Of a stretch of DNA of 64,000 bases, positions 1-64,000 are shown in pieces. Within the stretch, counting starts at the first letter, position 1. Each line of letters begins with the position of its first letter. Under the pieces are notes generated by a model, which did no database searches, had not been told where the DNA came from, and saw only the letters and a list, made by a program, of their open reading frames with translations. This DNA comes from Solidesulfovibrio carbinolicus (lineage in GTDB: Bacteria > Desulfobacterota > Desulfovibrionia > Desulfovibrionales > Desulfovibrionaceae): NCBI RefSeq assembly GCF_004135975.1, contig NZ_CP026538.1, positions 2,666,001 through 2,730,000 on the forward strand, read 5' to 3'. The position numbers and the translations under genes are program-made.

Positions 1-816
1 GAAGCCAAGGCCAACAGCCCTTCGGGCCTGCTCCTCATGGGCGACGCGTTGCGGGCGCTTGGCAAGAAGGACGAGGCCCTTCGGGCCTACACCCAGGCCG
101 AAAAGGGCGCGCGCCTGTTTCTTGATCCCCTCAAGAAGATCGCCGAACTCCACCACGAGGAAGGCAACACCACCGAGGAACTCAAGTTCCTGGAACGTCT
201 GGACAAGCTCTCGCCGCTCAATGTCGAGCGCAAGGTCGATATCGGCGCGGGCTACGTCAAGCTCGGCGAACCCGAAAAAGCCAAGGCGGCCTTTGACATG
301 GCCGTGCGCATCGCCACCAAGGAAGCCCTGGACGCCGTCAGCCGGGTCACCCAGTCCATCGCCGCTCGCTGCATGGAATCCGCTCCCGAACTGTCCGAGC
401 AGTACCTGCGCCAATCGCTTAATACCCGCAAGAACATGCTCGACCGTTCGGACATCGAGACCTTCAACCGCCTGGGGCTGATGCTGCGACGCCAGGGCAA
501 GTGGCAGGAAGCCATTACGGAATACCGCAAGGCCCTCAAGATTTCCCCCGATGACCCGGGGCTTTATTACAACATCTCGATGGCTTACACCGAGGGCCGC
601 CAGTACATCGAAGCCTACCAGTTCCTGGACCGGGCCTTGTCGCTCAATCCGGAAATCTGGAAAAACGGCGAAGCCGTGTGCTACAACATCGCTACCGTCT
701 ACCGTCGCTACGGCAAGAAAGACCCGGCCGTTGATTATCTGAAAAAAGCCCTGGAAATCAATCCGGGCTACGAAAAAGCCAAGGCCCTGCTGTTGGAAAT
801 GGGAGCCGGGCGCTAA
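1..816 (+). CDS. TPR-repeat protein, 5' end outside the window
   Basis: The reading frame is open from base 1, so the N-terminus is missing; the first internal ATG is at 37. About 271 residues are visible and consist of tandem ~34-residue helical repeats of tetratricopeptide type. Typical spacing of G/Y/A and P residues is seen in stretches such as 'DDPGLYYNISMAYTEGRQY' and 'NPEIWKNGEAVCYNIATVY'. TPR arrays are protein-interaction scaffolds. In Desulfovibrio such arrays are often fused behind a CheY-like receiver, but any such domain would lie upstream and cannot be seen. The gene is followed after about 170 bp by lgt in the same direction. The TPR assignment is firm; the cellular role is unknown. 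Confidence 0.85.
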   Translation, partial: EAKANSPSGLLLMGDALRALGKKDEALRAYTQAEKGARLFLDPLKKIAELHHEEGNTTEELKFLERLDKLSPLNVERKVDIGAGYVKLGEPEKAKAAFDMAVRIATKEALDAVSRVTQSIAARCMESAPELSEQYLRQSLNTRKNMLDRSDIETFNRLGLMLRRQGKWQEAITEYRKALKISPDDPGLYYNISMAYTEGRQYIEAYQFLDRALSLNPEIWKNGEAVCYNIATVYRRYGKKDPAVDYLKKALEINPGYEKAKALLLEMGAGR

Positions 817-989
817 AGACGGCCGTTTCGTCTCCCCCGGCGGCCCCTTGCGCGAGATTGCCGCCCGAAAGCCACGTCCACGCCGCTTGACGCCATAAGC
901 GTCAACATCGCGCCCCCGAAACAGCCTAACATCCCCTCCGCGCCCAGTCCCAAGCCCGGCCGGCGGCCAGCATAACCGGAGCCATCCCC

Positions 990-1781
990 ATGTTCGTGCA
1001 TCCCCAGTTCGATCCCGTGGCCGTCAACCTCGGCCCCCTATCCGTCCGCTGGTACGGCCTCATGTACTTGATCGGCTTCGCCGCGGCCTGGCTGCTCGGG
1101 CGTTATCGGGCCTCGCGCCCGGGATCGGGCTGGACGCCGCTTCAAGTGGACGATCTCGTCACCTACATGGTTCTTGGCGTGGTCGTGGGCGGTCGGCTGG
1201 GCTACATGCTGTTCTACGATCTGCCGGCTTTCCTAGCCAATCCCCTGAGCCTGGTCCAGGTCTGGCAAGGGGGAATGTCCTTTCACGGCGGCTTTCTCGG
1301 CGTGCTGGCGGTGGTGTGGTTTTTCGGCCGGAAAACCGGCAAGGGTTTTTGGGGCGTGGCCGACTTCACCGCACCCCTGGCCCCTTTCGGCATTTTTGCC
1401 GGCCGCATCGGCAATTTCATCAACGGCGAACTGTGGGGCAAGGCCACTGACCTGCCCTGGGGTGTGGTATTCCCCGATCCTCGGGCCGGGGGCGTGCCGC
1501 GCCATCCCTCCCAGCTCTACGAAGCGCTGCTGGAAGGCGCGGCCCTGTTCCTCATCGTCTGGTTCTACTCCGGCAAAAAGCGCCAATCCGGCGCGGTCAG
1601 CGGCGTGTTTTGCGTGTGTTACGGCCTGTTCCGCTTCGCCGTGGAGTTCGTGCGCCTACCCGATCCCCAGCTTGGCTACCTGGCCTTCGGCTGGCTGACC
1701 ATGGGGCAGCTGTTGAGCCTTCCGGTCATTGTTTTCGGGTTGTGGCTCCTCGCCCGTCCGGCTCCCGCCCGGGCGGCTTGA
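990..1781 (+). CDS. lgt: Prolipoprotein diacylglyceryl transferase
   Basis: A 263-residue integral membrane enzyme that transfers diacylglycerol from phosphatidylglycerol to the lipobox cysteine of prolipoproteins, the first step of lipoprotein maturation. Several hydrophobic segments are visible, together with the family signature '[14 protein letters not shown]' near residue 140 (GRxGNxINxE) and the early '[12 protein letters not shown]' motif. Its length matches the family. The start is supported by a GGAG sequence eight bases upstream. It stands alone between a TPR gene and a convergent small gene whose stop is 4 bp away. Several proteins in this window, possibly including the caspase-like protein at 50051-52918, could be substrates. 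Confidence 0.97.
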
Positions 1782-1784
1782 AGC

Positions 1785-2063
1785 CTACTCCTTGTGCAGC
1801 GGGATGAGCAGAAAGTCCCCGCACAGATCCTCGGCCTGGGTCTCCGGCCACATGGCCACATAGCTCTTGCCCCGGGCCTGCTCCACCGGCACCGTGGCCG
1901 GAGACGGCGCATGGCGCTTGCAATAGCCCCACTCTCCGCCCTGCATCTCCTCGGGCGGACAATAGCGGTGTTCGGGGGGAATGGGTCCCTTCCAGTACCG
2001 GCACATCCTGCACTTCTGCTTCATCCTGCCTGCCTTGGCATACGCCTTTTCCGCCATGGTCAT
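1785..2063 (-). CDS. Small cysteine-rich protein, function unknown
   Basis: 92 residues. Two early Cys pairs occur as 'KCRMCRYWKG', followed by 'YCPPEE', 'WGYCKRH' and a final 'DLCGDF', a spacing that suggests a small zinc- or iron-binding fold. The start ATG overlaps the stop codon of the upstream cyclotransferase gene in an ATGA arrangement, which favours this start over the ATG two codons further in and implies translational coupling. No signal peptide is seen, so a cytoplasmic location is likely. I do not recognise the family. It converges with lgt with only 3 bp between the stop codons. Confidence 0.75.
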   Translation of the reverse strand: MTMAEKAYAKAGRMKQKCRMCRYWKGPIPPEHRYCPPEEMQGGEWGYCKRHAPSPATVPVEQARGKSYVAMWPETQAEDLCGDFLLIPLHKE

Positions 2064-2887
2064 GGTTTTGCTCCGCCGCCAAGCCCCGACAGGGGAGCCC
2101 CGCCCGTGGGCAGTCCCGGCACGGCGATTTCATACAGTTCGGGCCAACGCTTACCCGTGACCCAGACCCGGCCCGTGGCCGGATCGTGGGCAATGCCGTT
2201 AAGCACGTTCACGAAATCCACGGCCACCGTTCCCGGACGCAGCCCCGAGCAGTCCAACCAGGCCGCGACCCGCCCCGTGGCCGGATCGATGACGGCGATA
2301 CGGTTGTCGCCCCAGACGTTGGCCCAGATGCGGCCGGCCACGGTTTCCAGTTCGTTGAGCCGGGAAACGGGCCGGCCATCGTCGGTGACGGCGACCGATC
2401 CCAGGGCGGCCATGGTCTTGGGATCGTAAAAAAACAGCTGGTCCGAGCCGTCGCTGACCACGAGCCGGCCGTCCAGGGCGCAGGCCCCCCAGCCTTCGGT
2501 GGGCAGGGCCAGCTCGCCCCGAGGCGAGAGATCGGAGGGATCGGCCAGAAGCACTCGCCCTTCCCGCCAGGTGAGTTGGTACAGGGAACCGCCGCTCAGA
2601 GCCAAGCCCTCGCCGAAAAGCTCGCGAGGCAGTTCGCGCCGGGCAAGGACCTGTCCCGTGGCCGGATCGACCCGGCGCAGGCTGGAACGGCCGTAGAGTC
2701 CGGTGCTCTCGTAAAACACGCCGTCACGGTAGACAAGGCCCTGGGTGAAGGCGCTCGGATCATGGGGCAGCCGGGCCTTGACCACAACAGGCAGCACCGG
2801 GGCAGCGTCGGACAAGACCGGCAAGAATATGAGGAAGGCCCATATGGCCGCCCCGCCAGGAGCCAGCCGTTTAATAATCCAGGACAT
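2060..2887 (-). CDS. Glutaminyl-peptide cyclotransferase-like secreted beta-propeller
   Basis: 275 residues, beginning [12 protein letters not shown] with a hydrophobic segment and likely cleavage near 'SDAAP', so exported. The mature part matches the Glu_cyclase_2 (plant/bacterial QC) family: '[30 protein letters not shown]' (split here as the opening strand), 'ELFGEGLAL', '[19 protein letters not shown]', and a closing '[19 protein letters not shown]'. Family enzymes cyclise N-terminal glutamine to pyroglutamate. The frame is open much further upstream, but that part is antisense-free shadow inside the activator gene. The chosen ATG gives a signal peptide and a 17-bp overlap with the upstream gene. 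Substrate unknown. Confidence 0.88.
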
Positions 2888-4247
2888 GTTTGGAATCCAC
2901 GCCGTAGCGGCGCATGCGGTTGAGGATGGTGCCCCGGCTGACGCCAAGCAGTCGTGCGGCCTCGGAACGGTTGCCGCCGGCCCGGCGCAGGGCGTCCACC
3001 AGCGCGTCGCGGCCGGTCTCGACAGGCGCAGCCGCCCGGCAGACCTCGCGCAGGGCGGCAGGAGCGGCCGCAGCAATGAGTGACGGCGGCAGGTGCCTTG
3101 GCTCCACCGGCCCGGCGTCGGTGACGACAAAGGCGTATTCCAGGGCGCTTTTGAGTTCGCGCACATTGCCCGGCCAGGGATGGGCGGCCAAGAGGCGCAT
3201 GGCTTCGGGGGCGATGGAGGGAACCGGCCGGCCGGCCTGATGGGCCAGACGGCACAGGAAATGTTCGGCCAGGGGGGCCAGATCGTCCAACCTGTCGCGC
3301 AGGGGCGGCAAGGTGATGGGGATGACGTTGACCCGGAAAAACAGATCTTCTCGAAAGCGCCCCTCGGCCACGAGCCGGGCCAAATCGCGATTAGTGGCCG
3401 AGATGACGCGCACGTCGGCCCGCACCGGCCGGCTCTCGCCCACCCGCTCGAAGGTCTTGGATTCAAGCACGCGCAACAGCTTGACCTGGATGGAAGCCGG
3501 GGCGTCGCCAATTTCGTCCAAGAAGATGTCGCCGCCGGCGGCGGCCTCGAACCGGCCTTGGCGGTGGCGCGTCGCGCCGGTGAACGCCCCCTTGGCATGG
3601 CCGAAGAGTTCGCTTTCCAAAAGCGATTCGGCCAGCGCGCCGCAATTGAACTGCACGAAAGGCCCCCGCCGCCGCCGGCCGATCTCGTGGATGGCCCGGG
3701 CGGCCAGTTCCTTGCCGGTGCCGGATTCGCCGGTCAAAAGCACCGGCGCGTCGCTGCCGGCGGCCCGCTCCAGGAGATCAAACACCCGGCGCATGGCCTC
3801 GGACTGACCGATCAGGCCGTGAAAGCCCTCCTCGGCCGAAAGCAGGCGGGTGAGTTCCTCCACCTTGCGGTCCAGAACCACGACCTCGGAAAGGTCGGTG
3901 AGGGTCTCCACGGCAAAAAGCGGTTTGCCCGCGGCGTCGCGCAGCAGCGTCTGGTTTTTGAGCACCGGCAGATACGAGCCGTCCTTGCGCCGGATGGTGC
4001 AATGTTTGGCCCGGGTGGTTTTTTCGGCAAAAAGGCGGCACCAGGCCGCGCCGCCCTGGCCGCGCTCGCGCTGGCAGCCGTCGCAGTCGAGCACGCTGCA
4101 GGCATGGCCCAGGAGCTCGTCCCGGGCATAGCCGGTCATCCGGGACAGGGCTTCGTTGATCATGACGATGCCGCCGTCGGCCCCGACAAGGAGCAACCCC
4201 TCACTCATGGTGTTCACGATGGCTGCCAGGTGCTGCTCAAATTCCAC
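2871..4247 (-). CDS. PAS-domain sigma-54-dependent transcriptional activator
   Basis: 458 residues. An N-terminal PAS domain (about residues 1-130) carries a Cys-rich insertion ('[12 protein letters not shown]'), which may allow redox or metal sensing. It is followed by an AAA+ domain with Walker A 'GESGTGKE', the sigma-54 contact loop 'GAFTGA' and Walker B '[10 protein letters not shown]', then a C-terminal Fis-type helix-turn-helix ('[21 protein letters not shown]'). Proteins of this type hydrolyse ATP to open RpoN promoters; rpoN itself is at 40261-41691. The cyclotransferase gene overlaps its 3' end. A sigma-54-type promoter lies about 1.4 kb away before the YbjQ/OMP pair and is a possible, unproven target. 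Confidence 0.95.
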
Positions 4248-4427
4248 GGCGGCTCCGCTTGGGTCCTGACGCTGGGAAAGGTGTTGGGATTCCGGCTGTA
4301 TCGGCCGTTGTTTGCTCGTTATCCCGAACTGTTAGCAGAATAGGCACGTCCTTGCAAGAAACGTGGGGAGGCCAAAAAAGGCGCGGCGGCCCTTCCGCCG
4401 CCGCGTGGCCTGTGTTATCTACGGGCC

Positions 4428-4598
4428 ATGAACGATATCCTGATCTTTTGCGCCGTGCTCGTCGGCTGGTTCGTGGTGGTCCGCTTCGTCTTTCCCAGGC
4501 TCGGCATCCGGGGCTGAGGCATCGACACGGGGTGCGGTCCGCGCCCCGGCAAGCCTTCTTCTGCTCCAGGCGACAAGGAAGATCGGCCTAAAAGCTGA
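4428..4598 (+). CDS. Candidate small membrane selenoprotein (UGA = Sec30)
   Basis: Read conventionally this is a 29-residue ORF, one hydrophobic helix (residues 4-22, 'ILIFCAVLVGWFVVVRFVF') followed by 'PRLGIRG' and a TGA at 4515-4517. If the TGA is read as selenocysteine the frame continues to a TGA at 4596 and gives 56 residues, with Sec30 followed by 'GIDTGC', so Sec and Cys36 form a UxxxxxC pair, and a polar tail rich in P, S, D and K. A bacterial SECIS-like hairpin sits at the expected distance after the UGA. The last 11 bases overlap the convergent OMP gene. I recall short 'one helix plus LGxxxC...C' proteins in deltaproteobacteria, but cannot confirm homology here. It could still be a plain 29-residue peptide. 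Confidence 0.6.
4515..4548 (+). promoter_or_regulatory. SECIS-like element immediately after in-frame UGA
   Basis: The UGA at 4515-4517 is followed by an 8-bp stem: C4528 pairs with G4548, and GGGGUGC (4529-4535) pairs with GCGCCCC (4541-4547), closing the 5-base loop GGUCC. Eighteen bases separate the UGA from the loop GGU. As I recall the Escherichia coli fdhF SECIS, it has the same 18-base spacing and a GGUCU loop contacted by SelB. The stem also lies inside coding sequence, as bacterial SECIS elements do. Confidence 0.6.
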
Positions 4599-5154
4599 TC
4601 TTGAGGCCGATGTTGCCGCCGACGCTGTTGACGCCGTTGTCGGAAAACGCGCCCAAGTGCTGGTAACGTCCGGCAGCCTTGAGGCTGACGTTCTTGCCCA
4701 GGGCCACGGACGCGCCGAGGTCGGCCTGGCCGGTTCCGGCCTGCTTGGACCCGTTGTAGGGCAGCTCCTTGTCGGAGAAAACGCCGCCGCCGCCCGCGCC
4801 GACGAAAAGCGTCCCCTTGGGCGTGCGCACGAAGTTCCAGCGGGCCATGGCCGCGACGCCGGCGGCGTTGGTGGTTTCCTGTCTGGAAGCCATGCCGAGC
4901 GGCGTCGGCGTCTTGGTGGTCTGATCCACGGCGTAGCCCAGGCCCTCGGCCTCAATGGCCACGCCGTCGGCGACGTAATGGCCGGCCGCGCCGCCGTAGG
5001 TGCCGACCACGTTGACGTTGGGGTTGGTGGTTGCGTAGACGCCGCCCCGGGGTTCGACGTAGCTCGTCCCCTGGGTGTACTCCTGGGCTGCGGCCAGGGC
5101 AGGCGGGGCCAGCGCGGCAAAAGCCGCGAGCAGGGTGGCGATGGCGCGGTTCAT
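4588..5154 (-). CDS. Small outer-membrane beta-barrel protein
   Basis: 188 residues starting MNRAIATLLAAFAALAPP, a clear signal peptide with probable cleavage after 'ALAAA'. The mature protein is made of alternating hydrophobic/aromatic strands ('GGVYATTNPNVNVVGTYGG', 'NVSLKAAGRYQHLGAFSDN') and ends 'NIGLKISF', a terminal-Phe strand typical of outer-membrane barrels. The ATG is preceded by AAGGAG. An upstream in-frame ATG would add about 77 unrelated residues and lose the signal peptide, so it was not used. It follows the YbjQ-like gene after 35 bp and probably shares its transcript. The specific function is unknown. Confidence 0.85.
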   Translation of the reverse strand: MNRAIATLLAAFAALAPPALAAAQEYTQGTSYVEPRGGVYATTNPNVNVVGTYGGAAGHYVADGVAIEAEGLGYAVDQTTKTPTPLGMASRQETTNAAGVAAMARWNFVRTPKGTLFVGAGGGGVFSDKELPYNGSKQAGTGQADLGASVALGKNVSLKAAGRYQHLGAFSDNGVNSVGGNIGLKISF

Positions 5155-5189
5155 GGTTGGCTCCTTGCGTCCCGGCGGACTGCCGGATT

Positions 5190-5579
5190 TCAGTGCATGA
5201 ACGACTTGACGGTTTGGGGTTTGGCCTCGGTTTTGACCGAGGGCAGCTTTTCGAGGATCACGGCCGTGCCGTAGCAGGAAAAATAGCGTGAGCCGTCGGG
5301 ATGGAAAGCCACGTTTTCCTGGTAGCCGATGATGGCGTCGGCCCCGATGTCCAGGGCGCTGGCCGTGAGGCCATAGAAAGCGCACTCGGAGTCGAAGCCC
5401 CGGCCGCTGACCAGGCCAAGAACCCGCCGGATCTTGCGGCCTTCAAGTCCGGGGGTGGTTACCACCGGAAACTTGCCGCTGAAAAAGAGTTCCTTGGCGT
5501 TTTTGAGCCGCGCGCCCTTCTTGAGTTCTTCATGGCGTTCACGGATTTTCTTGTCTGAGCCGGTGAAGAGGGAAAGCAT
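5190..5579 (-). CDS. YbjQ/UPF0145 heavy-metal-binding-domain protein
   Basis: 129 residues. After a charged N-terminal helix the protein shows the YbjQ family pattern: 'FPVVTTPGLEGRKIRRVLGLV' as the first strand and turn, and 'ALDIGADAIIGYQENVAF' with a closing 'YFSCYGTAVIL'. The family forms small pentamer-like oligomers, and its biochemical role is not established despite the name. It is first in a two-gene unit with the outer-membrane protein. A good sigma-54-type promoter lies about 73 bp upstream, with two inverted repeats further out, so the pair is probably RpoN-controlled. Confidence 0.85.
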   Translation of the reverse strand: MLSLFTGSDKKIRERHEELKKGARLKNAKELFFSGKFPVVTTPGLEGRKIRRVLGLVSGRGFDSECAFYGLTASALDIGADAIIGYQENVAFHPDGSRYFSCYGTAVILEKLPSVKTEAKPQTVKSFMH

Positions 5580-5651
5580 GCCGTCCTCCTTGTCGTCACG
5601 TTGCGGCGGGCATTTCGCGGCCGCCTTCCTGTCTGTTCCGGCTTTTTCTTA

Positions 5652-5666
5652 GCAAAGAGCCTGCCA
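5652..5666 (-). promoter_or_regulatory. Sigma-54-type promoter for the YbjQ/OMP pair
   Basis: On the minus strand TTGGCAGG-N4-TTGCT occurs, with the -24 GG at 5664-5665 and the -12 GC at 5652-5653 separated by exactly 10 bases. This differs from the consensus YTGGCACG-N4-TTGCW at one position of the -24 element. The predicted start gives a leader of about 60 bases to the ATG at 5579. Confidence 0.6.
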
Positions 5667-5680
5667 AGATATTTATTCAA

Positions 5681-5802
5681 TTATTTCAAAGAAATAAAAC
5701 ACAACTTTGCGCGCTCGTCAAACCTTTGGCGGCCTGTTCGCCAGAATTGTTCTTTTGAATCGTGGGGCGCGCGCCCTGGAACTGTTGCCGAGGGACCGGC
5801 AA
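5681..5802. promoter_or_regulatory. Inverted repeats in the 343-bp non-coding stretch upstream of the YbjQ gene
   Basis: No gene is visible between 5580 and 5922. Besides the sigma-54 promoter it holds three dyads: an AT-rich palindrome TTATTTC-AAA-GAAATAA (5681-5697), TGGCG-N7-CGCCA (5727-5743), and TTGCCG-N6-CGGCAA (5785-5802). The last is centred about 150 bp upstream of the predicted start, a usual distance for an activator site of an RpoN promoter. Which protein binds is unknown. Confidence 0.4.
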
Positions 5803-5922
5803 TGCGGCTGGCTTTACAACCCCACGGCTGGGGTGGGCCGGCATCAGGCCCGGCTGCTCGACACGCCTCCCCCTCTCGGCATCCTGTGCAAAGGCCAAGT
5901 CCGCCGGCCAAGCCCTTCGCGC

Positions 5923-5952
5923 AAAAAAAAAGCCGGACCGCGACGGCCCGGC
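5923..5952 (-). terminator. Rho-independent terminator after the flagellar-accessory pair
   Basis: On the minus strand an 8-bp stem (5945-5952 with 5932-5939, one A/C mismatch) closes a 5-base loop and is followed by nine T residues (A's at 5923-5931). It lies 21 bp past the stop of the 5974-6324 gene. Confidence 0.85.
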
Positions 5953-5973
5953 TCATGATGCCAGAGGGGCGCC

Positions 5974-6324
5974 TCAGCCGGCTTTGTCCAGATAGCGTCG
6001 CACGGCGGGATTGGGCCGCACGGTGGTGCGGTAGCCCGAAAGCCGCTGGTTCTCCTGCTTGGCCCGCTGCAGGTCGGTTTGGAGTTCGGCGTGGAGTCGA
6101 CGGGCTTCCACGGTGAGCTGGCCTTGCAGGTTGCGAAGCTTGAGCAGCTTGTCCCGAAGCAGGCCAATGCTCTCCGGATCGGCGCAGCGCCAGGCCATCT
6201 CCAGCAGCCGGCCGCGATCCTTGGCCAAAAGCTCGGCTTCTTCAATTTCGCCGGCCAGAAGATGGTGCAGTTCGCGTTCACCGGTGGCCAGGGCCGCTTC
6301 AAGGAATTCAAGCTTGTCGGACAT
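5974..6324 (-). CDS. FlgN/FliT-like helical protein, probable flagellar chaperone
   Basis: 116 residues, almost entirely helical with heptad-like charge patterns ('LEFLEAALATGERELHHLL', 'KLLKLRNLQGQLTVEARRL') and a C-terminal 'LSGYRTTVRPNPAVRRYLDKAG'. Size, long coiled-coil helices and a flexible C-terminus fit export chaperones of the FlgN/FliT type, but no diagnostic motif is present. It starts 4 bp after the previous gene's stop and ends at a clear terminator, so it is the last gene of a short unit. The assignment rests on shape and context and should be taken as tentative. Confidence 0.45.
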   Translation of the reverse strand: MSDKLEFLEAALATGERELHHLLAGEIEEAELLAKDRGRLLEMAWRCADPESIGLLRDKLLKLRNLQGQLTVEARRLHAELQTDLQRAKQENQRLSGYRTTVRPNPAVRRYLDKAG

Positions 6325-6328
6325 GGCG

Positions 6329-6934
6329 TTATTCCTTCACGGTGCGCTCGAAACCGGTCAGCAGTTCGCCGATGACGCCCTTGAACCGGGCCATGGCCGG
6401 AATGAATTCGTATTCCAGCAGGTCGGCGAGCAAAATCCAGTCTTCGTTTTCCAGTACTTCGAGCATTTCGGAAAACAGGTTGGACACCTCGTCGGCGACG
6501 GCGTTGAAGGCGGGATCAGCCGTTCTCAGGGCCTCGCCGCGCAGCACGCCGATCATGTTGAGGAAGTCGCGGGTGACATCCATGAGGTCCTGGTAGACTT
6601 CCAGGGCTTCGGCGTCGTCGGCCTGACGGAACAGCTCGGCCACTCGGCGCGCGCCGTGGTCCATGAGTTGGACGACTTTGCTCATCTCCCGGGTGATTTC
6701 CAGGGCCATGTCGGCCACGGGCATGCTGCGGACTTCGACGGATTCGATCTCGTCGATCTCGATGTCCTCAGCCTGGTGCGGGTAAATCTCGGAAAAACTT
6801 TCATTGTTGACGAACACGTCCGTGACGACCCGGCCTTCAAGCTCGTCGGTCTCCATGATGCGCAGAAGGATTTCCTCAAGATTGTGAAACTGCTTGATCT
6901 CCATGCCGGTTGACCGGCCATCCACACTGATCAT
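6329..6934 (-). CDS. Conserved-looking acidic helical protein, function unknown
   Basis: 201 residues beginning MISVDGRSTGMEIKQF, with GGGAGG about eight bases upstream. It is strongly acidic: 'QAEDIEIDEIESVEVRSM' is followed by helices containing many E and D residues, and there is no membrane segment. The longer open frame to 7165 reaches into the glycosyltransferase gene and has unrelated composition, so the shorter start was used. It is co-transcribed with the FlgN/FliT-like gene (4-bp gap) and sits behind a sigma-54-like promoter. That arrangement suggests a flagellum- or motility-linked role, though I recognise no family. Confidence 0.7.
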   Translation of the reverse strand: MISVDGRSTGMEIKQFHNLEEILLRIMETDELEGRVVTDVFVNNESFSEIYPHQAEDIEIDEIESVEVRSMPVADMALEITREMSKVVQLMDHGARRVAELFRQADDAEALEVYQDLMDVTRDFLNMIGVLRGEALRTADPAFNAVADEVSNLFSEMLEVLENEDWILLADLLEYEFIPAMARFKGVIGELLTGFERTVKE

Positions 6935-6994
6935 GTCGCGCCTCCCTCTGGAGTTGTTGTCGAAGGGTAAGGATTTCCTTCCCGCCCCATTTCT

Positions 6995-7010
6995 TACAAC
7001 AACCGTGCCA
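6995..7010 (-). promoter_or_regulatory. Sigma-54-like promoter for the 6934/6324 pair
   Basis: On the minus strand TGGCACG-N4-TTGTA occurs between the stop of the glycosyltransferase gene (7018) and the ATG at 6934. The -24 element is perfect and the 10-base GG-to-GN spacing is correct. The -12 element reads GT instead of GC, which weakens the call. Confidence 0.45.
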
Positions 7011-7017
7011 AAAGGAG

Positions 7018-8568
7018 TCAGCCCCGAAGGATGGCCGCAAAAGCCGCCGCGCAGGCTCCGTAGCGGCGAATGCGCGCCACAAGCCCGTCGATGTCCACGG
7101 CTTCCTCCTGGGCCTGGCGTTGCCACAGCTGGGCCAGGGTCGCCAGGTAAGGCGAAGCCGACCACAGGCCGGCCAGGCGGTTGTAGCTGGCAAGAAAGCG
7201 CTTCTTCATGGCCGGATTGCGCATGGCCAGCCCGGCTTGGCCCTCGACCAGGCGCAGCAGATCGATGGATTGCGCCAACAGCCGCGACAATTCCTGGCGC
7301 TCGACCTCGGGCAGCGGCAGCAGCGGCCTGGCCGGCGGAACAGGGGGAACATCGTCAAGGAATTGACGAAGGACATGCCGCTGACAACGCAGCCACACGG
7401 CCCGGGGAGTGGTTTCGTGGCCGGAGAGCGAAACGAGGTCCATGAACCCCTCGGCATCCCGCGCGGACAGCCAGGCCCGGGCGCCGGGATAGACCCCGGC
7501 CGGGAAACGCCCGTCCCGGACCCAGGCGAGGACGGCCTCGGCCACGGCCTCGGGATCAATGGCGTCCAGGCAGGCGTGGCCGCGGGGGCAAGCCTGACGA
7601 AACGAGCAGGGATGGCACGGCATGTCCGGCTCCAGACACAGACAGCCCTCCAAATAGGGGCCGGTATCGAAGGGCTGGGCCGTGGCCAAAAACAGGGTCA
7701 CGCTGGGCACGCCCAGGCCGGCGGCCAGGTGGAGCGTGCCGGTGTCGTTGGTGACAAGCAGCCCCAGCCGGGCCACCACCGCCGCCAGCGTCGGCAGCGA
7801 GGTTGCCCCGGACAAGTCCAGGCAGGGGCCATCGAATATCTCGCGAAAACGGGCCGCCAGGGGTTTTTCCGAGGCCGCGCCCACGACCACGGCCAAAATG
7901 CCGCGCTTTTCGTGGAGCCGTGCCGCCAGCCGGGCAAAACGCTCCACCGGCCACTGCCGGGCCGACGCGCTGGCCCCGAGCTGGAACCCCACGACCAACA
8001 CCTCGTCGCCAGGCCCGGCCCCGGCGAAAAGCGCCGCCGCTTCCTCGGCCGCCGCCGCGTCCGGCCGGCGCAGGGCAAAACGTCCCGGCCCCTGGCCCAC
8101 GCCTGCGGCCTTGCGGAAAACGTCCACGATATTAAATGGACACAGCTCGCGCCGGGTCGATGACGCCTCCAGAAACGCGGCCCACAGGTTGGATTCGTGG
8201 CGATAGCCGAAAGGGTCCAGGGTAAAACCGCGCACGGCCTCGCCGCACAGTCGCCGGGCCATGAGCCTGGCCGGCAGGGCCGCCGTCAGGTTGACCACGC
8301 AGTCCGGCCGGGCTCGGGTCGCCACCGTATCCGCGAAGTCGGCCACCGTCGCCAGGGCCAGCTTCCAATCGAGATCAAGGCTGGCGAGAAATTTCGCCCC
8401 GGGCAGGGGAAAAACTTCCGAGACGTCAGCCAGCAACCCGGCCGCGCCGGCAAAATTTTCCAGACAGGCCAGGGAGACGACATTGCCGGCGGCGGCAAGT
8501 TCGCTGACGGCCGGCTGGGATTGGAGCAAATCGCCAAAGCGGGTGAGGTTTTGCAACACGATGTTCAT
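7018..8568 (-). CDS. Glycosyltransferase family 9 (heptosyltransferase-like)
   Basis: 516 residues. The N-terminus 'MNIVLQNLTRFGDLLQSQP' is the GT9 nucleotide-sugar fold opening, and the C-terminal Rossmann domain carries 'LLVTNDTGTLHLAAGLGVPSV' (split at the DTG..H signature of heptosyltransferases). A Cys cluster follows: 'MPCHPCSFRQACPRGHACL', with spacing suggestive of a metal-binding knuckle. The last ~130 residues extend beyond ordinary heptosyltransferases and are helical. Acceptor may be lipopolysaccharide or a surface protein such as flagellin; proximity to motility-like genes favours but does not prove the latter. It is divergent from the diguanylate cyclase gene. Confidence 0.88.
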   Translation of the reverse strand: MNIVLQNLTRFGDLLQSQPAVSELAAAGNVVSLACLENFAGAAGLLADVSEVFPLPGAKFLASLDLDWKLALATVADFADTVATRARPDCVVNLTAALPARLMARRLCGEAVRGFTLDPFGYRHESNLWAAFLEASSTRRELCPFNIVDVFRKAAGVGQGPGRFALRRPDAAAAEEAAALFAGAGPGDEVLVVGFQLGASASARQWPVERFARLAARLHEKRGILAVVVGAASEKPLAARFREIFDGPCLDLSGATSLPTLAAVVARLGLLVTNDTGTLHLAAGLGVPSVTLFLATAQPFDTGPYLEGCLCLEPDMPCHPCSFRQACPRGHACLDAIDPEAVAEAVLAWVRDGRFPAGVYPGARAWLSARDAEGFMDLVSLSGHETTPRAVWLRCQRHVLRQFLDDVPPVPPARPLLPLPEVERQELSRLLAQSIDLLRLVEGQAGLAMRNPAMKKRFLASYNRLAGLWSASPYLATLAQLWQRQAQEEAVDIDGLVARIRRYGACAAAFAAILRG

Positions 8569-8700
8569 GCCGGCTCCATGACGGACCTTGGCGTTTCGGA
8601 CAAATTGCCGCGACGGACGCGGCCGACTTGTTGCCCCGGCTTGAAGGTGCTACCAGCAAAGCCAGGCAGCATGGCCTGGCCGGCCGGCCCCAACACACCC

Positions 8701-9903
8701 ATGAGCACCCCCATCGACGATACCGCCGTCGCCGCCAAGGCCCTGGAACTGGAGCGTTTCCTTCCCGAAGGCCGGCGCGACGAATTTCGCCGTCTCATCG
8801 AGACCCTGGCCGAGGCCGCCGCTTGCCGGGAAAGCCAGACCGCCGAGATCGGAGAACTGCGCGGCCAGGTCCGCCGACAGGGCGCCCGGGTCGTGCGGAT
8901 GCAGGAAATCTTTCGGGCCAACGACCAGGCCTTCGCCACTTTCCGCTCGGCCATGCTCCTGTCGCGGCGGCTGCGACGCATGGCCGATCTGCCCGACATG
9001 CTGGCGGAATTGTCCCGTACCATGGGGGTCGCGGCCCTGACCTGCCTGCTTTCCCGGGAACAATTCGCCGCCTACGTGCCTCCGGGATTCCCCTGCCCGA
9101 CGGCCAAGGCCCTGGGCGCGGCCGTAAACGCCCTGCCCCGGGGAACCGATCCCCGCCGGGTCTACGTCGGCCCCCTGGCCGCCCTGCCCCGGCCGGATTT
9201 CTTTTTCGATCCGGCCATTCTGGCCGATCAGCCCAAACTCCGGGACGGCTCGTGCTTCATCGCGCCCTTGGCCGACAAGTATCAGCCCAAGCGCCGCATC
9301 GGCGTCCTGGCCATGGCCGACGTCGATCCCTCGCGCTACACGCCGTCGAAAGGGACGGATTTCCTGGAGCATTTCTGCGAGGTTTTGGCCGGCGATCTGC
9401 TCCACGTCAAGATCCATGAGGAATTGGCCCGGCAGCGCGAGTCCGACGAACTGACCGGCATCCCCAACCGGGCCTTCCTGCGTCGCCACGGGCCGGCGCT
9501 ACTCAGCCTGTCCGCACGCCGGGAAGCGCCGGTGGCCCTGCTCTTTTGCGACCTCGACCGGTTCAAGGCCGTCAACGACACCTTCGGCCACGAGGCCGGC
9601 GACTTGGTCCTTGGCGACGTGGCCCGGGCCATGGCCGCCCGGGTCCGGGTCTATGACCTGCTGGCCCGGCTTGGCGGCGACGAATTCGTGGTGGTCATGC
9701 CCGACGCCGGAGCCGACGAGGCCGCCGTCATGGCCGAACGCATCCGGGACTGCGTGGCCGAGGTGGCCGCCGAGCGCGGCCTGCCGGGCCTGTCCGTGTC
9801 CATCGGCGTGGCCTTGCATGTCCCGGGCCAGGACATCGACGACCTCGTGCGGGCCGCCGACGCCGCCATGTATCGGGAAAAACGCGCGCCGGCCATCGAA
9901 TGA
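8701..9903 (+). CDS. Diguanylate cyclase (GGDEF) with DUF484/GAF-like sensor
   Basis: 400 residues. The N-terminal ~230 residues resemble a DUF484/GAF-like module ('EIFRANDQAFATFRSAMLL', 'FIAPLADKYQPKRRIGVLAM'). The C-terminal GGDEF domain has an intact active site 'RLGGDEFVVV' and, five residues before it, 'RVYD', the RxxD inhibitory site, so product inhibition by c-di-GMP is expected. There are no membrane segments, so it is cytoplasmic. ATG at 8701 was preferred over upstream in-frame starts, which run into the divergent glycosyltransferase gene. The stop overlaps nothing, and the GH3 gene follows closely. The signal sensed is unknown. Confidence 0.93.
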   Translation: MSTPIDDTAVAAKALELERFLPEGRRDEFRRLIETLAEAAACRESQTAEIGELRGQVRRQGARVVRMQEIFRANDQAFATFRSAMLLSRRLRRMADLPDMLAELSRTMGVAALTCLLSREQFAAYVPPGFPCPTAKALGAAVNALPRGTDPRRVYVGPLAALPRPDFFFDPAILADQPKLRDGSCFIAPLADKYQPKRRIGVLAMADVDPSRYTPSKGTDFLEHFCEVLAGDLLHVKIHEELARQRESDELTGIPNRAFLRRHGPALLSLSARREAPVALLFCDLDRFKAVNDTFGHEAGDLVLGDVARAMAARVRVYDLLARLGGDEFVVVMPDAGADEAAVMAERIRDCVAEVAAERGLPGLSVSIGVALHVPGQDIDDLVRAADAAMYREKRAPAIE

Positions 9904-9953
9904 CAATTCCCCCGGGCCACCCCGGAGCAAAACTCCACCCCAGGAGCCTTCCT

Positions 9954-11657
9954 ATGGGTCTTTGCCGCATTTTCGTCTGGCTGCTGTCCATTCTCCTTGC
10001 TTGCGCCGCAACCCCGGTCGAGGCCTCGGCCGCGTCCCGGGCCGCCCGACTGGCCGCGGAGATGACCCTGGAGGAAAAAGTCGGCCAGGTGTTCATGGTC
10101 TGGTTCGCCGGGCCGACCGTCTCCGACGACATCGCCGGCCTTATCCGGCAGCGCCATCTCGGCGGCGTCATCCTCTACAGCGTCCCGGGCAACATCGAAT
10201 CTCCTGGCCAGCTGGCCGCCCTCAACGCCGGCCTCCAGGCGGTGTCCGCCGCCACCAGGCATGGCCTGGGCCTGTTGATCGGCGTGGACCAGGAAGGCGC
10301 GCCCGTGGCCCGGCTGCGAAAAGGGTTTACCCTTTTTCCCAGCCAGATGGCCCAGGCCGCGACGGGCCGGGCCGATCTGGCCCGGCTGGCCGCCTCGGCC
10401 ACGGCCCGGGAATTGCGGGCCGTGGGCATCAACGTCAATTTCGCGCCCGTGGCCGACGTCAACGTCAATCCGGCCAACCCGGTCATCGGCATCCGGTCCT
10501 TTGGCTCCGCGCCGGCCGACGTGGCCCGTTTCACGGGAGCGGCCACGGCCGGCTACGTCGCCGCCGGCATGATCTGCACACCCAAGCATTTCCCCGGCCA
10601 CGGCGACACGACCATCGATTCCCACGTCGGCCTGCCGCGCTCGGACCATGACGCCGCCGCCCTGGACAAGCTTGATTTTCCGCCTTTCCGGGCCGCCTTC
10701 GCCGCTGGCGCGCCGGCGGTCATGACCGCCCACATGGTCGTCCCGGCACTGGACGGCGAACCCGACCTGCCGGCCACCCTGTCGCGCCGGGTTCTGGAAG
10801 GAACGCTACGCGGCCGCATGGGTTTTGACGGCGTCATCTTCACGGATTCCCTGGGCATGGGTGCCGTGGCCGACACCTACGGCATCCCCGAAGCCTCGGT
10901 GCGGGCCTTGGCCGCCGGGGCCGACGTGCTCCTCATCGGCGCCGACGCCGGCCGCTCGCCGGCCGAACGTCTGGCCGCCATGGACGCCGTCGCCGAGGCC
11001 GTGCGTTCGGGCCGCGTGCCCATGGCCCGGCTCAACGCCGCCGTGAGGCGCGTCCTTCGCCTCAAGGAACGCTACGGCCTTTTGGACGCCGCCGCCCTGA
11101 CCAATCCCGCTCCCGACCCGGCCAGCATGGCCGGCCGCCCCGAAGACGCCGCCCTGGCCCGGCGCATCGCCAGACGCAGCCTCACGGCTCTGGGGCCGAC
11201 CAGCCCTGCCTTGCCCCTGCCCGCCGAGACTGCTCTGGTCATCCGGCCGCGCCTTGGCCGCGAGGCCGTGGACGCCGAGGCCGAAGCGACCATCGCCGCC
11301 TGGCCCGGCCCGCGCACGCTCTTTTTACCGGCCGATCCCGACGACACGGCCATCGCCCAGGCCCTTGACAAAGCGGCTGGAGCCGGCAGCGTCGTCTTTT
11401 TGGCCACGGACCTGCGCCGTCGGCCGGGCCAGGAACGGCTGGCCCGGGAGCTGGCCGCCAAGGCCGGCCCCGAATTCGTGCTGGTAGCGGCCCAGTCGCC
11501 CTACGACCTGGCCCTGGCCCCACAGTCCGGAGCGCGGCTGGCCACCTACGGCGAAGCTCCGGCCAGCCTGGAGGCGCTGTATCAGGGCCTTTTTGCCCCC
11601 TTCCGCTTCTCGGGCCGCCTGCCTGCCGTTTTGCCGGCTACGACCTTCAAATACTAA
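9954..11657 (+). CDS. Secreted glycoside hydrolase family 3 (beta-N-acetylhexosaminidase-like)
   Basis: 567 residues with a signal peptide (MGLCRIFVWLLSILLACAAT) and AGGAG just upstream. The catalytic half follows the NagZ/GH3 plan: 'LEEKVGQVFMVWF', 'IGVDQEGAPVARL', and 'CTPKHFPGHGDTTIDSHVGL', the last holding the His-Asp dyad typical of N-acetylglucosaminidases. 'GVIFTDSLGMGA' carries the nucleophile Asp. A C-terminal ~170-residue domain resembles the second GH3 domain. It probably acts on peptidoglycan or other GlcNAc glycans in the periplasm. A second in-frame ATG at 9900 would spoil the signal peptide. Confidence 0.93.
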   Translation: MGLCRIFVWLLSILLACAATPVEASAASRAARLAAEMTLEEKVGQVFMVWFAGPTVSDDIAGLIRQRHLGGVILYSVPGNIESPGQLAALNAGLQAVSAATRHGLGLLIGVDQEGAPVARLRKGFTLFPSQMAQAATGRADLARLAASATARELRAVGINVNFAPVADVNVNPANPVIGIRSFGSAPADVARFTGAATAGYVAAGMICTPKHFPGHGDTTIDSHVGLPRSDHDAAALDKLDFPPFRAAFAAGAPAVMTAHMVVPALDGEPDLPATLSRRVLEGTLRGRMGFDGVIFTDSLGMGAVADTYGIPEASVRALAAGADVLLIGADAGRSPAERLAAMDAVAEAVRSGRVPMARLNAAVRRVLRLKERYGLLDAAALTNPAPDPASMAGRPEDAALARRIARRSLTALGPTSPALPLPAETALVIRPRLGREAVDAEAEATIAAWPGPRTLFLPADPDDTAIAQALDKAAGAGSVVFLATDLRRRPGQERLARELAAKAGPEFVLVAAQSPYDLALAPQSGARLATYGEAPASLEALYQGLFAPFRFSGRLPAVLPATTFKY

Positions 11658-11697
11658 TAAAGCAACTGAATAAGCCATCTTAACACCTTAAACAGCA

Positions 11698-11726
11698 TTG
11701 ACCTTTCGCCTCGAATGGTATTGTAT
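11698..11726 (+). promoter_or_regulatory. Possible sigma-70-type promoter for the chemoreceptor gene
   Basis: TTGACC (11698-11703), a 17-base spacer and TTGTAT (11721-11726) lie in an AT-rich gap 28 bp before the ATG at 11754. The -35 is good and the -10 is only moderate. Confidence 0.4.
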
Positions 11727-11753
11727 GGACACAAATTGAAATCAGGAGCACCC

Positions 11754-13883
11754 ATGAACGACCACAGCGCCACGCCGTCGCCCGGCGCGCCAACCCTGCT
11801 GCTGGGCTTTGTTCTCAGTGTTTGCCTCGTTGTTGTCGCCTTCTTCCCCAGTTTATATATCGCCATCCCGATAGCCATTGTCGGCTGCATCGCCTCCGTT
11901 ATCCTCGCTTCCAGGGTCAACGCTCCCATACGGATGCTGCATCAGGGGTTGTTGACGATCAACAACGATCCAGCCGCATTTCATATAGACGACGTCAATT
12001 CCTGGAAAGCACTCGGACCGCTTGGCGAACAGGCCGCCCAGGCCCTTTCCTGCAACATGTTGCGGCGCGAGTACTACCGCGGAGCAATAAATGCCGTCAG
12101 TACGCCGTTTTTCATCACCAACAAGGACGGCATCATCACCCATTGCAGCCAGAGTTTGTGCGACATGTTGCGCAAGCCCAAAAAGGATGTCGTGGGCAAA
12201 ACCGTCAGCCAGGCCGTCTATAACAAAACCGGCATCTCGCTTACGGAGAAATGCTTAAGCGAAGGCAAGGCGTTGCAGACTGAACGCGACCTGACCCTGT
12301 GGGACGGCCGCATTCTGCCTTGCTTTTTCTTTGTCGCCTGCTTTCACGGCCTGCGCGGCGACCTGCTCGGCGCGGTGGCCACGATGACCGACCTGACGCC
12401 GCTTAGGGCCAAGCAGGAAGAACTGGAGCACGCCCAGGCCGAACTGCGCAACCTTGGCGGCGACATCAACGAATTGGCCCAACGCGTGGCCTCGGCTTCC
12501 GAAGAGCTGTCCGCCTCTTCCGACGAACAGGCCCGGGGCGCCCAACAACAGAAAGGCCAGTCCGACGCCGTGGCCACGGCCATGGAAGAAATGACGGCCA
12601 CGGTCATGGAAGTGGCCAAAAACGCCGCCCAGACTTCCGATGCCGCCGAAAGCGCCAATACGGCCGCTGAGTCCGGCTCGGTGGAAGTCCGGGAAGCCGT
12701 GTCCGGCATCAAGGCCGTGGCCGAATCCGCCGGCAAGCTCGGCCAGGTGCTCACCTCCCTGGACGGCCAGGCCGCCGAGATCGGCCGCATCATCAGCGTC
12801 ATCAACGACATCGCCGATCAGACCAACCTCTTGGCGCTCAACGCCGCCATTGAGGCGGCACGGGCCGGCGACGCCGGCCGGGGCTTCGCCGTGGTCGCCG
12901 ACGAAGTGCGGAAACTGGCCGAAAAGACCATGACCGCCACCAAGGAAGTGGAAAAATCCATCCGCGAAATCCAGGACGGCTCCCAGCACGCCGTGGCCTC
13001 CATGCAGGAGACCGAAGCCCGGGTGGCGGCCAGCACCGAAGCCACCCACAAAGCCGGCGAATCCCTGGAACGCATCATGGCCCGCATCCGCGAGGTCAAC
13101 GGGCAGGTCAGCCAGATCGCCACGGCCGCCGAACAGCAATCCGCCGCCGCCGAAGAGATCAACCGCAACATCGAGGTCATCGCCCATGTAGCCGCCGAGG
13201 CCGACGAAGGCGCGGGCCAGACCGCCCAGGCCACCCGCGAGCTGGCCGAGCTGGCCAATTCCCTGCTCACCCTGGCCACGACCTTTGCCCAGCGACAATC
13301 AAACGCCGTCCATCTCCGGGAATCCAGCGGCAACATGAAGGGCATCCTGCCCAAGCTCATGCAGGGATTTATCAAGGACCAGTACGGCGAAGCCGTCTAT
13401 GAAGCTATGCAGGAAGACATGGGCCACCCCACCTTCTTGCCCACCCAGAACTACCCCGACCAAGTGCTGCGCCAGATGGCCGAACTGGCCGCCCAGAAAG
13501 CCGGCAAGACCGTCAAGGACGTTTTCCTGGTTCTTGGCCGCTACACCATCAAGGGCTTCCACAAGCACTACCCGCGCTACTTCAAGGGCGACACCCTCAA
13601 GGAATTCTATCTGACCATGAACGACACCCACGCCCGGCTCACCAAGGACATGCCCGGACTCATGCCCCCCCGCTTCACCTACGAAGACAAGGGCAACCGT
13701 CTGATCATGACGTATATGTCCAAGCGCGGCTACCCGGAATACTACGAGGGCATCTTGCGCGGCGCCGCCGAGTTCTTCAAGGAATCCGTGGATATCACCG
13801 TGTCATACAACGACCCACACACGGCCCGGGCCGAGATCGTCTTCCGCTCGCCGCAAAAAGGCCCCAAGGCTCTTCGGGCCTAA
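11754..13883 (+). CDS. PAS chemoreceptor with C-terminal H-NOX haem domain
   Basis: 709 residues; ATG preceded by AGGAG. Two membrane helices (residues ~14-52) lead into a PAS domain (~110-220), then a complete MCP signalling domain with hairpin tip '[20 protein letters not shown]'. From residue 528 ('[10 protein letters not shown]') an entire H-NOX domain follows: '[19 protein letters not shown]', proximal haem-ligand His626 in 'MNDTHARL', the haem-propionate motif YxSxR as 'YMSKR' (654-658), and Tyr663 at the position of the O2-binding distal Tyr140 of the Thermoanaerobacter (Tt) H-NOX. Distal Trp9 and Asn74 of that protein are Met and Thr here. The fusion suggests direct O2 or NO chemotaxis; having H-NOX after the signalling domain is unusual. 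Confidence 0.93.
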
Positions 13884-13940
13884 GGCCTCCCTCTGGCGCT
13901 TGCCCGGAGACCCGTTCCGGGCAAGCGCCCCGCGCCGCCC

Positions 13941-14978
13941 ATGCCGTCCTCGCCCCTCGTCATCGCCTACTACGGTTTCGATGATCCCTTTGCCGCCTGC
14001 GCCCGGCTGCGGGTTTACGAACCGGCCCGGTGCCTGGGGCCGGCCGTACGGTTGCTCCCAGGAGTCGCCGCCCAAGGAGCTGGCCATGTTGTCAGTCCGG
14101 CCGTTGTCGAGTCGGCCGACCTCATCCTCATCCAGCGTTTTTTTCCCGGACCGGCTACGGCTTCCCTGCTTGAGGCGGCCTTCGCCAGCGGCAAGCCCGT
14201 TGTGTACGACACCGACGACGATTTCGAGGCCACGCCGCCGGACCACGCTTTTTTCCCGCATCTGGCCCCGCTTTTGCCTTTCGTCCGCGACACCATCGCC
14301 CGGGCGGCCTGCGTCACGGTGAGCACCCCGGCCCTGGCCGCCGTGTACGCCGGTCGCGCCAGGCAGGTGCGGGTGCTGCCCAACTTCCTGCCCGACGCCC
14401 TATGGAGCCTTGCCGCGCCGCCAACGCGTCCCGTTGCCGCCATAGGCTTTGCCGGCACGCCATCCCATGCCGCCGATCTGGCCCGTCTTGCCCCGGCCCT
14501 TGGCGAACTTGCCCGACAACCCGATTTCACCGGCCGGTTCGTTTGCTTCGGCTGCCCGACGCCACCGGGCTTTCCGACCGGGGCCACCGCCATCCCCTTT
14601 GCCGCCGATTACGCCGCCTACGCCGCCCGTCTGCCCCGACTGGGGCTGTCCATTGGCCTGGCTCCCCTGGCCGACACGCCCTTTAATCGAGTCAAAAGCG
14701 CGGTCAAATGGCAGGAATACACCGCCGCCGGGGCAGTGAGCGTGTGCGCCGATCTGCCGCCTTACCACGAGGTGGTGGAGGATGGGCGCACCGGACTCCT
14801 GGTCGGCCCGGACCCGAGAGATTGGGTCCAGGCCGTGGCCCGGCTGGCCGGGGACGCCGGTTTGCGCCGCCGCATGGCTCTTCAGGCCCGGGAAACTCTT
14901 GACCACGGCCATTTGCTCAGCGCCCAGGCCGCCGTCTACGGCGAGCTGTGGCGGGACATTGCCCAGGGGGGCCCATGA
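13941..14978 (+). CDS. Glycosyltransferase (GT4-like, GT-B fold)
   Basis: 345 residues. 'VVYDTDDDFEATPPDH' and the C-terminal 'EYTAAGAVSVCADLPPYHEVVEDGRTGLLV' (shortened: the last part, 'VVEDGRTGLLV', is the GT4 donor-site pattern) indicate a GT-B retaining transferase. 'RPVAAIGFAGTPSHAADL' marks the start of the second Rossmann domain. No signal peptide or membrane helix, so cytoplasmic. Its stop overlaps the start of the next glycosyltransferase in an ATGA junction, so the two are translated together and probably act on the same glycan. Substrate unknown; no SD is visible before the ATG, which follows the chemoreceptor by 57 bp. Confidence 0.85.
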   Translation: MPSSPLVIAYYGFDDPFAACARLRVYEPARCLGPAVRLLPGVAAQGAGHVVSPAVVESADLILIQRFFPGPATASLLEAAFASGKPVVYDTDDDFEATPPDHAFFPHLAPLLPFVRDTIARAACVTVSTPALAAVYAGRARQVRVLPNFLPDALWSLAAPPTRPVAAIGFAGTPSHAADLARLAPALGELARQPDFTGRFVCFGCPTPPGFPTGATAIPFAADYAAYAARLPRLGLSIGLAPLADTPFNRVKSAVKWQEYTAAGAVSVCADLPPYHEVVEDGRTGLLVGPDPRDWVQAVARLAGDAGLRRRMALQARETLDHGHLLSAQAAVYGELWRDIAQGGP

Positions 14979-16642
14979 TGATTCCGCTCTGGTTGGACAC
15001 ACCCGGTTTCCCGCTGCCGCTGGCCGATTTGCTTCTGGCCGGAACCCTTGGCCGCGACCACCTGCTGCGGGCGGCCGCCATGGCCCGGACGGCCGGGGAA
15101 GAAACGCCGGACAGCGCCGACTGGCCGCGCCTTCGCCGCCAGCTGCTGGCCGCCGCCTTGGAGGAAGACCCGCTTTACGGCCCGACGGCCGCCACCCTGG
15201 CCCAGGCCCTTCGCGCCGCGCCGCCGGGCCGGATCAATGCAGGCTTCGCCGCTCTGGTCGAAGCCCTGGCCGCCCGGTTCAGGCCGCCCGAGAGCGTTGC
15301 CTACTATGAACGCCTCTTGGCCGGGGGCAACACGGGGCGCATTGAGGCCTATTTGGAAAACGAGATCCGAAACGGTCGGGCCGCCCTGTTCTGGCTCCAC
15401 ATCGCCCTGCATCGGGCCATTTTAGGCCGGGACTTCGACCGGGGGGCCGCCCTGGCCGAACTGGCCCTGGCCGGCGATCTGACGCCCCTGGGACACAAGG
15501 TCGCGGGCGATCTGGCCCTGCTTCGCGGCGACGCTCCGGCCGCCCTGACCGCCTACGACATGGCCCAGGCCCTGGCCCCCTGGCCGGCGGGCCTGTTTCG
15601 TCGTCCCCTGGCCGCCCTGGCCGCCGGCCGGGAGGACGTGGCCGCAAAAGCCCTGGCCGCGCTTCTTCGGGACTTCCCTGAGCACGTCTCGGCCGGTCTG
15701 GCCTTATACGATCTGACCTCGGACCGCCGCCACGCCCTGGGACGGCTGGCCGGCGACCTGTGCGTGGCCCTTTACACCTGCAACAAGGCCGACGATCTCG
15801 ACAAGACCCTGGCCAGCCTTTTTGCCTCGGACTTTTCCCGGGTGGACGGGACCGTGCGCACGCTGCTGCTCGACAACGCCTCCGGCGACGCCACGCCCGA
15901 CGTGGTCGCCGCCTGGGCCGACCGGGTCGGGACCGGCCGCCTGGCCGCCATCCGGCTGCCGGTCAACGTCGGCGCGCCGGCCGCCCGCAACTGGCTGGCC
16001 AGTGATGATCGTCTGGGCCGGGCCGCCCATGTCGCCTACCTCGACGACGACGTGGACCTGCCGGCTGATTGGATCGCCCGGCTGGCCGCCGCCGCCGAGG
16101 CCTATCCCGAGGCCGGCGTGTGGGGCTGCCGGGTTCTGGACGCCGCCAACCCGGCCATTGCCCAGGGCGTCGATGTCATGCTCCTGCCCCCCGAGCAGGG
16201 CCAGGAGGAGCCGCAGCTCTCGGGCCTTCATGCCCAGGGGTTTGATTTCGGAGGATTTGCCCACATGCGGCCGTGTCTGACCGTCATGGGCTGCTGCCAT
16301 CTCTTTCATCGGGAGCGCTTGCTTGGAGCCGGCGGCTTCGACATCCGTTTCAGCCCGTCGCAGTACGACGACGTGGACCATGACTGGCGACTGGCCTTGG
16401 CTGGCACGCCGCCGGTCTACCAAGGCCATCTGGCCGTGGCCCACCGCCGTCCGGCTCCGGCCCTGGTCCGGCCGCGCCCGGACCAGTTGGCCGGCGGACA
16501 GGCCAACTGGCGAAAACTCGCCGCCAAGCACGCCGGACGCTACGCGGCCATGGCCGCCGCCCAACGGGCAACAGCCCTAAACGATCTGCGCCGCAAATAC
16601 GAGGAACTGGCTAAGGCCGGCTTGGACGCGCCCTGTTCCTGA
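14975..16642 (+). CDS. Glycosyltransferase family 2 with long N-terminal extension
   Basis: 555 residues starting MMIPLW at the ATGA overlap. Residues ~1-255 are an Ala/Leu-rich helical region resembling degenerate TPR or scaffold repeats. The GT2 domain follows ('LCVALYTCNKADDLDKTL', 'LLLDNASGDATPD', and the DxD-type metal site 'VAYLDDDVDLPADW'). 'SQYDDVDHDWRLALAG' supplies the expected downstream acidic/aromatic motif. It is a cytoplasmic inverting transferase. The coupled upstream GT suggests a two-step glycan assembly, perhaps for surface decoration; nothing in the sequence fixes the acceptor. Confidence 0.87.
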   Translation: MMIPLWLDTPGFPLPLADLLLAGTLGRDHLLRAAAMARTAGEETPDSADWPRLRRQLLAAALEEDPLYGPTAATLAQALRAAPPGRINAGFAALVEALAARFRPPESVAYYERLLAGGNTGRIEAYLENEIRNGRAALFWLHIALHRAILGRDFDRGAALAELALAGDLTPLGHKVAGDLALLRGDAPAALTAYDMAQALAPWPAGLFRRPLAALAAGREDVAAKALAALLRDFPEHVSAGLALYDLTSDRRHALGRLAGDLCVALYTCNKADDLDKTLASLFASDFSRVDGTVRTLLLDNASGDATPDVVAAWADRVGTGRLAAIRLPVNVGAPAARNWLASDDRLGRAAHVAYLDDDVDLPADWIARLAAAAEAYPEAGVWGCRVLDAANPAIAQGVDVMLLPPEQGQEEPQLSGLHAQGFDFGGFAHMRPCLTVMGCCHLFHRERLLGAGGFDIRFSPSQYDDVDHDWRLALAGTPPVYQGHLAVAHRRPAPALVRPRPDQLAGGQANWRKLAAKHAGRYAAMAAAQRATALNDLRRKYEELAKAGLDAPCS

Positions 16643-16664
16643 TCGGAGAAAGAAGACTCTGCGT

Positions 16665-18698
16665 CTAGGCAGGGCTGTCCTCGGGAGCAAAGCTCAAACG
16701 GAAAAAAGCCCCCTCGCCGCTGCTTCCAAACGACAGGGTTCCCCGCAACTGGCGGGTGAGCTGCACCACGAGCTGCATCCCCAGGGTCCGGGTGGCGTCG
16801 GGATGAAAGCCCGACGGCAAGCCCGCGCCATCGTCTTCGACAGTGATATGGGCCAGACCGCCGTCGCGTTCCAGCCGTACCCCGATGGCCCCGGTATCCC
16901 GGCTGGCCAGTCCGTGTTTGACCGCGTTGGTGAGCAACTCGTTGACGATAAGCCCAATGGGAATGGCCTTGTCCACGGATACCCGGCAATCGGCCAAGCT
17001 GAGGGCAAACCCGACGCTTTTGGCTCCTCGCAACGCATGGACCACCTTGGGAGCCAGCCTCTCCAGATACTCCTTGATGTCCACCCGGGCCAGATCGCCC
17101 GAACGGTAAAGTTCCTCATGAATGAGGGCCATGGACGCGATGCGGTTGCGGCTTTCTTCCAGCGCGCCCTGCAAAACAGGGTCGCTCATCGCGTCTTTTT
17201 GCAAAAACAGCAGACTGGAAATGATTTGCAGATTGTTTTTGACTCGGTGATGCACTTCCTTGAGCAGCACTTCCTTTTCGGCCAGGGAGTCGCGCAGTTC
17301 CCGTTCCCGGATTCTTTCCGCCGTCATGTCGCGGATGACGCCGACAATGAAGCGCTGGCCCCGGTGGTCGATAAAAAGTCCCTTGCGCGTCAGCAGGGTC
17401 CGTACCTGTCCCGTGGCGTCGGTCAGGTACTCCTCGTACAGATCGGGTTGGCCGGTCTCCAAAACGATGTTGTCGCGCTCGACAAAGACCGCCGCCTGCT
17501 CCATGGGCACGAAATCCTCGTCGCTCTTGCCAATGAGCGCCTCGGCCGGCTGCCCGAGCATGGCGCACAGCGCCTCGTTGGCCAGAACGAAACGGTGGGC
17601 GCTGTCCTTGACGAACACCGGATCGGGAATGGCTTCCAGAATAAGCGTGCTGAATTGTCTGGAGAGTTCCAGCTCCGTCTCGGCCCGTTTGCGGTCGCTG
17701 ATGTCGCGCGAAACGGCGATATAACCGCGAAATGCGCCTGATTGGTCGAAAACGCCGCGAATCATGGACTCCAGCCACACTGTGGAGCCATCCCGGCGAT
17801 AGGCTTCGATTTCAAGCTTACGCACGAAGTTGCTGTCCACGGACTTTGTCGGATCCAGGCGAATAATCTCGGCGACACGGCGAACCGAATCCGGCGTCAG
17901 GCCGACGTCCAGGGGCCGAGCCAGGGCCTCGGCAACGGAAAATCCCAACAGCCGCGTCACGGAGGGGCTGACGTAGGTGAGGTCCAGGTTTTCGTCAAAA
18001 ATGTTGATGAGGTCATGGGCATTGTCGGCCAAGAGTCGATACTGGCGCTCGCTGCGGCGCAAGCTGCGCTCCGCGGCCTTGCGCGGCCCCACATCCCGCA
18101 TGAAAACCAGCGCGCCGGGGCCGCCGTTGATGTCGAAGGGCACGGCCGCCACTTCCGCTTCGATCATGCCGCCGTCGAGGCGGCGATAACGCTGTTCCCG
18201 CAGCAAAGCCGGCACGCGTTCAATAATGTTCTGCCGGATGCGTTCACGGACCGAAGTCTGAACCTCCCCGTCCACGAAATCCATGATCTCCCGGCCCTCT
18301 ATGGCTTGGGGCGACGGCGCGCCAAACAGCTTGGCCGCTTCCGGGTTGGCATACAGAAACCGCACCCCGTCGTGGATGAGGATGGCGTCCGGGGCGTACT
18401 CGACCACCAGCCGGTGGCGTTCCTCGCTGTCTCGCAGTTCCTGTTCCTTGTGGCGATAGGCGTCGTCGTAGCGGCGCAGCAGGGTGTAAAGCAGCACCGA
18501 GGTCAGGCCCACAAAGAAGAATCCCTTGAGGGAAGATACCCGCAACAGGATGTCCGGATCGTGCCGAAACAAAGCGTCGGCCAGATTGTCCGAGCCTAGA
18601 ATCCAGACCAGCCCAAAGAGGGCGTAAAGAAGGGCAACACGGATCGGCATCGGGCCAAGCCAGCGGGACAGGCGGCTTGTGGGCTCGGGAATCGGCAT
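16665..18698 (-). CDS. Membrane PAS sensor histidine kinase (HisKA_2 type)
   Basis: 677 residues. Two N-terminal membrane helices ('VALLYALFGLVWILG' and 'GFFFVGLTSVLLYTLL') with a short external loop are followed by three PAS/PAC modules (~80-200, ~205-330, ~340-460). The dimerisation domain contains the phospho-His motif 'LKEVHHRVKNNLQIISSLL', characteristic of HisKA_2/HWE-related kinases, and then an HATPase domain with 'VNELLTNAVKHGLASRD' and 'VEDDGAGLPSGF'. Kinases of this group often signal to stand-alone receivers; none is adjacent, so the partner is unknown. It converges on the glycosyltransferase gene. Confidence 0.93.
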   Translation of the reverse strand: MPIPEPTSRLSRWLGPMPIRVALLYALFGLVWILGSDNLADALFRHDPDILLRVSSLKGFFFVGLTSVLLYTLLRRYDDAYRHKEQELRDSEERHRLVVEYAPDAILIHDGVRFLYANPEAAKLFGAPSPQAIEGREIMDFVDGEVQTSVRERIRQNIIERVPALLREQRYRRLDGGMIEAEVAAVPFDINGGPGALVFMRDVGPRKAAERSLRRSERQYRLLADNAHDLINIFDENLDLTYVSPSVTRLLGFSVAEALARPLDVGLTPDSVRRVAEIIRLDPTKSVDSNFVRKLEIEAYRRDGSTVWLESMIRGVFDQSGAFRGYIAVSRDISDRKRAETELELSRQFSTLILEAIPDPVFVKDSAHRFVLANEALCAMLGQPAEALIGKSDEDFVPMEQAAVFVERDNIVLETGQPDLYEEYLTDATGQVRTLLTRKGLFIDHRGQRFIVGVIRDMTAERIRERELRDSLAEKEVLLKEVHHRVKNNLQIISSLLFLQKDAMSDPVLQGALEESRNRIASMALIHEELYRSGDLARVDIKEYLERLAPKVVHALRGAKSVGFALSLADCRVSVDKAIPIGLIVNELLTNAVKHGLASRDTGAIGVRLERDGGLAHITVEDDGAGLPSGFHPDATRTLGMQLVVQLTRQLRGTLSFGSSGEGAFFRLSFAPEDSPA

Positions 18699-18763
18699 GG
18701 ATTTCCGCTCCGGGGGACGGATCGCCGCGCACGTTGGCCGTAAGGGCGATCGACCCGTTCCGG

Positions 18764-19870
18764 TTATTGGTTTTCCGTGGCCTTGGTGAGCCGGGTCACG
18801 TTGCTTTTGGTGAAAAATCCGTCAAAACCGTCATAGCGTTCGATGTACTCGTTGACCAGCATAGTGCGCGGCGACATGGCGGAAAAAATCTGCTTGAGGC
18901 CTTCCTCCCGGGAGCCGACAAGCTCCGAGAGAAAGCCCATGCCGTGGGCGGCAAGGCCGGCCACCACGGCTTCGATGCCGTCGGCCGTAAAGGCCATGTG
19001 GTGAGGCCGCAGGCCGTAGTTGGCGATAAACGCCTCGGTGGGGCCGCCGTCTCCCCCGGTGTCCGGCGAAGCAATGCCCGAGGTGAACACCTGGGCGTAG
19101 TCGCCGTCGCGAAGCCGGGCCACGTTGGTGATGGAATTGAGCGATTCGACGTAAACCGCGAAATCGAAGCGGTAGTTGGTCAGTTCCAGAAACTCCACGA
19201 TGGCCGCGTCGCGGTGGGCGGCCCGCACCCGCGTGGCCACATGGTCCAGGCCGCCGATGCGGGCGAGATAGGGACGCGCGGCGGCGTCCGGACCAACCGG
19301 AGCCAAAGGCAAGAGGTTGGACCGGCCATGGATGTAGGCTCCGGGACGGCCGTTCCACTGGATAAACCCCAGGGCGTTGCCGGTATGGGCCGAAGGTTTG
19401 GTCTCGATGTAGGAAAAGACATCGGTGACCACGGGCTCGGGGGTGGCGAAGGCGACTCCCCGGCCACGCTGGATGGACACGTAACGGGCCAGGTCGGGGC
19501 AGTCGAAAACAAAGGTTTCCAGACGGCCGGGAGCGGCTCCGGCGGTTTTGTGGCCGCCGTTGTAAGCGACAAAGGGATTAGGTTGGCCGGCCGGTCGGCT
19601 TTTGAGCAGAAAATCCGCGCCTTCGAGGTCGCGCAGCAGGATTGCCGGGCCGCCGCCAGGGCTCAAGGGATGGTCCAGGGCGGCCTCGAAGCGCAGGCTC
19701 GTGCCGCCAAGGAGTTCCTCGGCCGCCGGCACGAGGTCGGCCTCGGCCACGTTGATGACCACGGCGGCCAGATTGCCGACCAAGCCGTCGAGGCCGTCCT
19801 TGCGCCGATGGGACAGGGCTTGCTCGACTTCCCGCAGCAACTTGGCGTCGTCGTTGACAAAAGCTTCCAT
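18764..19870 (-). CDS. 4-hydroxyphenylpyruvate dioxygenase-like VOC protein
   Basis: 368 residues with two VOC halves as in HPPD. The C-terminal half keeps the 2-His-1-Glu iron site: His210 in 'GGLDHVATRV', His291 in 'RPHHMAFTADGI', and a Glu in 'VNEYIERYDGFDGFF' (341 or 344), the last stretch matching the HPPD C-terminal signature. Authentic HPPD converts 4-hydroxyphenylpyruvate to homogentisate using O2, which is unexpected in an anaerobe. No other tyrosine-degradation gene is nearby. It could act on another 2-oxo acid, or work under micro-oxic exposure. It lies 26 bp after priA in the same direction. Confidence 0.82.
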   Translation of the reverse strand: MEAFVNDDAKLLREVEQALSHRRKDGLDGLVGNLAAVVINVAEADLVPAAEELLGGTSLRFEAALDHPLSPGGGPAILLRDLEGADFLLKSRPAGQPNPFVAYNGGHKTAGAAPGRLETFVFDCPDLARYVSIQRGRGVAFATPEPVVTDVFSYIETKPSAHTGNALGFIQWNGRPGAYIHGRSNLLPLAPVGPDAAARPYLARIGGLDHVATRVRAAHRDAAIVEFLELTNYRFDFAVYVESLNSITNVARLRDGDYAQVFTSGIASPDTGGDGGPTEAFIANYGLRPHHMAFTADGIEAVVAGLAAHGMGFLSELVGSREEGLKQIFSAMSPRTMLVNEYIERYDGFDGFFTKSNVTRLTKATENQ

Positions 19871-19896
19871 CGGCCATGGCCTCCAAGGCTATCGGT

Positions 19897-22275
19897 TCAC
19901 AGCATGTCCACCGGGTCCAGGTCCAGGTTGCAGCGCACCTTGTCCGCCTTCTCCAGGGTTTTGGCCCCGGCGGCGAACACCTGGCGCACCCCGGGCCAAT
20001 CCGGCGATTTGATGAGGCAGTGCAACCGCCGCCGGCCGGCGACCAGGGCCAAGGGCGCGGGCGCCGGCCCCAGCAGTCGCGCTCCGACGGTGGCCGCCGC
20101 CCGGCGCATGGCCTCGCCGGCCGCGGCGGCCAGGGCGTAGCCCTCCTCGTATTCCCGGGGAAAACTCAGGCGCACCAGTCCCAGGCGTACAAATGGCGGA
20201 TAACACAACCGGCGACGGCGGGAAAGCTCCTCTTCATAAAACCCTTCGTAATCGCCGCGAAGGACGAAGCTGAAAAACGGGTCATCGGGCATGCGGGTCT
20301 GGATGAGCACCCTGCCCGGCCGCTCGCCCCGGCCGGCCCGCCCGGCTACCTGGGTGAGCAGCTGAAAGGCCCGCTCCGAGGCCCGGTAATCCGGCAGGTT
20401 GCGGCCCAGGTCGGCGTCGGCGGCGATGACGAGGGTGACGTCCGGGAAATGATGGCCTTTGGAGAGCATCTGGGTGCCGACCAGCACCCGGGACCGGCCG
20501 GCGGCGAAATCGGCCAGCACGGCCCGGGCCTCCTCGGGACGACGGGCTACGTCACGGTCAAGGCGGGCCACTGCCGCATCGGCCGGCAGCACGCCGGCCA
20601 GCTGTTCCTCAAGCATCTCCGCGCCCACGCCCATGGGCAAAAAGCTCGTGCCGCCGCAGCCCGGACAAGGCGAGGGATGGGGCCTTGCATGGCCGCAGTA
20701 GTGGCACACCAGCCGCTCCCGGTCCTTATGGAAGGTGAGCGACAGGTCGCAGTGGGGACAGCGCACCGGGGTTTCGCAGTCGAGGCAAAAAAGCAGCGGC
20801 GCATAGCCCCGGCGGTTGAGCAGAATCATGGCCTGGCCGCCCTCGGCCACGGTTTCGGCCAGGGCGGCGGCGCTTGCGTCGGTGAGCACGCCGACCCGGT
20901 CGCCGGTTTCGCGGTGGACCGCCGAACCGGTGAGCTTGGCCGCGCCGCGCATGTCCACGAGCTCCACCTGCGGCATGCCGCCCCCGCCCACCCGGCGCTC
21001 CAGGCGCACCATGGGCACATGGCCGGACTGGGCTGCATGGAACGTCTTGACGTCCGGGGTGGCCGAACCCAGGACGAAAAGCGCCCCGGACTGCCTGGCC
21101 CGGAAAAACCCCACTTCCTTGGCCTGATAGGGCAGCCGGTCCTCCTGCTTGAAGGCCCCGTCGTGCTCCTCGTCGAGGACAATCAGCCCAAGGTCGCGCA
21201 GCGGCAGCAGCAGGGCCGAACGCGTGCCGGCCACGACGGCAGGCGGCGACCCGCCGCCGCAACGCCAGAAAAGCGCCTCGCGCAGGGCCGGCGACTGGTA
21301 GCCGTGGTAAAAAACCGGCCCGACTTCTGGAAAGGCCCGACAGGCTGCCCGGTGGAGCTTTTCCGCCAAAGCCACTTCCGGGGCCAAAAGCAAGACCTGG
21401 CGGCCCCGTTCCAGGGTACGGCGCACAAGTTCCATATAGAGGCGCGTCTTGCCGCTGCCGGTGACCCCATAGACCAGCCGGGCCGCGCCGTCGGGGCTGT
21501 CCAGGGCGGGCAGCAGGCTGTCCATGGCGACGGCTTGTTCGTCGGTGAGCGGCGGCAAGGCAACGGCGGCGGACGTTGCGGTCGGCTGAGCCTGGGCCGC
21601 TGTTTCGAGTTCGTCGATGCGCACCAGCCCCAGTTCCGCCAGCCGGCGCACCAGGGGCAGCGTGCCCGGGCCGAGCCGGGTTTTGAGTTCGGACAGGGCC
21701 ATGGGGCCGACGTCGCAAAGCGCGTCCAGAACCGCCACCTGCTTGGCCGCTCCAGGCCGCACCGGCCAGGGCGGGGAGGCGGCGAGAGAGCACAGCGGAT
21801 CGCTCTGCCCGGCTTCCAGACGGCAGGCCATGGTCCCATCCCGCCAGGCCGGGACGAGTTCCAAACGTTGGTCAGGGGACTTGCGCCACAAGGCGGTCGC
21901 GGTCAGGGCCTTGGGCAGACCGGCGGCGCGGCAGGTGAAGACCACCTTGGCCGAGCGCAGCCCGCGCGGCAGGATGGCCCCGAGGATGCGGCCAACCGTG
22001 GCCATATGCCGGCTGGCCAGGGAAGCGGCCAGCTCCAGGTAGCCGGCGTCGCAAAGCGGCGCGCGCTCCAGGGGCCACAGGGCCGGGCGCAGGGTCACGC
22101 CCGGAGGCGCGGCGACGCCGCAACCAGCCACCACGCCCACGCGCAGCGTCCTGCCAACTGGAATCAGCAGGCGCAGGCCCACCGGAAAGTCGGCCAAGGC
22201 GAATCCGTCCGGCACGGCATAGGTCAACACGCCAAAAGGCGGGGTGGTCAGGGCGACGGCCAGGGCGTCGTTCAT
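19897..22275 (-). CDS. priA: Primosomal protein N' (replication restart helicase)
   Basis: 792 residues. It carries an N-terminal DNA-binding region, helicase lobe 1 with Walker A 'GVTGSGKTRLYMEL' and Walker B 'LIVLDEEHDGAFKQED', and lobe 2 with 'SKGHHFPDVTLV' and 'QVAGRAGRG'. Between the lobes sits the zinc-binding Cys array ('CLDCETPVRCPHC', 'CHYCGHA', 'CPGCGG') that is diagnostic for PriA. It reloads the replisome at stalled forks. The start MNDALAVALTTPPFG matches the family N-terminus. It lies after galU, from which a terminator separates it. Confidence 0.97.
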   Translation of the reverse strand: MNDALAVALTTPPFGVLTYAVPDGFALADFPVGLRLLIPVGRTLRVGVVAGCGVAAPPGVTLRPALWPLERAPLCDAGYLELAASLASRHMATVGRILGAILPRGLRSAKVVFTCRAAGLPKALTATALWRKSPDQRLELVPAWRDGTMACRLEAGQSDPLCSLAASPPWPVRPGAAKQVAVLDALCDVGPMALSELKTRLGPGTLPLVRRLAELGLVRIDELETAAQAQPTATSAAVALPPLTDEQAVAMDSLLPALDSPDGAARLVYGVTGSGKTRLYMELVRRTLERGRQVLLLAPEVALAEKLHRAACRAFPEVGPVFYHGYQSPALREALFWRCGGGSPPAVVAGTRSALLLPLRDLGLIVLDEEHDGAFKQEDRLPYQAKEVGFFRARQSGALFVLGSATPDVKTFHAAQSGHVPMVRLERRVGGGGMPQVELVDMRGAAKLTGSAVHRETGDRVGVLTDASAAALAETVAEGGQAMILLNRRGYAPLLFCLDCETPVRCPHCDLSLTFHKDRERLVCHYCGHARPHPSPCPGCGGTSFLPMGVGAEMLEEQLAGVLPADAAVARLDRDVARRPEEARAVLADFAAGRSRVLVGTQMLSKGHHFPDVTLVIAADADLGRNLPDYRASERAFQLLTQVAGRAGRGERPGRVLIQTRMPDDPFFSFVLRGDYEGFYEEELSRRRRLCYPPFVRLGLVRLSFPREYEEGYALAAAAGEAMRRAAATVGARLLGPAPAPLALVAGRRRLHCLIKSPDWPGVRQVFAAGAKTLEKADKVRCNLDLDPVDML

Positions 22276-22286
22276 GGCATGGCAAC

Positions 22287-22319
22287 AAAATCGCCCGGGA
22301 GGCTTACGCCCCCGGGCGA
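22287..22319 (-). terminator. Terminator between galU and priA
   Basis: Minus-strand 9-bp perfect stem TCGCCCGGG/CCCGGGCGA (22291-22299 with 22311-22319) followed by TTTTGTT. It sits 28 bp after the galU stop, just before the priA start. Confidence 0.75.
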
Positions 22320-22347
22320 CAAAAAGGTGCGGACAAGGGCGGCGGGC

Positions 22348-23220
22348 CTAGTTGCCAAACGGCAAAAGCTCACGCAGGCGAGGCACCAGGGACTCGCGCA
22401 GCACCTCGTCGTGCAGGGCGAAGTAGATGTTGGCGGTGAGGTAATCGACCCAGTCGCCGGCGTCGAAGCGCTGGCCCTGAATCTTGACGGCGAGCAAACG
22501 GTTGTTGCCGGCCAAGCCCTTGAGGGCGTCTGTGAGCTGGATCTCGCCGCCATGTCCCGGGGTGACCTTCTCCAGGTGGTAGAAGATGTCCGGGAACAGC
22601 ACATAGCGGCCGACGATGGCCAGCCGCGACGGGGCTTCGTTGACCTTGGGCTTTTCCACCAGGTCGCGCACCCGGTACATGCCCGGGGCGAATTCCTCGC
22701 CGTCGATGATGCCGTAGCGGGAAACCATGTGCGGCGGCACTTCCATGACGCCGATAACCGGCATGTGCTCGGTCATGGCCACGGTCAAGAGCTGCTTGAT
22801 GCCGGGTTCCATGCTGAACATGAGGTCGTCGCCGACCATGACGGCAAAGGGATCGTTCTTGCAGACTTCACGGGCGCACAACACGGCGTGGCCAAGGCCC
22901 AGCTGCTTTTTCTGACGAACGGAAATGATGTTGACCATCTCCGCCACTTCCCGGACCATCTTGAGCATTTCGGTCTTGTTGGTGCGGGTGAGCAGATCCT
23001 CTAACGTGAGGTTGTAGTCGAAGTGGTCTTCGATGATGGTCTTGTTGCGGTTGGTGACGAACACCACGTCCTGAAGGCCCGAGGCTTGCGCTTCCTCGAC
23101 CACGTACTGCACGACGGGTTTGTTGTAGACGGGCAGCATTTCCTTGGGGATGTTCTTCGTGGCCGGCAAGGACCGCGTACCCCATCCGGCGACGGGAATG
23201 ACCACCTTCTTGATTTCCAT
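22348..23220 (-). CDS. galU: UTP--glucose-1-phosphate uridylyltransferase
   Basis: 290 residues beginning MEIKKVVIPVAGWGTRSLP, with the nucleotidyltransferase signature 'GWGTRSLPATKNIPKEMLPV' and downstream 'LGLGHAVLCAREVC', 'FAVMVGDDL' and 'YGIIDGEE'. It makes UDP-glucose for envelope polysaccharides. AAGGAGA lies 5-11 bases before the ATG; the open frame continuing to 23637 is unrelated shadow. It follows glmM in the same direction across a 199-bp gap that holds no other gene, so both feed nucleotide-sugar synthesis. Confidence 0.96.
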   Translation of the reverse strand: MEIKKVVIPVAGWGTRSLPATKNIPKEMLPVYNKPVVQYVVEEAQASGLQDVVFVTNRNKTIIEDHFDYNLTLEDLLTRTNKTEMLKMVREVAEMVNIISVRQKKQLGLGHAVLCAREVCKNDPFAVMVGDDLMFSMEPGIKQLLTVAMTEHMPVIGVMEVPPHMVSRYGIIDGEEFAPGMYRVRDLVEKPKVNEAPSRLAIVGRYVLFPDIFYHLEKVTPGHGGEIQLTDALKGLAGNNRLLAVKIQGQRFDAGDWVDYLTANIYFALHDEVLRESLVPRLRELLPFGN

Positions 23221-23419
23221 GCTCTTCTCCTTGAATGCGCGCACTGCCCGGGTATTTTCTCGGAGGCGGCGGCCCGCGCAAACGCGCCGGCCCTCCGGAT
23301 GATGACCTCTCCGCCGAGACCGCGCCCTCCCCTTTCGGGGCGGCCGGCATCGCCTCGCGAAGTTAATTCCTTTAGATAAACAAGTCCAGCCCCAAAAGGG
23401 AGTTCCAGGGCTCCTCGGC

Positions 23420-24772
23420 TTAAGCCAGGGCCTGGGCCACCACCTCGGCCAGAGAGCCGCACAACGACTCAACCAGGGCCGCGTCCTCGGCCTCGACCAT
23501 GACCCGGGCCAGGGATTCGGTGCCGGAATAGCGCAACAGCACCCGTCCGCGTCCGGCAAGGGCCGCCTCGGCGTCCTTGACCGCAGCCTCAATGGCCGGC
23601 GTCTGGCTGAAGGGCGTTTTCCGGGCCACGGACACATTAACGAGCTTTTGCGGAAACGGGGCCAAAAGCGTGGCCAGTTCCGAAAGCGGCTTGCCCTTGC
23701 GGACCATGATCTTCATGAGCTGCAAGGCAGCCAGAGTGCCGTCGCCGGTGGTGCTATGATTCAGGAAAATAAGATGTCCCGACTGCTCGCCGCCAAACAC
23801 CGCCCCTTCGGCACGCATGGCCTCGACCACGTAGCGGTCGCCCACGGGGGTACGCAGCAGTCGGCCGCCGTGGTCCTTCATGAACACTTCAAGGGCCATG
23901 TTGCTCATGACCGTGGCCACGAGCAGCTTGCCCGGCAAGGCTCCGCGCTCCAGAAGATCCAGGGCGCAGATGGCCATGATCTGGTCGCCGTCGAGGATTC
24001 TCCCCTTTTCGTCGGCCACGATGACCCGGTCGGCGTCGCCGTCCAGGGCGATGCCGATGTCGGCCTCGGCCTCGGTGACCATGCGGGCCACCTGCTGGGG
24101 GAAAAGCGATCCGACCCGGTGATTGATGTTGGAGCCGTTTGGATCGACCCCGATCTTGATGACTTCGGCGCCAAGCTCCTCAAAAACCTGGGGGGCCACC
24201 CGGTAGGCCGCGCCGTGGGCGCAGTCCAGGACGATTTTCAGGCCCTCGAAATTGATGTCCAGAGGGATGGAGTTCTTGAGAAACACGTTGTAGCGGCCGG
24301 TGCTGTCCTCGAGCTTGAAAGCCCGGCCTACGGCTTCGGGTTCCGGCAGCTTCCAGTCCTGGGCGTAGCCCTGGACCCGGGCGGCGATCTCGGCTTCCAC
24401 GGCGTCGGGGAGCTTGAAGCCCATGTGGTCAAAAAACTTGATGCCGTTGTCGCAGGCCGGGTTGTGCGACGCCGAGATCACCACGCCCACGTCGGCCCGC
24501 ATGTCGCGGGTGAGAAACGAGATGGCCGGCGTCGGCAGCGGTCCGGTCAAAAAAACGTCCATGCCGGCGGCGCAAAACCCGGAGGACAGGGCGTATTCGT
24601 AGATGTAGCCGGAACGTCGCGTGTCCTTGCCGATGAGCACCTTGTGGCGGCGGCCGCCGTTTCGAAAGTGCAGGCCGGCCGAGAGAGCCAGGCGCATGAC
24701 CACGTCCGGGGTCATGGGATAGGCGTTGACCCGTCCGCGCAGTCCGTCGGTGCCAAAAAGCTTGTTGTCCAT
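23420..24772 (-). CDS. glmM: Phosphoglucosamine mutase
   Basis: 450 residues from [16 protein letters not shown], the family length. The active-site phosphoserine loop is '[17 protein letters not shown]', the metal-binding loop '[13 protein letters not shown]', and the C-terminal phosphate-binding loop 'VLLRYSGTE'. It interconverts glucosamine-6-phosphate and glucosamine-1-phosphate for UDP-GlcNAc synthesis. It sits 28 bp after cdaR, reproducing the cdaA-cdaR-glmM arrangement known from Firmicutes, where GlmM binds and inhibits CdaA. That coupling is likely here by analogy. Confidence 0.96.
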
Positions 24773-24800
24773 TCCTTGATTCGGCCGGTTCACGCCGGCC

Positions 24801-25697
24801 TCATTTGACGGTGAGGGAAACCTTGTCGGGCTTGGCTTCGATGAGCTCGCAGCCCTGGGGCATCTTAACACGGTAGGAGGCCTCGTACTTGCCCGGCTGG
24901 ATGTCGGCGGCCAGTTCCAAGGCGGCCTCGACCAAACCCGGAAAATCCTTGTCGCCGATGATGGCCGCCGGCCCCTTGACCCGCAGCGTGACGGCCTGGG
25001 GCGAAACTTCGGCCTCGCGGCCCTTGGGCTTTTTGATGGTCAGCGGCGCGCGCAGCGTAATCTCCGACTCCTTGGCGGCAAAGCCCATGACCACCTGCAC
25101 GGCCGGAGGGGCGGCGTCGATGTCCTCAGGCACGTCCAGGGGCACCCGTTCGTCGTAGCGCGCCGGAATCGGCTGCGGCACGGTGATGGGCTGGGTGCGG
25201 ATCTCGCTGATCTTGTCGAGCTTTCCGGCCGGCCCGGACAGACGCACGGAGTCGGGCACGGCCCGCACCGCCGACATGGAATACCCGTCCGGGAGCGATG
25301 ACCGCAGCATCACCTTGACCGGCACGGTCTTGACGGCGCGGCGCTCCACCTCCAGCTCAAGCCGGGCCGGGCGTATTTCCACGGCCTCATAAACCTTGGG
25401 CAAAACGATATTTCTGACCTCAAACAGGACGATATTGCGTCCCGGAACAATCTTGGACAGGTTGAGGTTGTAGACAAGCTGGGTGTCGTCGAGCTTGCGG
25501 GCGATCCCTCTGGGGCCGCGCACCAGCACGTCCACCGACCCCAACATGCCGGATTTGACGTAGAGATCTTCGGGCAGCCCCGTCATCTCCACCCGCATGG
25601 GCATCCAGGCATCGACTTTCTCCCGGCCTGTGACCAGATACCAGCAAAAAAGCGACAAGGCCAGGGCCAGGGCCAGGTATTGCCAGTTGGATTTCAT
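24801..25697 (-). CDS. cdaR: CdaR/YbbR-domain membrane protein
   Basis: 298 residues. One N-terminal membrane anchor ('[18 protein letters not shown]') precedes three YbbR-like repeats: '[17 protein letters not shown]', '[15 protein letters not shown]' and '[16 protein letters not shown]' lie in successive repeats. The ATG at 25697 overlaps the cdaA stop by 4 bp, so the start is well supported. CdaR homologues sit outside the membrane and modulate the diadenylate cyclase. It shares a transcript with cdaA and glmM. Confidence 0.9.
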
Positions 25698-26461
25698 GGG
25701 CGTTTGGCCGTGAGGTTCCACAACATGTTTTTGAGCGTCAGCTCGTCCACCGGGGAGATGAGCTTGCCCCCCTCGGCCACCGACACCACGCCCCGTTCCT
25801 CGGAGACCACAACGGCCAGGGCGTCGGTTTCCTCGGTGATGCCCAGGGCCGCCCGGTGGCGGGTGCCCAGGCTCGCGTCCAGGGGCACGCCGGCGATCAG
25901 CGGCAGGATGCAGCCGGCGGCGGCCACGGTATCGCCCTGGATGATGACCGCGCCGTCATGGAGCGGCGTGTCCGGGAAAAAGATGGTGCCGAGCAGTTCG
26001 CGGCTCGGTCTGGCCATGAGTTCCACTCCCCGCTGCACGTAGTCGCCAAGGGGCACCAGACGCTCAAACACAATGAGCGCCCCGGTGCGGGAGCGGGCCA
26101 TCTGGAACACGGCCAGGACAATGGCGTCAAGGGCCGCCTCGGACACCTCCTCGCGCCGCCTGGCCCGGAAAAACCCGCGCGTCCCCACCGACGACAGCCC
26201 TTTGCGGATGTCGGCCTGGAACAGGATGATGATGACCAGGAAAATGGAGCCCAGGAAGTTGGTCAAAAGCCAGTGCAGGGTGTTGAGGCTAAACAGGTCG
26301 GAAAGATAGTAGACCACGAGGATCAAGAGAAAACCGTGGAGCACCGTGGCGGCCCGGGTGCCGCGAACAAGAAGCAAGGCCTGATAGAAGACGAAGGTGA
26401 CGGCCGCGATGTCGAGAAGATCACGCCAGGACAGGTGGAAGTTGTCAAAAAAGCTTCCCAT
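25694..26461 (-). CDS. cdaA: Membrane diadenylate cyclase (c-di-AMP synthase)
   Basis: 255 residues: three N-terminal membrane helices ('LLDIAAVTFVFYQALLLV', 'FLLILVVYYLSDLF', 'FLGSIFLVIIILFQ') followed by a DisA_N catalytic domain with 'GALIVFER', the DGA motif in 'TPLHDGAVII' and the RHR motif in 'GTRHRAALGI'. These are the ATP-binding and catalytic residues of CdaA, so an active enzyme is expected. c-di-AMP controls turgor, potassium and wall homeostasis in other bacteria. The gene lies between folP (29 bp) and cdaR (4-bp overlap). Confidence 0.95.
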   Translation of the reverse strand: MGSFFDNFHLSWRDLLDIAAVTFVFYQALLLVRGTRAATVLHGFLLILVVYYLSDLFSLNTLHWLLTNFLGSIFLVIIILFQADIRKGLSSVGTRGFFRARRREEVSEAALDAIVLAVFQMARSRTGALIVFERLVPLGDYVQRGVELMARPSRELLGTIFFPDTPLHDGAVIIQGDTVAAAGCILPLIAGVPLDASLGTRHRAALGITEETDALAVVVSEERGVVSVAEGGKLISPVDELTLKNMLWNLTAKRP

Positions 26462-26490
26462 GACGGTATGGTCCTGCGGCGAAAGCCGGC

Positions 26491-27330
26491 TCAGCCGGCC
26501 AGGGCGGCGGCCAGGCCCAAGGCTTGTTTGACGGCCACGACGTCATGGACGCGGTGCAGGCGCGCCCCGCGCCCGGCGCTCAGGGCCGAGGCCACGGCCG
26601 TGGCCAGGGTGCGTTCGCCCACGGGCAGGCCGAGAACCGCGCCGAAAAACGATTTGTTGGACAACCCGAGATAGACCGGCCGGCCAAAGACCGTAAACCG
26701 GTCGAGATTGCGCAAAATTTCCAGGTTGTGCTCCGGGAGCTTGCCGAATCCGATGCCGGGATCAAGGACCACGTGGTCCTCGGGCAGCCCGGCCCGGATC
26801 AGGCGCGTGAGTCCCTGTTCGAAATAGGCCAGGATTTCGCCGACCACATCGTCGTAACGCGGGTCGCGCTGCATGACGTCAGGCCGGCCTTTGGCATGCA
26901 TGAGGACGTAGCCGGGCTGGCGCTGCGCTACGACCTCAAGCAGCGCCGGATCGAAGGCCAGCCCCGAAACGTCGTTGACCGCGCAGGCTCCGGCGGCCAG
27001 GGCGGCGGCGGCGCAGCCGGCCCGGTAGGTGTCCACGGCAATGGGCAGGTCCGGCAGCCGGCGGGCCAGTTCGGCGACAACCGGCACGACCCGGTCGATT
27101 TCTTCGGCGTCTGTGACGGGCGCGGCCCCGGGGCGGGTGGATTCGCCGCCCACGTCGAGCATGTCGGCCCCTTCCCCGGCCAGACGCAGGCCATGGGAAA
27201 CGGCGGCCGCCACGTCCCCGTGGCGGCCGCCGTCGTAGAAGGAGTCGGGCGTGGCATTGACGATGCCGACAACGCGGTCCCGGGAGCAGTCCAGGGTCCG
27301 CCCGCCGCCCAACCGCCAGATCGAGGCCAT
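26491..27330 (-). CDS. folP: Dihydropteroate synthase
   Basis: 279 residues from MASIWRLGGG, with GGGAG before the ATG. Signatures: 'VGIVNATPDSFYDGG' (pterin/pABA site), 'MLDVGGESTRPGA', 'CAVNDVSGLAFDP', 'VLDPGIGFGKLPEHN' and 'YLGLSNKSFFG'. It condenses p-aminobenzoate with dihydropterin pyrophosphate in folate synthesis and is the sulfonamide target. The frame is open well into ftsH, but that part has no homology. It sits in the ftsH-folP-cdaA-cdaR-glmM unit, as in related sulfate reducers from memory. Confidence 0.95.
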   Translation of the reverse strand: MASIWRLGGGRTLDCSRDRVVGIVNATPDSFYDGGRHGDVAAAVSHGLRLAGEGADMLDVGGESTRPGAAPVTDAEEIDRVVPVVAELARRLPDLPIAVDTYRAGCAAAALAAGACAVNDVSGLAFDPALLEVVAQRQPGYVLMHAKGRPDVMQRDPRYDDVVGEILAYFEQGLTRLIRAGLPEDHVVLDPGIGFGKLPEHNLEILRNLDRFTVFGRPVYLGLSNKSFFGAVLGLPVGERTLATAVASALSAGRGARLHRVHDVVAVKQALGLAAALAG

Positions 27331-27427
27331 GTCCTGCTCCCTGGATTTGCCGCAGCCGCCAGTGGGCGATGTGGAACGCATCTGTCGCATCATGGGCGGC
27401 CCATGCCGGCCGAACCGCTGACGTGAG

Positions 27428-29455
27428 CTACTTCGGTTCCTTGCCCTGGCCCTGCGCGGACCCGGCGTTGCCGGAGGAACCCTCGGGCTGCTGGCCGTCG
27501 TCAGGCTCCAGGGTGAACTCGTCGCCTGCCCCAGAGGCGGCCTCAGCCGTCGTCGCCTGGGCGGCGGCGGCTCCAGAAGCGGCTTCGGGCCCGCTCGCCG
27601 GCGAGGCGGCGGCGGAAGTCCCGGCCGCCCCGGCCGGAGTCCCGGTCGGGGCTTCCTGCGGGGGGAGTTGTTCACCCCGCAGCAGCATGTCGATGTCGGC
27701 TCCAGAGATGGTCTCGCGTTCCAACAGCGCCTTGGCCACGGCTTCCAGGGCTTCAGGTTCGTTTTCGAGGATGTTTTTGGCCCGGCGGTAAGCCGATTCC
27801 ACGATCTTGCGCACCTCGGCGTCAATCTGGCGCGAGGTTTCCTCGCTGAAGTTGCGGTGGTGCACCAGATCCTTGCCAAGGAAGATCTCGTTTTCGCTCT
27901 CGCCGTAGGAAAGCGGTCCCAGCACCTCGCTCATGCCCCAGGAACAGACCATCTTGCGGGCCATGTTGGTGGCCCGTTCGATGTCGTTGCCGGCGCCGGT
28001 GGTCAGCTGGTTGAGCACGAGTTCCTCGGCCACCCGGCCGCCCATGAGCACAGCCAGATTGTTTTGCAGGAAGTCGCGGGAATAGTTGTGCCGGTCGTCA
28101 ACGGGCAGCTGCATGGTGATGCCCAGGGCCATGCCGCGCGGGATGATGGAGACTTTGTGAATGGGGTCGGTGCCGGGCAGCTTCTTGGCGACCAGGGCGT
28201 GGCCGGCCTCGTGGTAGGCGGTGGTGCGCTTCTCGTCGTCGGTAAGGATGAGGCTGCGGCGTTCCTTGCCCATGAGCACCTTGTCCTTGGCGTGCTCGAA
28301 GTCGGCCATGTCCACCCGATCCTTGTTGATCTTGGCGGCTTGCAGAGCGGCCTCGTTGACCAAGTTTTCCAGGTCCGCGCCGGAAAAGCCGGGCGTGCCC
28401 CGGGCCAGGACTTCAAGATCGACGTCCGGGGACAGGGGCGAACGGCGGGTGTGGACTTCGAGGATGCGCCGGCGGCCGCGCACGTCAGGCGTGGGCACCA
28501 CGACTTGTCGGTCGAAGCGGCCGGGCCGCAACAAGGCCGGATCCAGTACGTCGGGGCGGTTAGTGGCGGCAATAAGGATGACGCCTTCGTTGGATTCGAA
28601 GCCGTCCATCTCGACCAAAAGCTGGTTGAGGGTCTGTTCGCGCTCGTCGTGGCCGCCGCCCAGGCCTGCGCCGCGCTGACGGCCCACGGCGTCGATTTCG
28701 TCAATGAATATCAGGCAGGGAGCGTTTTTCTTGCCCTGCATGAACAGATCCCGGACACGGGCCGCGCCGACGCCGACAAACATCTCGACGAAATCCGAAC
28801 CGGAAATGGAGAAAAAGGGCACGCCCGCCTCGCCAGCCACGGCCCGGGCCAGCAAGGTCTTGCCGGTGCCGGGTGAGCCGACCAGCAGCACGCCCTTGGG
28901 GATGCGCCCGCCAAGACGGGTGAATCGCTTCGGATCGGAAAGAAACTGCACCACCTCGGTCAGCTCTTCCTTGGCCTCGTCCACGCCGGCCACGTCTTCA
29001 AAGGTGATGCGCGTCTGTTCCTGGGTGATCATGCGAGCCCGGGAGCGGCCGAAATTCATGGCCCGGCCGCCGCCGCCCTGCATCTGGCGCATGAAAAATA
29101 TCCATACGCCAACCAGCAGGAGCATGGGAAACCAAGACACGAGCAGCGTCATGTACCAGGGCGATTCCTCGTCCGGTTCGGCCATGACCTCGATCTTTTT
29201 CGCCATGAGCGAGCCGACAAGATTCGGGTCCTCGGGGGCATACGTCAAAAACTTGCCGCCGCCCGTCGCCACGCCGGTGATTTTTTTGCCCTGGATCTTG
29301 ACGGAGACCACGTCTCCGGCATTCACCTTCTGCATGAATTCGGAATAGGAGAGCTTGGCGCTTTGGCTCTGGGGCTGGTTAAACAAGTTGAACAGGACGA
29401 CCATGACCAGGGAGATGGCCGCCCAGAGCATGAGATTTTTCGCGAAGCTGTTCAA
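27428..29455 (-). CDS. ftsH: ATP-dependent zinc metalloprotease FtsH
   Basis: 675 residues using a TTG start at 29455, which has GGAGG seven bases upstream and gives '[17 protein letters not shown]'; the longer ATG start at 29488 lacks a ribosome site. Two membrane helices flank a ~70-residue periplasmic domain. The AAA+ domain shows Walker A '[14 protein letters not shown]', Walker B 'LIFIDEID' and the SRH arginines '[13 protein letters not shown]', and the zinc site is 'HEAGHALV'. An Ala/Pro/Gly-rich tail of about 70 residues after residue 605 is longer than usual. It degrades misfolded and regulatory membrane proteins. Confidence 0.96.
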
Positions 29456-29515
29456 ACTGGAGTCCTCCAGGGGACGGATGGGGCCCAAGCGGCCCGTGGG
29501 TTGTATAAGGCAAAA

Positions 29516-29545
29516 ATCCTAACACAAGGCCGCCCGACCTGTCCA
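29516..29545 (-). promoter_or_regulatory. Possible sigma-70 promoter for ftsH
   Basis: Minus strand TGGACA (29540-29545), an 18-base spacer and TAGGAT (29516-29521), about 60 bp upstream of the TTG start. The -35 matches 5/6 and the -10 matches 4/6. Confidence 0.4.
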
Positions 29546-29655
29546 CGCGGGCGCAAACGCACCCGCAGAGCGCCCGGGAAGGCTTGCCAAGGGTTCCGAT
29601 GCCTCATATGTTCACCTATGGTAAGTATTGAGGCCAGGGCCGGCAAGGAGTAGTA

Positions 29656-30027
29656 ATGGCCGAAAAGCGAATTTTGACCGTGGATGACTCGGTGAGCGTG
29701 CGTTCCCTGGTGTCCAGCGCCCTGCGTCAGGCCGGTTTCGACGTGGTCGAGGCCGTGGACGGCGCCGATGCCCTGGACAAGGTCGGCGGCGGCTTCGACA
29801 TGGTCATCACCGACATCAACATGCCCAACATCGGCGGCATCGAGCTGCTTGGACTCTTGCGGGATCGCCCCGACACCCGGTTCATGCCGGTTATAGTCCT
29901 GACCACGGAATCCCAAAAAAACCTGCGCGACAAGGCCCTGGCCGCCGGCGCTTCGGGCTGGGTGGTCAAACCCTTCGAACCCACCAGCCTGGTGGCCGTG
30001 GTGCGACGTTTCATCACCCGAACATGA
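29656..30027 (+). CDS. CheY-like single-domain response regulator
   Basis: 123 residues forming one receiver domain: acidic pocket 'TVDDS' at residues 8-12, phospho-acceptor Asp in 'MVITDINMPN', conserved Thr in 'VLTTES' and Lys in 'WVVKPFEP'. There is no output domain, so it acts by protein contact like CheY or as a phosphorelay carrier. Its stop overlaps the ATG of the HD-GYP gene by 4 bp, so the two are translationally coupled and probably functionally paired. A phosphatase/kinase partner is not in sight. Confidence 0.93.
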   Translation: MAEKRILTVDDSVSVRSLVSSALRQAGFDVVEAVDGADALDKVGGGFDMVITDINMPNIGGIELLGLLRDRPDTRFMPVIVLTTESQKNLRDKALAAGASGWVVKPFEPTSLVAVVRRFITRT

Positions 30028-31427
30028 CGAACCCTTCCCCGCCCGAAACCGCGCCCAATAGCGCCGCCGACACGGCCATGGCCGACGCCAGCGCCCTGCT
30101 CTTCCACGACGTGCCCGCGGCCGTGTATCTGCGCGGCGTGGACGGCAAGTTTCTAGAGGTCAACAACGCCACGGCCGCGCTTTTCGGCCATGCCGGCCCG
30201 GCCGCTTTTCTGTCCGCCATGGCCGACTGCCCGGAACAATTCTACCTCGACCCCACAGCCCGCCAGTCCGTGCTGGACGAACTTGCCGCCTCCGGCGTCG
30301 TCAACGGCCGGCGTTACCAGGCCATGTGCGACGACGGCTACGTGATTTGGATCGAAGAATCGGCCAAACGCACCGTTTCGCCTGAAGGCGACGTTTTTTA
30401 TGTCGGCTTCCTGCGCGACGTCACCGAGGAAAAAAGCACGAGCTGGGCCTTGGCCGAGGCCGAAGAAAAATACCGCACCATTTTCGAAAACGCCGTGGAA
30501 GGCCTTTTCCAGATGACGCCGGCAGGACGCTTCGTCACGGTTAACGGCGCCTTGTCCCGAATGCTGCGCTTTGCCTCCCCCGAAGCCCTAACTGCCCTGG
30601 GCGACGCGGCGGCCAACCTTTTCACCCGCCCCGAAGACCGGCAATTCCTCCACGCCGCCCTCAGCGAAACCGGCGTGGTCCGGGCCATGGAAACCGAACT
30701 GCGGCGCGGCGACGGCACGCGCATCTGGGTGTCCCTCCAGGCCAGGGCCGTGCGTGGCGGCGACGGCGCGGTGGTGCTCTACGAAGGCTCCATGGAGGAC
30801 GTCACCGAACGGCGGCGTTCCCAGGAGGCCCTGCGCCACAACCTCAAACGCACCAAGGCCCTTTTCCACCAGACCGTCAAATCCCTGTCCACCACCGTGC
30901 GCTTCCGCGACCCCTACACCGCCGGCCATCAGGACTCGGTGGCCCGCCTGGCCACGGCCATGGCCAAGCGTCTGGGGCTTGACCGCGACACCGTGGACTG
31001 CATCCAGGTGGCCGGCCAGCTTCACGACATTGGCAAGATCAGCGTTCCCGTGCGCTACCTGTGCAAGCCCGGCCGGCTCATCGGTTTGGAATGGGAATTC
31101 ATGAAGCAACACGCGGCCACGGGCTATGAAATTTTAAAGGACATCGATTTTCCCTGGCCCGTTGCCGAGATTGTGCTGTGCCACCACGAGCGCCTGGACG
31201 GTTCGGGCTACCCCAGAGGCCTCGGCGGCGAGGCGCTTTGCCAGCCGGCCCGCATCCTGGCCGTGGCCGACGTCCTGGACGCCATGGCTTCCAACCGCCC
31301 CTACCGGCCGGCCCTCGGCGTCGCCGCCGCCCTGGAGGAGCTGGCCCGGCATCGGGGCACGGCCTTTGACGCCGACGCCGTGGACGCCGCCTGGGATGCC
31401 GTGACCGCCGGCGACGTGGCCTACTGA
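30024..31427 (+). CDS. PAS-PAS-HD-GYP c-di-GMP phosphodiesterase
   Basis: 467 residues with two PAS domains (~25-135 and ~145-260), a short coiled coil, and a C-terminal HD-GYP domain: 'TAGHQDSVARLATAMAKRL', metal-binding 'QLHDIGKISVP', 'HHERLDGSGYPRGL' (the GYP motif) and 'ILAVADVLDAMASNRPYR'. All catalytic motifs are intact, so degradation of c-di-GMP is likely. It opposes the GGDEF protein at 8701-9903. It is coupled to the receiver gene before it and followed after 8 bp by cooA. No membrane segments; cytoplasmic. Confidence 0.94.
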   Translation: MTNPSPPETAPNSAADTAMADASALLFHDVPAAVYLRGVDGKFLEVNNATAALFGHAGPAAFLSAMADCPEQFYLDPTARQSVLDELAASGVVNGRRYQAMCDDGYVIWIEESAKRTVSPEGDVFYVGFLRDVTEEKSTSWALAEAEEKYRTIFENAVEGLFQMTPAGRFVTVNGALSRMLRFASPEALTALGDAAANLFTRPEDRQFLHAALSETGVVRAMETELRRGDGTRIWVSLQARAVRGGDGAVVLYEGSMEDVTERRRSQEALRHNLKRTKALFHQTVKSLSTTVRFRDPYTAGHQDSVARLATAMAKRLGLDRDTVDCIQVAGQLHDIGKISVPVRYLCKPGRLIGLEWEFMKQHAATGYEILKDIDFPWPVAEIVLCHHERLDGSGYPRGLGGEALCQPARILAVADVLDAMASNRPYRPALGVAAALEELARHRGTAFDADAVDAAWDAVTAGDVAY

Positions 31428-31435
31428 TCCCGCCC

Positions 31436-32086
31436 ATGCGCCTGACCGATTCCGATCTCCTGCGCGACCTCGACAAACCCGAATTCGCCGTCGTGCGGGC
31501 CGCTTTCGTGCCCAGGCACTTCCCCAAGGGCCGGCAGGTGTACGCCCCGCGCGAAGCCCAAAATTCCCTGTTCATCGTGGCCAAGGGCCGAGCCAGGGTC
31601 TACCTGTCCTACAAGGACAAGGAATTCACCATGGCCATCCTGGACGTGGGCGACGTCTACACCACCCACACCCGGGCCTCGGTGGAAGCCCTGGACGACC
31701 TGGATATTTTAGTGGCCGAACTGGCCGCCGTGCGCCGTTTCCTGGCCGACATGCCGGCGCTGACCTCCTCCATGGTCAAGGTGCTCGGCGATCTTTTGTC
31801 CCACGCCTTCTCGGTCATTGACGGCCTGGCCTTTCTCGACGTGCGCAAGCGCCTTATCCAGTTGCTCCTCTACGAAGCCGAACGAGTCAGCGCCGACGCC
31901 GAGCATATTCTGTGCTTTTCCCATGGGCTCAACATCGAACAGTTGGCCACCATCGTCGGCTCCTCCCGCCAGACCGTGTCTTCCCTCTTAAACGTCCTCG
32001 AACGCGACGGCGTCATTGAGCTGCGCGCCCGGGGCGTCATCTGCCTGCCCGACCTGGCCCGCCTGGAAGCCCTGGTCCACGAGTAG
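31436..32086 (+). CDS. cooA: CooA-type CO-sensing CRP/FNR-family activator
   Basis: 216 residues: cyclic-nucleotide-type beta roll, long dimer helix, and C-terminal winged helix with recognition helix 'SSRQTVSSLLNVLERDGVI'. In 'GDVYTTHTRASVEA' the His aligns with haem-ligand His77 of Rhodospirillum CooA, and the Cys75 position is Thr. The N-terminus 'MRLTDSDLL' lacks the Pro2 ligand. It stands directly before cooS-cooC, with a CooA-type dyad in between, so it most likely activates CODH expression in response to CO. No convincing ribosome site precedes the ATG; coupling to the HD-GYP gene 8 bp upstream may serve. Confidence 0.87.
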   Translation: MRLTDSDLLRDLDKPEFAVVRAAFVPRHFPKGRQVYAPREAQNSLFIVAKGRARVYLSYKDKEFTMAILDVGDVYTTHTRASVEALDDLDILVAELAAVRRFLADMPALTSSMVKVLGDLLSHAFSVIDGLAFLDVRKRLIQLLLYEAERVSADAEHILCFSHGLNIEQLATIVGSSRQTVSSLLNVLERDGVIELRARGVICLPDLARLEALVHE

Positions 32087-32100
32087 TTTCTGAGCGCCTT

Positions 32101-32116
32101 TGTCGGCAATCTGACA
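32101..32116 (+). promoter_or_regulatory. CooA-type operator upstream of cooS
   Basis: TGTCG-N6-TGACA, a near-perfect dyad that differs by one base from the Rhodospirillum CooA target (TGTCG-N6-CGACA). It begins 14 bases past the cooA stop and lies about 90 bp before the cooS start. Confidence 0.7.
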
Positions 32117-32205
32117 GACACGCCCGCCGCCCCACCGTAACCAGGGCCAAACGTCCGCGCGCACCGCCGAGACCAGCCTTCGGACGCGCGCCAAGGGAGG
32201 ATGGC

Positions 32206-34116
32206 ATGGCCAAGGATACGAGAACCATCGAGGAACTGTCGCCGTGGGAAGATGCCCGCCGGATGCTTGTAAAGGCAAAAGACGAAGGCATCGCCACGGT
32301 CTGGGACCGGCTGGCCGAACAGACGCCGCATTGCAGCTTTTGCGACCAGGGGCTGACCTGCAACAAGTGCGTCATGGGGCCGTGCCGCGTGAATCCCAAG
32401 GGCCCAAAGCGTCAGCTCGGGGTGTGCGGAGCCGACGGCGACCTGACCGTGGCCCGCAATTTCGGCCGGTTCGTGGCCGCCGGCGCGGCCTCCCACTCCG
32501 ACCACGGCCGCGATCTGCTGGAAGCCCTTGAAGCCGTGAGCCATGGCACGGCTCCGGGCTACGCCGTGCGCGATACGGACAAACTGGCCCGGCTGTGCGC
32601 CGAAGTCGGCATCGCTACCCTTGGCCTGGACGCGGCCAGCCAGGCCAAGGCCCTGGCCGAGCACTTTTTCGAGGACTTCGGCACGCGCCGCCATGCCCTG
32701 TCGCTGCTCTCCCGCGCTCCGAAAAAGCGCCGGGACATCTGGGACGCCACCCGCTCCACCCCGCGCGGCATCGACCGCGAGTGCGTGGAAATGCTGCACC
32801 GCACCCACATGGGCGTGGACTGCGACCCGGTCTCCATCTGCCTGCACGCTGCCCGCACGGCCCTGGCCGACGGCTGGGGCGGCTCCATGATCGGCACGGA
32901 ACTCTCCGACGTCCTTTTCGGCACGCCGCGTCCGGCCACGGTCGAGGCCAACCTCGGCGTGCTTCGCGCCGACAGCGTCAACATCCTGGTCCACGGCCAC
33001 AGCCCGGTGGTCTCGGAAATGATCCTGGCCGCCGCCCGCGACCCGGAAATGCTGGCCAAGGCCAAAGCCGCGGGCGCGGCCGGCGTCAACGTGGCCGGCC
33101 TGTGCTGCACCGGCAACGAGGTGCTCATGCGCCAGGGCGTGCCCCTGGCCGGCAACCACCTCATGACCGAACTGGCCCTGGTCACCGGAGCCGTGGAGAT
33201 GGTCGTTGCCGACTACCAGTGCGTCATGCCGAGCCTAGTGCAGATTGCCTCGTGCTACCACACCCGGTTTGTCTCCACATCTGAAAAAGCCCGTTTTCCG
33301 GGCGGCACGCACCTGGAATTCACCCTGGAAAACGCCCGGGACAAGGCCCGTGAGGCCGTCGAGCTGGCCATCGAGGCCTTTACCCGCCGCGACGCCGGCC
33401 GGGTGGACATTCCCACCACTCCGGTGAGCCTGCGCACCGGCTATTCCAACGAAGCCGTCATCGAGGCCCTGGGCGGTTCGGCCGAACCGCTTTTGGCCGC
33501 GATCAAGATCGGTCTGGTTCGCGGCGTGGTCGGCATCGTCGGCTGCAACAACCCCAAGCTGCCCCATGACGGCGTGCTGACCGGGCTGGCGAAAGAACTC
33601 ATCCGCCAGGACATCCTGGTGGTGGTCACGGGCTGCGCCACGGTGGCCATGGGCAAGGCCGGGCTCATGACCACGGAAGGTCTGGAGCAGGCCGGGGTCG
33701 GGCTGGCCGAGTTCTGTTCCCGGTTCGATCTGCCGCCGGTGCTCCATGTCGGCAGCTGCGTGGACAACTCCCGCATTCTGGCCTTGTGCGGCATGTTGGC
33801 CGACGCTCTGGGCGTGGACATCGCCGATCTGCCCGTGGCCGCCAGCGCCCCGGAATGGTATTCGGAAAAGGCCGCCGCCATCGGGCTTTACGCCGTGGCC
33901 AGCGGCATCATGACCCATCTGGGCCTGCCGCCCAACATCCTGGGCAGCGAGCTGGTCACGGGCCTGGCCCTGGAAGGCCTGGAGGGCGTTTTCGGAGCCA
34001 GCTTCGTGGTCGAGCCCGACCCGGTCAAGGCGGCCGAGGCCATCAGCCGCCGCATCACGGCCAAGCGCCTAGCCCTGGGACTCAACGACCGTTTCGACGG
34101 CGCGGTTTTTTCTTAA
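32206..34116 (+). CDS. cooS: Anaerobic Ni-Fe-S carbon monoxide dehydrogenase catalytic subunit
   Basis: 636 residues with AGGGAGG before the ATG. The B/D-cluster cysteines are in 'CSFCDQGLTCNKCVMGPCR'. C-cluster ligands and neighbours appear as 'VAGLCCTGNEVLMRQG', 'VVADYQCVMPSL', 'GIVGCNNPK', 'VTGCATVAMGKAGL' and 'HVGSCVDNSR'. The enzyme oxidises CO with water to CO2. There is no energy-converting hydrogenase (CooMKLXUH) or CooF gene in the window, so electrons go to a separate partner. It is cytoplasmic, forms a homodimer in known cases, and is followed after 4 bp by cooC. Confidence 0.97.
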   Translation: MAKDTRTIEELSPWEDARRMLVKAKDEGIATVWDRLAEQTPHCSFCDQGLTCNKCVMGPCRVNPKGPKRQLGVCGADGDLTVARNFGRFVAAGAASHSDHGRDLLEALEAVSHGTAPGYAVRDTDKLARLCAEVGIATLGLDAASQAKALAEHFFEDFGTRRHALSLLSRAPKKRRDIWDATRSTPRGIDRECVEMLHRTHMGVDCDPVSICLHAARTALADGWGGSMIGTELSDVLFGTPRPATVEANLGVLRADSVNILVHGHSPVVSEMILAAARDPEMLAKAKAAGAAGVNVAGLCCTGNEVLMRQGVPLAGNHLMTELALVTGAVEMVVADYQCVMPSLVQIASCYHTRFVSTSEKARFPGGTHLEFTLENARDKAREAVELAIEAFTRRDAGRVDIPTTPVSLRTGYSNEAVIEALGGSAEPLLAAIKIGLVRGVVGIVGCNNPKLPHDGVLTGLAKELIRQDILVVVTGCATVAMGKAGLMTTEGLEQAGVGLAEFCSRFDLPPVLHVGSCVDNSRILALCGMLADALGVDIADLPVAASAPEWYSEKAAAIGLYAVASGIMTHLGLPPNILGSELVTGLALEGLEGVFGASFVVEPDPVKAAEAISRRITAKRLALGLNDRFDGAVFS

Positions 34117-34120
34117 CGCT

Positions 34121-35023
34121 ATGAACGACAATCCTGTAAGCGCCCCGACCGCAGCCCGTTTGTCCCTGGGTTCCTGGAACGCCTCGCCGCAGGGCCAGCT
34201 TGGTTCAGACGACCAGCCCGGGCTACCGGTCAGAAAAATCGCCTTTGCCGGCAAGGGCGGCGTCGGCAAGACCGCCCTGGCCGCGCTTTTCGGCGACTGG
34301 CTGGCCCGGTCGGGTCAGGACGTGACGCTTATTGACGCCGACACGGCCCTGTCGCTGGGCGCGGCTTGCGGCCTGGAGCCGGCCGCCTTGCCCGCCTCCC
34401 TGGCCGAGCGCGAGGATCTCGTGCGGGAGCGCATCGGCGACGGCGTGTATCTCAACCTGACGCCCCGGGCCGATGATCTGCCCGAGGCCATCCGCGTCGC
34501 CGTCCCGGTGGGCGACGGCCCGCTGTACGGACCGCGCCCCGGAGACAAACGACTTCTGGTCATGGGCGGGGTCAGCGGCGGCGGCGCGGGTTGCGCCTGC
34601 GCCGCCGGCCATCTGCTCCAGGCCATGCTGGCCCATGTCCTGACCGCCCGGGATGTTTGGACGCTTATCGACTGCGAAGCCGGGGTGGAGCACCTGGGCC
34701 GGGGCACGGTGGCCGATGTGGACGCCTTGTGCGTGGTCAGCGAAGCCTCGGCCCGGTCCCTGGCCGTGGCCGGACGGGTTGCGGCCATGGCCGGCCAGCT
34801 CGGGCTGACCCGGCAAGTCCTGGTTGTCACCGGGGTCGATCAGGCCGGGCTGGCCGCATTGGCCGCCCTGCCGCCAACGCTGCCGGATGTCCGGGTCGCC
34901 TTCCCTTTCCTGCCGGGGTTGGCCGCCCGGCAGGCGACCACGGGCAACGTGCTGTCCCTGCCCGAGGGCGGCCTGGCCGACGCCGCCTGCGCCGCCTTGG
35001 CCGAGGCCCTGGGGCGGGTCTAA
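34121..35023 (+). CDS. cooC: CODH nickel-insertion ATPase
   Basis: 300 residues, MinD/ParA-like. Deviant Walker A 'AGKGGVGKTALAALFGDWL' starts near residue 46, and the CxC dimer/metal site is 'GCACAAGHLLQAML'. 'TLIDCEAGVEHLGRGTV' is a typical CooC motif. CooC loads Ni into the CooS C-cluster using ATP. The first ~40 residues precede the usual family start and there is no clear ribosome site, so a later start is possible. It follows cooS by 4 bp in the same unit. Confidence 0.92.
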   Translation: MNDNPVSAPTAARLSLGSWNASPQGQLGSDDQPGLPVRKIAFAGKGGVGKTALAALFGDWLARSGQDVTLIDADTALSLGAACGLEPAALPASLAEREDLVRERIGDGVYLNLTPRADDLPEAIRVAVPVGDGPLYGPRPGDKRLLVMGGVSGGGAGCACAAGHLLQAMLAHVLTARDVWTLIDCEAGVEHLGRGTVADVDALCVVSEASARSLAVAGRVAAMAGQLGLTRQVLVVTGVDQAGLAALAALPPTLPDVRVAFPFLPGLAARQATTGNVLSLPEGGLADAACAALAEALGRV

Positions 35024-35201
35024 CAAGGGGCGATTCGCGCCCGGGGCTATTGCCAACAGCGCCCGCCCTCGCCCGGTCGAGCATGGCGCGCCATGTTCCC
35101 GCGACCGGCGTGGGGACGCGGGAACCGCTCTCTCGTCGGCCACGACGCACGGCCCCCCGGAGCACGACGACGCAACGACAGCCAAACATCCCACAAAAAA
35201 A

Positions 35202-35230
35202 GGGAGCGGCCCGGAAGCCGCTCCCTTTTT
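35202..35230. terminator. Bidirectional terminator between cooC and ppaC
   Basis: A perfect 9-bp stem GGGAGCGGC/GCCGCTCCC with a 6-base loop is followed by five T's on the plus strand and seven A's on the other flank, so it can end both the convergent cooC and ppaC transcripts. Confidence 0.92.
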
Positions 35231-35250
35231 GGCGTTTACGCGCTCGAGAA

Positions 35251-36171
35251 CTAGGCGAAAGCCTTCTCGAAGGGCGGAACGACCTGCTTCTTGCGGGACA
35301 GCACGCCGTCGAGCCACACGGAATCGCCTTTCACTTCGACGCCGAAGGCCTTGGTCACGTAGCTGGGATCGTCGGAGACGATCAGCATCTCGGAACCTTC
35401 CTTCATGATGTCGGTCAAAAGCAGGAAGACGCTGTGGCGGCCTTCGGCCTTGACCTTCTTGCACTCGGCCAACAGGTCGGCCTTGACCGGCTCAAGGATG
35501 GACAGGTCGACGACTTCGAGCTGGCCGATGCCAACCTTCTTGCCGCCCATGTCGAAGTCCTTGTAGTCGCGGAAAACGAGGTCCTTGGCCGGGGTGCCGC
35601 CCACGGCGGACTTGATCTTGAACATCTCGACGCCCAGAGCCATGTAGTCGGCCACGCCAGCGATCTTGGCCAGGGCCTCGACGGCTTCCTTGTCGGCCGG
35701 GGTGCAGGTCGGCGACTTGAACATGACGGTGTCGGACAGGATGGCGCACAGCATGATGCCGGCCATGGGCTTGGAGATCTCGACCTTGGCGCAGTCGTAC
35801 ATCATCTTGACCACGGTGCAGGAGCAGCCAACGGCCTTGACCAGGATGTCCAGGGGATTGGAGGTGGTCACATCGCCCAGCTTGTGGTGGTCGTAGATGC
35901 CGATGAGTTCGCCCTTGGAAAGGTTCTCCAGGCTCTGGGCCAGATCGGAGTGGTCGACCAGGATGATCTTCTTGTCGGTGGCGTCGGTGACGATCTCCGG
36001 AGCGGCCACGCCGAACTTTTCGAGCACAAAGGCGCTTTCGGGATTGAGCGGACCCTGAGCGGCGGCGATGGCGCCCATGCTCTGGGACTTGTTCATGAGA
36101 TCGGCAACGGCAATGGCGGCGGCGACGGAATCGGTATCCGGATTTTTGTGACCAACGACGTAAACAGCCAT
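35251..36171 (-). CDS. ppaC: Manganese-dependent inorganic pyrophosphatase (DHH family)
   Basis: 306 residues from MAVYVVGHKNPDTDSV, with AGGAGG before the ATG. DHH/DHHA2 motifs: 'GHKNPDTDSVAAAI', 'ILVDHSDLAQSL', 'IGIYDHHKLGD' (the DHH core) and a C-terminal 'SRKKQVVPPFEKAF' substrate Arg/Lys motif. It hydrolyses pyrophosphate, which is essential in sulfate reducers because ATP sulfurylase generates PPi. It follows the PTS genes in the same direction across a 172-bp gap and ends at the shared terminator. Confidence 0.96.
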   Translation of the reverse strand: MAVYVVGHKNPDTDSVAAAIAVADLMNKSQSMGAIAAAQGPLNPESAFVLEKFGVAAPEIVTDATDKKIILVDHSDLAQSLENLSKGELIGIYDHHKLGDVTTSNPLDILVKAVGCSCTVVKMMYDCAKVEISKPMAGIMLCAILSDTVMFKSPTCTPADKEAVEALAKIAGVADYMALGVEMFKIKSAVGGTPAKDLVFRDYKDFDMGGKKVGIGQLEVVDLSILEPVKADLLAECKKVKAEGRHSVFLLLTDIMKEGSEMLIVSDDPSYVTKAFGVEVKGDSVWLDGVLSRKKQVVPPFEKAFA

Positions 36172-36343
36172 GTCTTTTTCCTCCTGGGGGTTTGTCCAAG
36201 ACCCTGACGGGTCGGCATCCGCGTGAGTAACTTGTGAATAATATCCCAATAGTCGTCTCTTGCCAAGCCCAAACCGGGCCGGGGCGACGTCTTTTTTCCC
36301 GAAAGTCCAGCCGGACCACAAGGCCGGCCATGTGAAAAAAAGT

Positions 36344-37035
36344 CTAGAAAAAACGCCAAGCCACGGCCAGGCCCATGCCGCCGGCCAGGGCGGCGTAGGC
36401 CGGACGGTAGCGCAGGGACAAGACCGCCCCCAGGCTGCCGAGAATCCACAGCTGCCCCCAGCTCGCCCGGGAGGACGCAAGATACGGCCACACCATGGGC
36501 AGGGCCACCGCAAAAAGGGCAATAAGGCCGGCCAGGGCCACGGCAAAGACCAGCCCCTGGATGACCACGGTGTTGACCAAGGCCCGACGGACCAGCTTAC
36601 CCGGCTCAAATGGGGCGCGCTGGCGCTGGCGGGCGGCGGCGTAGCGGGAAAAGACGATGTTCTCCACCACTCGCTGGGCCCCTTCCAGGCCGGAAAACAG
36701 CCGGGCCAAGACCGAGGTGGCCCCGGCCACGCACAGGGCCTCGGCCGGGGTGGTCAGGGAAAAGACGTGCATAAGCGACAATCCGGCCAGGGTGGCGGCG
36801 GCGGCGTTGGGCGGGATGTGGGTGCCGGCGGGAATGCCGTCGAGCCAGAAAAGCTCGTAGAAGATGCAGAGACTAAGGGCGGCGGGCAAATCGCCCTGGC
36901 ACAGGCCCCAGGCCAGGCCGATGACCAGGGGGCGTTCCAGCAGGGCGGCGTTTACGGCAAAGCGGAACGAGGAGCACAGGACAAAAAAAAAGCGACGCCA
37001 AGGACGTGGAGCGCAATGTCGGCCTGATGGGTCAT
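36344..37035 (-). pseudogene. Mannose-family PTS IIC component, frameshifted in an A9 tract
   Basis: The gene can be read from ATG 37035 (MTHQADIALHVLGVAFF) up to a run of nine T's on the coding strand (36983-36991), then stops 9 codons later (27 residues in all). In the other frame the sequence continues as a complete IIC ('VLCSSFRFAVNAALLERPLV', 'FYELFWLDGIPAGTHIPPN') to 36344. Ten T's would give an intact 230-residue, multi-helix permease of normal size. This may be a real mutation, a phase-variable or slippage-controlled gene, or a sequencing error. It sits 42 bp after IIB in the PTS unit. An internal start at 36889 would give a truncated, unlikely 181-residue protein. Confidence 0.75.
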
Positions 37036-37077
37036 GGCATGGGCCTCGCGTGGGTTACCATTGGGTCGGCCGTCGCG

Positions 37078-37536
37078 TCAGATCCTGGGCTGGGCCGGGT
37101 CGCCCGGCACGCAACGGTAGTCCAGCCGCACGCCCTTGTCCCGGAAAAAATCCAGACAGGATTCGTCTTCCTTGGACAGGGCCACATGGGGACAGACTTG
37201 CCTCTTGCCCGGGGCGTAGTGGAGATTGCCAAGGTTCAAGTTGGCGAAATCGAACCCGTATTCGTAGGCGACCTGGGCATCGCGGCAACTGGCGAACAGG
37301 ATCAGCGCCTCGGGCAGGTCCAGGGGCGCATGGCTGAAATAGCCGGCCAGATCGGCCACGGGCAGAAACACAATGGCCACGCCGTCGGGGATGGCCAGGG
37401 ACATGATCTCCTGGCGGAGATGATCGGCGGCCAAGTCGTCGTTGACCACCACGATCCGGCTGGCGTGGGTAAACGGCAGCCAGGTCTCGATGATCTGGCC
37501 ATGAACGAGGCGGTTGTCGATGCGCACGAAGGCCAT
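37078..37536 (-). CDS. PTS mannose/sorbose-family IIB component
   Basis: 152 residues from MAFVRIDNRLVHGQIIETW; the active-site His lies in 'RLVHGQ', where phosphate arrives from IIA. The rest fits the IIB(sorbose) fold ('SRIVVVNDDLAADHLRQEIM', 'LALPDGV'-like strand as 'LAIPDGVAIVFLPVADL'). It is cytoplasmic and follows IIA by 2 bp. Sugar, if any, unknown: in Desulfovibrio these incomplete systems are thought to be mainly regulatory. Confidence 0.9.
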   Translation of the reverse strand: MAFVRIDNRLVHGQIIETWLPFTHASRIVVVNDDLAADHLRQEIMSLAIPDGVAIVFLPVADLAGYFSHAPLDLPEALILFASCRDAQVAYEYGFDFANLNLGNLHYAPGKRQVCPHVALSKEDESCLDFFRDKGVRLDYRCVPGDPAQPRI

Positions 37537-37538
37537 GG

Positions 37539-37976
37539 CTACCCCTCGGCCACCTTTTTGCGCAGCACCTCGCCAGCCACGACGATGCCCTGGCAACCGG
37601 CCTGCTTGGCCTCCACGGCCAGGGTTTGCAGGGGACGGGTGCGCGAACCCAAAATTTTGATGAGCATGGGCAAATTGACGCCGGTGAGGACCTCAAGCTG
37701 GCCCGAACCCAGAAGCGACAGGCTCATGTTGGTGGGCGTGCCGCCGAACATGTCGGTCAGCACCAGCACCCCGCCGCCCTGGTCGGTATCCTTGATGGCG
37801 GCCTTCAGCGCGGCCAGGGATTCGTCCACGGCCTTGGTCAGATCGACGCTGACGGCCTGGCAGTGCTGCTGGGGGCCGAGGATGAACTCGGCGGCGGCAA
37901 TGAGCCGCGACCCGTAGTCGGTGTGGGTGACGACCACCACGCCAACGGGCGCGTCCTTGAGGGGCTCGGCATTCAT
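37539..37976 (-). CDS. PTS mannose-family IIA component
   Basis: 145 residues from MNAEPLKDAPVG. 'VGVVVVTHTDYGSRLIAAAE' holds the phosphorylated His of the IIA(Man) fold, and 'VLVLTDMFGGTPTNMSLSL' is the family signature. It probably receives phosphate from HPr and passes it to IIB. The 259-bp gap before it, after rapZ, holds no gene and only a weak 6-bp hairpin (38011-38027). An upstream in-frame start at 38057 was rejected for lack of similarity. Confidence 0.9.
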   Translation of the reverse strand: MNAEPLKDAPVGVVVVTHTDYGSRLIAAAEFILGPQQHCQAVSVDLTKAVDESLAALKAAIKDTDQGGGVLVLTDMFGGTPTNMSLSLLGSGQLEVLTGVNLPMLIKILGSRTRPLQTLAVEAKQAGCQGIVVAGEVLRKKVAEG

Positions 37977-38235
37977 AGACAGGCATCCCGGAGCATGTCG
38001 CCCCCGTCTTGACGGTTTGAGACCGTCGGCATTGCATCCCGCTTCCGTCCCGGCCACGCCGCGCGGAAGCCCAAGATCTCACACGATAATCATCCGCGAA
38101 CGAGACTGCCGGGCCGGCAAGGCGACCAGCCGGGATGGCGTCGCCATCGCCAAAAGCGAAAGCCCCTGGGCCGGGTAAACCGCCCCGCCGCTCTCGCCGG
38201 CAACCCCCGTTGCCGTAGCGCTTAAGACCTGCGGC

Positions 38236-39123
38236 CTAGCCGCGTTCAATGTGCCGATGTTCAAGGGAGATATTGTAGCCAGCCTTGGAGAGCGTGTCAA
38301 AGACCGACTCGGCCACGGCCACCGAACGGTGGCGGCCGCCGGTACAGCCAAAGGCCAGGGTCAGGCGGTAACGCCCTTCCTTGGCGTACAGCGGGAGCAG
38401 ATAGAGCAGAAATTCGGTCAGCCGGCGCAAAAACTCCCGGCCCGGTTCCTCGGCCAGGACGTAATCGCGCACCGCCGCTTCCTTGCCCGTGCGCTCGCGC
38501 AGTTCCTTGTTGAAATAGGGATTGGGCAAAAAGCGCAGGTCGAAAACCATGTCGGCCTCGGAGGGCGGGCCGTACTTGAAGCCGAAGCTCATGACGTGGA
38601 CCTTGAGGGTTCCGGCGGTGGGCCGGATGGAAGCCCATTTCTCCTGGAGCTTGCGGCGCAGATCGTGGATGGTGAAATGGGTGGTGTCCAGCACCATGTC
38701 GGCGGCGTCGCGAAGGGGGCGCATGCGTTCGCGCTCGGCCACGACCGCTTGCTCAAGGCCCCTCTCGGCGCTTTCCAAAGGATGCGGGCGGCGAGTAGTG
38801 GCGTAGCGGCGGATGATCTCGCCGTTGTCGGCCTCGAAAAAGATGATCTGGGTGAGGTCCTGTTTGCGCCGCACCTCGGCCAGGGTCGCGCCCCAGTCGG
38901 TGTCGAGGTCGGCTTGGCGCACGTCCATGCCCAGGGCCAGGCCTTTGTAGCGCTGGCCGCCCTTGTCGTCGAAAAGGCTCATGAGCTTGGGCACGAGGCT
39001 GACCGGCAACCCGTCCACGCAAAAAAAACCCAGGTCCTCGAAGACGCGAAGGGCTGTGGATTTTCCGGACCCGGACAGGCCGGTCAAGATAACGACGGGG
39101 AGTTCCCTGGCCGCATGTTCCAT
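38236..39123 (-). CDS. rapZ: RNase adapter / nucleotide-binding protein RapZ
   Basis: 295 residues starting MEHAARELPVVILTGLSGSGKST, with the Walker A at residues 15-23, 'GFFCVDGLPVSLVPKL', 'IIFFEADNGEIIRRYATTRR' and the C-terminal 'FGCTGGRHRSVAVAE' motif. In enterobacteria RapZ directs RNase E to the GlmZ sRNA to control glmS and so GlcN6P. It sits downstream of ptsN as in many proteobacteria. A striking 16-bp inverted repeat separates the two genes. Confidence 0.94.
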   Translation of the reverse strand: MEHAARELPVVILTGLSGSGKSTALRVFEDLGFFCVDGLPVSLVPKLMSLFDDKGGQRYKGLALGMDVRQADLDTDWGATLAEVRRKQDLTQIIFFEADNGEIIRRYATTRRPHPLESAERGLEQAVVAERERMRPLRDAADMVLDTTHFTIHDLRRKLQEKWASIRPTAGTLKVHVMSFGFKYGPPSEADMVFDLRFLPNPYFNKELRERTGKEAAVRDYVLAEEPGREFLRRLTEFLLYLLPLYAKEGRYRLTLAFGCTGGRHRSVAVAESVFDTLSKAGYNISLEHRHIERG

Positions 39124-39156
39124 GGCATTCACCTTCCGGCCCAAGGGCTTAACAAA

Positions 39157-39194
39157 TTTCCCGCGCGTTTGTGTGACGACAAACGCGCGGGAAA
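39157..39194. repeat. Perfect 16-bp inverted repeat between ptsN and rapZ
   Basis: TTTCCCGCGCGTTTGT (39157-39172) and its exact complement (39179-39194) flank a 6-base loop. On the plus strand it is followed by CGTTTTTT, and on the minus (coding) strand by TTTGTTAAG. It could be an attenuator or RNA-processing site within the operon, or a terminator for a plus-strand RNA. Confidence 0.7.
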
Positions 39195-39211
39195 CGTTTT
39201 TTCAGGCAGCC

Positions 39212-39661
39212 TTAGGCGGCGGCGAGCACCTGCCGCAAGGCCTCGTCGGTTTCGGCGGCCAAAAAGGCCCGCCGGAAGGATTCGTCGGACAAAAGCCGCG
39301 AGATGTGGGCCAGAATGCGCAAATGCAGGCCCGCGACATGCTCGGGCGCGAGCACCAGGAAGAAGATGCGGCAGGGCTTGAAGTCCAGCGCATCGAAGCT
39401 GACGCCCGCAAGGCTTCTCCCGACGACGATGACGATGCGTTCGAGGCTCTCCATCTTGCCGTGGGGAATGGCCACCCCGTCGCCGATGCCCGTGGTGCCG
39501 AGGTTTTCCCGGTCGAGCAGCACCTGATGGGCGCGTTTGGCGTCAAAATCGGGCCACTGCTTCTTGATGGGGGCCACGAGCTCGGCCAACACTTCGGACT
39601 TGGACTCCGACGCAAGATTCCCGATGACGAACTCGGGCTGGAGATAGTCCTCTAACCGCAT
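39212..39661 (-). CDS. ptsN: PTS IIA-like nitrogen-regulatory protein
   Basis: 149 residues of the fructose/mannitol IIA (EIIA-Ntr) fold. The phosphorylated His is in 'DGVAIPHGKMESL', with 'FLVLAPEHVAGLHLRILAHIS' later. Such proteins regulate rather than transport. Its ATG directly abuts the hpf stop, and it lies in the classic rpoN-hpf-ptsN-rapZ order, so it is the endpoint of a nitrogen PTS relay. Confidence 0.95.
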   Translation of the reverse strand: MRLEDYLQPEFVIGNLASESKSEVLAELVAPIKKQWPDFDAKRAHQVLLDRENLGTTGIGDGVAIPHGKMESLERIVIVVGRSLAGVSFDALDFKPCRIFFLVLAPEHVAGLHLRILAHISRLLSDESFRRAFLAAETDEALRQVLAAA

Positions 39662-40210
39662 CTAAGCGCCCGTTCCAGGATCGATGAGGCCGAAGTCGCC
39701 GTTGCGCAGGCGGTAGATGACGTTGGGCCGTTCGGTTTCGGAGTTGATGAACACCAAAAATTCGTACTTGAGGGCCTCAAGCTGCATGGCGGCTTCTTCC
39801 ACGGCCATGGGCTTGGGCTGGTACTCGTCGGTTTCGATGATGGTGGGCACGCGGCCGCCGGCGGCGTCCTCGCTGATGCTGATGACGTCCATGCGGACCT
39901 GCTCCACGGTCTGGCGGCGGCGGTCCTTTTGCTTCTCGCGGAACTTCTTGGCCTGAGCCTCGATCTTGTCGAGGATCAGGTCAATGGTGGAGTACATGTC
40001 CTCGGAGGTTTCATGGGCCGAGATATGCATATTGTCGGCCAGGAAGATGACGTCGGCCATCTGCCGGGTCTTTTCCACGGCCAGGTTGACCTGGACTTCC
40101 GAGGTGTCGGTGGACGAGGTGTACTTGCCAAGCTTTTCAAAGCGCTTCCTGGCATAATCGCGCAAATGGTCAGACGGCTCGAAATTCTTGAAATTAAAGG
40201 TGATGTTCAT
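39662..40210 (-). CDS. hpf: Long-form ribosome hibernation promoting factor
   Basis: 182 residues from MNITFNFKNFEPSDHLRDYA with GGAGG upstream. The N-terminal ~100 residues are the S30AE domain ('KTRQMADVIFLADNMHISA', 'DMYSTIDLILDKIEAQ'), a charged linker follows, and the C-terminal ~55 residues ('PMAVEEAAMQLEALKYEFLV', 'VIYRLRNGDFGLIDP') form the dimerisation domain of long HPF. That form pairs ribosomes into inactive 100S dimers in stationary phase. It is co-transcribed after rpoN. Confidence 0.95.
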   Translation of the reverse strand: MNITFNFKNFEPSDHLRDYARKRFEKLGKYTSSTDTSEVQVNLAVEKTRQMADVIFLADNMHISAHETSEDMYSTIDLILDKIEAQAKKFREKQKDRRRQTVEQVRMDVISISEDAAGGRVPTIIETDEYQPKPMAVEEAAMQLEALKYEFLVFINSETERPNVIYRLRNGDFGLIDPGTGA

Positions 40211-40260
40211 AGAATCCTCCAGGCTGGCGTGGTGAGGGGCCGGAATCCCGGCCCGAAGCA

Positions 40261-41691
40261 TCAGAAAACCGCCTTGCGCTTCGACGACGACTCGATTCCC
40301 ATGGCCGTGCGGTACTTGGCCACGGTTCGCCGGGCGATGTTGATTTGCAGCTCGTCTTTGAGCATGTCGGCGATGGCCTCGTCGCTGATGGGCTTCTTGG
40401 CGTTCTCGCCGGAAATAATCCGCTTGATCATGGCCTTGACCGATTCGGAACCCACGGTGCCGCCGTCGTCGAGCTCCAGGGCGCTGTTGAAAAAGAACTT
40501 GAGCTCGAAAATGCCGTGGGGCGTGGCCACGTACTTGTTGGACGTGATGCGGCTGACGGTGGACTCATGCATGCTGATGTCGTCGGCCACGTCCTTGAGG
40601 ATCAGCGGCCGCAGCCGGGTCACGCCGTCCTCGAAAAAGCCGCGCTGAAACTTCACGATGCTCTCCAAAACCTTATAAAGCGTGCGCTGGCGCTGGTACA
40701 GGCTCTTCATGAGCCACATGGCCGAACGCATCTTATCCTGGAGGTAGTCCTTGTCCTTGTCGTTTCGCGGCAGGCTGCCGTCGGTGTAGGACATGTTGAG
40801 TCCCAGGCGCGGCATCCCCTCCTCGTTGAGCAGGATGACGAAGTCCTCGCCGTACTTGTAGACGAAGGCGTCCGGGCTGACGTAGATCGGGTCGCCCGAA
40901 CCATAGCTGGCCCCGGGCATGGGATCGAGGGTCTGGATCAGCTCCAGGTATTCCTTGAGCTTTTCCATGGTCAGGTGAAATTTCTTGGCCAGGGGCTTGT
41001 AGCGCTTCTTTTCGAGGTCTTCGAGATGCTCGCGAACGAGTTCGATCAGGATGGGATCGTCATAGCCGTAGACCTCGATTTGTATGAGCAGGCATTCGCT
41101 GGGAGTGCGGGCGGCCACGCCCACGGGATCGAAGCGCTGGAGACGGTGGAGCACCTTTTCGACATGGGCCGGGTCGGCGTTGGCCATGCCGGCGATTTCC
41201 TCCACCGTGGCCCGCAGATAGCCCGAGGAATTGAGGCTGCCGACGATGGTCTCGCCGATCTCGACTTCCTTGGCCGTAAAATTAGACAGGTGCATCTGCC
41301 AGCCGAGGTGGCCGTCGAGGGACGGCTTGGAGGCCAAACGGGCGTCGAAAGCCATGCCCTCCTCGGGCACTTCCAGGTCGCGGGACAGGGACTGCTTGCT
41401 CGTGCTGGCGAAATCGCCAAGGTAGTCGTCCCACTCGGCGTTTTTGAGCAGTTCCTTTTCGATGGCCGCGTCGGCTCCCGTGGGGCCGTTGTTGTCCTCG
41501 ACCATGACGCGTTCGGGCTGGCGGTCCTCCTCGACGGATTCCTCCAGAAGAGGATTTTCCAAAAGCTCCTGCTGCACGCTTTCAAGCAGCTCCAGCCGCG
41601 ACAGCTGCAAGAGCTTGATGGCTTGCTGCAGCTGGGGGGTCATCACCAGCTGTTGGGAAAGCTTGAGTTGCTGCCGCAGTTCCAGGGCCAT
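40261..41691 (-). CDS. rpoN: RNA polymerase sigma-54 factor
   Basis: 476 residues. The N-terminus is the Gln/Leu-rich activator-interaction region ('MALELRQQLKLSQQLVMTP'), followed by an acidic linker, the core-binding region, a helix-turn-helix, and the RpoN box 'IARRTVAKYR' near the C-terminus that reads the -24 promoter element. All regions appear intact. At least two good promoter candidates in this window match its consensus. It heads the rpoN-hpf-ptsN-rapZ unit and lies 131 bp after kdsC, with a terminator in between. Confidence 0.97.
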   Translation of the reverse strand: MALELRQQLKLSQQLVMTPQLQQAIKLLQLSRLELLESVQQELLENPLLEESVEEDRQPERVMVEDNNGPTGADAAIEKELLKNAEWDDYLGDFASTSKQSLSRDLEVPEEGMAFDARLASKPSLDGHLGWQMHLSNFTAKEVEIGETIVGSLNSSGYLRATVEEIAGMANADPAHVEKVLHRLQRFDPVGVAARTPSECLLIQIEVYGYDDPILIELVREHLEDLEKKRYKPLAKKFHLTMEKLKEYLELIQTLDPMPGASYGSGDPIYVSPDAFVYKYGEDFVILLNEEGMPRLGLNMSYTDGSLPRNDKDKDYLQDKMRSAMWLMKSLYQRQRTLYKVLESIVKFQRGFFEDGVTRLRPLILKDVADDISMHESTVSRITSNKYVATPHGIFELKFFFNSALELDDGGTVGSESVKAMIKRIISGENAKKPISDEAIADMLKDELQINIARRTVAKYRTAMGIESSSKRKAVF

Positions 41692-41773
41692 GCTTACCGC
41701 CGTGCTCGAATGTCGTTGACGTTATCGGGAATTGTCTGTGGGCCTTGCCCGGACGAGGGCCACCCCGCCCAAC

Positions 41774-41805
41774 AAAAACCATGCCACAATTGAAGCCTTG
41801 TGGCA
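41774..41805 (-). terminator. Terminator between kdsC and rpoN
   Basis: Minus-strand TGCCACAA-N8-TTGTGGCA, a perfect 8-bp stem (41782-41789 with 41798-41805), followed by GGTTTTTG. It lies 18 bp beyond the kdsC stop. Confidence 0.75.
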
Positions 41806-41822
41806 ATCGGCACTATCGGCCT

Positions 41823-42359
41823 TCAGCCGAGGAACCACTGGTAGGCGGCTTCCAACCGGCCCTTGGCGGCCAAAATATAACGCACGGCCTCGCGCACCGC
41901 GCCCTGCCCTCCCCCGCGCCGCGACACCCACAAGGCCAGATCAAGGATCTCCGGCTGGGCGTCGGCCACGGCCATGGGCAGCCCGACCAGCTCCATGGGG
42001 CCGGCGTCCACCCAATCGTCGCCGAGAAAGGCGGCCTGATGCGGGGCCAACCCGGCCCGGGCGAGAATGCCTTCCAGCACACCCACCTTGCGGTAGTGGC
42101 CGGGGTGGTACTCCTCGATGCCCAGTTCCCGCATCCGGGCGGCCACGGCCGGGCTGTCCAGGCCGCTTATGACCGCCACGGCCAGTCCCGCCGCCTGGGC
42201 CGCCTTGATGCCCAACCCGTCGTGGACATGGAAACGCTTGATCACCTCGCCCCGGGCATCGACGTAGATGCCGCCGTCGGTCATGACCCCATCAACGTCG
42301 AGCACCAGCAGCTCCACGTCCCGGGCGCGCGCAATGGCCAGTTTGGCGTCTTCGGACAT
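41823..42359 (-). CDS. kdsC: 3-deoxy-D-manno-octulosonate 8-phosphate phosphatase
   Basis: 178 residues, HAD superfamily. The nucleophile/acid pair is Asp21 and Asp23 in 'LLVLDVDGVMTDGGIYV', with 'RFHVHDGLGIKAAQAAGL', 'VISGLDSPAVAARM' and 'AFLGDDWVDAGPM' completing the C1-type HAD active site. It removes phosphate from KDO-8-P in lipid A core synthesis. In relatives, as I remember, kdsA precedes it and lptCAB follow before rpoN; none is here, and terminators flank it on both sides. Confidence 0.93.
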   Translation of the reverse strand: MSEDAKLAIARARDVELLVLDVDGVMTDGGIYVDARGEVIKRFHVHDGLGIKAAQAAGLAVAVISGLDSPAVAARMRELGIEEYHPGHYRKVGVLEGILARAGLAPHQAAFLGDDWVDAGPMELVGLPMAVADAQPEILDLALWVSRRGGGQGAVREAVRYILAAKGRLEAAYQWFLG

Positions 42360-42509
42360 AATAGACTCCCTTTGCGATACGACGGCCGCGAAGCGAAAAA
42401 GCAACGCCCTACCCTGGCCGCCGACAGGCGCAATCTAGCCCAAAAATCGCACCATGACCAGAAGATAAACGTTTTTAGAGCCTTGCCAAGCCATGCAGCC
42501 CTTTGGCCC

Positions 42510-42542
42510 AAAAAAAGTCCGGAGAAGCCGCCTTCCCCGGAC
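42510..42542 (-). terminator. Terminator after pyrG
   Basis: Minus-strand 11-bp stem with one G-U pair (42532-42542 with 42517-42527), tetraloop, then TTTTTTT. It lies 27 bp past the pyrG stop. Confidence 0.9.
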
Positions 42543-42569
42543 CGAGCCATCTTTTTGCGCTTGGGCCGT

Positions 42570-45206
<2,637 letters not shown>

Positions 45207-45208
45207 CT

Positions 45209-45246
45209 ACGGCCCGGCCGGGGACCTCCCGCGCCGGGCCGTTTTT
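45209..45246 (+). terminator. Terminator after the purQ-like gene
   Basis: Ten-bp stem ACGGCCCGGC/GCCGGGCCGT (45209-45218 with 45233-45242) followed by TTTT, 20 bp past the stop. Confidence 0.85.
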
Positions 45247-45468
45247 GCCGCTGCCCATCCCAGGACGCCGTTGGCCAAGGTCGCAACCGCCGCCAAACGC
45301 GCAGCGTCGTCCAGATTTCGGCCTGTAAAGGCGTTGCCGCGTCCATGGTGTCGGACCTTCCGGCGACCAAGAAAGCCGTGTGCCCTGTACTTCTGGCCAC
45401 CGTGCCGCCTCAACAAGAACCTCTATTACCGCGCTCCCCTTGCCGAGTGCGCCAGCCGGACAAACGCC

Positions 45469-46002
45469 ATGGCCCTGGTTCCCGTCAGACGCTTCGACGC
45501 CGCCTGTGGCGAACTGCCCGCCCCGCCGCCGGGCTGGCCGGATTTCGAGGCGGTGATGGCCCTGGCCCTGGCCGAGGCCCGGGCGGCGGCGGTTCTGGGC
45601 GAGACGCCGGTGGGCGCTGTTTTGCTCTCCGCCGACGGCGAACTGCTGGCCCGGGCCGGCAACGCGCCCATCACCACAAACGATCCCACGGCCCACGCCG
45701 AGATGCGGGTCTTGCGCCAGGCGGCGGCCAAGGTCGGCAACTACCGGCTGCCGGGCACGATCCTGGCCGTGACCCTGGAGCCGTGCCTCATGTGCCTGGG
45801 GGCCATGATCCACGCCCGTGTGGGCCTGCTCGTCTATGGCGCGACCGACCCGCGCACCGGGGTCGTCGATTCCCGGCTGCCCGGCCCGGACCTGCCCTTT
45901 TTCAACCACCACTTCGACGTCGTGTCCGGAATCATGGCCGGGGAATGCGGCGGACTGTTGCGGGATTTTTTCCGGGAAAAGCGGCGCGGTGGAGCGGGTT
46001 GA
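45469..46002 (+). CDS. tadA: tRNA-specific adenosine deaminase
   Basis: 177 residues. Zinc site 'DPTAHAEMRVLRQ' (His with catalytic Glu) and 'TLEPCLMCLGAMIHARVGLL' (the two Cys), plus 'GVVDSRL'. It deaminates the wobble adenosine of tRNA-Arg(ACG) to inosine. ATG 45469 was chosen because the longer frame to 45271 has a different, unsupported composition; no ribosome site is obvious. It lies just upstream of a tRNA-Ser gene but is probably independent. Confidence 0.93.
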   Translation: MALVPVRRFDAACGELPAPPPGWPDFEAVMALALAEARAAAVLGETPVGAVLLSADGELLARAGNAPITTNDPTAHAEMRVLRQAAAKVGNYRLPGTILAVTLEPCLMCLGAMIHARVGLLVYGATDPRTGVVDSRLPGPDLPFFNHHFDVVSGIMAGECGGLLRDFFREKRRGGAG

Positions 46003-46032
46003 GGCGTGATTGCGGCCCACGCGAAAAAATGC

Positions 46033-46059
46033 TTGCCAACCAGCCGGGCCGAGGATAAT
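46033..46059 (+). promoter_or_regulatory. Possible promoter for tRNA-Ser
   Basis: TTGCCA (46033-46038) and GATAAT (46054-46059), with a short 15-base spacer, 28 bp before the tRNA. Good boxes, non-ideal spacing. Confidence 0.4.
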
Positions 46060-46087
46060 TTGCCGACTCCCTTCCAGCTCTCTGTGC

Positions 46088-46181
46088 GGAGAGGTACCGA
46101 AGTGGTCGTAACGGGCCCGACTCGAAATCGGGTTGCGGGTTAATAGCCTGCACGTGGGTTCGAATCCCACCCTCTCCGCCA
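46088..46181 (+). tRNA. tRNA-Ser(CGA)
   Basis: A 94-nt class II tRNA including an encoded CCA. The acceptor stem GGAGAGG pairs with CCTCTCC, the anticodon stem CCCGA/TCGGG closes loop CTCGAAA with anticodon CGA, there is a long variable arm, and the T-arm is GTGGG-TTCGAAT-CCCAC. It reads UCG codons. No copy of its 3' end was seen nearby, so there is no sign of an integrated element. Confidence 0.95.
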
Positions 46182-46380
46182 ATTGATCAACAAAACAAGC
46201 TAGTTACAATATCCAGCGACGCACAAACGCCGCTGATTTCTTGCGTCCCAATACGGCCTGCCCCACGACCTCTTCCCTCTCCCGCAAATAAAAATTACGC
46301 CCTCGCCCCGCGGTTCTACGCCGCCCCCATGTCCCAGGGTTGTAGCCGGGCCATCGACAGCCCCTTGAAGGAGGTTTTCG

Positions 46381-46468
46381 ATGGATACGCTCTGTTGCGT
46401 CCTCACCCTGCCTTGTCGTCGGTCTTTTCGGCCTGATCGAAAGGCTTAATCGGCTGGACAGGAGTTGA
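46381..46468 (+). pseudogene. KdpF-like single-helix micro-ORF with a one-base frameshift
   Basis: A strong AAGGAGG lies seven bases before an ATG. Translation starts MDTLCCVLTL and then goes wrong (22 residues in all, TAA at 46447). Removing one base near 46411 continues the peptide as 'LVVGLFGLIERLNRLDRS' (28 residues, TGA 46466), a convincing membrane helix with charged end. That resembles the tiny KdpF subunits that precede kdpA, but no kdp gene follows. The 199 bp between the tRNA and this ORF hold nothing else recognisable. Confidence 0.4.
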
Positions 46469-48449
46469 CCATGGGTCTTGTCGTCCTGACCCTTGAGGCG
46501 ACCGACATCGACGATTGGGCCTGGGCCAAAACAAACTCGGGATAGCTGGAGCGAAACAGTTGCCTAGCCTGCCCCAGGCTGTCCACCACGGATTCGGCGG
46601 CTGGGATGCCCGCTTCCTCCAGGCAGCGTTCCACCGCTTCAATGACGGCAAAGTTGAACGTCAGGCAGGCCGACTCCACGAGGGCCACAAGGGCCTGGAC
46701 GTCATTGTTGCGGACCAAGCGGCGCAGATAGCCGCCCATAGAGCCGGCATCCCAGGCATAGCCCAGGGCCTGGGCGATGGTGACGTCGTTGCTCCCGCCG
46801 TTTGCGCCGGGCTGGTCGAGCAGGCCGGCCATGTCGAGGTGCCCGCCGGGCACATTAAAGGCCAGTACGGCCAGCCGGGCCTCCTCGGCGCAGCCGGCGG
46901 CCACGGCGCGAACCAGATGCGGTTGCGCCAGGGTGAAAAACAGCTTGGCGCAGGCATTGCCCTTGCGCCAGCGCTCCCGGGAGTGGGCGTCCAGCACAGC
47001 GCCGGCTGACGCTCCCGGAGCGCTCGCACTGCGCAAATAGTCGTCTATCCGCTGCAAAACGGCCATGTCTCCGGCCTTCCACAGCGTCTTGCATTGCGCA
47101 TAATGCAACACAAAGAGCGATTCCTGAGGCGTATTGAGAAAAAAAGGCTGCAACGATCCCAACACATACTGACAATGCTGATATTCGACATAATCAGGAT
47201 CAGAAAGCAGCTGATTTTGAAATATGTCGCAACATTGCTCCATAATGATTGCAGTTTGCGCTTCCTTGACGGCATAGCCGCGTATACCCAGACGTGTCTC
47301 TGGCTTCTCCAGTTCTTCCAGCTGTTGTTCGATGGCCGTTCCGCGATAGCAGGTCAATTTGGAATTGATGGATTGCAGTGATGGAAAATCGATGTCCTTC
47401 ATGACGCTTATCGTCTGCCGCATCTCGGAAGCGCTGGTCCAGGGATCGAAGAAAATAAACCCCGGATTGATGGTTATGTCCAGATCGTTAAGGACGGCAA
47501 TGGCCCGTATGTGCCCCTCAACGGTCTCCTTCTTGTTATAGCGATCAAGGACAGCCTGGGAAAACGACTCTATACCGAGAAAAACACCCGCTAAGCCGGC
47601 AGACTTCAGACTATTGATGAGTCGTTTGTCGATGGCTGAGGATCGGCACATAAATCCGAAACGGATGCAAGGCAGTTTGTCCCGTACAAGTTTGGCGAAG
47701 CGTTCGGCCCGCAGAAAGGAAGGCTTGGAATTGAGGATGAAGTTGTCGTCAACGAAATAGAAGTGGGCGATGTTGTAGGTCTTATAGAGAAAACGCATCT
47801 CATCGACCACGTCGTCGATGTCCCGAGGACGCCATTTCCTGATGGGACCGGCTTTGGGGATACTGCAAAAACTGCATCGGTACGGACAACCGCGCGAGGC
47901 GGCGACGCTGGCCTGGGCATGCATCTTGAGCTGCCAGGGCAACATGTCCCGGGCGGGCCAGGCAAGGGCGTCCACATCAAGGGCTTGCTCCTGGACCAGC
48001 TCCAACACCTGACCAGGTGCGGCGTCCTCAAGCAAGGCCAACGCCTGCGGGACAAGCGTTTCGCCTTCGCCCCGAATGATCGCGTCCGGGCTGTAGCAAG
48101 CCAATTCCTCAGCCGGCAGGGAAGAAGCCAGAATGCCGCCGATCAGGATCTTGGCCCGGGGATGGCGCTTGCGAACCTGGGCGGCCAGGGCCACGCCTTG
48201 CCCGGCGTTCATGGCCGAAAGGCTCAGGCCGACATAGTCAGGCGCAATGGCCTGAAGCACCTCGGGTACGTGAGCCATGGACTTGTCGATCAGACTGCAG
48301 TCCCAAAGCGTCACCGCATGGGTCCTGCCCAGCTCCCGGCGCACGGAGGCGGCGACATAGCCCAGGCCGAGACTTTCAAGGTGCAGCTGCGGCCCGATGT
48401 CAGGATTGGGCGGCGGATTAAACAGCAACACCTTTTTGCGAATGGCCAT
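46446..48449 (-). CDS. B12-binding-domain radical SAM protein, substrate unknown
   Basis: 667 residues; GGAGG precedes the ATG. Domains: B12-binding Rossmann (~1-150, 'VLLFNPPPNPDIGPQLHLES', 'RAKILIGGILASSLPAEEL'), radical SAM core with the 4Fe-4S motif 'SRGCPYRCSFCS', then a ~250-residue C-terminal extension without a recognised family. Base composition is clearly richer in A/T around 47050-47700 than in the flanks, suggesting transfer. No peptide precursor or partner gene is adjacent. B12-radical SAM proteins do methylations and ring rearrangements; which applies here cannot be said. Confidence 0.87.
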   Translation of the reverse strand: MAIRKKVLLFNPPPNPDIGPQLHLESLGLGYVAASVRRELGRTHAVTLWDCSLIDKSMAHVPEVLQAIAPDYVGLSLSAMNAGQGVALAAQVRKRHPRAKILIGGILASSLPAEELACYSPDAIIRGEGETLVPQALALLEDAAPGQVLELVQEQALDVDALAWPARDMLPWQLKMHAQASVAASRGCPYRCSFCSIPKAGPIRKWRPRDIDDVVDEMRFLYKTYNIAHFYFVDDNFILNSKPSFLRAERFAKLVRDKLPCIRFGFMCRSSAIDKRLINSLKSAGLAGVFLGIESFSQAVLDRYNKKETVEGHIRAIAVLNDLDITINPGFIFFDPWTSASEMRQTISVMKDIDFPSLQSINSKLTCYRGTAIEQQLEELEKPETRLGIRGYAVKEAQTAIIMEQCCDIFQNQLLSDPDYVEYQHCQYVLGSLQPFFLNTPQESLFVLHYAQCKTLWKAGDMAVLQRIDDYLRSASAPGASAGAVLDAHSRERWRKGNACAKLFFTLAQPHLVRAVAAGCAEEARLAVLAFNVPGGHLDMAGLLDQPGANGGSNDVTIAQALGYAWDAGSMGGYLRRLVRNNDVQALVALVESACLTFNFAVIEAVERCLEEAGIPAAESVVDSLGQARQLFRSSYPEFVLAQAQSSMSVASRVRTTRPMVNSCPAD

Positions 48450-48695
48450 ATCGCCCGTCCTCCTGGCAAGGCAGCTTCCTCTCCGTTCCCGGAGGCTCCC
48501 CATGCTCAGGGCTTTTAGTCGATAGGCATCGAAAAACGTTACACTGACCCCGCCTGTTCCAGACAAGCCCGTAACGTCCTTGGCCTGGGCAAGGACCACT
48601 GAAGGCCCCATCCACACCAGCATTCCACTTCGGGCTTTGGGGGCGTAACATGGCCCTGACGGCAGCAGCCTCGGCCCGCCGTTCAGGAGTCGGCC

Positions 48696-49811
48696 ATGCC
48701 CACCCCCACCATATCCAGACTGCTTTCCGTCGACGCCCTGCGCGGCCTGGCCATTGCCGCCATGATCGTGGTCAACAATCCCGGCGACCGGCGCTTCGTG
48801 TATCCCCAATTGCTCCACGCCCAGTGGCACGGGCTGACCCTGGCCGACGTGGTTTTTCCCCTGTTTCTCTTCCTGGTCGGCGTATGCGTCGCCTTGGCCA
48901 TCGCCCCTGACAAGACCCGCGACGCCACGGGGCGCTTCAGCCTCTGGCGCAAAATCCTCCCGCGCGCCGCCGTGCTCTTTGCCCTGGGGCTGGGGGAAAA
49001 CGCCTACCTACGCCTGAGCTTCGACGAACTGCGCCTCCCGGGCGTGCTCCAACGCATCGCCGTGGTCTATCTCGCCACCGCCTGGCTCCAGTCGCGGTTG
49101 TCCAGCCGCGCCCTTGCCGTCGTCGCCGCCGTGACGCTGCTTGGCTACTGGCTGCTGCTGGCCGCCGTGCCGGTGCCCGGCCACGGCCATCCCTCCCTGG
49201 GCATGGAACCCAACCTTCAAGGCTGGCTCGACCAGCTCGTCCTTGGCCGGCACATCTGGAAATTCAACACGAGTTGGGACCCGGAGGGCATCCTGTCCAC
49301 CTTCCCGGCCATCGCCCTGGGGCTTATCGGCGTGCTGGCCGGCCGCTGGCTGCGCCAGGGCGGCGACAGGCCCGGACGCGCCGGCCTGTTCGGACTGCTC
49401 ATGATCGCTCTCGGCCTGGCCTGGGACGTCGTTTTTCCTTTCAACAAATCCTTGTGCACGAGTTCCTTCGTGCTTGTTACCGGCGGCCTGGGTCTCGTTA
49501 TGCTGGCTGTCGCCCACGCCGTCCTCGACGGCCGTCCCAGGGCCGCCTGGGCGCGCCCGCTGGGCATCCTCGGCCGCAACCCGCTTTTCCTCTACGTCAC
49601 GGCCTCATTTCTGGCCGCCAGCCTGCGCCATGTCCGGGTCGCCGACGCCGCCGGCCAGACCGTCAACCTGCAAAAGGCGCTTTATCTGGCCCTGTTCGGT
49701 TTCCTGCCGCCCGGCCCTTTTCCCTCCCTGTGCTGGGGGCTGCTGATGCTGGCCGTCATGTTCCTGCTGGCCCTGGCCCTTCATGCCAGGGGCATCGTCA
49801 TACGGCTCTGA
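48696..49811 (+). CDS. HGSNAT/NagX-like membrane acyltransferase
   Basis: 371 residues with about ten hydrophobic helices. The N-terminus 'RLLSVDALRGLAIAAMIVVN' followed by 'HGLTLADVVFPLFLFLVGV' is the signature of the DUF1624/DUF5009 family related to heparan-alpha-glucosaminide acetyltransferase (bacterial NagX). Members move acetyl groups across the inner membrane onto glucosamine-type sugars. Length and helix pattern agree. It stands alone, divergent from the radical SAM gene across a 246-bp gap that holds no convincing gene. Confidence 0.88.
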   Translation: MPTPTISRLLSVDALRGLAIAAMIVVNNPGDRRFVYPQLLHAQWHGLTLADVVFPLFLFLVGVCVALAIAPDKTRDATGRFSLWRKILPRAAVLFALGLGENAYLRLSFDELRLPGVLQRIAVVYLATAWLQSRLSSRALAVVAAVTLLGYWLLLAAVPVPGHGHPSLGMEPNLQGWLDQLVLGRHIWKFNTSWDPEGILSTFPAIALGLIGVLAGRWLRQGGDRPGRAGLFGLLMIALGLAWDVVFPFNKSLCTSSFVLVTGGLGLVMLAVAHAVLDGRPRAAWARPLGILGRNPLFLYVTASFLAASLRHVRVADAAGQTVNLQKALYLALFGFLPPGPFPSLCWGLLMLAVMFLLALALHARGIVIRL

Positions 49812-49986
49812 CCTCCCTGCCGCATCCCAAGCCAAACGAGCGGACGCTCCGCGCAGCACGACAATCCGCTATCGCCGCCGTGAGGCGTTGTCTGGGGCGT
49901 CGCCCGACATCGTCCAAGCGGACTTGTCTTTCTCCAGCCGCCAACCGGACCGTTTGTCGGTTTTCTCCCTGTGGCGACGAACCACG

Positions 49987-50022
49987 AAAAAAACCCCGCC
50001 GTCGCGGGCGGCGACGGCGGGG
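49987..50022 (-). terminator. Terminator after the caspase-like gene
   Basis: Minus-strand 12-bp perfect stem (49994-50005 with 50011-50022), 5-base loop, then TTTTTTT. It lies 29 bp past the stop. Confidence 0.92.
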
Positions 50023-50050
50023 CAGCAAGGGCGGGAATCAACGCGTTCCG

Positions 50051-52918
50051 TTAGTAGGCCGCGATGGGGAAGTCCTCCACCGTGCCGGGCACGCCGGTGG
50101 TCGGGGTCTGTTCGCCGCCGGTGAGTTCCTTGACGCGCTCGGAGATGTAGAGGTCGAGCATCTTGAACGTCACCCGGCCGGTGCGCTTGACGTCGGCTTT
50201 GCCCAGCACGCCTTCCACCAGGGCCTTGGTGAAGGCCCCGTTTTGCCAGTCCGGCTTTTCCAGGGAATATTGCCGGCCGGTGGAGGCGGCAAAGACGATG
50301 GCCCCGTTGCCGGCGCTGGAGAGTTCGTTGATGACGCCGTTGACGTCCGTCATGCCGCGACGCGACGCCCCCATGATGGAGCCGCTGTGGCAGGTGTCCA
50401 CGAAAAACAGCGTCTTGCCGGCGATGTTGCGGATGGTCTTTTGCACTTCCATAAACGGCAGCCCCGAGGCCCGCAGCTTCTCCAGCTCCACCGTGGTCGG
50501 CAAGAAGTAATAATCGCCGTTTTTGTCGTTGACCCCATGGCCGGCCAAAAAGATCATGGCCACGTCGTGCTGGGTGGTCTGGCGCTCGATCCAGTCCAGG
50601 CCGTTGAGGATGGCTTCCTTGGTGGCGGCTTCGTCGGTGAGGGTACGCACCACCACGTCGCTGTAGAGCTTGCCCTTTTGCAGGGCCATGGCGGCGGCGA
50701 AGTCCTGGGCGTCCTTGGCCGGATAGGTGAGCGACAGGGACTTGTCGGCATAGGCTCCGGCTCCGATGGCCAGGACGTAGAGCTTGGAGGCCGGCGCGGC
50801 CGGCGCGGCGGCGCGGCCGGTCCACTTGAGCTTCACCGTGGCCGGGGCCGAGGGGCCATTTTTGTTCTCGGCCACCACCGAAAGCACCACGTCGCGCTCG
50901 GGCAGGGCCACGTTGCTGGTGAGCACGCTGGGCTCTAGGCCCCGGCCGGCGAGATTGGGGCGTTGCTCCAGCACGCGCGCGCCGTCCACCAGCACCCGCA
51001 CGGCGGTGATGTCCTCGCCGCCGGGACTGCGCACGGCGTATTTGACGGCCATGTCCGGGGCGGCAAATCCCCCGCCCGGAGCCGGACTGAGGATTTCCAC
51101 CACCGGCGGCCGGGCAGTCAGCACCGAAGGCGCGCGCACATCGCCCCCACGGGCCACGTTGGCCGCGGCCAGGGCTCGGTCCTCGTCCAGGGCGCGCGGC
51201 ACCATGTCCACCACGTCGGGGCGGTGGAAGGCTTCGCGGAAGCGCGAGGCCGGAAAGAAGTCGGCCGCGTGGTCCGGGCCGTTGTTGACGTTCCAGCCGA
51301 TCATGTCCTCGCCGCCCGGGGAGGCGTCGTAGTAGCCCGTCGGGGTCCACAACACCCAGCGCTTGCCGTCGGCATTGGGGAAATAGGCCAGCAGCTCGCG
51401 CCCGTCCTCCAGACGGTACCAGCGGATGGAGCCGTCGCCCATGGCCGCGACGACCATGCGGCCGTCGCCGCTGACGCCCACCGCCCAGACCGTGTCCGGG
51501 GCCGGAGTCTGCCACAACGGCGCGCCGTCGGCTCCGTAGGCCCGGACGTTCCAGGAGGTGCCCAGGATCAGCCGGCGGTTGTCCGGGGCGATGGCCAGGG
51601 AAAAGGACGTCTCGAAATCCTTCATCTTGAGCGGCTGGCCGTTTAACGTCAGCGTGCGCCCGCCTTCCCAGCCGGCCACGGTCAGGCCCGCGGCCTGGGT
51701 TCGCGGCGCGGCCATGTCCGGGGTCACGGCGTCGATATGGCGCAGATCGCGGCCGGGCAAGGCAAAGCGGTAGACGCCCTTGCGCCCGCCCACGGCATAG
51801 CCCACCGTCTCGCCGGTGCGGTCGAGGTAGAAGGCCCGCACCGAGGAGCGGTAGTCCTGGATGGCCGGGGAGCGGGTCATGCCGAAGCTGCCGTCCGGGC
51901 GCAGCACGCCCCAGCGCGGGGCCACCGTGCCGTAGGCCACGCCGCCGTCGGGCAGCGGACACAGGGCCACCACGGCCGATTTGCCGGTGTCGAGGTCGCG
52001 GTATTGCACGTAATCGGAAGGTTTGAAGCTGCGGATGGGGCAGCCCCGGTCCGTGACCCAGCGGCCGGCGGCCAGAAGCGCCCCGTCGACGGCAAAGGCG
52101 ACGGTGGCGAGGTTGCCGTTGTCCACTCCGGCGAGGTTGGGCGCGCCAAGCAGGCCCAGGGTCTCGGCGTCCAGGACCGTCACGGCCGGAGTGTCGGTAA
52201 AGCCCACGGCCAGCTGGCTGCCGTCCGGGGAAAAGGCCAGGGAAAAGGGCCGCGCGCCGCCCTGGGTCTGGGTCTTGGCTAAAAGGGTCAGGCCCGTGTC
52301 GGCCACCCGGTAGAGCCGCACCGCGCCGTCGTAGCAGGCCGTGGCCAGATGGCCCTTGCCGTCAAAGGCCGCGCCGTAGCTCTCGCCCTTATAGTCGCGG
52401 TCCTGGCCGATAAGCGCCAGATCGGACAGCCGCCAGACGCGCAGCCCGTCCTCGCCCATGACGGCGGCCAGATAGGCCCCGTCGCGGGAGACGGCCAGAT
52501 GGTTGACAACGCTTGGCAGGCCGGTCAGCCGGCGCACGAGCTGGCCGGTTTCGCGGTCGAAGATGTAGACGCTGTGGGCCTTGTCCCAGCCATAGCCGGA
52601 CCAGCCGCCGCAAAAGACGTAGCGGCCGTCGGGGCTCATGGCCACGCTGTAGAGCCGGCCTTCGTATTCATGGCCGATGGGCGGGCGCAGCACGCGCAGT
52701 TGTTCGCCGGTCTTGATGTCCCAGACGCGGCAGGTCTTGTCGTCGGAGGCCGTGGCCAGATAGCGGCCCAGCGCGTCCACGGCGATGCGCTTGATGAGCG
52801 CCGTATGCATGCCGGTTTCTATGCGCAGGATCGGTTCGGCGGGCGGCGTGGCGGCAGCGGCGTGGGTGCAGGCGAAAAGGAGAACAAGCAGCGTGAGAAC
52901 GAGTACGCGAAGGCGCAT
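50051..52918 (-). CDS. Exported WD40-repeat protein with C-terminal caspase-like domain
   Basis: 955 residues; GAGGAG before the ATG. The N-terminus MRLRVLVLTLLVLLFACTHA is a signal peptide with a possible lipobox Cys17 (LFAC). About residues 30-520 form WD40-type beta-propeller blades ('YLATASDDKTCRVWDIKTG', 'VAMSPDGRYVF', 'LAFSPDGSQLAV'). A linker with Ig-like strands follows, then a peptidase C14 domain with catalytic His794 ('LAGHGVND') and Cys843 ('FFVDTCHSGS'). A secreted metacaspase-like protease or scaffold is indicated. A near-consensus sigma-54 promoter precedes it, and nothing else is in the operon. Confidence 0.9.
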   Translation of the reverse strand: MRLRVLVLTLLVLLFACTHAAAATPPAEPILRIETGMHTALIKRIAVDALGRYLATASDDKTCRVWDIKTGEQLRVLRPPIGHEYEGRLYSVAMSPDGRYVFCGGWSGYGWDKAHSVYIFDRETGQLVRRLTGLPSVVNHLAVSRDGAYLAAVMGEDGLRVWRLSDLALIGQDRDYKGESYGAAFDGKGHLATACYDGAVRLYRVADTGLTLLAKTQTQGGARPFSLAFSPDGSQLAVGFTDTPAVTVLDAETLGLLGAPNLAGVDNGNLATVAFAVDGALLAAGRWVTDRGCPIRSFKPSDYVQYRDLDTGKSAVVALCPLPDGGVAYGTVAPRWGVLRPDGSFGMTRSPAIQDYRSSVRAFYLDRTGETVGYAVGGRKGVYRFALPGRDLRHIDAVTPDMAAPRTQAAGLTVAGWEGGRTLTLNGQPLKMKDFETSFSLAIAPDNRRLILGTSWNVRAYGADGAPLWQTPAPDTVWAVGVSGDGRMVVAAMGDGSIRWYRLEDGRELLAYFPNADGKRWVLWTPTGYYDASPGGEDMIGWNVNNGPDHAADFFPASRFREAFHRPDVVDMVPRALDEDRALAAANVARGGDVRAPSVLTARPPVVEILSPAPGGGFAAPDMAVKYAVRSPGGEDITAVRVLVDGARVLEQRPNLAGRGLEPSVLTSNVALPERDVVLSVVAENKNGPSAPATVKLKWTGRAAAPAAPASKLYVLAIGAGAYADKSLSLTYPAKDAQDFAAAMALQKGKLYSDVVVRTLTDEAATKEAILNGLDWIERQTTQHDVAMIFLAGHGVNDKNGDYYFLPTTVELEKLRASGLPFMEVQKTIRNIAGKTLFFVDTCHSGSIMGASRRGMTDVNGVINELSSAGNGAIVFAASTGRQYSLEKPDWQNGAFTKALVEGVLGKADVKRTGRVTFKMLDLYISERVKELTGGEQTPTTGVPGTVEDFPIAAY

Positions 52919-52986
52919 GGGCAGACTCCTCGCCCAATACCGGGCGGCGCGCATTCTTCTCCCCGCCGCCTGTCCCCGTCAAGCCC

Positions 52987-53001
52987 GCAAGGGCCGTGCC
53001 A
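52987..53001 (-). promoter_or_regulatory. Near-consensus sigma-54 promoter for the caspase-like gene
   Basis: Minus strand CTGGCACG-N4-TTGCG, with GG and GC separated by exactly 10 bases and only the last W of the consensus missed. It lies 69 bp before the ATG. An 8-bp inverted repeat GCCAGGGC-N10-GCCCTGGC (52998-53023) overlaps the -24 side. Confidence 0.75.
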
Positions 53002-53136
53002 GGGCCGGAACCCCAGCCCTGGCGCGGCGTTTCGACCTTTGTTAACGCTTCATGAATTTCCGCTCATGCGCCCCAGGCGCGCACTCCCCTTTCACCCTCT
53101 CGCCCGCCACGACACTCCCGCCAGCCCGCATCACCC

Positions 53137-53222
53137 AGTCGGGGGGGCTGGGGGCCTCAGGCCCCCAGCGGAGAGGGAAAGGCAGAGGCAGCGCCTCTCC
53201 TGGCCGCCGCAAGGCATCTCCC
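53137..53222 (-). repeat. Dispersed hairpin repeat, copy 1
   Basis: Part of the 311-bp stretch between the lactate-dehydrogenase and caspase genes, which otherwise holds only the sigma-54 promoter. Read on the minus strand it matches the copy at 60779-60866 in order and sequence: GATGCCT, GGCGGCCAGGAGAGGC, CTGCCTCT, CCTCTCCGC, then GGGGGCCT-G-AGGCCCCC. The second half is a strong GC hairpin. Confidence 0.8.
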
Positions 53223-53229
53223 CCTCCCC

Positions 53230-56076
53230 CTACTTCGGCCGGGCGGCCTGGTCCACCAGGTAGGCCATGGACTGGTAGGGGATGCCGCCGTGGAAGGACA
53301 GGCCGATTTCGCAGGTACGGCTGTTGCTGTAGCCGGCCGTGACCGTGGCCGGCAGTTGCCCGGGCAGATCGGCCAGGGCGGCGGCGTTGAGTTCGGGGTA
53401 GAAAAAGCCCCGGTCGCCGGCAAAGCCGCAGCAGTGGATGTTGCGCGGGATGACCACCTGTTTGGCGCACAACTTGGCCAGGGCGGCGAACTTGGCCGAC
53501 AGGCCCATTTTCACCGACGAGCACGAGACATGCAGGGCCACGGCCGCGTCAACCGGGGTCAGATCAAGATGCGGCAGGCAGAAGTCGTGGATGAATTCCA
53601 CGGGTTCGTGGAGTTTAAGCCCCGGCTCCATCTTGCAGCGCATGGTGTAGAGGCACGGGCTGGCGTCGCACAGGATGGGGATGGCCCCGTTGTCGCTCAC
53701 TTTTCGCAGCACCGCCTCCAGCTCGGCCGATTTGCGCCCCGCGTCCTCGTGCAGGCCCTTGGATTCCAGCGTCAGGCCGCAGCACAATTCCTTCAAGCCC
53801 TCGGGGAAGATGACGTCGTAGCCGGCCTTGGCCAAAACGGACATGACGGCGGCGAAAAGCCCGCGCTGGTCCGGGTCCAGGGCCGAGGGACCCATGGCCC
53901 GGGTGGTGCAGCTCGGGAAATAGACCACCCGCCGGCCCTTGCCTTGGCGGGTGTTTTTCAGCTCCAGGCGCGGCGCGCCCTTGGGAGCGGTGGGCGTCCA
54001 GTAGGGAACCAGGCCCCGCGAGAGCTTTCGCAGGCCGTGGGTCATGGCGGTCATGGCCTTGGTCCCCAGCAGCTTGTGGACGCCGTGGGACAGCCACAGC
54101 CCGCCGCTGGCCAGGGTCGTCACCAGGCCGTAGTGGTCGGCCACGAACCGGCCGATCTTGCGCGCCCGGCCGCCGGCTTCCCGGCCGCGGTAGCTTTTGG
54201 TGAAGGAGCCGGTGTCCACGGCCACGGGACAGACCGTGGCGCACAGGCCGTCGGCGGCGCAGGTGGCCGCGCCGTAGTAGGCGTAGGCGTCGTGGAAGTC
54301 GTTGAATTCGCCCAGGTCGCCGGTCTGCTTGGCCAGGGCCATGTGGCGCTGGAGTGCTATGCGCTGGCGCGGCGTGGTGGTGACGTTTCGCGAGGGGCAC
54401 ACCGATTCGCAGTAGCCGCACTCGATGCAGCGGTCGATGATGGGATCGACTGCCGGCATGGGTTTCAAGTCCTTGAGGTGCACTTCCTTGTCGTCGTTTA
54501 AGATCACACCGGGATTGAGGATGCCTTCGGGATCGAAGGCGGCCTTGAGGCGCTGCATATAGGCGTAGGCGGTGCGGCCCCACTCCATCTCGACAAAGGG
54601 GGCCATGTTGCGGCCGGTGCCGTGTTCGCCCTTGAGCGAGCCGTCGTAGCGGCCGACGACCATGGCCGCCACTTCGTCCAACAGCGCCCGGTAATGGGCC
54701 GTGGCGTCCGGGTCGCCGAAGTCCGGGCAAAAGACGAAGTGGAGATTGCCTTCCAGGGCATGGCCGAAAATGATGCCTTCGGCAAAACCGTGGTCGCGCA
54801 TGAGGCGCTGGAGTTCCACCGTGCCCTCGGCCAGCCGCTCGATGGGAAAGACCACGTCCTCGATGATGACGGCCGTGCCGGGCTTTCGCGCTCCGCCGAC
54901 CGAGGTGAAAAGTCCGCGCCGGATGTTCCACAGCTTTTCGTAATCGTCCTTGCCGTCCATGAAGATGAGCGGAAAGACCGGCTCGATGCCGGCCACCCGG
55001 GACAGCGCGCCGTCGATGGCGGCCAGCAGCCCGGGTTTGTCGGCGGCGCGCACTTCCACCAAAATGGCGGCGGCCTCCTCGGACAATTCCTTGAGATAGG
55101 CCGGCATCCCGGGTTTGTCCTCCACCGAGCGCAGCGAGGCCCGGTCCATGAGCTCCACGGCCGACACCAGGCCTTGTTTCAGGGCCATGGTGGCCCGGCA
55201 GGCGGCGTCGATGGTCGGGTAGATCATGAGCGACGAGGCCTTGTGGGGGTGCTCGACCACGGTGCGGTAGGTGACCTCGCTGATAAAGGCCAAGGTCCCT
55301 TCGGAGCCGATGATGAGGTGCAGCAGGATGTCGAAGGGGTCTTCAAAGTCGATAAAGGCGTTTAGCCCATAGCCGGTGGTGTTTTTGATCTTGAATTTGC
55401 GGCGGATGCGCTCGGCCAGTTCCCCGTCGGCCAGGATTTCGGCGCGCATGGCGGCCAGCTCGGCCAGCAGTTTCGGCCGGGCCACGGCAAAGGCGGCCCG
55501 GGAGGCCGGGTCGGCGGTGTCCAGGGCCGTGCCGTCGGCGAAGACCAGACGCATGGATTCCACGGTCTTGTAGCTGTTTTCCGCCGTGCCGCAGCACATG
55601 CCCGACGAATTGTTGGCGGCGATGCCGCCGATCATGCAGGCGCTTATGGACGCCGGGTCCGGGCCGATCTTGCGGCCGTAAGGGGCAAGCCGCACGTTGG
55701 CCTCGGCCCCGATGACGCCGGGCTCCAGGCTGATGTGGCCCGCGCCGGGATGGATGCGCAGCCCGCGCCAGGCGCCGGCCAGATAGACCAGCACGGAATC
55801 GGTCAGCGCCTGGCCGGACAGGCTGGTGCCGGCGGTGCGGAAGGTAACGGCCACGTGTTCGGCGGCGGCGGCGCGAAGAATGCGGGCCACCTCGGCTTCG
55901 GTGACGGCCTTGATGACGATCTTGGGGATCAGCCGATAGAAGCTGGCGTCGTCGCCCAGGGCGAGGTTGCGAAACGGGCCGAGGAAGATGCGCTCGGCCG
56001 GGATGAAGGCGCTTATGCGGTCGTGGAAGGCTTTATGGGCAACGGGCAGGCTTTCGGCGCGGCACGGCTCGGTCAT
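53230..56076 (-). CDS. FAD-linked oxidase fused to Fe-S and CCG domains (D-lactate/2-hydroxyacid dehydrogenase-like)
   Basis: 948 residues. The N-terminal PCMH-type FAD domain ('TFRTAGTSLSGQALTDS', 'GGIAANNSSGMCCGT') and FAD-oxidase C-terminal domain ('GEHGTGRNMAPFVEMEWG') resemble GlcD/Dld. Then come two 4Fe-4S motifs ('CIECGYCESVCPS', 'CAADGLCATVCPV') and two CCG modules ('KELCCGLTLESKG', 'HCCGFAGDRGFF') as in GlcF/HdrB. Such fusions oxidise D-lactate or related acids and pass electrons to the membrane pool in Desulfovibrio. The ATG at 56076 was preferred over 56121 by context. It stands alone. Confidence 0.88.
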   Translation of the reverse strand: MTEPCRAESLPVAHKAFHDRISAFIPAERIFLGPFRNLALGDDASFYRLIPKIVIKAVTEAEVARILRAAAAEHVAVTFRTAGTSLSGQALTDSVLVYLAGAWRGLRIHPGAGHISLEPGVIGAEANVRLAPYGRKIGPDPASISACMIGGIAANNSSGMCCGTAENSYKTVESMRLVFADGTALDTADPASRAAFAVARPKLLAELAAMRAEILADGELAERIRRKFKIKNTTGYGLNAFIDFEDPFDILLHLIIGSEGTLAFISEVTYRTVVEHPHKASSLMIYPTIDAACRATMALKQGLVSAVELMDRASLRSVEDKPGMPAYLKELSEEAAAILVEVRAADKPGLLAAIDGALSRVAGIEPVFPLIFMDGKDDYEKLWNIRRGLFTSVGGARKPGTAVIIEDVVFPIERLAEGTVELQRLMRDHGFAEGIIFGHALEGNLHFVFCPDFGDPDATAHYRALLDEVAAMVVGRYDGSLKGEHGTGRNMAPFVEMEWGRTAYAYMQRLKAAFDPEGILNPGVILNDDKEVHLKDLKPMPAVDPIIDRCIECGYCESVCPSRNVTTTPRQRIALQRHMALAKQTGDLGEFNDFHDAYAYYGAATCAADGLCATVCPVAVDTGSFTKSYRGREAGGRARKIGRFVADHYGLVTTLASGGLWLSHGVHKLLGTKAMTAMTHGLRKLSRGLVPYWTPTAPKGAPRLELKNTRQGKGRRVVYFPSCTTRAMGPSALDPDQRGLFAAVMSVLAKAGYDVIFPEGLKELCCGLTLESKGLHEDAGRKSAELEAVLRKVSDNGAIPILCDASPCLYTMRCKMEPGLKLHEPVEFIHDFCLPHLDLTPVDAAVALHVSCSSVKMGLSAKFAALAKLCAKQVVIPRNIHCCGFAGDRGFFYPELNAAALADLPGQLPATVTAGYSNSRTCEIGLSFHGGIPYQSMAYLVDQAARPK

Positions 56077-56162
56077 GGACGGCTCCTTGGCGACGCGGCG
56101 CGTCGCGGGAAGGGGGATCATTGGAGCCGTTATGGCATGGACGGGGGGATTTGGGAACGGCG

Positions 56163-56198
56163 AAAAACAAGCGGGGCGTCCGTCGCCGGACGCCCCGC
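56163..56198 (-). terminator. Terminator after mtnP
   Basis: Eleven-bp perfect stem (56171-56181 with 56188-56198) followed on the minus strand by TTGTTTTT, 30 bp past the mtnP stop. A's on the other flank may let it work in both directions. Confidence 0.85.
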
Positions 56199-56228
56199 AA
56201 AAAAGCAGTCAGCCCGCAGACGGCCGGG

Positions 56229-56972
56229 CTACATCTTCCCCACCACCTCAATAAGCACGCTCGTCACCTTCTCGGCGTTTTCCTTGAAGATCGTCACGAT
56301 CTCCTCCCAGGAGACGGGCGGCTCGTCGGTCTTCCAGCAGTCGTAGTCCGTGCTCATGGCCACCGACGCGTACGGCAGCCCGGCCTCCACGGCCAGGGCG
56401 CATTCCGTGGCCACGCTCATATTGATGACGTCCGCGCCCCAGGCCCGGAACATGTTCGATTCGGCGCGGGTGGAAAAACGCGGCCCTTCGATGGTGACCA
56501 CCGTGCCCTTGTCGTGGTGGCGGTAGCCGAACTTGCGGCAGGCGTCGATGAGCAGCTTTCTAAGCGGCTCGGAAAACGGGTCGGCCATGGGCGTGTGGGC
56601 CGGATTGTGCGGCTCGAACCGGTCGTGGAAGGTGAGCGCCCGACGCCGGGTGAAGTCGATGAACTGGTCGAGGATGACCAGATCGCCGCGCCCGATCTCG
56701 GCCCGCAGCGACCCCACCGCCGTGGTGGAGATGACGGCGGCGCAGCCCACCGAACGCAGGGCGTGGATGTTGGCCCGGTAGTTAACGTGGGTGGGCGTGG
56801 CCGTGTGGGACCGGCCGTGGCGGGCCAAAAGCACCACGTCCTTGCCGGCGATCCGGCCCTGACGCAGGGTCGAATTTGGCGCGCCGTAAGGGGTGTCCAC
56901 CTCGATGTCGGAGGGATTTTCCAGGATATTGGGGTCGTCCAGGCCGCTGCCGCCGATGATGCCGATCTTCAT
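56229..56972 (-). CDS. mtnP: 5'-methylthioadenosine phosphorylase
   Basis: 247 residues from MKIGIIGGSGLDDPNILEN. Family motifs: 'VVLLARHGRSHTATPTHVNY', 'AAVISTTAVGSLRAEIG', 'VVTIEGPRFSTRAESNMFR', and 'INMSVATECALAVEAGLPY'. It splits methylthioadenosine with phosphate to adenine and methylthioribose-1-phosphate. It lies 122 bp after apt, which can recycle the adenine. The methionine half of the route is not seen here. Confidence 0.94.
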   Translation of the reverse strand: MKIGIIGGSGLDDPNILENPSDIEVDTPYGAPNSTLRQGRIAGKDVVLLARHGRSHTATPTHVNYRANIHALRSVGCAAVISTTAVGSLRAEIGRGDLVILDQFIDFTRRRALTFHDRFEPHNPAHTPMADPFSEPLRKLLIDACRKFGYRHHDKGTVVTIEGPRFSTRAESNMFRAWGADVINMSVATECALAVEAGLPYASVAMSTDYDCWKTDEPPVSWEEIVTIFKENAEKVTSVLIEVVGKM

Positions 56973-57094
56973 GCCGTTTTTCTCCGACTGGATAGTCAAC
57001 CAAGAACGAGCCAGGGTACCAGAGGCTCCCGGGCCGGGGAAGAGCGCCTCGGGCGCTTTGCCCAGACAACCGCCGCGTCGATCGAAATCCGCCC

Positions 57095-57610
57095 CTAGGC
57101 GATCTGCAAAATGCTCTCGTAGCCGTAGGACCGCAGCTGTTCCTTGCCGTTTAAGAATTCCAGCTCAATGACCACGCCGATGCCGACGATGTCCGCGCCG
57201 AAATGCTCCACGAGATCGATGACGCCGGACAGCGTGCCGCCCGTGGCCAGCAAGTCGTCGATGACCAGCACTTTTTCGTCGCGTAAAAGCGCGTCCTCGT
57301 GCATGCACAGGGTGTCGGAGCCGTATTCCAGGTCATAGGAGACGGAAACCGTCTTGTACGGCAGCTTGCCAGGCTTGCGCACGGGCACGAAGCCCAGGCC
57401 CATCTTGTAGGCCAGCGCCGCGCCGAAAATGAAGCCGCGCGCCTCGGCGGCCACGATTTTCGTGGCTCCGGAATCGGCGAACCGCTCGGCCAAAAGGTCG
57501 ACGGCCCGGCGGAACCCGTCCGGATCGCCCAAAAGCGGCGTGATGTCGAAAAAGAGGATGCCTTCCTTGGGATAATCCGGGATGTCGCGAATAAGTGTGC
57601 GCAGGTCCAT
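57095..57610 (-). CDS. apt: Adenine phosphoribosyltransferase
   Basis: 171 residues from MDLRTLIRDIPDYPKEGILF. PRPP-binding motif 'VLVIDDLLATGGTLSGVIDL' and the hood motif 'IVAAEARGFIFGAALAYKMG' are intact. It converts adenine plus PRPP to AMP. Placed upstream of mtnP on the same strand and divergent from mtaD, it would salvage the adenine released by the phosphorylase. Confidence 0.97.
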   Translation of the reverse strand: MDLRTLIRDIPDYPKEGILFFDITPLLGDPDGFRRAVDLLAERFADSGATKIVAAEARGFIFGAALAYKMGLGFVPVRKPGKLPYKTVSVSYDLEYGSDTLCMHEDALLRDEKVLVIDDLLATGGTLSGVIDLVEHFGADIVGIGVVIELEFLNGKEQLRSYGYESILQIA

Positions 57611-57721
57611 GGGCCTCTCCTTGGAAATACAGTCGGGTAACCGCAGTCGCATAGGCAATTTTGCGCCATCCGGTCAAGCCGGGCTTGGCCTGCCAGCCAC
57701 CATGGGCTAAAGGATGCGGCC

Positions 57722-59050
57722 ATGGAAAACGCCAAAGCCCCCCTGCCCTGCGATATCCTGGTCACGGCCGCCGTTGTGGTCACCCAAAACGATGCCCGCG
57801 AGGTGTTGCGCGACGCCGCCGTCGCCATATCCGACGGCCGGGTCGCGGCCGTGGGGCCGCGCGCGCAGCTTACCGCCGCCTACGCCCCGGCCGAGACCCT
57901 TGACCTGGGCGAAGCCATGGTGCTGCCGGGGCTGATAAACAGCCACGGCCACGCCGCCATGACCCTTTTTCGGGGCCTTTGCGACGACGAAACGCTCTCG
58001 GTGTGGCTAAGCCAGCACATCTGGCCGGCCGAGGGCAAGCTGACTGCCGAGGCCGTGCGCCAGGGCACGCTACTCGCCTGCGCCGAGATGCTGGCCTCGG
58101 GCACGACCTGCTTTCTCGACGCCTATTTTTACAACGCCGCCGCAGCCGCCGCCGCCGAAGCCGCGGGCATCCGGGCCGTGATCTGCCAGGGCGTGTTCGA
58201 CATGGAAAGCGCCGGCTTCAAATCCGCCGACGCCTCCCTGGCCGAAGGCGCGGCCCTGGCTGAACAGCTCGCCGGCCATGACCGGCTGCGCGCCGCCGTG
58301 TTCCCACACGCCGTCTACACCTGCCGCCGCGACACCCTGGAGCGCTGCGCCGCCCTGGCCCGGGACCGGAGCTTGCTCCTGTCCACCCACGCCGCCGAGA
58401 CGGCCCGGGAAAACGACGATTGCCTCAACGCCAACGGCAAGCGGGTCATTCCGTATTTGCAGGAGTTGGGGATGCTCTCGCCGCGCACGCTTCTCGCCCA
58501 TGGCGTGGCCCTGGACGAGGCCGACATCGCGCTCCTGGCCGCCTCGGGCACGGCCGTGTCCCACTGTCCCAAGAGCAACATGAAGCTGGCCAGCGGCATC
58601 GCACCCGTCCAGGCCCTGCGCCAGGCCGGCGTGACGGTTGGCCTGGGCACCGACGGTCCGGCCAGCAACAATGCGCTGAACCTCTTTTCGGAGATGGCCT
58701 TCGCCGCCCTGCTGCAAAAGGTGGGCACCGGCGACCCCACGGCCCTTGAGGCCGGGGCGGTCCTGGACATGGCCACCCGCGACGGCGCCGCCGCCCTGGG
58801 CTGGCCCGAACTGGGCCGCCTCACGCCCGGCGCGCCGGCCGATCTGTGCGCCCTGGACCTGACCCGACCGGCCCTGCGCCCCGGCCTGGACCCGGTGTCC
58901 GACGCGGTCTACGCGGCCAGCGGCGGCGAAGTGGTTCTCACCATGGTCGCCGGCCGGGTCCTCTACCGCGACGGCGCGTTTTTAACCTTTGACTACGAAA
59001 AGCTGCGCCGCGACGCGGCCGACACGGCCGCCCGACTGACGGGGCGGTAG
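57722..59050 (+). CDS. mtaD: Methylthioadenosine/S-adenosylhomocysteine deaminase
   Basis: 442 residues, amidohydrolase (COG0402 type). Metal ligands appear in 'GLINSHGHAAMTLFRG' and 'LLSTHAAETAREND', and 'LLAHGVALDEADIALLA' and 'GLGTDGPASNNALNLF' complete the active site. It probably deaminates MTA/SAH to the inosine forms. With mtnP and apt next door the cell has two routes from MTA. No regulator is visible; the ATG is 111 bp from the divergent apt start. Confidence 0.9.
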   Translation: MENAKAPLPCDILVTAAVVVTQNDAREVLRDAAVAISDGRVAAVGPRAQLTAAYAPAETLDLGEAMVLPGLINSHGHAAMTLFRGLCDDETLSVWLSQHIWPAEGKLTAEAVRQGTLLACAEMLASGTTCFLDAYFYNAAAAAAAEAAGIRAVICQGVFDMESAGFKSADASLAEGAALAEQLAGHDRLRAAVFPHAVYTCRRDTLERCAALARDRSLLLSTHAAETARENDDCLNANGKRVIPYLQELGMLSPRTLLAHGVALDEADIALLAASGTAVSHCPKSNMKLASGIAPVQALRQAGVTVGLGTDGPASNNALNLFSEMAFAALLQKVGTGDPTALEAGAVLDMATRDGAAALGWPELGRLTPGAPADLCALDLTRPALRPGLDPVSDAVYAASGGEVVLTMVAGRVLYRDGAFLTFDYEKLRRDAADTAARLTGR

Positions 59051-59071
59051 CGGAAGCCCCTGAAAAGTCGC

Positions 59072-59099
59072 TTGACAGGCCCGCTACGCTCCGTAATAA
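59072..59099 (+). promoter_or_regulatory. Sigma-70-type promoter for the PxxKW gene
   Basis: Perfect -35 TTGACA (59072-59077), 16-base spacer and TAATAA (59094-59099), 61 bp before the ATG. Confidence 0.6.
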
Positions 59100-59160
59100 A
59101 GGCTGGCTTTGCGCCGCAACTATTCCCGCGCCCCATCCCGCGCGGTCCGGAGGTTATCCC

Positions 59161-59403
59161 ATGTCCCAGGTCATCACCGTCAATGGCGTCGAATGCCATC
59201 CCATCGTGGAAAAGTGCGAGGGCTGCGATCGCACCATGGAGCAGGATGGGGTCAAATACTGCAAGAGCTATCCCCTGCCCGAGCGCAAGTGGGCCCAGAA
59301 GGTCTGCAACTTCGCCACCCACATGAAGCTCGAAGTCGATAAGGGCGGCAAGGTCAACATCAACCCCCTCAAGGCCTCCAAGCGCGCCGCCCGCGGTCGC
59401 TAG
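59161..59403 (+). CDS. PxxKW-family cysteine-rich small protein
   Basis: 80 residues, start directly at 59161 after GGAGG. 'KCEGCDRTMEQDGVKYCKSY' gives Cys spacing of a small metal site, 'PLPERKWAQKVC' holds the PxxKW motif after which the family is named, and the tail is basic ('LKASKRAARGR'). The function of the family is unknown; the basic tail would allow nucleic-acid or ribosome contact. It has its own promoter and terminator, so it is a single-gene unit. Confidence 0.88.
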   Translation: MSQVITVNGVECHPIVEKCEGCDRTMEQDGVKYCKSYPLPERKWAQKVCNFATHMKLEVDKGGKVNINPLKASKRAARGR

Positions 59404-59430
59404 GCCCCGCTCTTTCTCCGTCACGCCCAG

Positions 59431-59459
59431 CCGGGAGGTCTTGCGCCTCCCGGCTTTTT
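59431..59459 (+). terminator. Terminator after the PxxKW gene
   Basis: Eight-bp perfect stem CCGGGAGG/CCTCCCGG with 7-base loop, followed by CTTTTT, 27 bp past the stop. Confidence 0.9.
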
Positions 59460-59544
59460 GCGTTGCGTCCGGTTTGCCAAGCGCCCGCCGACCGGCTACA
59501 TTGCCGGCTTTGGCGACTTCTCCACCCATAAGCCCGGAGCCCCT

Positions 59545-60768
59545 ATGCTAGACGACTTGCTGGCCCATATCGACGGCGAACGCGAGGCCGTCATCGACCT
59601 GCAACGCGAAATGACCGCCATCCCCGCCCTGGGCCCCGACAACGGCGGTCCCGGCGAACGCGAAAAAGCCGACCGCCTCAAAGTCCTGCTGGCCGACATG
59701 GGCTTCCCCGAAGTCCGCGAAATAAACGCTCCCGATCCCCGCGTGCCCTGCGGCCACCGCCCCAACCTCGCCGTGGTCATGCCCGGGGCCGACGCCTCGC
59801 GCACCTTCTGGGTCATCTCCCACCTCGACATCGTGCCGCCCGGCGACCGCGCCCTGTGGAAAAACGATCCCTACACGCTGTCCGTCGACGGCGACCTCGT
59901 GTACGGGCGCGGCGTCGAGGACAACCAGCAGGCCGTGGTCAGCTCCATCCTGCTCGGCCGGGCCATCGCCGCCAAAAAGCTGCTGCCGCCCATGAACTAC
60001 GGGATGCTGTTCGTGGCCGACGAGGAAACCGGCAGCAAATACGGCCTCGACTACGTGGCCGCCCACCACGACGGGCTTTTCTCCAAGGACGACCTCTTTC
60101 TCGTGCCCGACTTCGGCCTGCCCACCAGCGAAATGGTGGAAGTGGCTGAAAAAAGCATGCTCTGGCTCAAGGTTATCGTGGAAGGCCGCCAGTGCCATGC
60201 CTCCACCCCGGCCGAAGGCGTCAACACCCTGGCCGCCGCTTCGCTTTTTATCCTCAAGATCCCCAAGCTCTACGACAAGTTCGGCGACAAGGACCCGCTG
60301 TTCCACCCCGCCAACTCCACCTTCGAGCCGACCAAGAAAGAAGCCAACGTCGAAAACATCAACACCATCCCCGGCCGCGACGTCTTCTACGTCGATTGCC
60401 GCGTGCTGCCCCACTACAACCTCGACGACGTCCTGGCCGCCATCGCGGGCTTCGGCAAAGAAGTTGAGGAAGCCTGCGGCGTCACCGTCAGCTACGAGAT
60501 CGTGCAAAAAGAGCAGGCCGCGCCAGCCACCGACGTCTCCGCCACCATCGTCACCCGGGTCATGGACGGCATCCGGCAGGTCTACGGAGCCGATCCCAAA
60601 CCCATGGGCATCGGCGGCGGCACCGTGGCCGCCTATCTGCGCCGCCGTGGCTACCCGGCCGTGGTCTGGGCCACCCTGGAACACAACGCCCACCAGCCCA
60701 ACGAACGCTCCAGCATCGCCAAAACCATCGGCGATGCTAAAGTTATGGCGAGGGTGTTGTATAGTTAG
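59545..60768 (+). CDS. M20-family metallopeptidase / aminoacylase-like
   Basis: 407 residues from MLDDLLAHIDGEREAV. Zinc-site motifs are 'FWVISHLDIVPPGD' (HxD), 'YGRGVEDNQQAV', 'MLFVADEETGSKYGLDYV' (catalytic Glu and ligand Glu) and 'HNAHQPNE' near the end. The GC region between residues 200-310 is the M20 dimerisation lobe. Cytoplasmic; likely a di- or tripeptidase or N-acyl amino acid hydrolase. The nearer start is used because the frame from 59458 lacks similarity. Confidence 0.9.
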   Translation: MLDDLLAHIDGEREAVIDLQREMTAIPALGPDNGGPGEREKADRLKVLLADMGFPEVREINAPDPRVPCGHRPNLAVVMPGADASRTFWVISHLDIVPPGDRALWKNDPYTLSVDGDLVYGRGVEDNQQAVVSSILLGRAIAAKKLLPPMNYGMLFVADEETGSKYGLDYVAAHHDGLFSKDDLFLVPDFGLPTSEMVEVAEKSMLWLKVIVEGRQCHASTPAEGVNTLAAASLFILKIPKLYDKFGDKDPLFHPANSTFEPTKKEANVENINTIPGRDVFYVDCRVLPHYNLDDVLAAIAGFGKEVEEACGVTVSYEIVQKEQAAPATDVSATIVTRVMDGIRQVYGADPKPMGIGGGTVAAYLRRRGYPAVVWATLEHNAHQPNERSSIAKTIGDAKVMARVLYS

Positions 60769-60778
60769 TTTGTCATAA

Positions 60779-60866
60779 GATGCCTCCGGCGGCCAGGAGA
60801 GGCTCTGCCTCTCCTGGACCTCTCCGCCGGGGGCCTGAGGCCCCCGGACCCCCCAAAGGGGTTGCG
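60779..60866 (+). repeat. Dispersed hairpin repeat, copy 2
   Basis: Fills most of the gap between the M20 and methyltransferase genes. It contains CCAGGAGAGGC-TCT-GCCTCTCCTGG, a perfect 11-bp hairpin, and then GGGGGCCT-G-AGGCCCCC. It matches copy 1 (53137-53222) read on the opposite strand. Confidence 0.8.
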
Positions 60867-60905
60867 GAGGGGACGCATTGCTGTGTAGGCGGGCGGAGAT
60901 GAAGG

Positions 60906-61559
60906 ATGAATATCAAGCGCGCTTGGAAAAAGCTCCTCATGGAGCAGTGCCGCCGGCCCGGCGGCATCCTTGGCGAATACATCGGCCGGCGCATGAACCG
61001 CAGCCACTACGCCCTGACCACCTGGGGCCTGTCCCAGGTGGACGTCGCCCCGGACCAGGACATCCTCGACATCGGCTGCGGCGGCGGCCGCACCCTGGCC
61101 CGGCTGGCCGAACTGGCCCCGCGCGGGCGCATCTGCGGCATCGACGCCTCGCCCAAAAGCGTGGCCCTGTCCCGACGCCATAACGCCAAGGCCGTGGCCT
61201 CGGGCCACATGGAAGTGCGCCAAGCCTCGGTTTCGGCCCTGCCCTACCGCGGCGCCACCTTTCATCTGGCCACGGCCGTGGAGACGCATTACTTCTGGCC
61301 CGACCTGGCCGCCGACCTGATTGAGGTGCGGCGCGTGCTGCGCCCGGGCGGCCGGTTCCTGCTCCTGGCCGAGGTCTACGACACGCCGCGCTTCGACGCC
61401 CGCAACCGCAAATGGCTGGAACTCGTGCCCATGACCTATTTGACCCCGGTCCGATTCCGGGAGCTGTTCGAGGCCGCCGGCTTCGTGGACGTCGCCGTCC
61501 ACGAGGAACCCGACCAGGGCTGGCTGTGCTGCCTGGGCCGCAAGCCCGACGCTGCCTGA
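60906..61559 (+). CDS. Class I SAM-dependent methyltransferase
   Basis: 217 residues. Motif I 'ILDIGCGGGRTLARLAEL', motif II 'ICGIDASPKSVALSRRHN' and 'HLATAVETHYFWPDL' near the acceptor site mark a Rossmann methyltransferase of the UbiE/type-11 kind. Cytoplasmic, soluble. Substrate cannot be told from the sequence. It is a single gene between two repeat-bearing gaps. Confidence 0.88.
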   Translation: MNIKRAWKKLLMEQCRRPGGILGEYIGRRMNRSHYALTTWGLSQVDVAPDQDILDIGCGGGRTLARLAELAPRGRICGIDASPKSVALSRRHNAKAVASGHMEVRQASVSALPYRGATFHLATAVETHYFWPDLAADLIEVRRVLRPGGRFLLLAEVYDTPRFDARNRKWLELVPMTYLTPVRFRELFEAAGFVDVAVHEEPDQGWLCCLGRKPDAA

Positions 61560-61625
61560 AGCCGCCTGAGGCCGCCCTTTCCGTTAACGCCGATCTGACC
61601 ATGCCCCCCATTTTTTTCCCATTCC

Positions 61626-61688
61626 ACCCCTTGCAAGGGGGTCCGGGGGAGATTATGCCCCCCGGCGGGGCGTCGGGGCAACGCCCCT
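61626..61688. repeat. GC-rich double-hairpin intergenic element
   Basis: CCCCTTGCAAGGGG, a GGGGGAGATTATGCCCCCC hairpin and GGGGCGTCGGGGCAACGCCCC-like arms follow one another in 63 bp before mnmG. It looks like another dispersed hairpin family, though only this copy is in the window. Confidence 0.45.
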
Positions 61689-61731
61689 ACATGCTCTTTC
61701 CCTTTCCCTACGCCGGAGGCGCGTGACTTCC

Positions 61732-63594
61732 ATGACGTTCGACATCATCGTGATCGGGGCCGGACACGCCGGCTGCGAGGCGGCCATGGCCGCCGCCAGA
61801 CTCGGCTGCAAGACCCTGCTTCTCACCCAAAACGTGGACCGCATCGGCCATTTGTCCTGCAATCCGGCCATCGGCGGGTTGGCCAAGGGGCACATGGTCC
61901 GCGAGATCGACGCCCTTGGCGGCATGATGGGCCTGTGGGCCGACGCCGCCGGCATCCAGTTCCGCACGCTCAACACCAGCAAAGGGCCGGCCGTGCGCGC
62001 CACCCGCGCCCAGATCGACCGCGACCAGTACATGCGGGTGGTCAAGCGTGACGTCTTCGCCCAGGAAAACCTCACCGTGCGCCAGGACAGCGCCGAGGAC
62101 ATCCTGGCCGAGGCCGGGCGCGTCAGCGGCCTGCGCGTCGCCTCGGGCGAGACGTTTGCCGCCCGGGCCGTCATCGTCACCACCGGCACCTTTCTGGGCG
62201 GGCTTATCCACATCGGCCTGACCCAGCTGCGCGGCGGCCGTCTGGGCGATCCGCCCTCCGACGGCTTGCCCGCCAGCCTGCGCCGCCATGGGCTGACCCT
62301 TGGCCGCCTCAAGACCGGCACCACGCCGCGCCTTCTGGCCAAGAGCATCGACTTTTCCGTGACCGTGCCCCAGCCCGGGGACACGCCACCGCCGGGGTTC
62401 AGCTTCCACGGCCCCGGGCCGGTGCTGCCCCAGGTGCCCTGCTACCTCACCCACACCAACGCCCGCACCCACGAGGCCATCCGGGCCGGTTTCGAGCGGT
62501 CGCCCCTGTTCACCGGCGTCATCCAGGGAACCGGCGCGCGCTACTGCCCCTCGGTGGAAGACAAGGTGGCCCGGTTTCCCGAGCGCGACCGCCATCATGT
62601 GTTTCTGGAGCCCGAAGGCCTGGAAAGCCCGGAGATCTACCCCAACGGCATCTCCACCAGCCTGCCCATCGAGACCCAGAAGGCCATGATCGCCACCATC
62701 CCGGGACTGGAAAATGCGGTCATCGTGCGCCCGGGCTACGCCATCGAATACGACTACGCCGACCCGGTGCAGCTGTCCCCGACCCTGGAAACCAAGGCTT
62801 TGCCGGGGCTGTATCTGGCCGGCCAGATAAACGGCACCTCCGGCTACGAAGAGGCCGCCGCCCAGGGGCTTTGGGCCTCCCTCAACGCCTGTCTGGCGCT
62901 TTCCGGCCGGCCGCCGTTTCTGCTGCGCCGCGATCAGGCCTATATGGCCGTCCTGGTCGATGACCTCGTCACCAAGGGGACCAGCGAACCCTACCGCATG
63001 TTCACCTCCCGGGCCGAGCATCGGCTGCTTCTTCGCGAGGGCAATGCCGACGCCCGGCTGACCGCCCTGGGTCGGGAGATCGGCCTTGTGGGCGAGGCCC
63101 AATGGGTGCGCTACGAGGCCAAGGAAGCGTCCATCAGCAAGGCCATGGCCGGTCTGGCCGAGCGCCGGGTGCGGCCCGGAGACTGCGACGACGCGGCCTG
63201 GGAGGCCCTTGGCGGCAAGCCGGCCGAGCGCAGCCTGCGCCTGGACGAACTCCTGCGCCGCCCGGCCGTCAGCCTGCCCGATCTTTTCCGTTTCTGGCCC
63301 GAACTGGCCGAAGTTCCGGCCGAGGCGGCCGTGGAAGCCGAAACCCGCGTCAAATATGACGGGTACTTGAAGCGCCAGGAAGAGCTGGCCGGCCGGGCCG
63401 GCCGCCACGAGAGCGTGGCGCTGCCGGAGGATCTCGACTACGCCGCCGTGGCCGGGCTGTCCCGGGAAGTGGTGGAAAAGCTCGTCCGGGTGGCCCCGCG
63501 CAGCCTGGGCCAGGCCTCGCGCATCTCGGGCGTCACCCCGGCGGCGGTGTCCTGCCTGGAAATCCATCTCAAAAAGCTGTCCAGACAGGCCTAA
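61732..63594 (+). CDS. mnmG: tRNA uridine-5-carboxymethylaminomethyl synthesis enzyme
   Basis: 620 residues. FAD-binding '[19 protein letters not shown]' at the N-terminus, '[18 protein letters not shown]', '[17 protein letters not shown]'-type GidA motif, '[19 protein letters not shown]' and a C-terminal helical domain. With MnmE it modifies wobble U34 of several tRNAs. The ATG at 61732 is used: GTG 61723 is only 3 bp from GGAGG, too close. It is alone, with the next gene 24 bp on. Confidence 0.97.
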
Positions 63595-63618
63595 AAGCCC
63601 CTTGTGCCCGCCCGGACG

Positions 63619-64000
63619 ATGGCTTATGACCGATTCATGGCGGAATTCTGGGGGTTTGCCCACCTTCCGGCTTTTTTAAGCCTTTTTGACCCCGGTTGGT
63701 GGGATCGGATGCTCGACGACACCAACACCGGCCATGCCTCGCCCGAGGCCCTGCTCATCATGGCCGGGACTTTCGCAATGTTTTTCACGATTATCGGCGT
63801 GGGCGCGTTCGTGAAGACCAAGTACCGGCCAACGGACGTGCGCCCCACCACCTGGATCACCAAGCCGGCCGAGGTCCGGGCCTTGGTGGAGACGGCCCTG
63901 ACCCAGCGCAGCAAGGTTCGGGTGAGCTTTGTGCGCGACGATCCCGGCGCGCGCATGACCGACGCCGCCATCGTCGCCGCCTCGCCGGGGCGCGGCATCG
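63619..64000 (+). CDS. Membrane-anchored protein, 3' end outside the window
   Basis: 127 residues are visible from MAYDRFMAEFWGF; the frame is still open at the window edge. One hydrophobic segment ('IMAGTFAMFFTIIGVGAFV', residues ~48-66) suggests a single-pass membrane anchor, followed by a cytoplasmic part ('LVETALTQRSKVRVSFV') with the beginning of what may be a PilZ/YcgR-type module. That reading is weak because the diagnostic RxxxR region would lie beyond the edge. It is 24 bp downstream of mnmG. Confidence 0.6.
   Translation, partial: MAYDRFMAEFWGFAHLPAFLSLFDPGWWDRMLDDTNTGHASPEALLIMAGTFAMFFTIIGVGAFVKTKYRPTDVRPTTWITKPAEVRALVETALTQRSKVRVSFVRDDPGARMTDAAIVAASPGRGI

Follow-up and report, generated by a model that had tools for sequence, protein, structure and literature searches.

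A predicted single-pass membrane selenoprotein of Solidesulfovibrio carbinolicus and its relatives across bacterial phyla

The window, a 64,000-nucleotide stretch of Solidesulfovibrio carbinolicus contig NZ_CP026538.1, includes a short gene in which the UGA at position 4515 almost certainly encodes selenocysteine (Sec); the support for this assignment is about as good as sequence can give. The gene belongs to a selenoprotein family that spans many bacterial phyla, a scope that the sequence-only reading of this DNA had underestimated. The explanation that we consider probable as a whole is that the product is a membrane selenoprotein, that its Sec and a nearby Cys would undergo redox cycling through thioredoxin, and that an FmdB protein would be its partner in many lineages.

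The reading frame (Table 1) consists of 29 sense codons beginning with the ATG at 4428-4430, the UGA at 4515-4517, 26 further sense codons and a TGA at 4596-4598, and the translation of 4428-4598 (+) is MNDILIFCAVLVGWFVVVRFVFPRLGIRG-U-GIDTGCGPRPGKPSSAPGDKEDRPKS. The sequence-only reading had described a 29-residue one-helix open reading frame that ends at UGA and continues for 26 codons, and this is what the DNA contains: there is one hydrophobic stretch, of about 20 residues, and it lies ahead of the UGA. The proposed UxxxxxC pair is also present, with the Cys36 codon at 4533-4535 and five residues in between, as is the 18-base distance from the UGA to a GGU, which begins at 4536; the E. coli fdhF SECIS has the same UGA-to-GGU spacing. 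The hairpin, claimed to have 8 bp, was scored here as 9 bp (4528-4536 paired with 4540-4548) with a GUC loop. No promoter-like site was found upstream of the gene, no Shine-Dalgarno sequence was seen by eye, and Rfam gave no match near the gene above the gathering threshold. The immediate neighbors, both on the opposite strand, are a sigma-54-type regulator and an outer-membrane-protein-like ORF (identities assigned by eye); a convergent ORF on the − strand ends at 4588 and overlaps the last 11 nucleotides of the selenoprotein gene.

Table 1. Features of the selenoprotein gene, in window coordinates
Feature	Coordinates	Strand	Basis
Whole gene, 56-residue predicted membrane selenoprotein via UGA readthrough, TGA stop included	4428..4598	+	
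Single transmembrane helix, about residues 4-22	4437..4493	+	Placed by eye on hydrophobic stretch
Juxtamembrane signature FPRLGIRG ahead of Sec; family form [LF]P[KR][LMF]G[VI]xx	4491..4514	+	65-row alignment
In-frame UGA, read as selenocysteine 30	4515..4517	+	TGA in 138/139 homologues
Bacterial SECIS-type hairpin, 9 bp, GUC apical loop at 4537-4539, 19 nt past UGA	4528..4548	+	
Cys36, presumed resolving thiol partner of Sec30	4533..4535	+	Cys spacing across 240 members
Hydrophilic C-terminal tail	4536..4595	+	Length and sequence variable in family

The distribution of positive charge across 240 members of the family (mean K+R of 0.22 over residues 1-4, 2.08 over the 11 residues preceding U and 4.79 beyond U) suggests by the positive-inside rule that the N-terminus is probably outside and the tail inside. 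Since the positive charge follows the helix, the Sec/Cys pair should face the cytoplasm.

Relatives of the gene and their distribution

A six-frame search of 149 genomes of the taxonomic family, in which stops were read through and counted, gave matches at E ≤ 0.1 in 78 genomes; the genomes without a match include 51 that the listing does not name. A single TGA at the same place is a feature of the strongest matches, and the weaker ones are mixed and were not used as they stand. Among the matches listed are nine same-genus genomes, including that of S. carbinolicus itself, and in all of them a single in-frame TGA is flanked by protein similarity on either side. Loci of 29 relatives were retrieved after this search, two of them (L024 and L030) without the motif, and the readable matches were assembled into a 24-row alignment in which M1, P23, G26, the Sec site and the Cys never vary; P23 and G26 are also invariant in a 65-row alignment. 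At E 0.001 the profile made from the 24 rows matched 147 of 348 genomes in the class, and at E 0.01 it matched 176 of 395 genomes in a draw from the phylum; these matches were sampled, part of them being retrieved as loci. Loci L002-L189 yielded 139 distinct proteins with a median of 51 residues, in which the UGA site is TGA in 138, a Cys codon in one and TAA or TAG in none. The profile searches count stops of any kind, and because the kind of stop was left free the count of 138 is not biased to TGA. The true stops of the 139 genes are TGA in 50, TAA in 49 and TAG in 40.

To these was added a DNA pattern, [K/R][YFW][IV][LF]PK[LMF]G[VI]xx-UGA, that was run on the named genome collection with TGA required and found at least 117 stretches. 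Against a profile from which they had been left out, 116 of those listed proved to be members (worst E 9e-13); L228 (profile E 0.0017) was rejected as a chance pattern match. The listed matches include Solidesulfovibrio aerotolerans, Desulfacinum, Malonomonas rubra, Geomonas, Pelotalea chapellei and Thermodesulfatator, as well as metagenome bins assigned to Acidobacteria, candidate division KSB1, Zixiibacteriota, LCP-89, KSB3, Calditrichaeota, Neomarinimicrobiota, Spirochaetes, Planctomycetota, Armatimonadetes, Verrucomicrobiia, Chloroflexi and Caulobacteraceae, a list of phyla that is soft because single bins may be contaminated. In a draw of Acidobacteriota, the phylum of the Acidobacteriaceae genome that carries L235 (G740), 50 of 199 genomes had a match, G848 (discussed below) being included among the 50. 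A search of plasmid and phage collections with one Geomonas-type relative as query gave 3 and 2 weak partial matches, respectively, none of them real. The counts exclude L024 and L030 (no motif), L091 and L107 (chance level), L228, L109 (a region of 100-base filler) and repeats of identical proteins.

The median length is 52 residues (241 proteins) and the median Sec position is 30 (240 distinct Sec members). The homologues with UGA or Cys at residue 30 that the sequence-only reading proposed to look for do exist, most of them with a Cys 3-7 residues farther on. The number of residues from U to the next Cys is 3 in 5 of the Sec members, 4 in 127, 5 in 52, 6 in 29 and 7 in 5, so that the next Cys lies in this range in 218 of 240; it lies at 8-24 in 14, and 8 have no Cys after U. 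L104, L105 and L106, from one genus, have two tandem paralogues each, the first with U...C and the second, in which U is followed by no Cys, with UMPRPPDVWE or UMPQPPDVWE. Three Acidobacteriota loci (L322, L323 and L324) read ...LPRLGV[PS]TUAVP with no near Cys. The members L092-L099, from one genus, also lack a near Cys and have tails of the GGCGG type (GGCGS in L099); most of these loci have an adjacent FmdB gene, and the tails are similar to the C-terminal end of its product.

The family appears to be uncatalogued, judged from the tables, models and literature compared, where a mention may have gone unseen. Among 65 members the best NCBIfam (June 2026) value was E 0.01, with 12 models each touched by 1-4 members, and the best Pfam value was E 0.0056, to PF04602, which 15 members touched over the helix; the S. 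carbinolicus protein reached 10 bits against a cut-off of 25 for this model. The PDB gave no match (best E 0.69). As far as names and motifs are given (some entries have no motif), Table 1 of PMC13188914, a 2026 compilation of 119 families and subfamilies, has no such entry.

The hairpin downstream of the UGA

The rules for bacterial SECIS elements (bSECIS) in the available text of PMC13188914 are a loop of 3-9 nt, a stem of 4-16 bp, a G in the first two loop bases, a distance of 16-37 nt from the UGA and a free energy of −7.5 kcal/mol or lower. The S. carbinolicus hairpin, at −16.6 kcal/mol and with a loop that begins 19 nt past the UGA, falls within this geometry. The 46 nt from the UGA onward fold at −23.3 kcal/mol (z −2.41), and 3 of 200 shuffles were as good.

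The family was scored for perfect stems only, with a loop of 3-9 nt, a G among its first two bases, at least 4 pairs and 16-37 nt from the UGA, and the controls were 252 TGA stops of ORFs of at least 250 residues from the same loci, with equal G+C content (54%). A hairpin with a G[GU] loop at −4 kcal/mol or lower was found in 124 of 138 members vs. 28 of 252 controls, and at −7.5 kcal/mol or lower in 81 of 138 vs. 6 of 252. The UGA-to-loop spacing is 16-26 nt in the family, while in the controls it is spread over 16-37. Of 102 further members found by the DNA pattern, which is blind to the hairpin, 74 passed, 50 of them at −7.5 kcal/mol; thus 14 of 138 and 28 of 102 members failed the hairpin criteria.

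Pairing was also compared among 25 sequences of like geometry, taken from 47 with U-x5-C. In these, standard pairs fill 87% of the pair cells, vs. 37-54% after a shift of one arm by 1-3 columns. Both bases of the pair are changed in 23 cells vs. a shuffle mean of 8.6, with 0 of 500 shuffles as high, a count that leans towards structure because sequences with the loop elsewhere were excluded. Folding z-scores of 45-nt windows past the UGA have a mean of −0.98, with 15% under −2, and six other 45-nt windows have means of +0.22 to −0.55, with 3-15% under −2. Such generic z-scores discriminate little, and hairpins were therefore scored by the published geometry, alongside matched controls; it is the geometry, and not the generic folding z, that discriminates. 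A CGW(T/K)PP stretch past Sec is frequent among members (e.g. L027, L134 and L148) and falls on the TGG in the loop of the hairpin, and for this reason the Trp of CGW may serve the RNA and not the protein.

Selenocysteine at the UGA

Two forms with Cys in place of Sec were seen, L090 and L313, both without a passing hairpin. The L313 form, MRWVLPAMGIGTCMSGACKVP, comes from a genome (G940) that lacks a SelA match as well as any SelB above the cut-off, and the genome of L090 has SelB. At about 1460-1900 of L313 the Cys form sits between a frame ending GSCPAYQLFGISTCSSSKGH and a frame that by eye resembles what we take to be an LmbE-type deacetylase. Two other candidates were taken as chance: FPRMGISGCGCSGC in G848 (L321), where the frame has no helix, and IFPVLGIISC in G821 (L325), which lies inside a longer ORF.

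The S. carbinolicus genome includes matches to SelA (606 bits) and tRNA-Sec (83.3 bits). In the draw from its phylum SelA was matched in 359 of 395 genomes and not in 36, and since it is so common there its co-occurrence with the family says little; the Acidobacteriota draw was used for this reason. There SelA exceeded the cut-off in 44 of 50 carriers vs. 85 of 149 other genomes (Fisher p 6e-5), and of five carriers without a SelA match three (G799, G832 and G857) had SelB over the cut-off. Within the home phylum SelB was sought in three carriers among 20 genomes listed without a SelA match (G352, G415 and G512), in one with a weak SelA (G557), and in G036 and G065, and all six had a match, five over the cut-off and that of G512 in pieces. 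Among 28 carrier genomes reached by way of named records, SelB exceeded the cut-off in 22, and the 6 below it are all metagenome bins. One carrier, G880, has neither SelA nor SelB over the cut-off, and the same is true of G940, which has the Cys form.

The conserved UGA, the hairpin, the Cys forms and the SelA and tRNA-Sec of the genome itself support the proposal that this is a selenoprotein. Neither of the two outcomes named in the sequence-only reading as contrary to it was found: UAA or UAG stops in homologues occur in 0 of 139, and the hairpin is kept in 124 of 138. Its features also go beyond chance, as the nine same-genus genomes listed and 138 of 139 relatives keep the in-frame TGA. 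If the UGA were an ordinary stop, as annotation rules read it, the gene would encode a 29-residue membrane peptide, which is probably also made when Sec insertion fails, and the hairpin would be a terminator or due to chance. This is very improbable: residues past the UGA are conserved in frame across the family, TAA and TAG are absent from the site while Cys occupies it in two forms, the hairpin shows compensatory pairs, and there is no terminator-like site on the + strand at its position. That the UGA is read as another residue, by tryptophan insertion or near-cognate readthrough, is consistent with the open frame and with nothing beyond it, and is scarcely credible given that the two stop-free forms have Cys and not Trp, that this gene itself, like 50 of the 139, terminates at a TGA, and that the hairpin and the Sec machinery are present.

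Gene neighbors and possible function

Neighbors were surveyed at 202 distinct loci, where the zone within 500 nt represents 0.20 of 1.69 Mb and the other flanks 1.49 Mb; the counts are of sequence motifs, so that diverged copies are missed, and related lineages are not independent. An FmdB motif was found within 500 nt at 40 of the 202 loci, always on the same strand (downstream at 25 of them, upstream at 15), and once elsewhere. One example matches PF09723 (Zn_ribbon_8) at E 3.9e-16. Such neighbors would be rare by chance, since there are only 1 to 12 FmdB matches per genome (46 genomes). A thioredoxin motif occurs within 500 nt on the same strand at 8 of 202 loci and once further away. At L193, from a Pirellulales bin, a thioredoxin domain (PF00085, E 2.7e-32) follows the Sec/Cys segment in the same open frame; this frame has internal start codons and comes from one assembly, whose genome is without SelB over the cut-off, and the fusion is best regarded as a lead. 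The gene at 4428-4598 has no FmdB, thioredoxin or DUF6132 gene adjoining.

DUF6132 (PF19628), a very small membrane protein whose motif is of the GCxSGxCP type, is found within 500 nt at nine loci and at two elsewhere. The nine (L191, L209, L224, L226, L238, L244, L248, L250 and L260) are mostly from KSB1 bins and mostly also have FmdB.

We propose that 4428-4598 would give rise to a 56-residue single-pass inner-membrane selenoprotein, in which SelB and tRNA-Sec, guided by the hairpin at 4528-4548, insert Sec at UGA 4515. Placed directly beneath the membrane on its cytoplasmic side, the Sec30...Cys36 pair would cycle between selenol/thiol and selenenylsulfide with thioredoxin as the reductant, and its electrons would be used on a target at the membrane or close to it; a small zinc-ribbon protein of the FmdB type may act in the same step in many lineages. 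A thioredoxin-linked redox function is the best fit to the neighbors, and has in our estimate about an even chance of being correct.

Alternatively, Sec and Cys could bind a metal or metalloid, such as zinc passed to or from FmdB, mercury or arsenic, with no redox cycling, an unlikely reading that must still be taken seriously. The FmdB zinc ribbon is the commonest short-range neighbor, and in the available text of PMC13188914 binding is predicted for about 20% of selenoprotein families, with metals accounting for about 70% of these. However, the thioredoxin neighbors and the one same-frame thioredoxin favor redox chemistry, and no metal-resistance family is evident by eye among the recurrent neighbors, most of which are without annotation. 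The protein might instead be a thioredoxin-dependent scavenger of peroxides or lipid peroxides at the membrane, with a stripped-down PrxQ-like site. U-x4-C, the commonest form (127 of 240), has the spacing of the peroxidatic and resolving Cys of PrxQ/BCP, and one of 65 members touches the PrxQ model; the match is weak (E 0.021), the rest of the peroxiredoxin site is not evident, and about 50 residues are too few for the peroxiredoxin fold, which makes this role rather improbable. The window protein differs from PrxQ/BCP peroxiredoxins in having a membrane helix instead of a thioredoxin fold, and with this single match it does not fall within the PrxQ type.

Returning to the thioredoxin-linked redox function, a broader version can be put forward tentatively, at somewhat less than even likelihood: the family would be an uncatalogued, nearly Sec-obligate membrane selenoprotein, old and widespread in bacterial thiol redox, in which thioredoxin charges the inner-face Sec/Cys pair, and this acts with FmdB (in the KSB1 type also with DUF6132) on a membrane or zinc-thiolate target. 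The step would require Sec and not Cys, and for that reason lineages losing Sec would mostly lose the gene.

The architecture resembles that of SELENOK and SELENOS, small single-pass membrane proteins of eukaryotes with Sec in a cytosolic tail. The likeness is by architecture only: in these proteins Sec is near the C-terminus and the SECIS is in the 3' UTR, whereas in the window protein Sec is in the middle. With the bSECIS selenoproteins, as far as the available text of PMC13188914 describes them, the family shares the in-frame UGA, a G[G/U]-loop hairpin 16-37 nt on, the Sec machinery and Cys counterparts; by name or motif (some have none) no listed family consists of single-helix proteins about 50 residues long with U(x4-6)C, and in the present family Cys counterparts, of which 2 were seen, are very rare. 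According to PMC12013277, Cys homologues now seem to exist for every known selenoprotein, and deep-Sep, a current search program that relies on this, may miss families without them. The present family is of the kind that Cys-homologue filters would drop, because it is widely matched yet only two Cys forms were seen. It may also serve as a minimal natural Sec protein for study.

Sec has been linked with the FmdB family in a GOS study (PMC2398784, available in part), in which FmdB proteins contain Sec; here FmdB is the neighbor and keeps Cys in the copies inspected, and Sec is in the partner. No role for FmdB, a common family, was found in the literature searched, and through the selenoprotein family it gains a neighbor and a candidate partner.

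Recurrent neighbors also include purC (identified by Pfam) and rpsF-rpsR-rplI-dnaB, fabI and hisD (by eye), which were rejected as functional neighbors since they look like synteny within one order. CcdA-type genes, at 14 loci, and TlpA-like genes are a weaker hint of redox function. CcdA-type and TlpA-like genes are found downstream on the opposite strand at L150, L165, L166, L171, L185, L195, L236, L251, L253, L257, L264 and L271, and several of the CcdA/TlpA loci are from Geobacter, Pelobacter, Pelotalea and Trichlorobacter.
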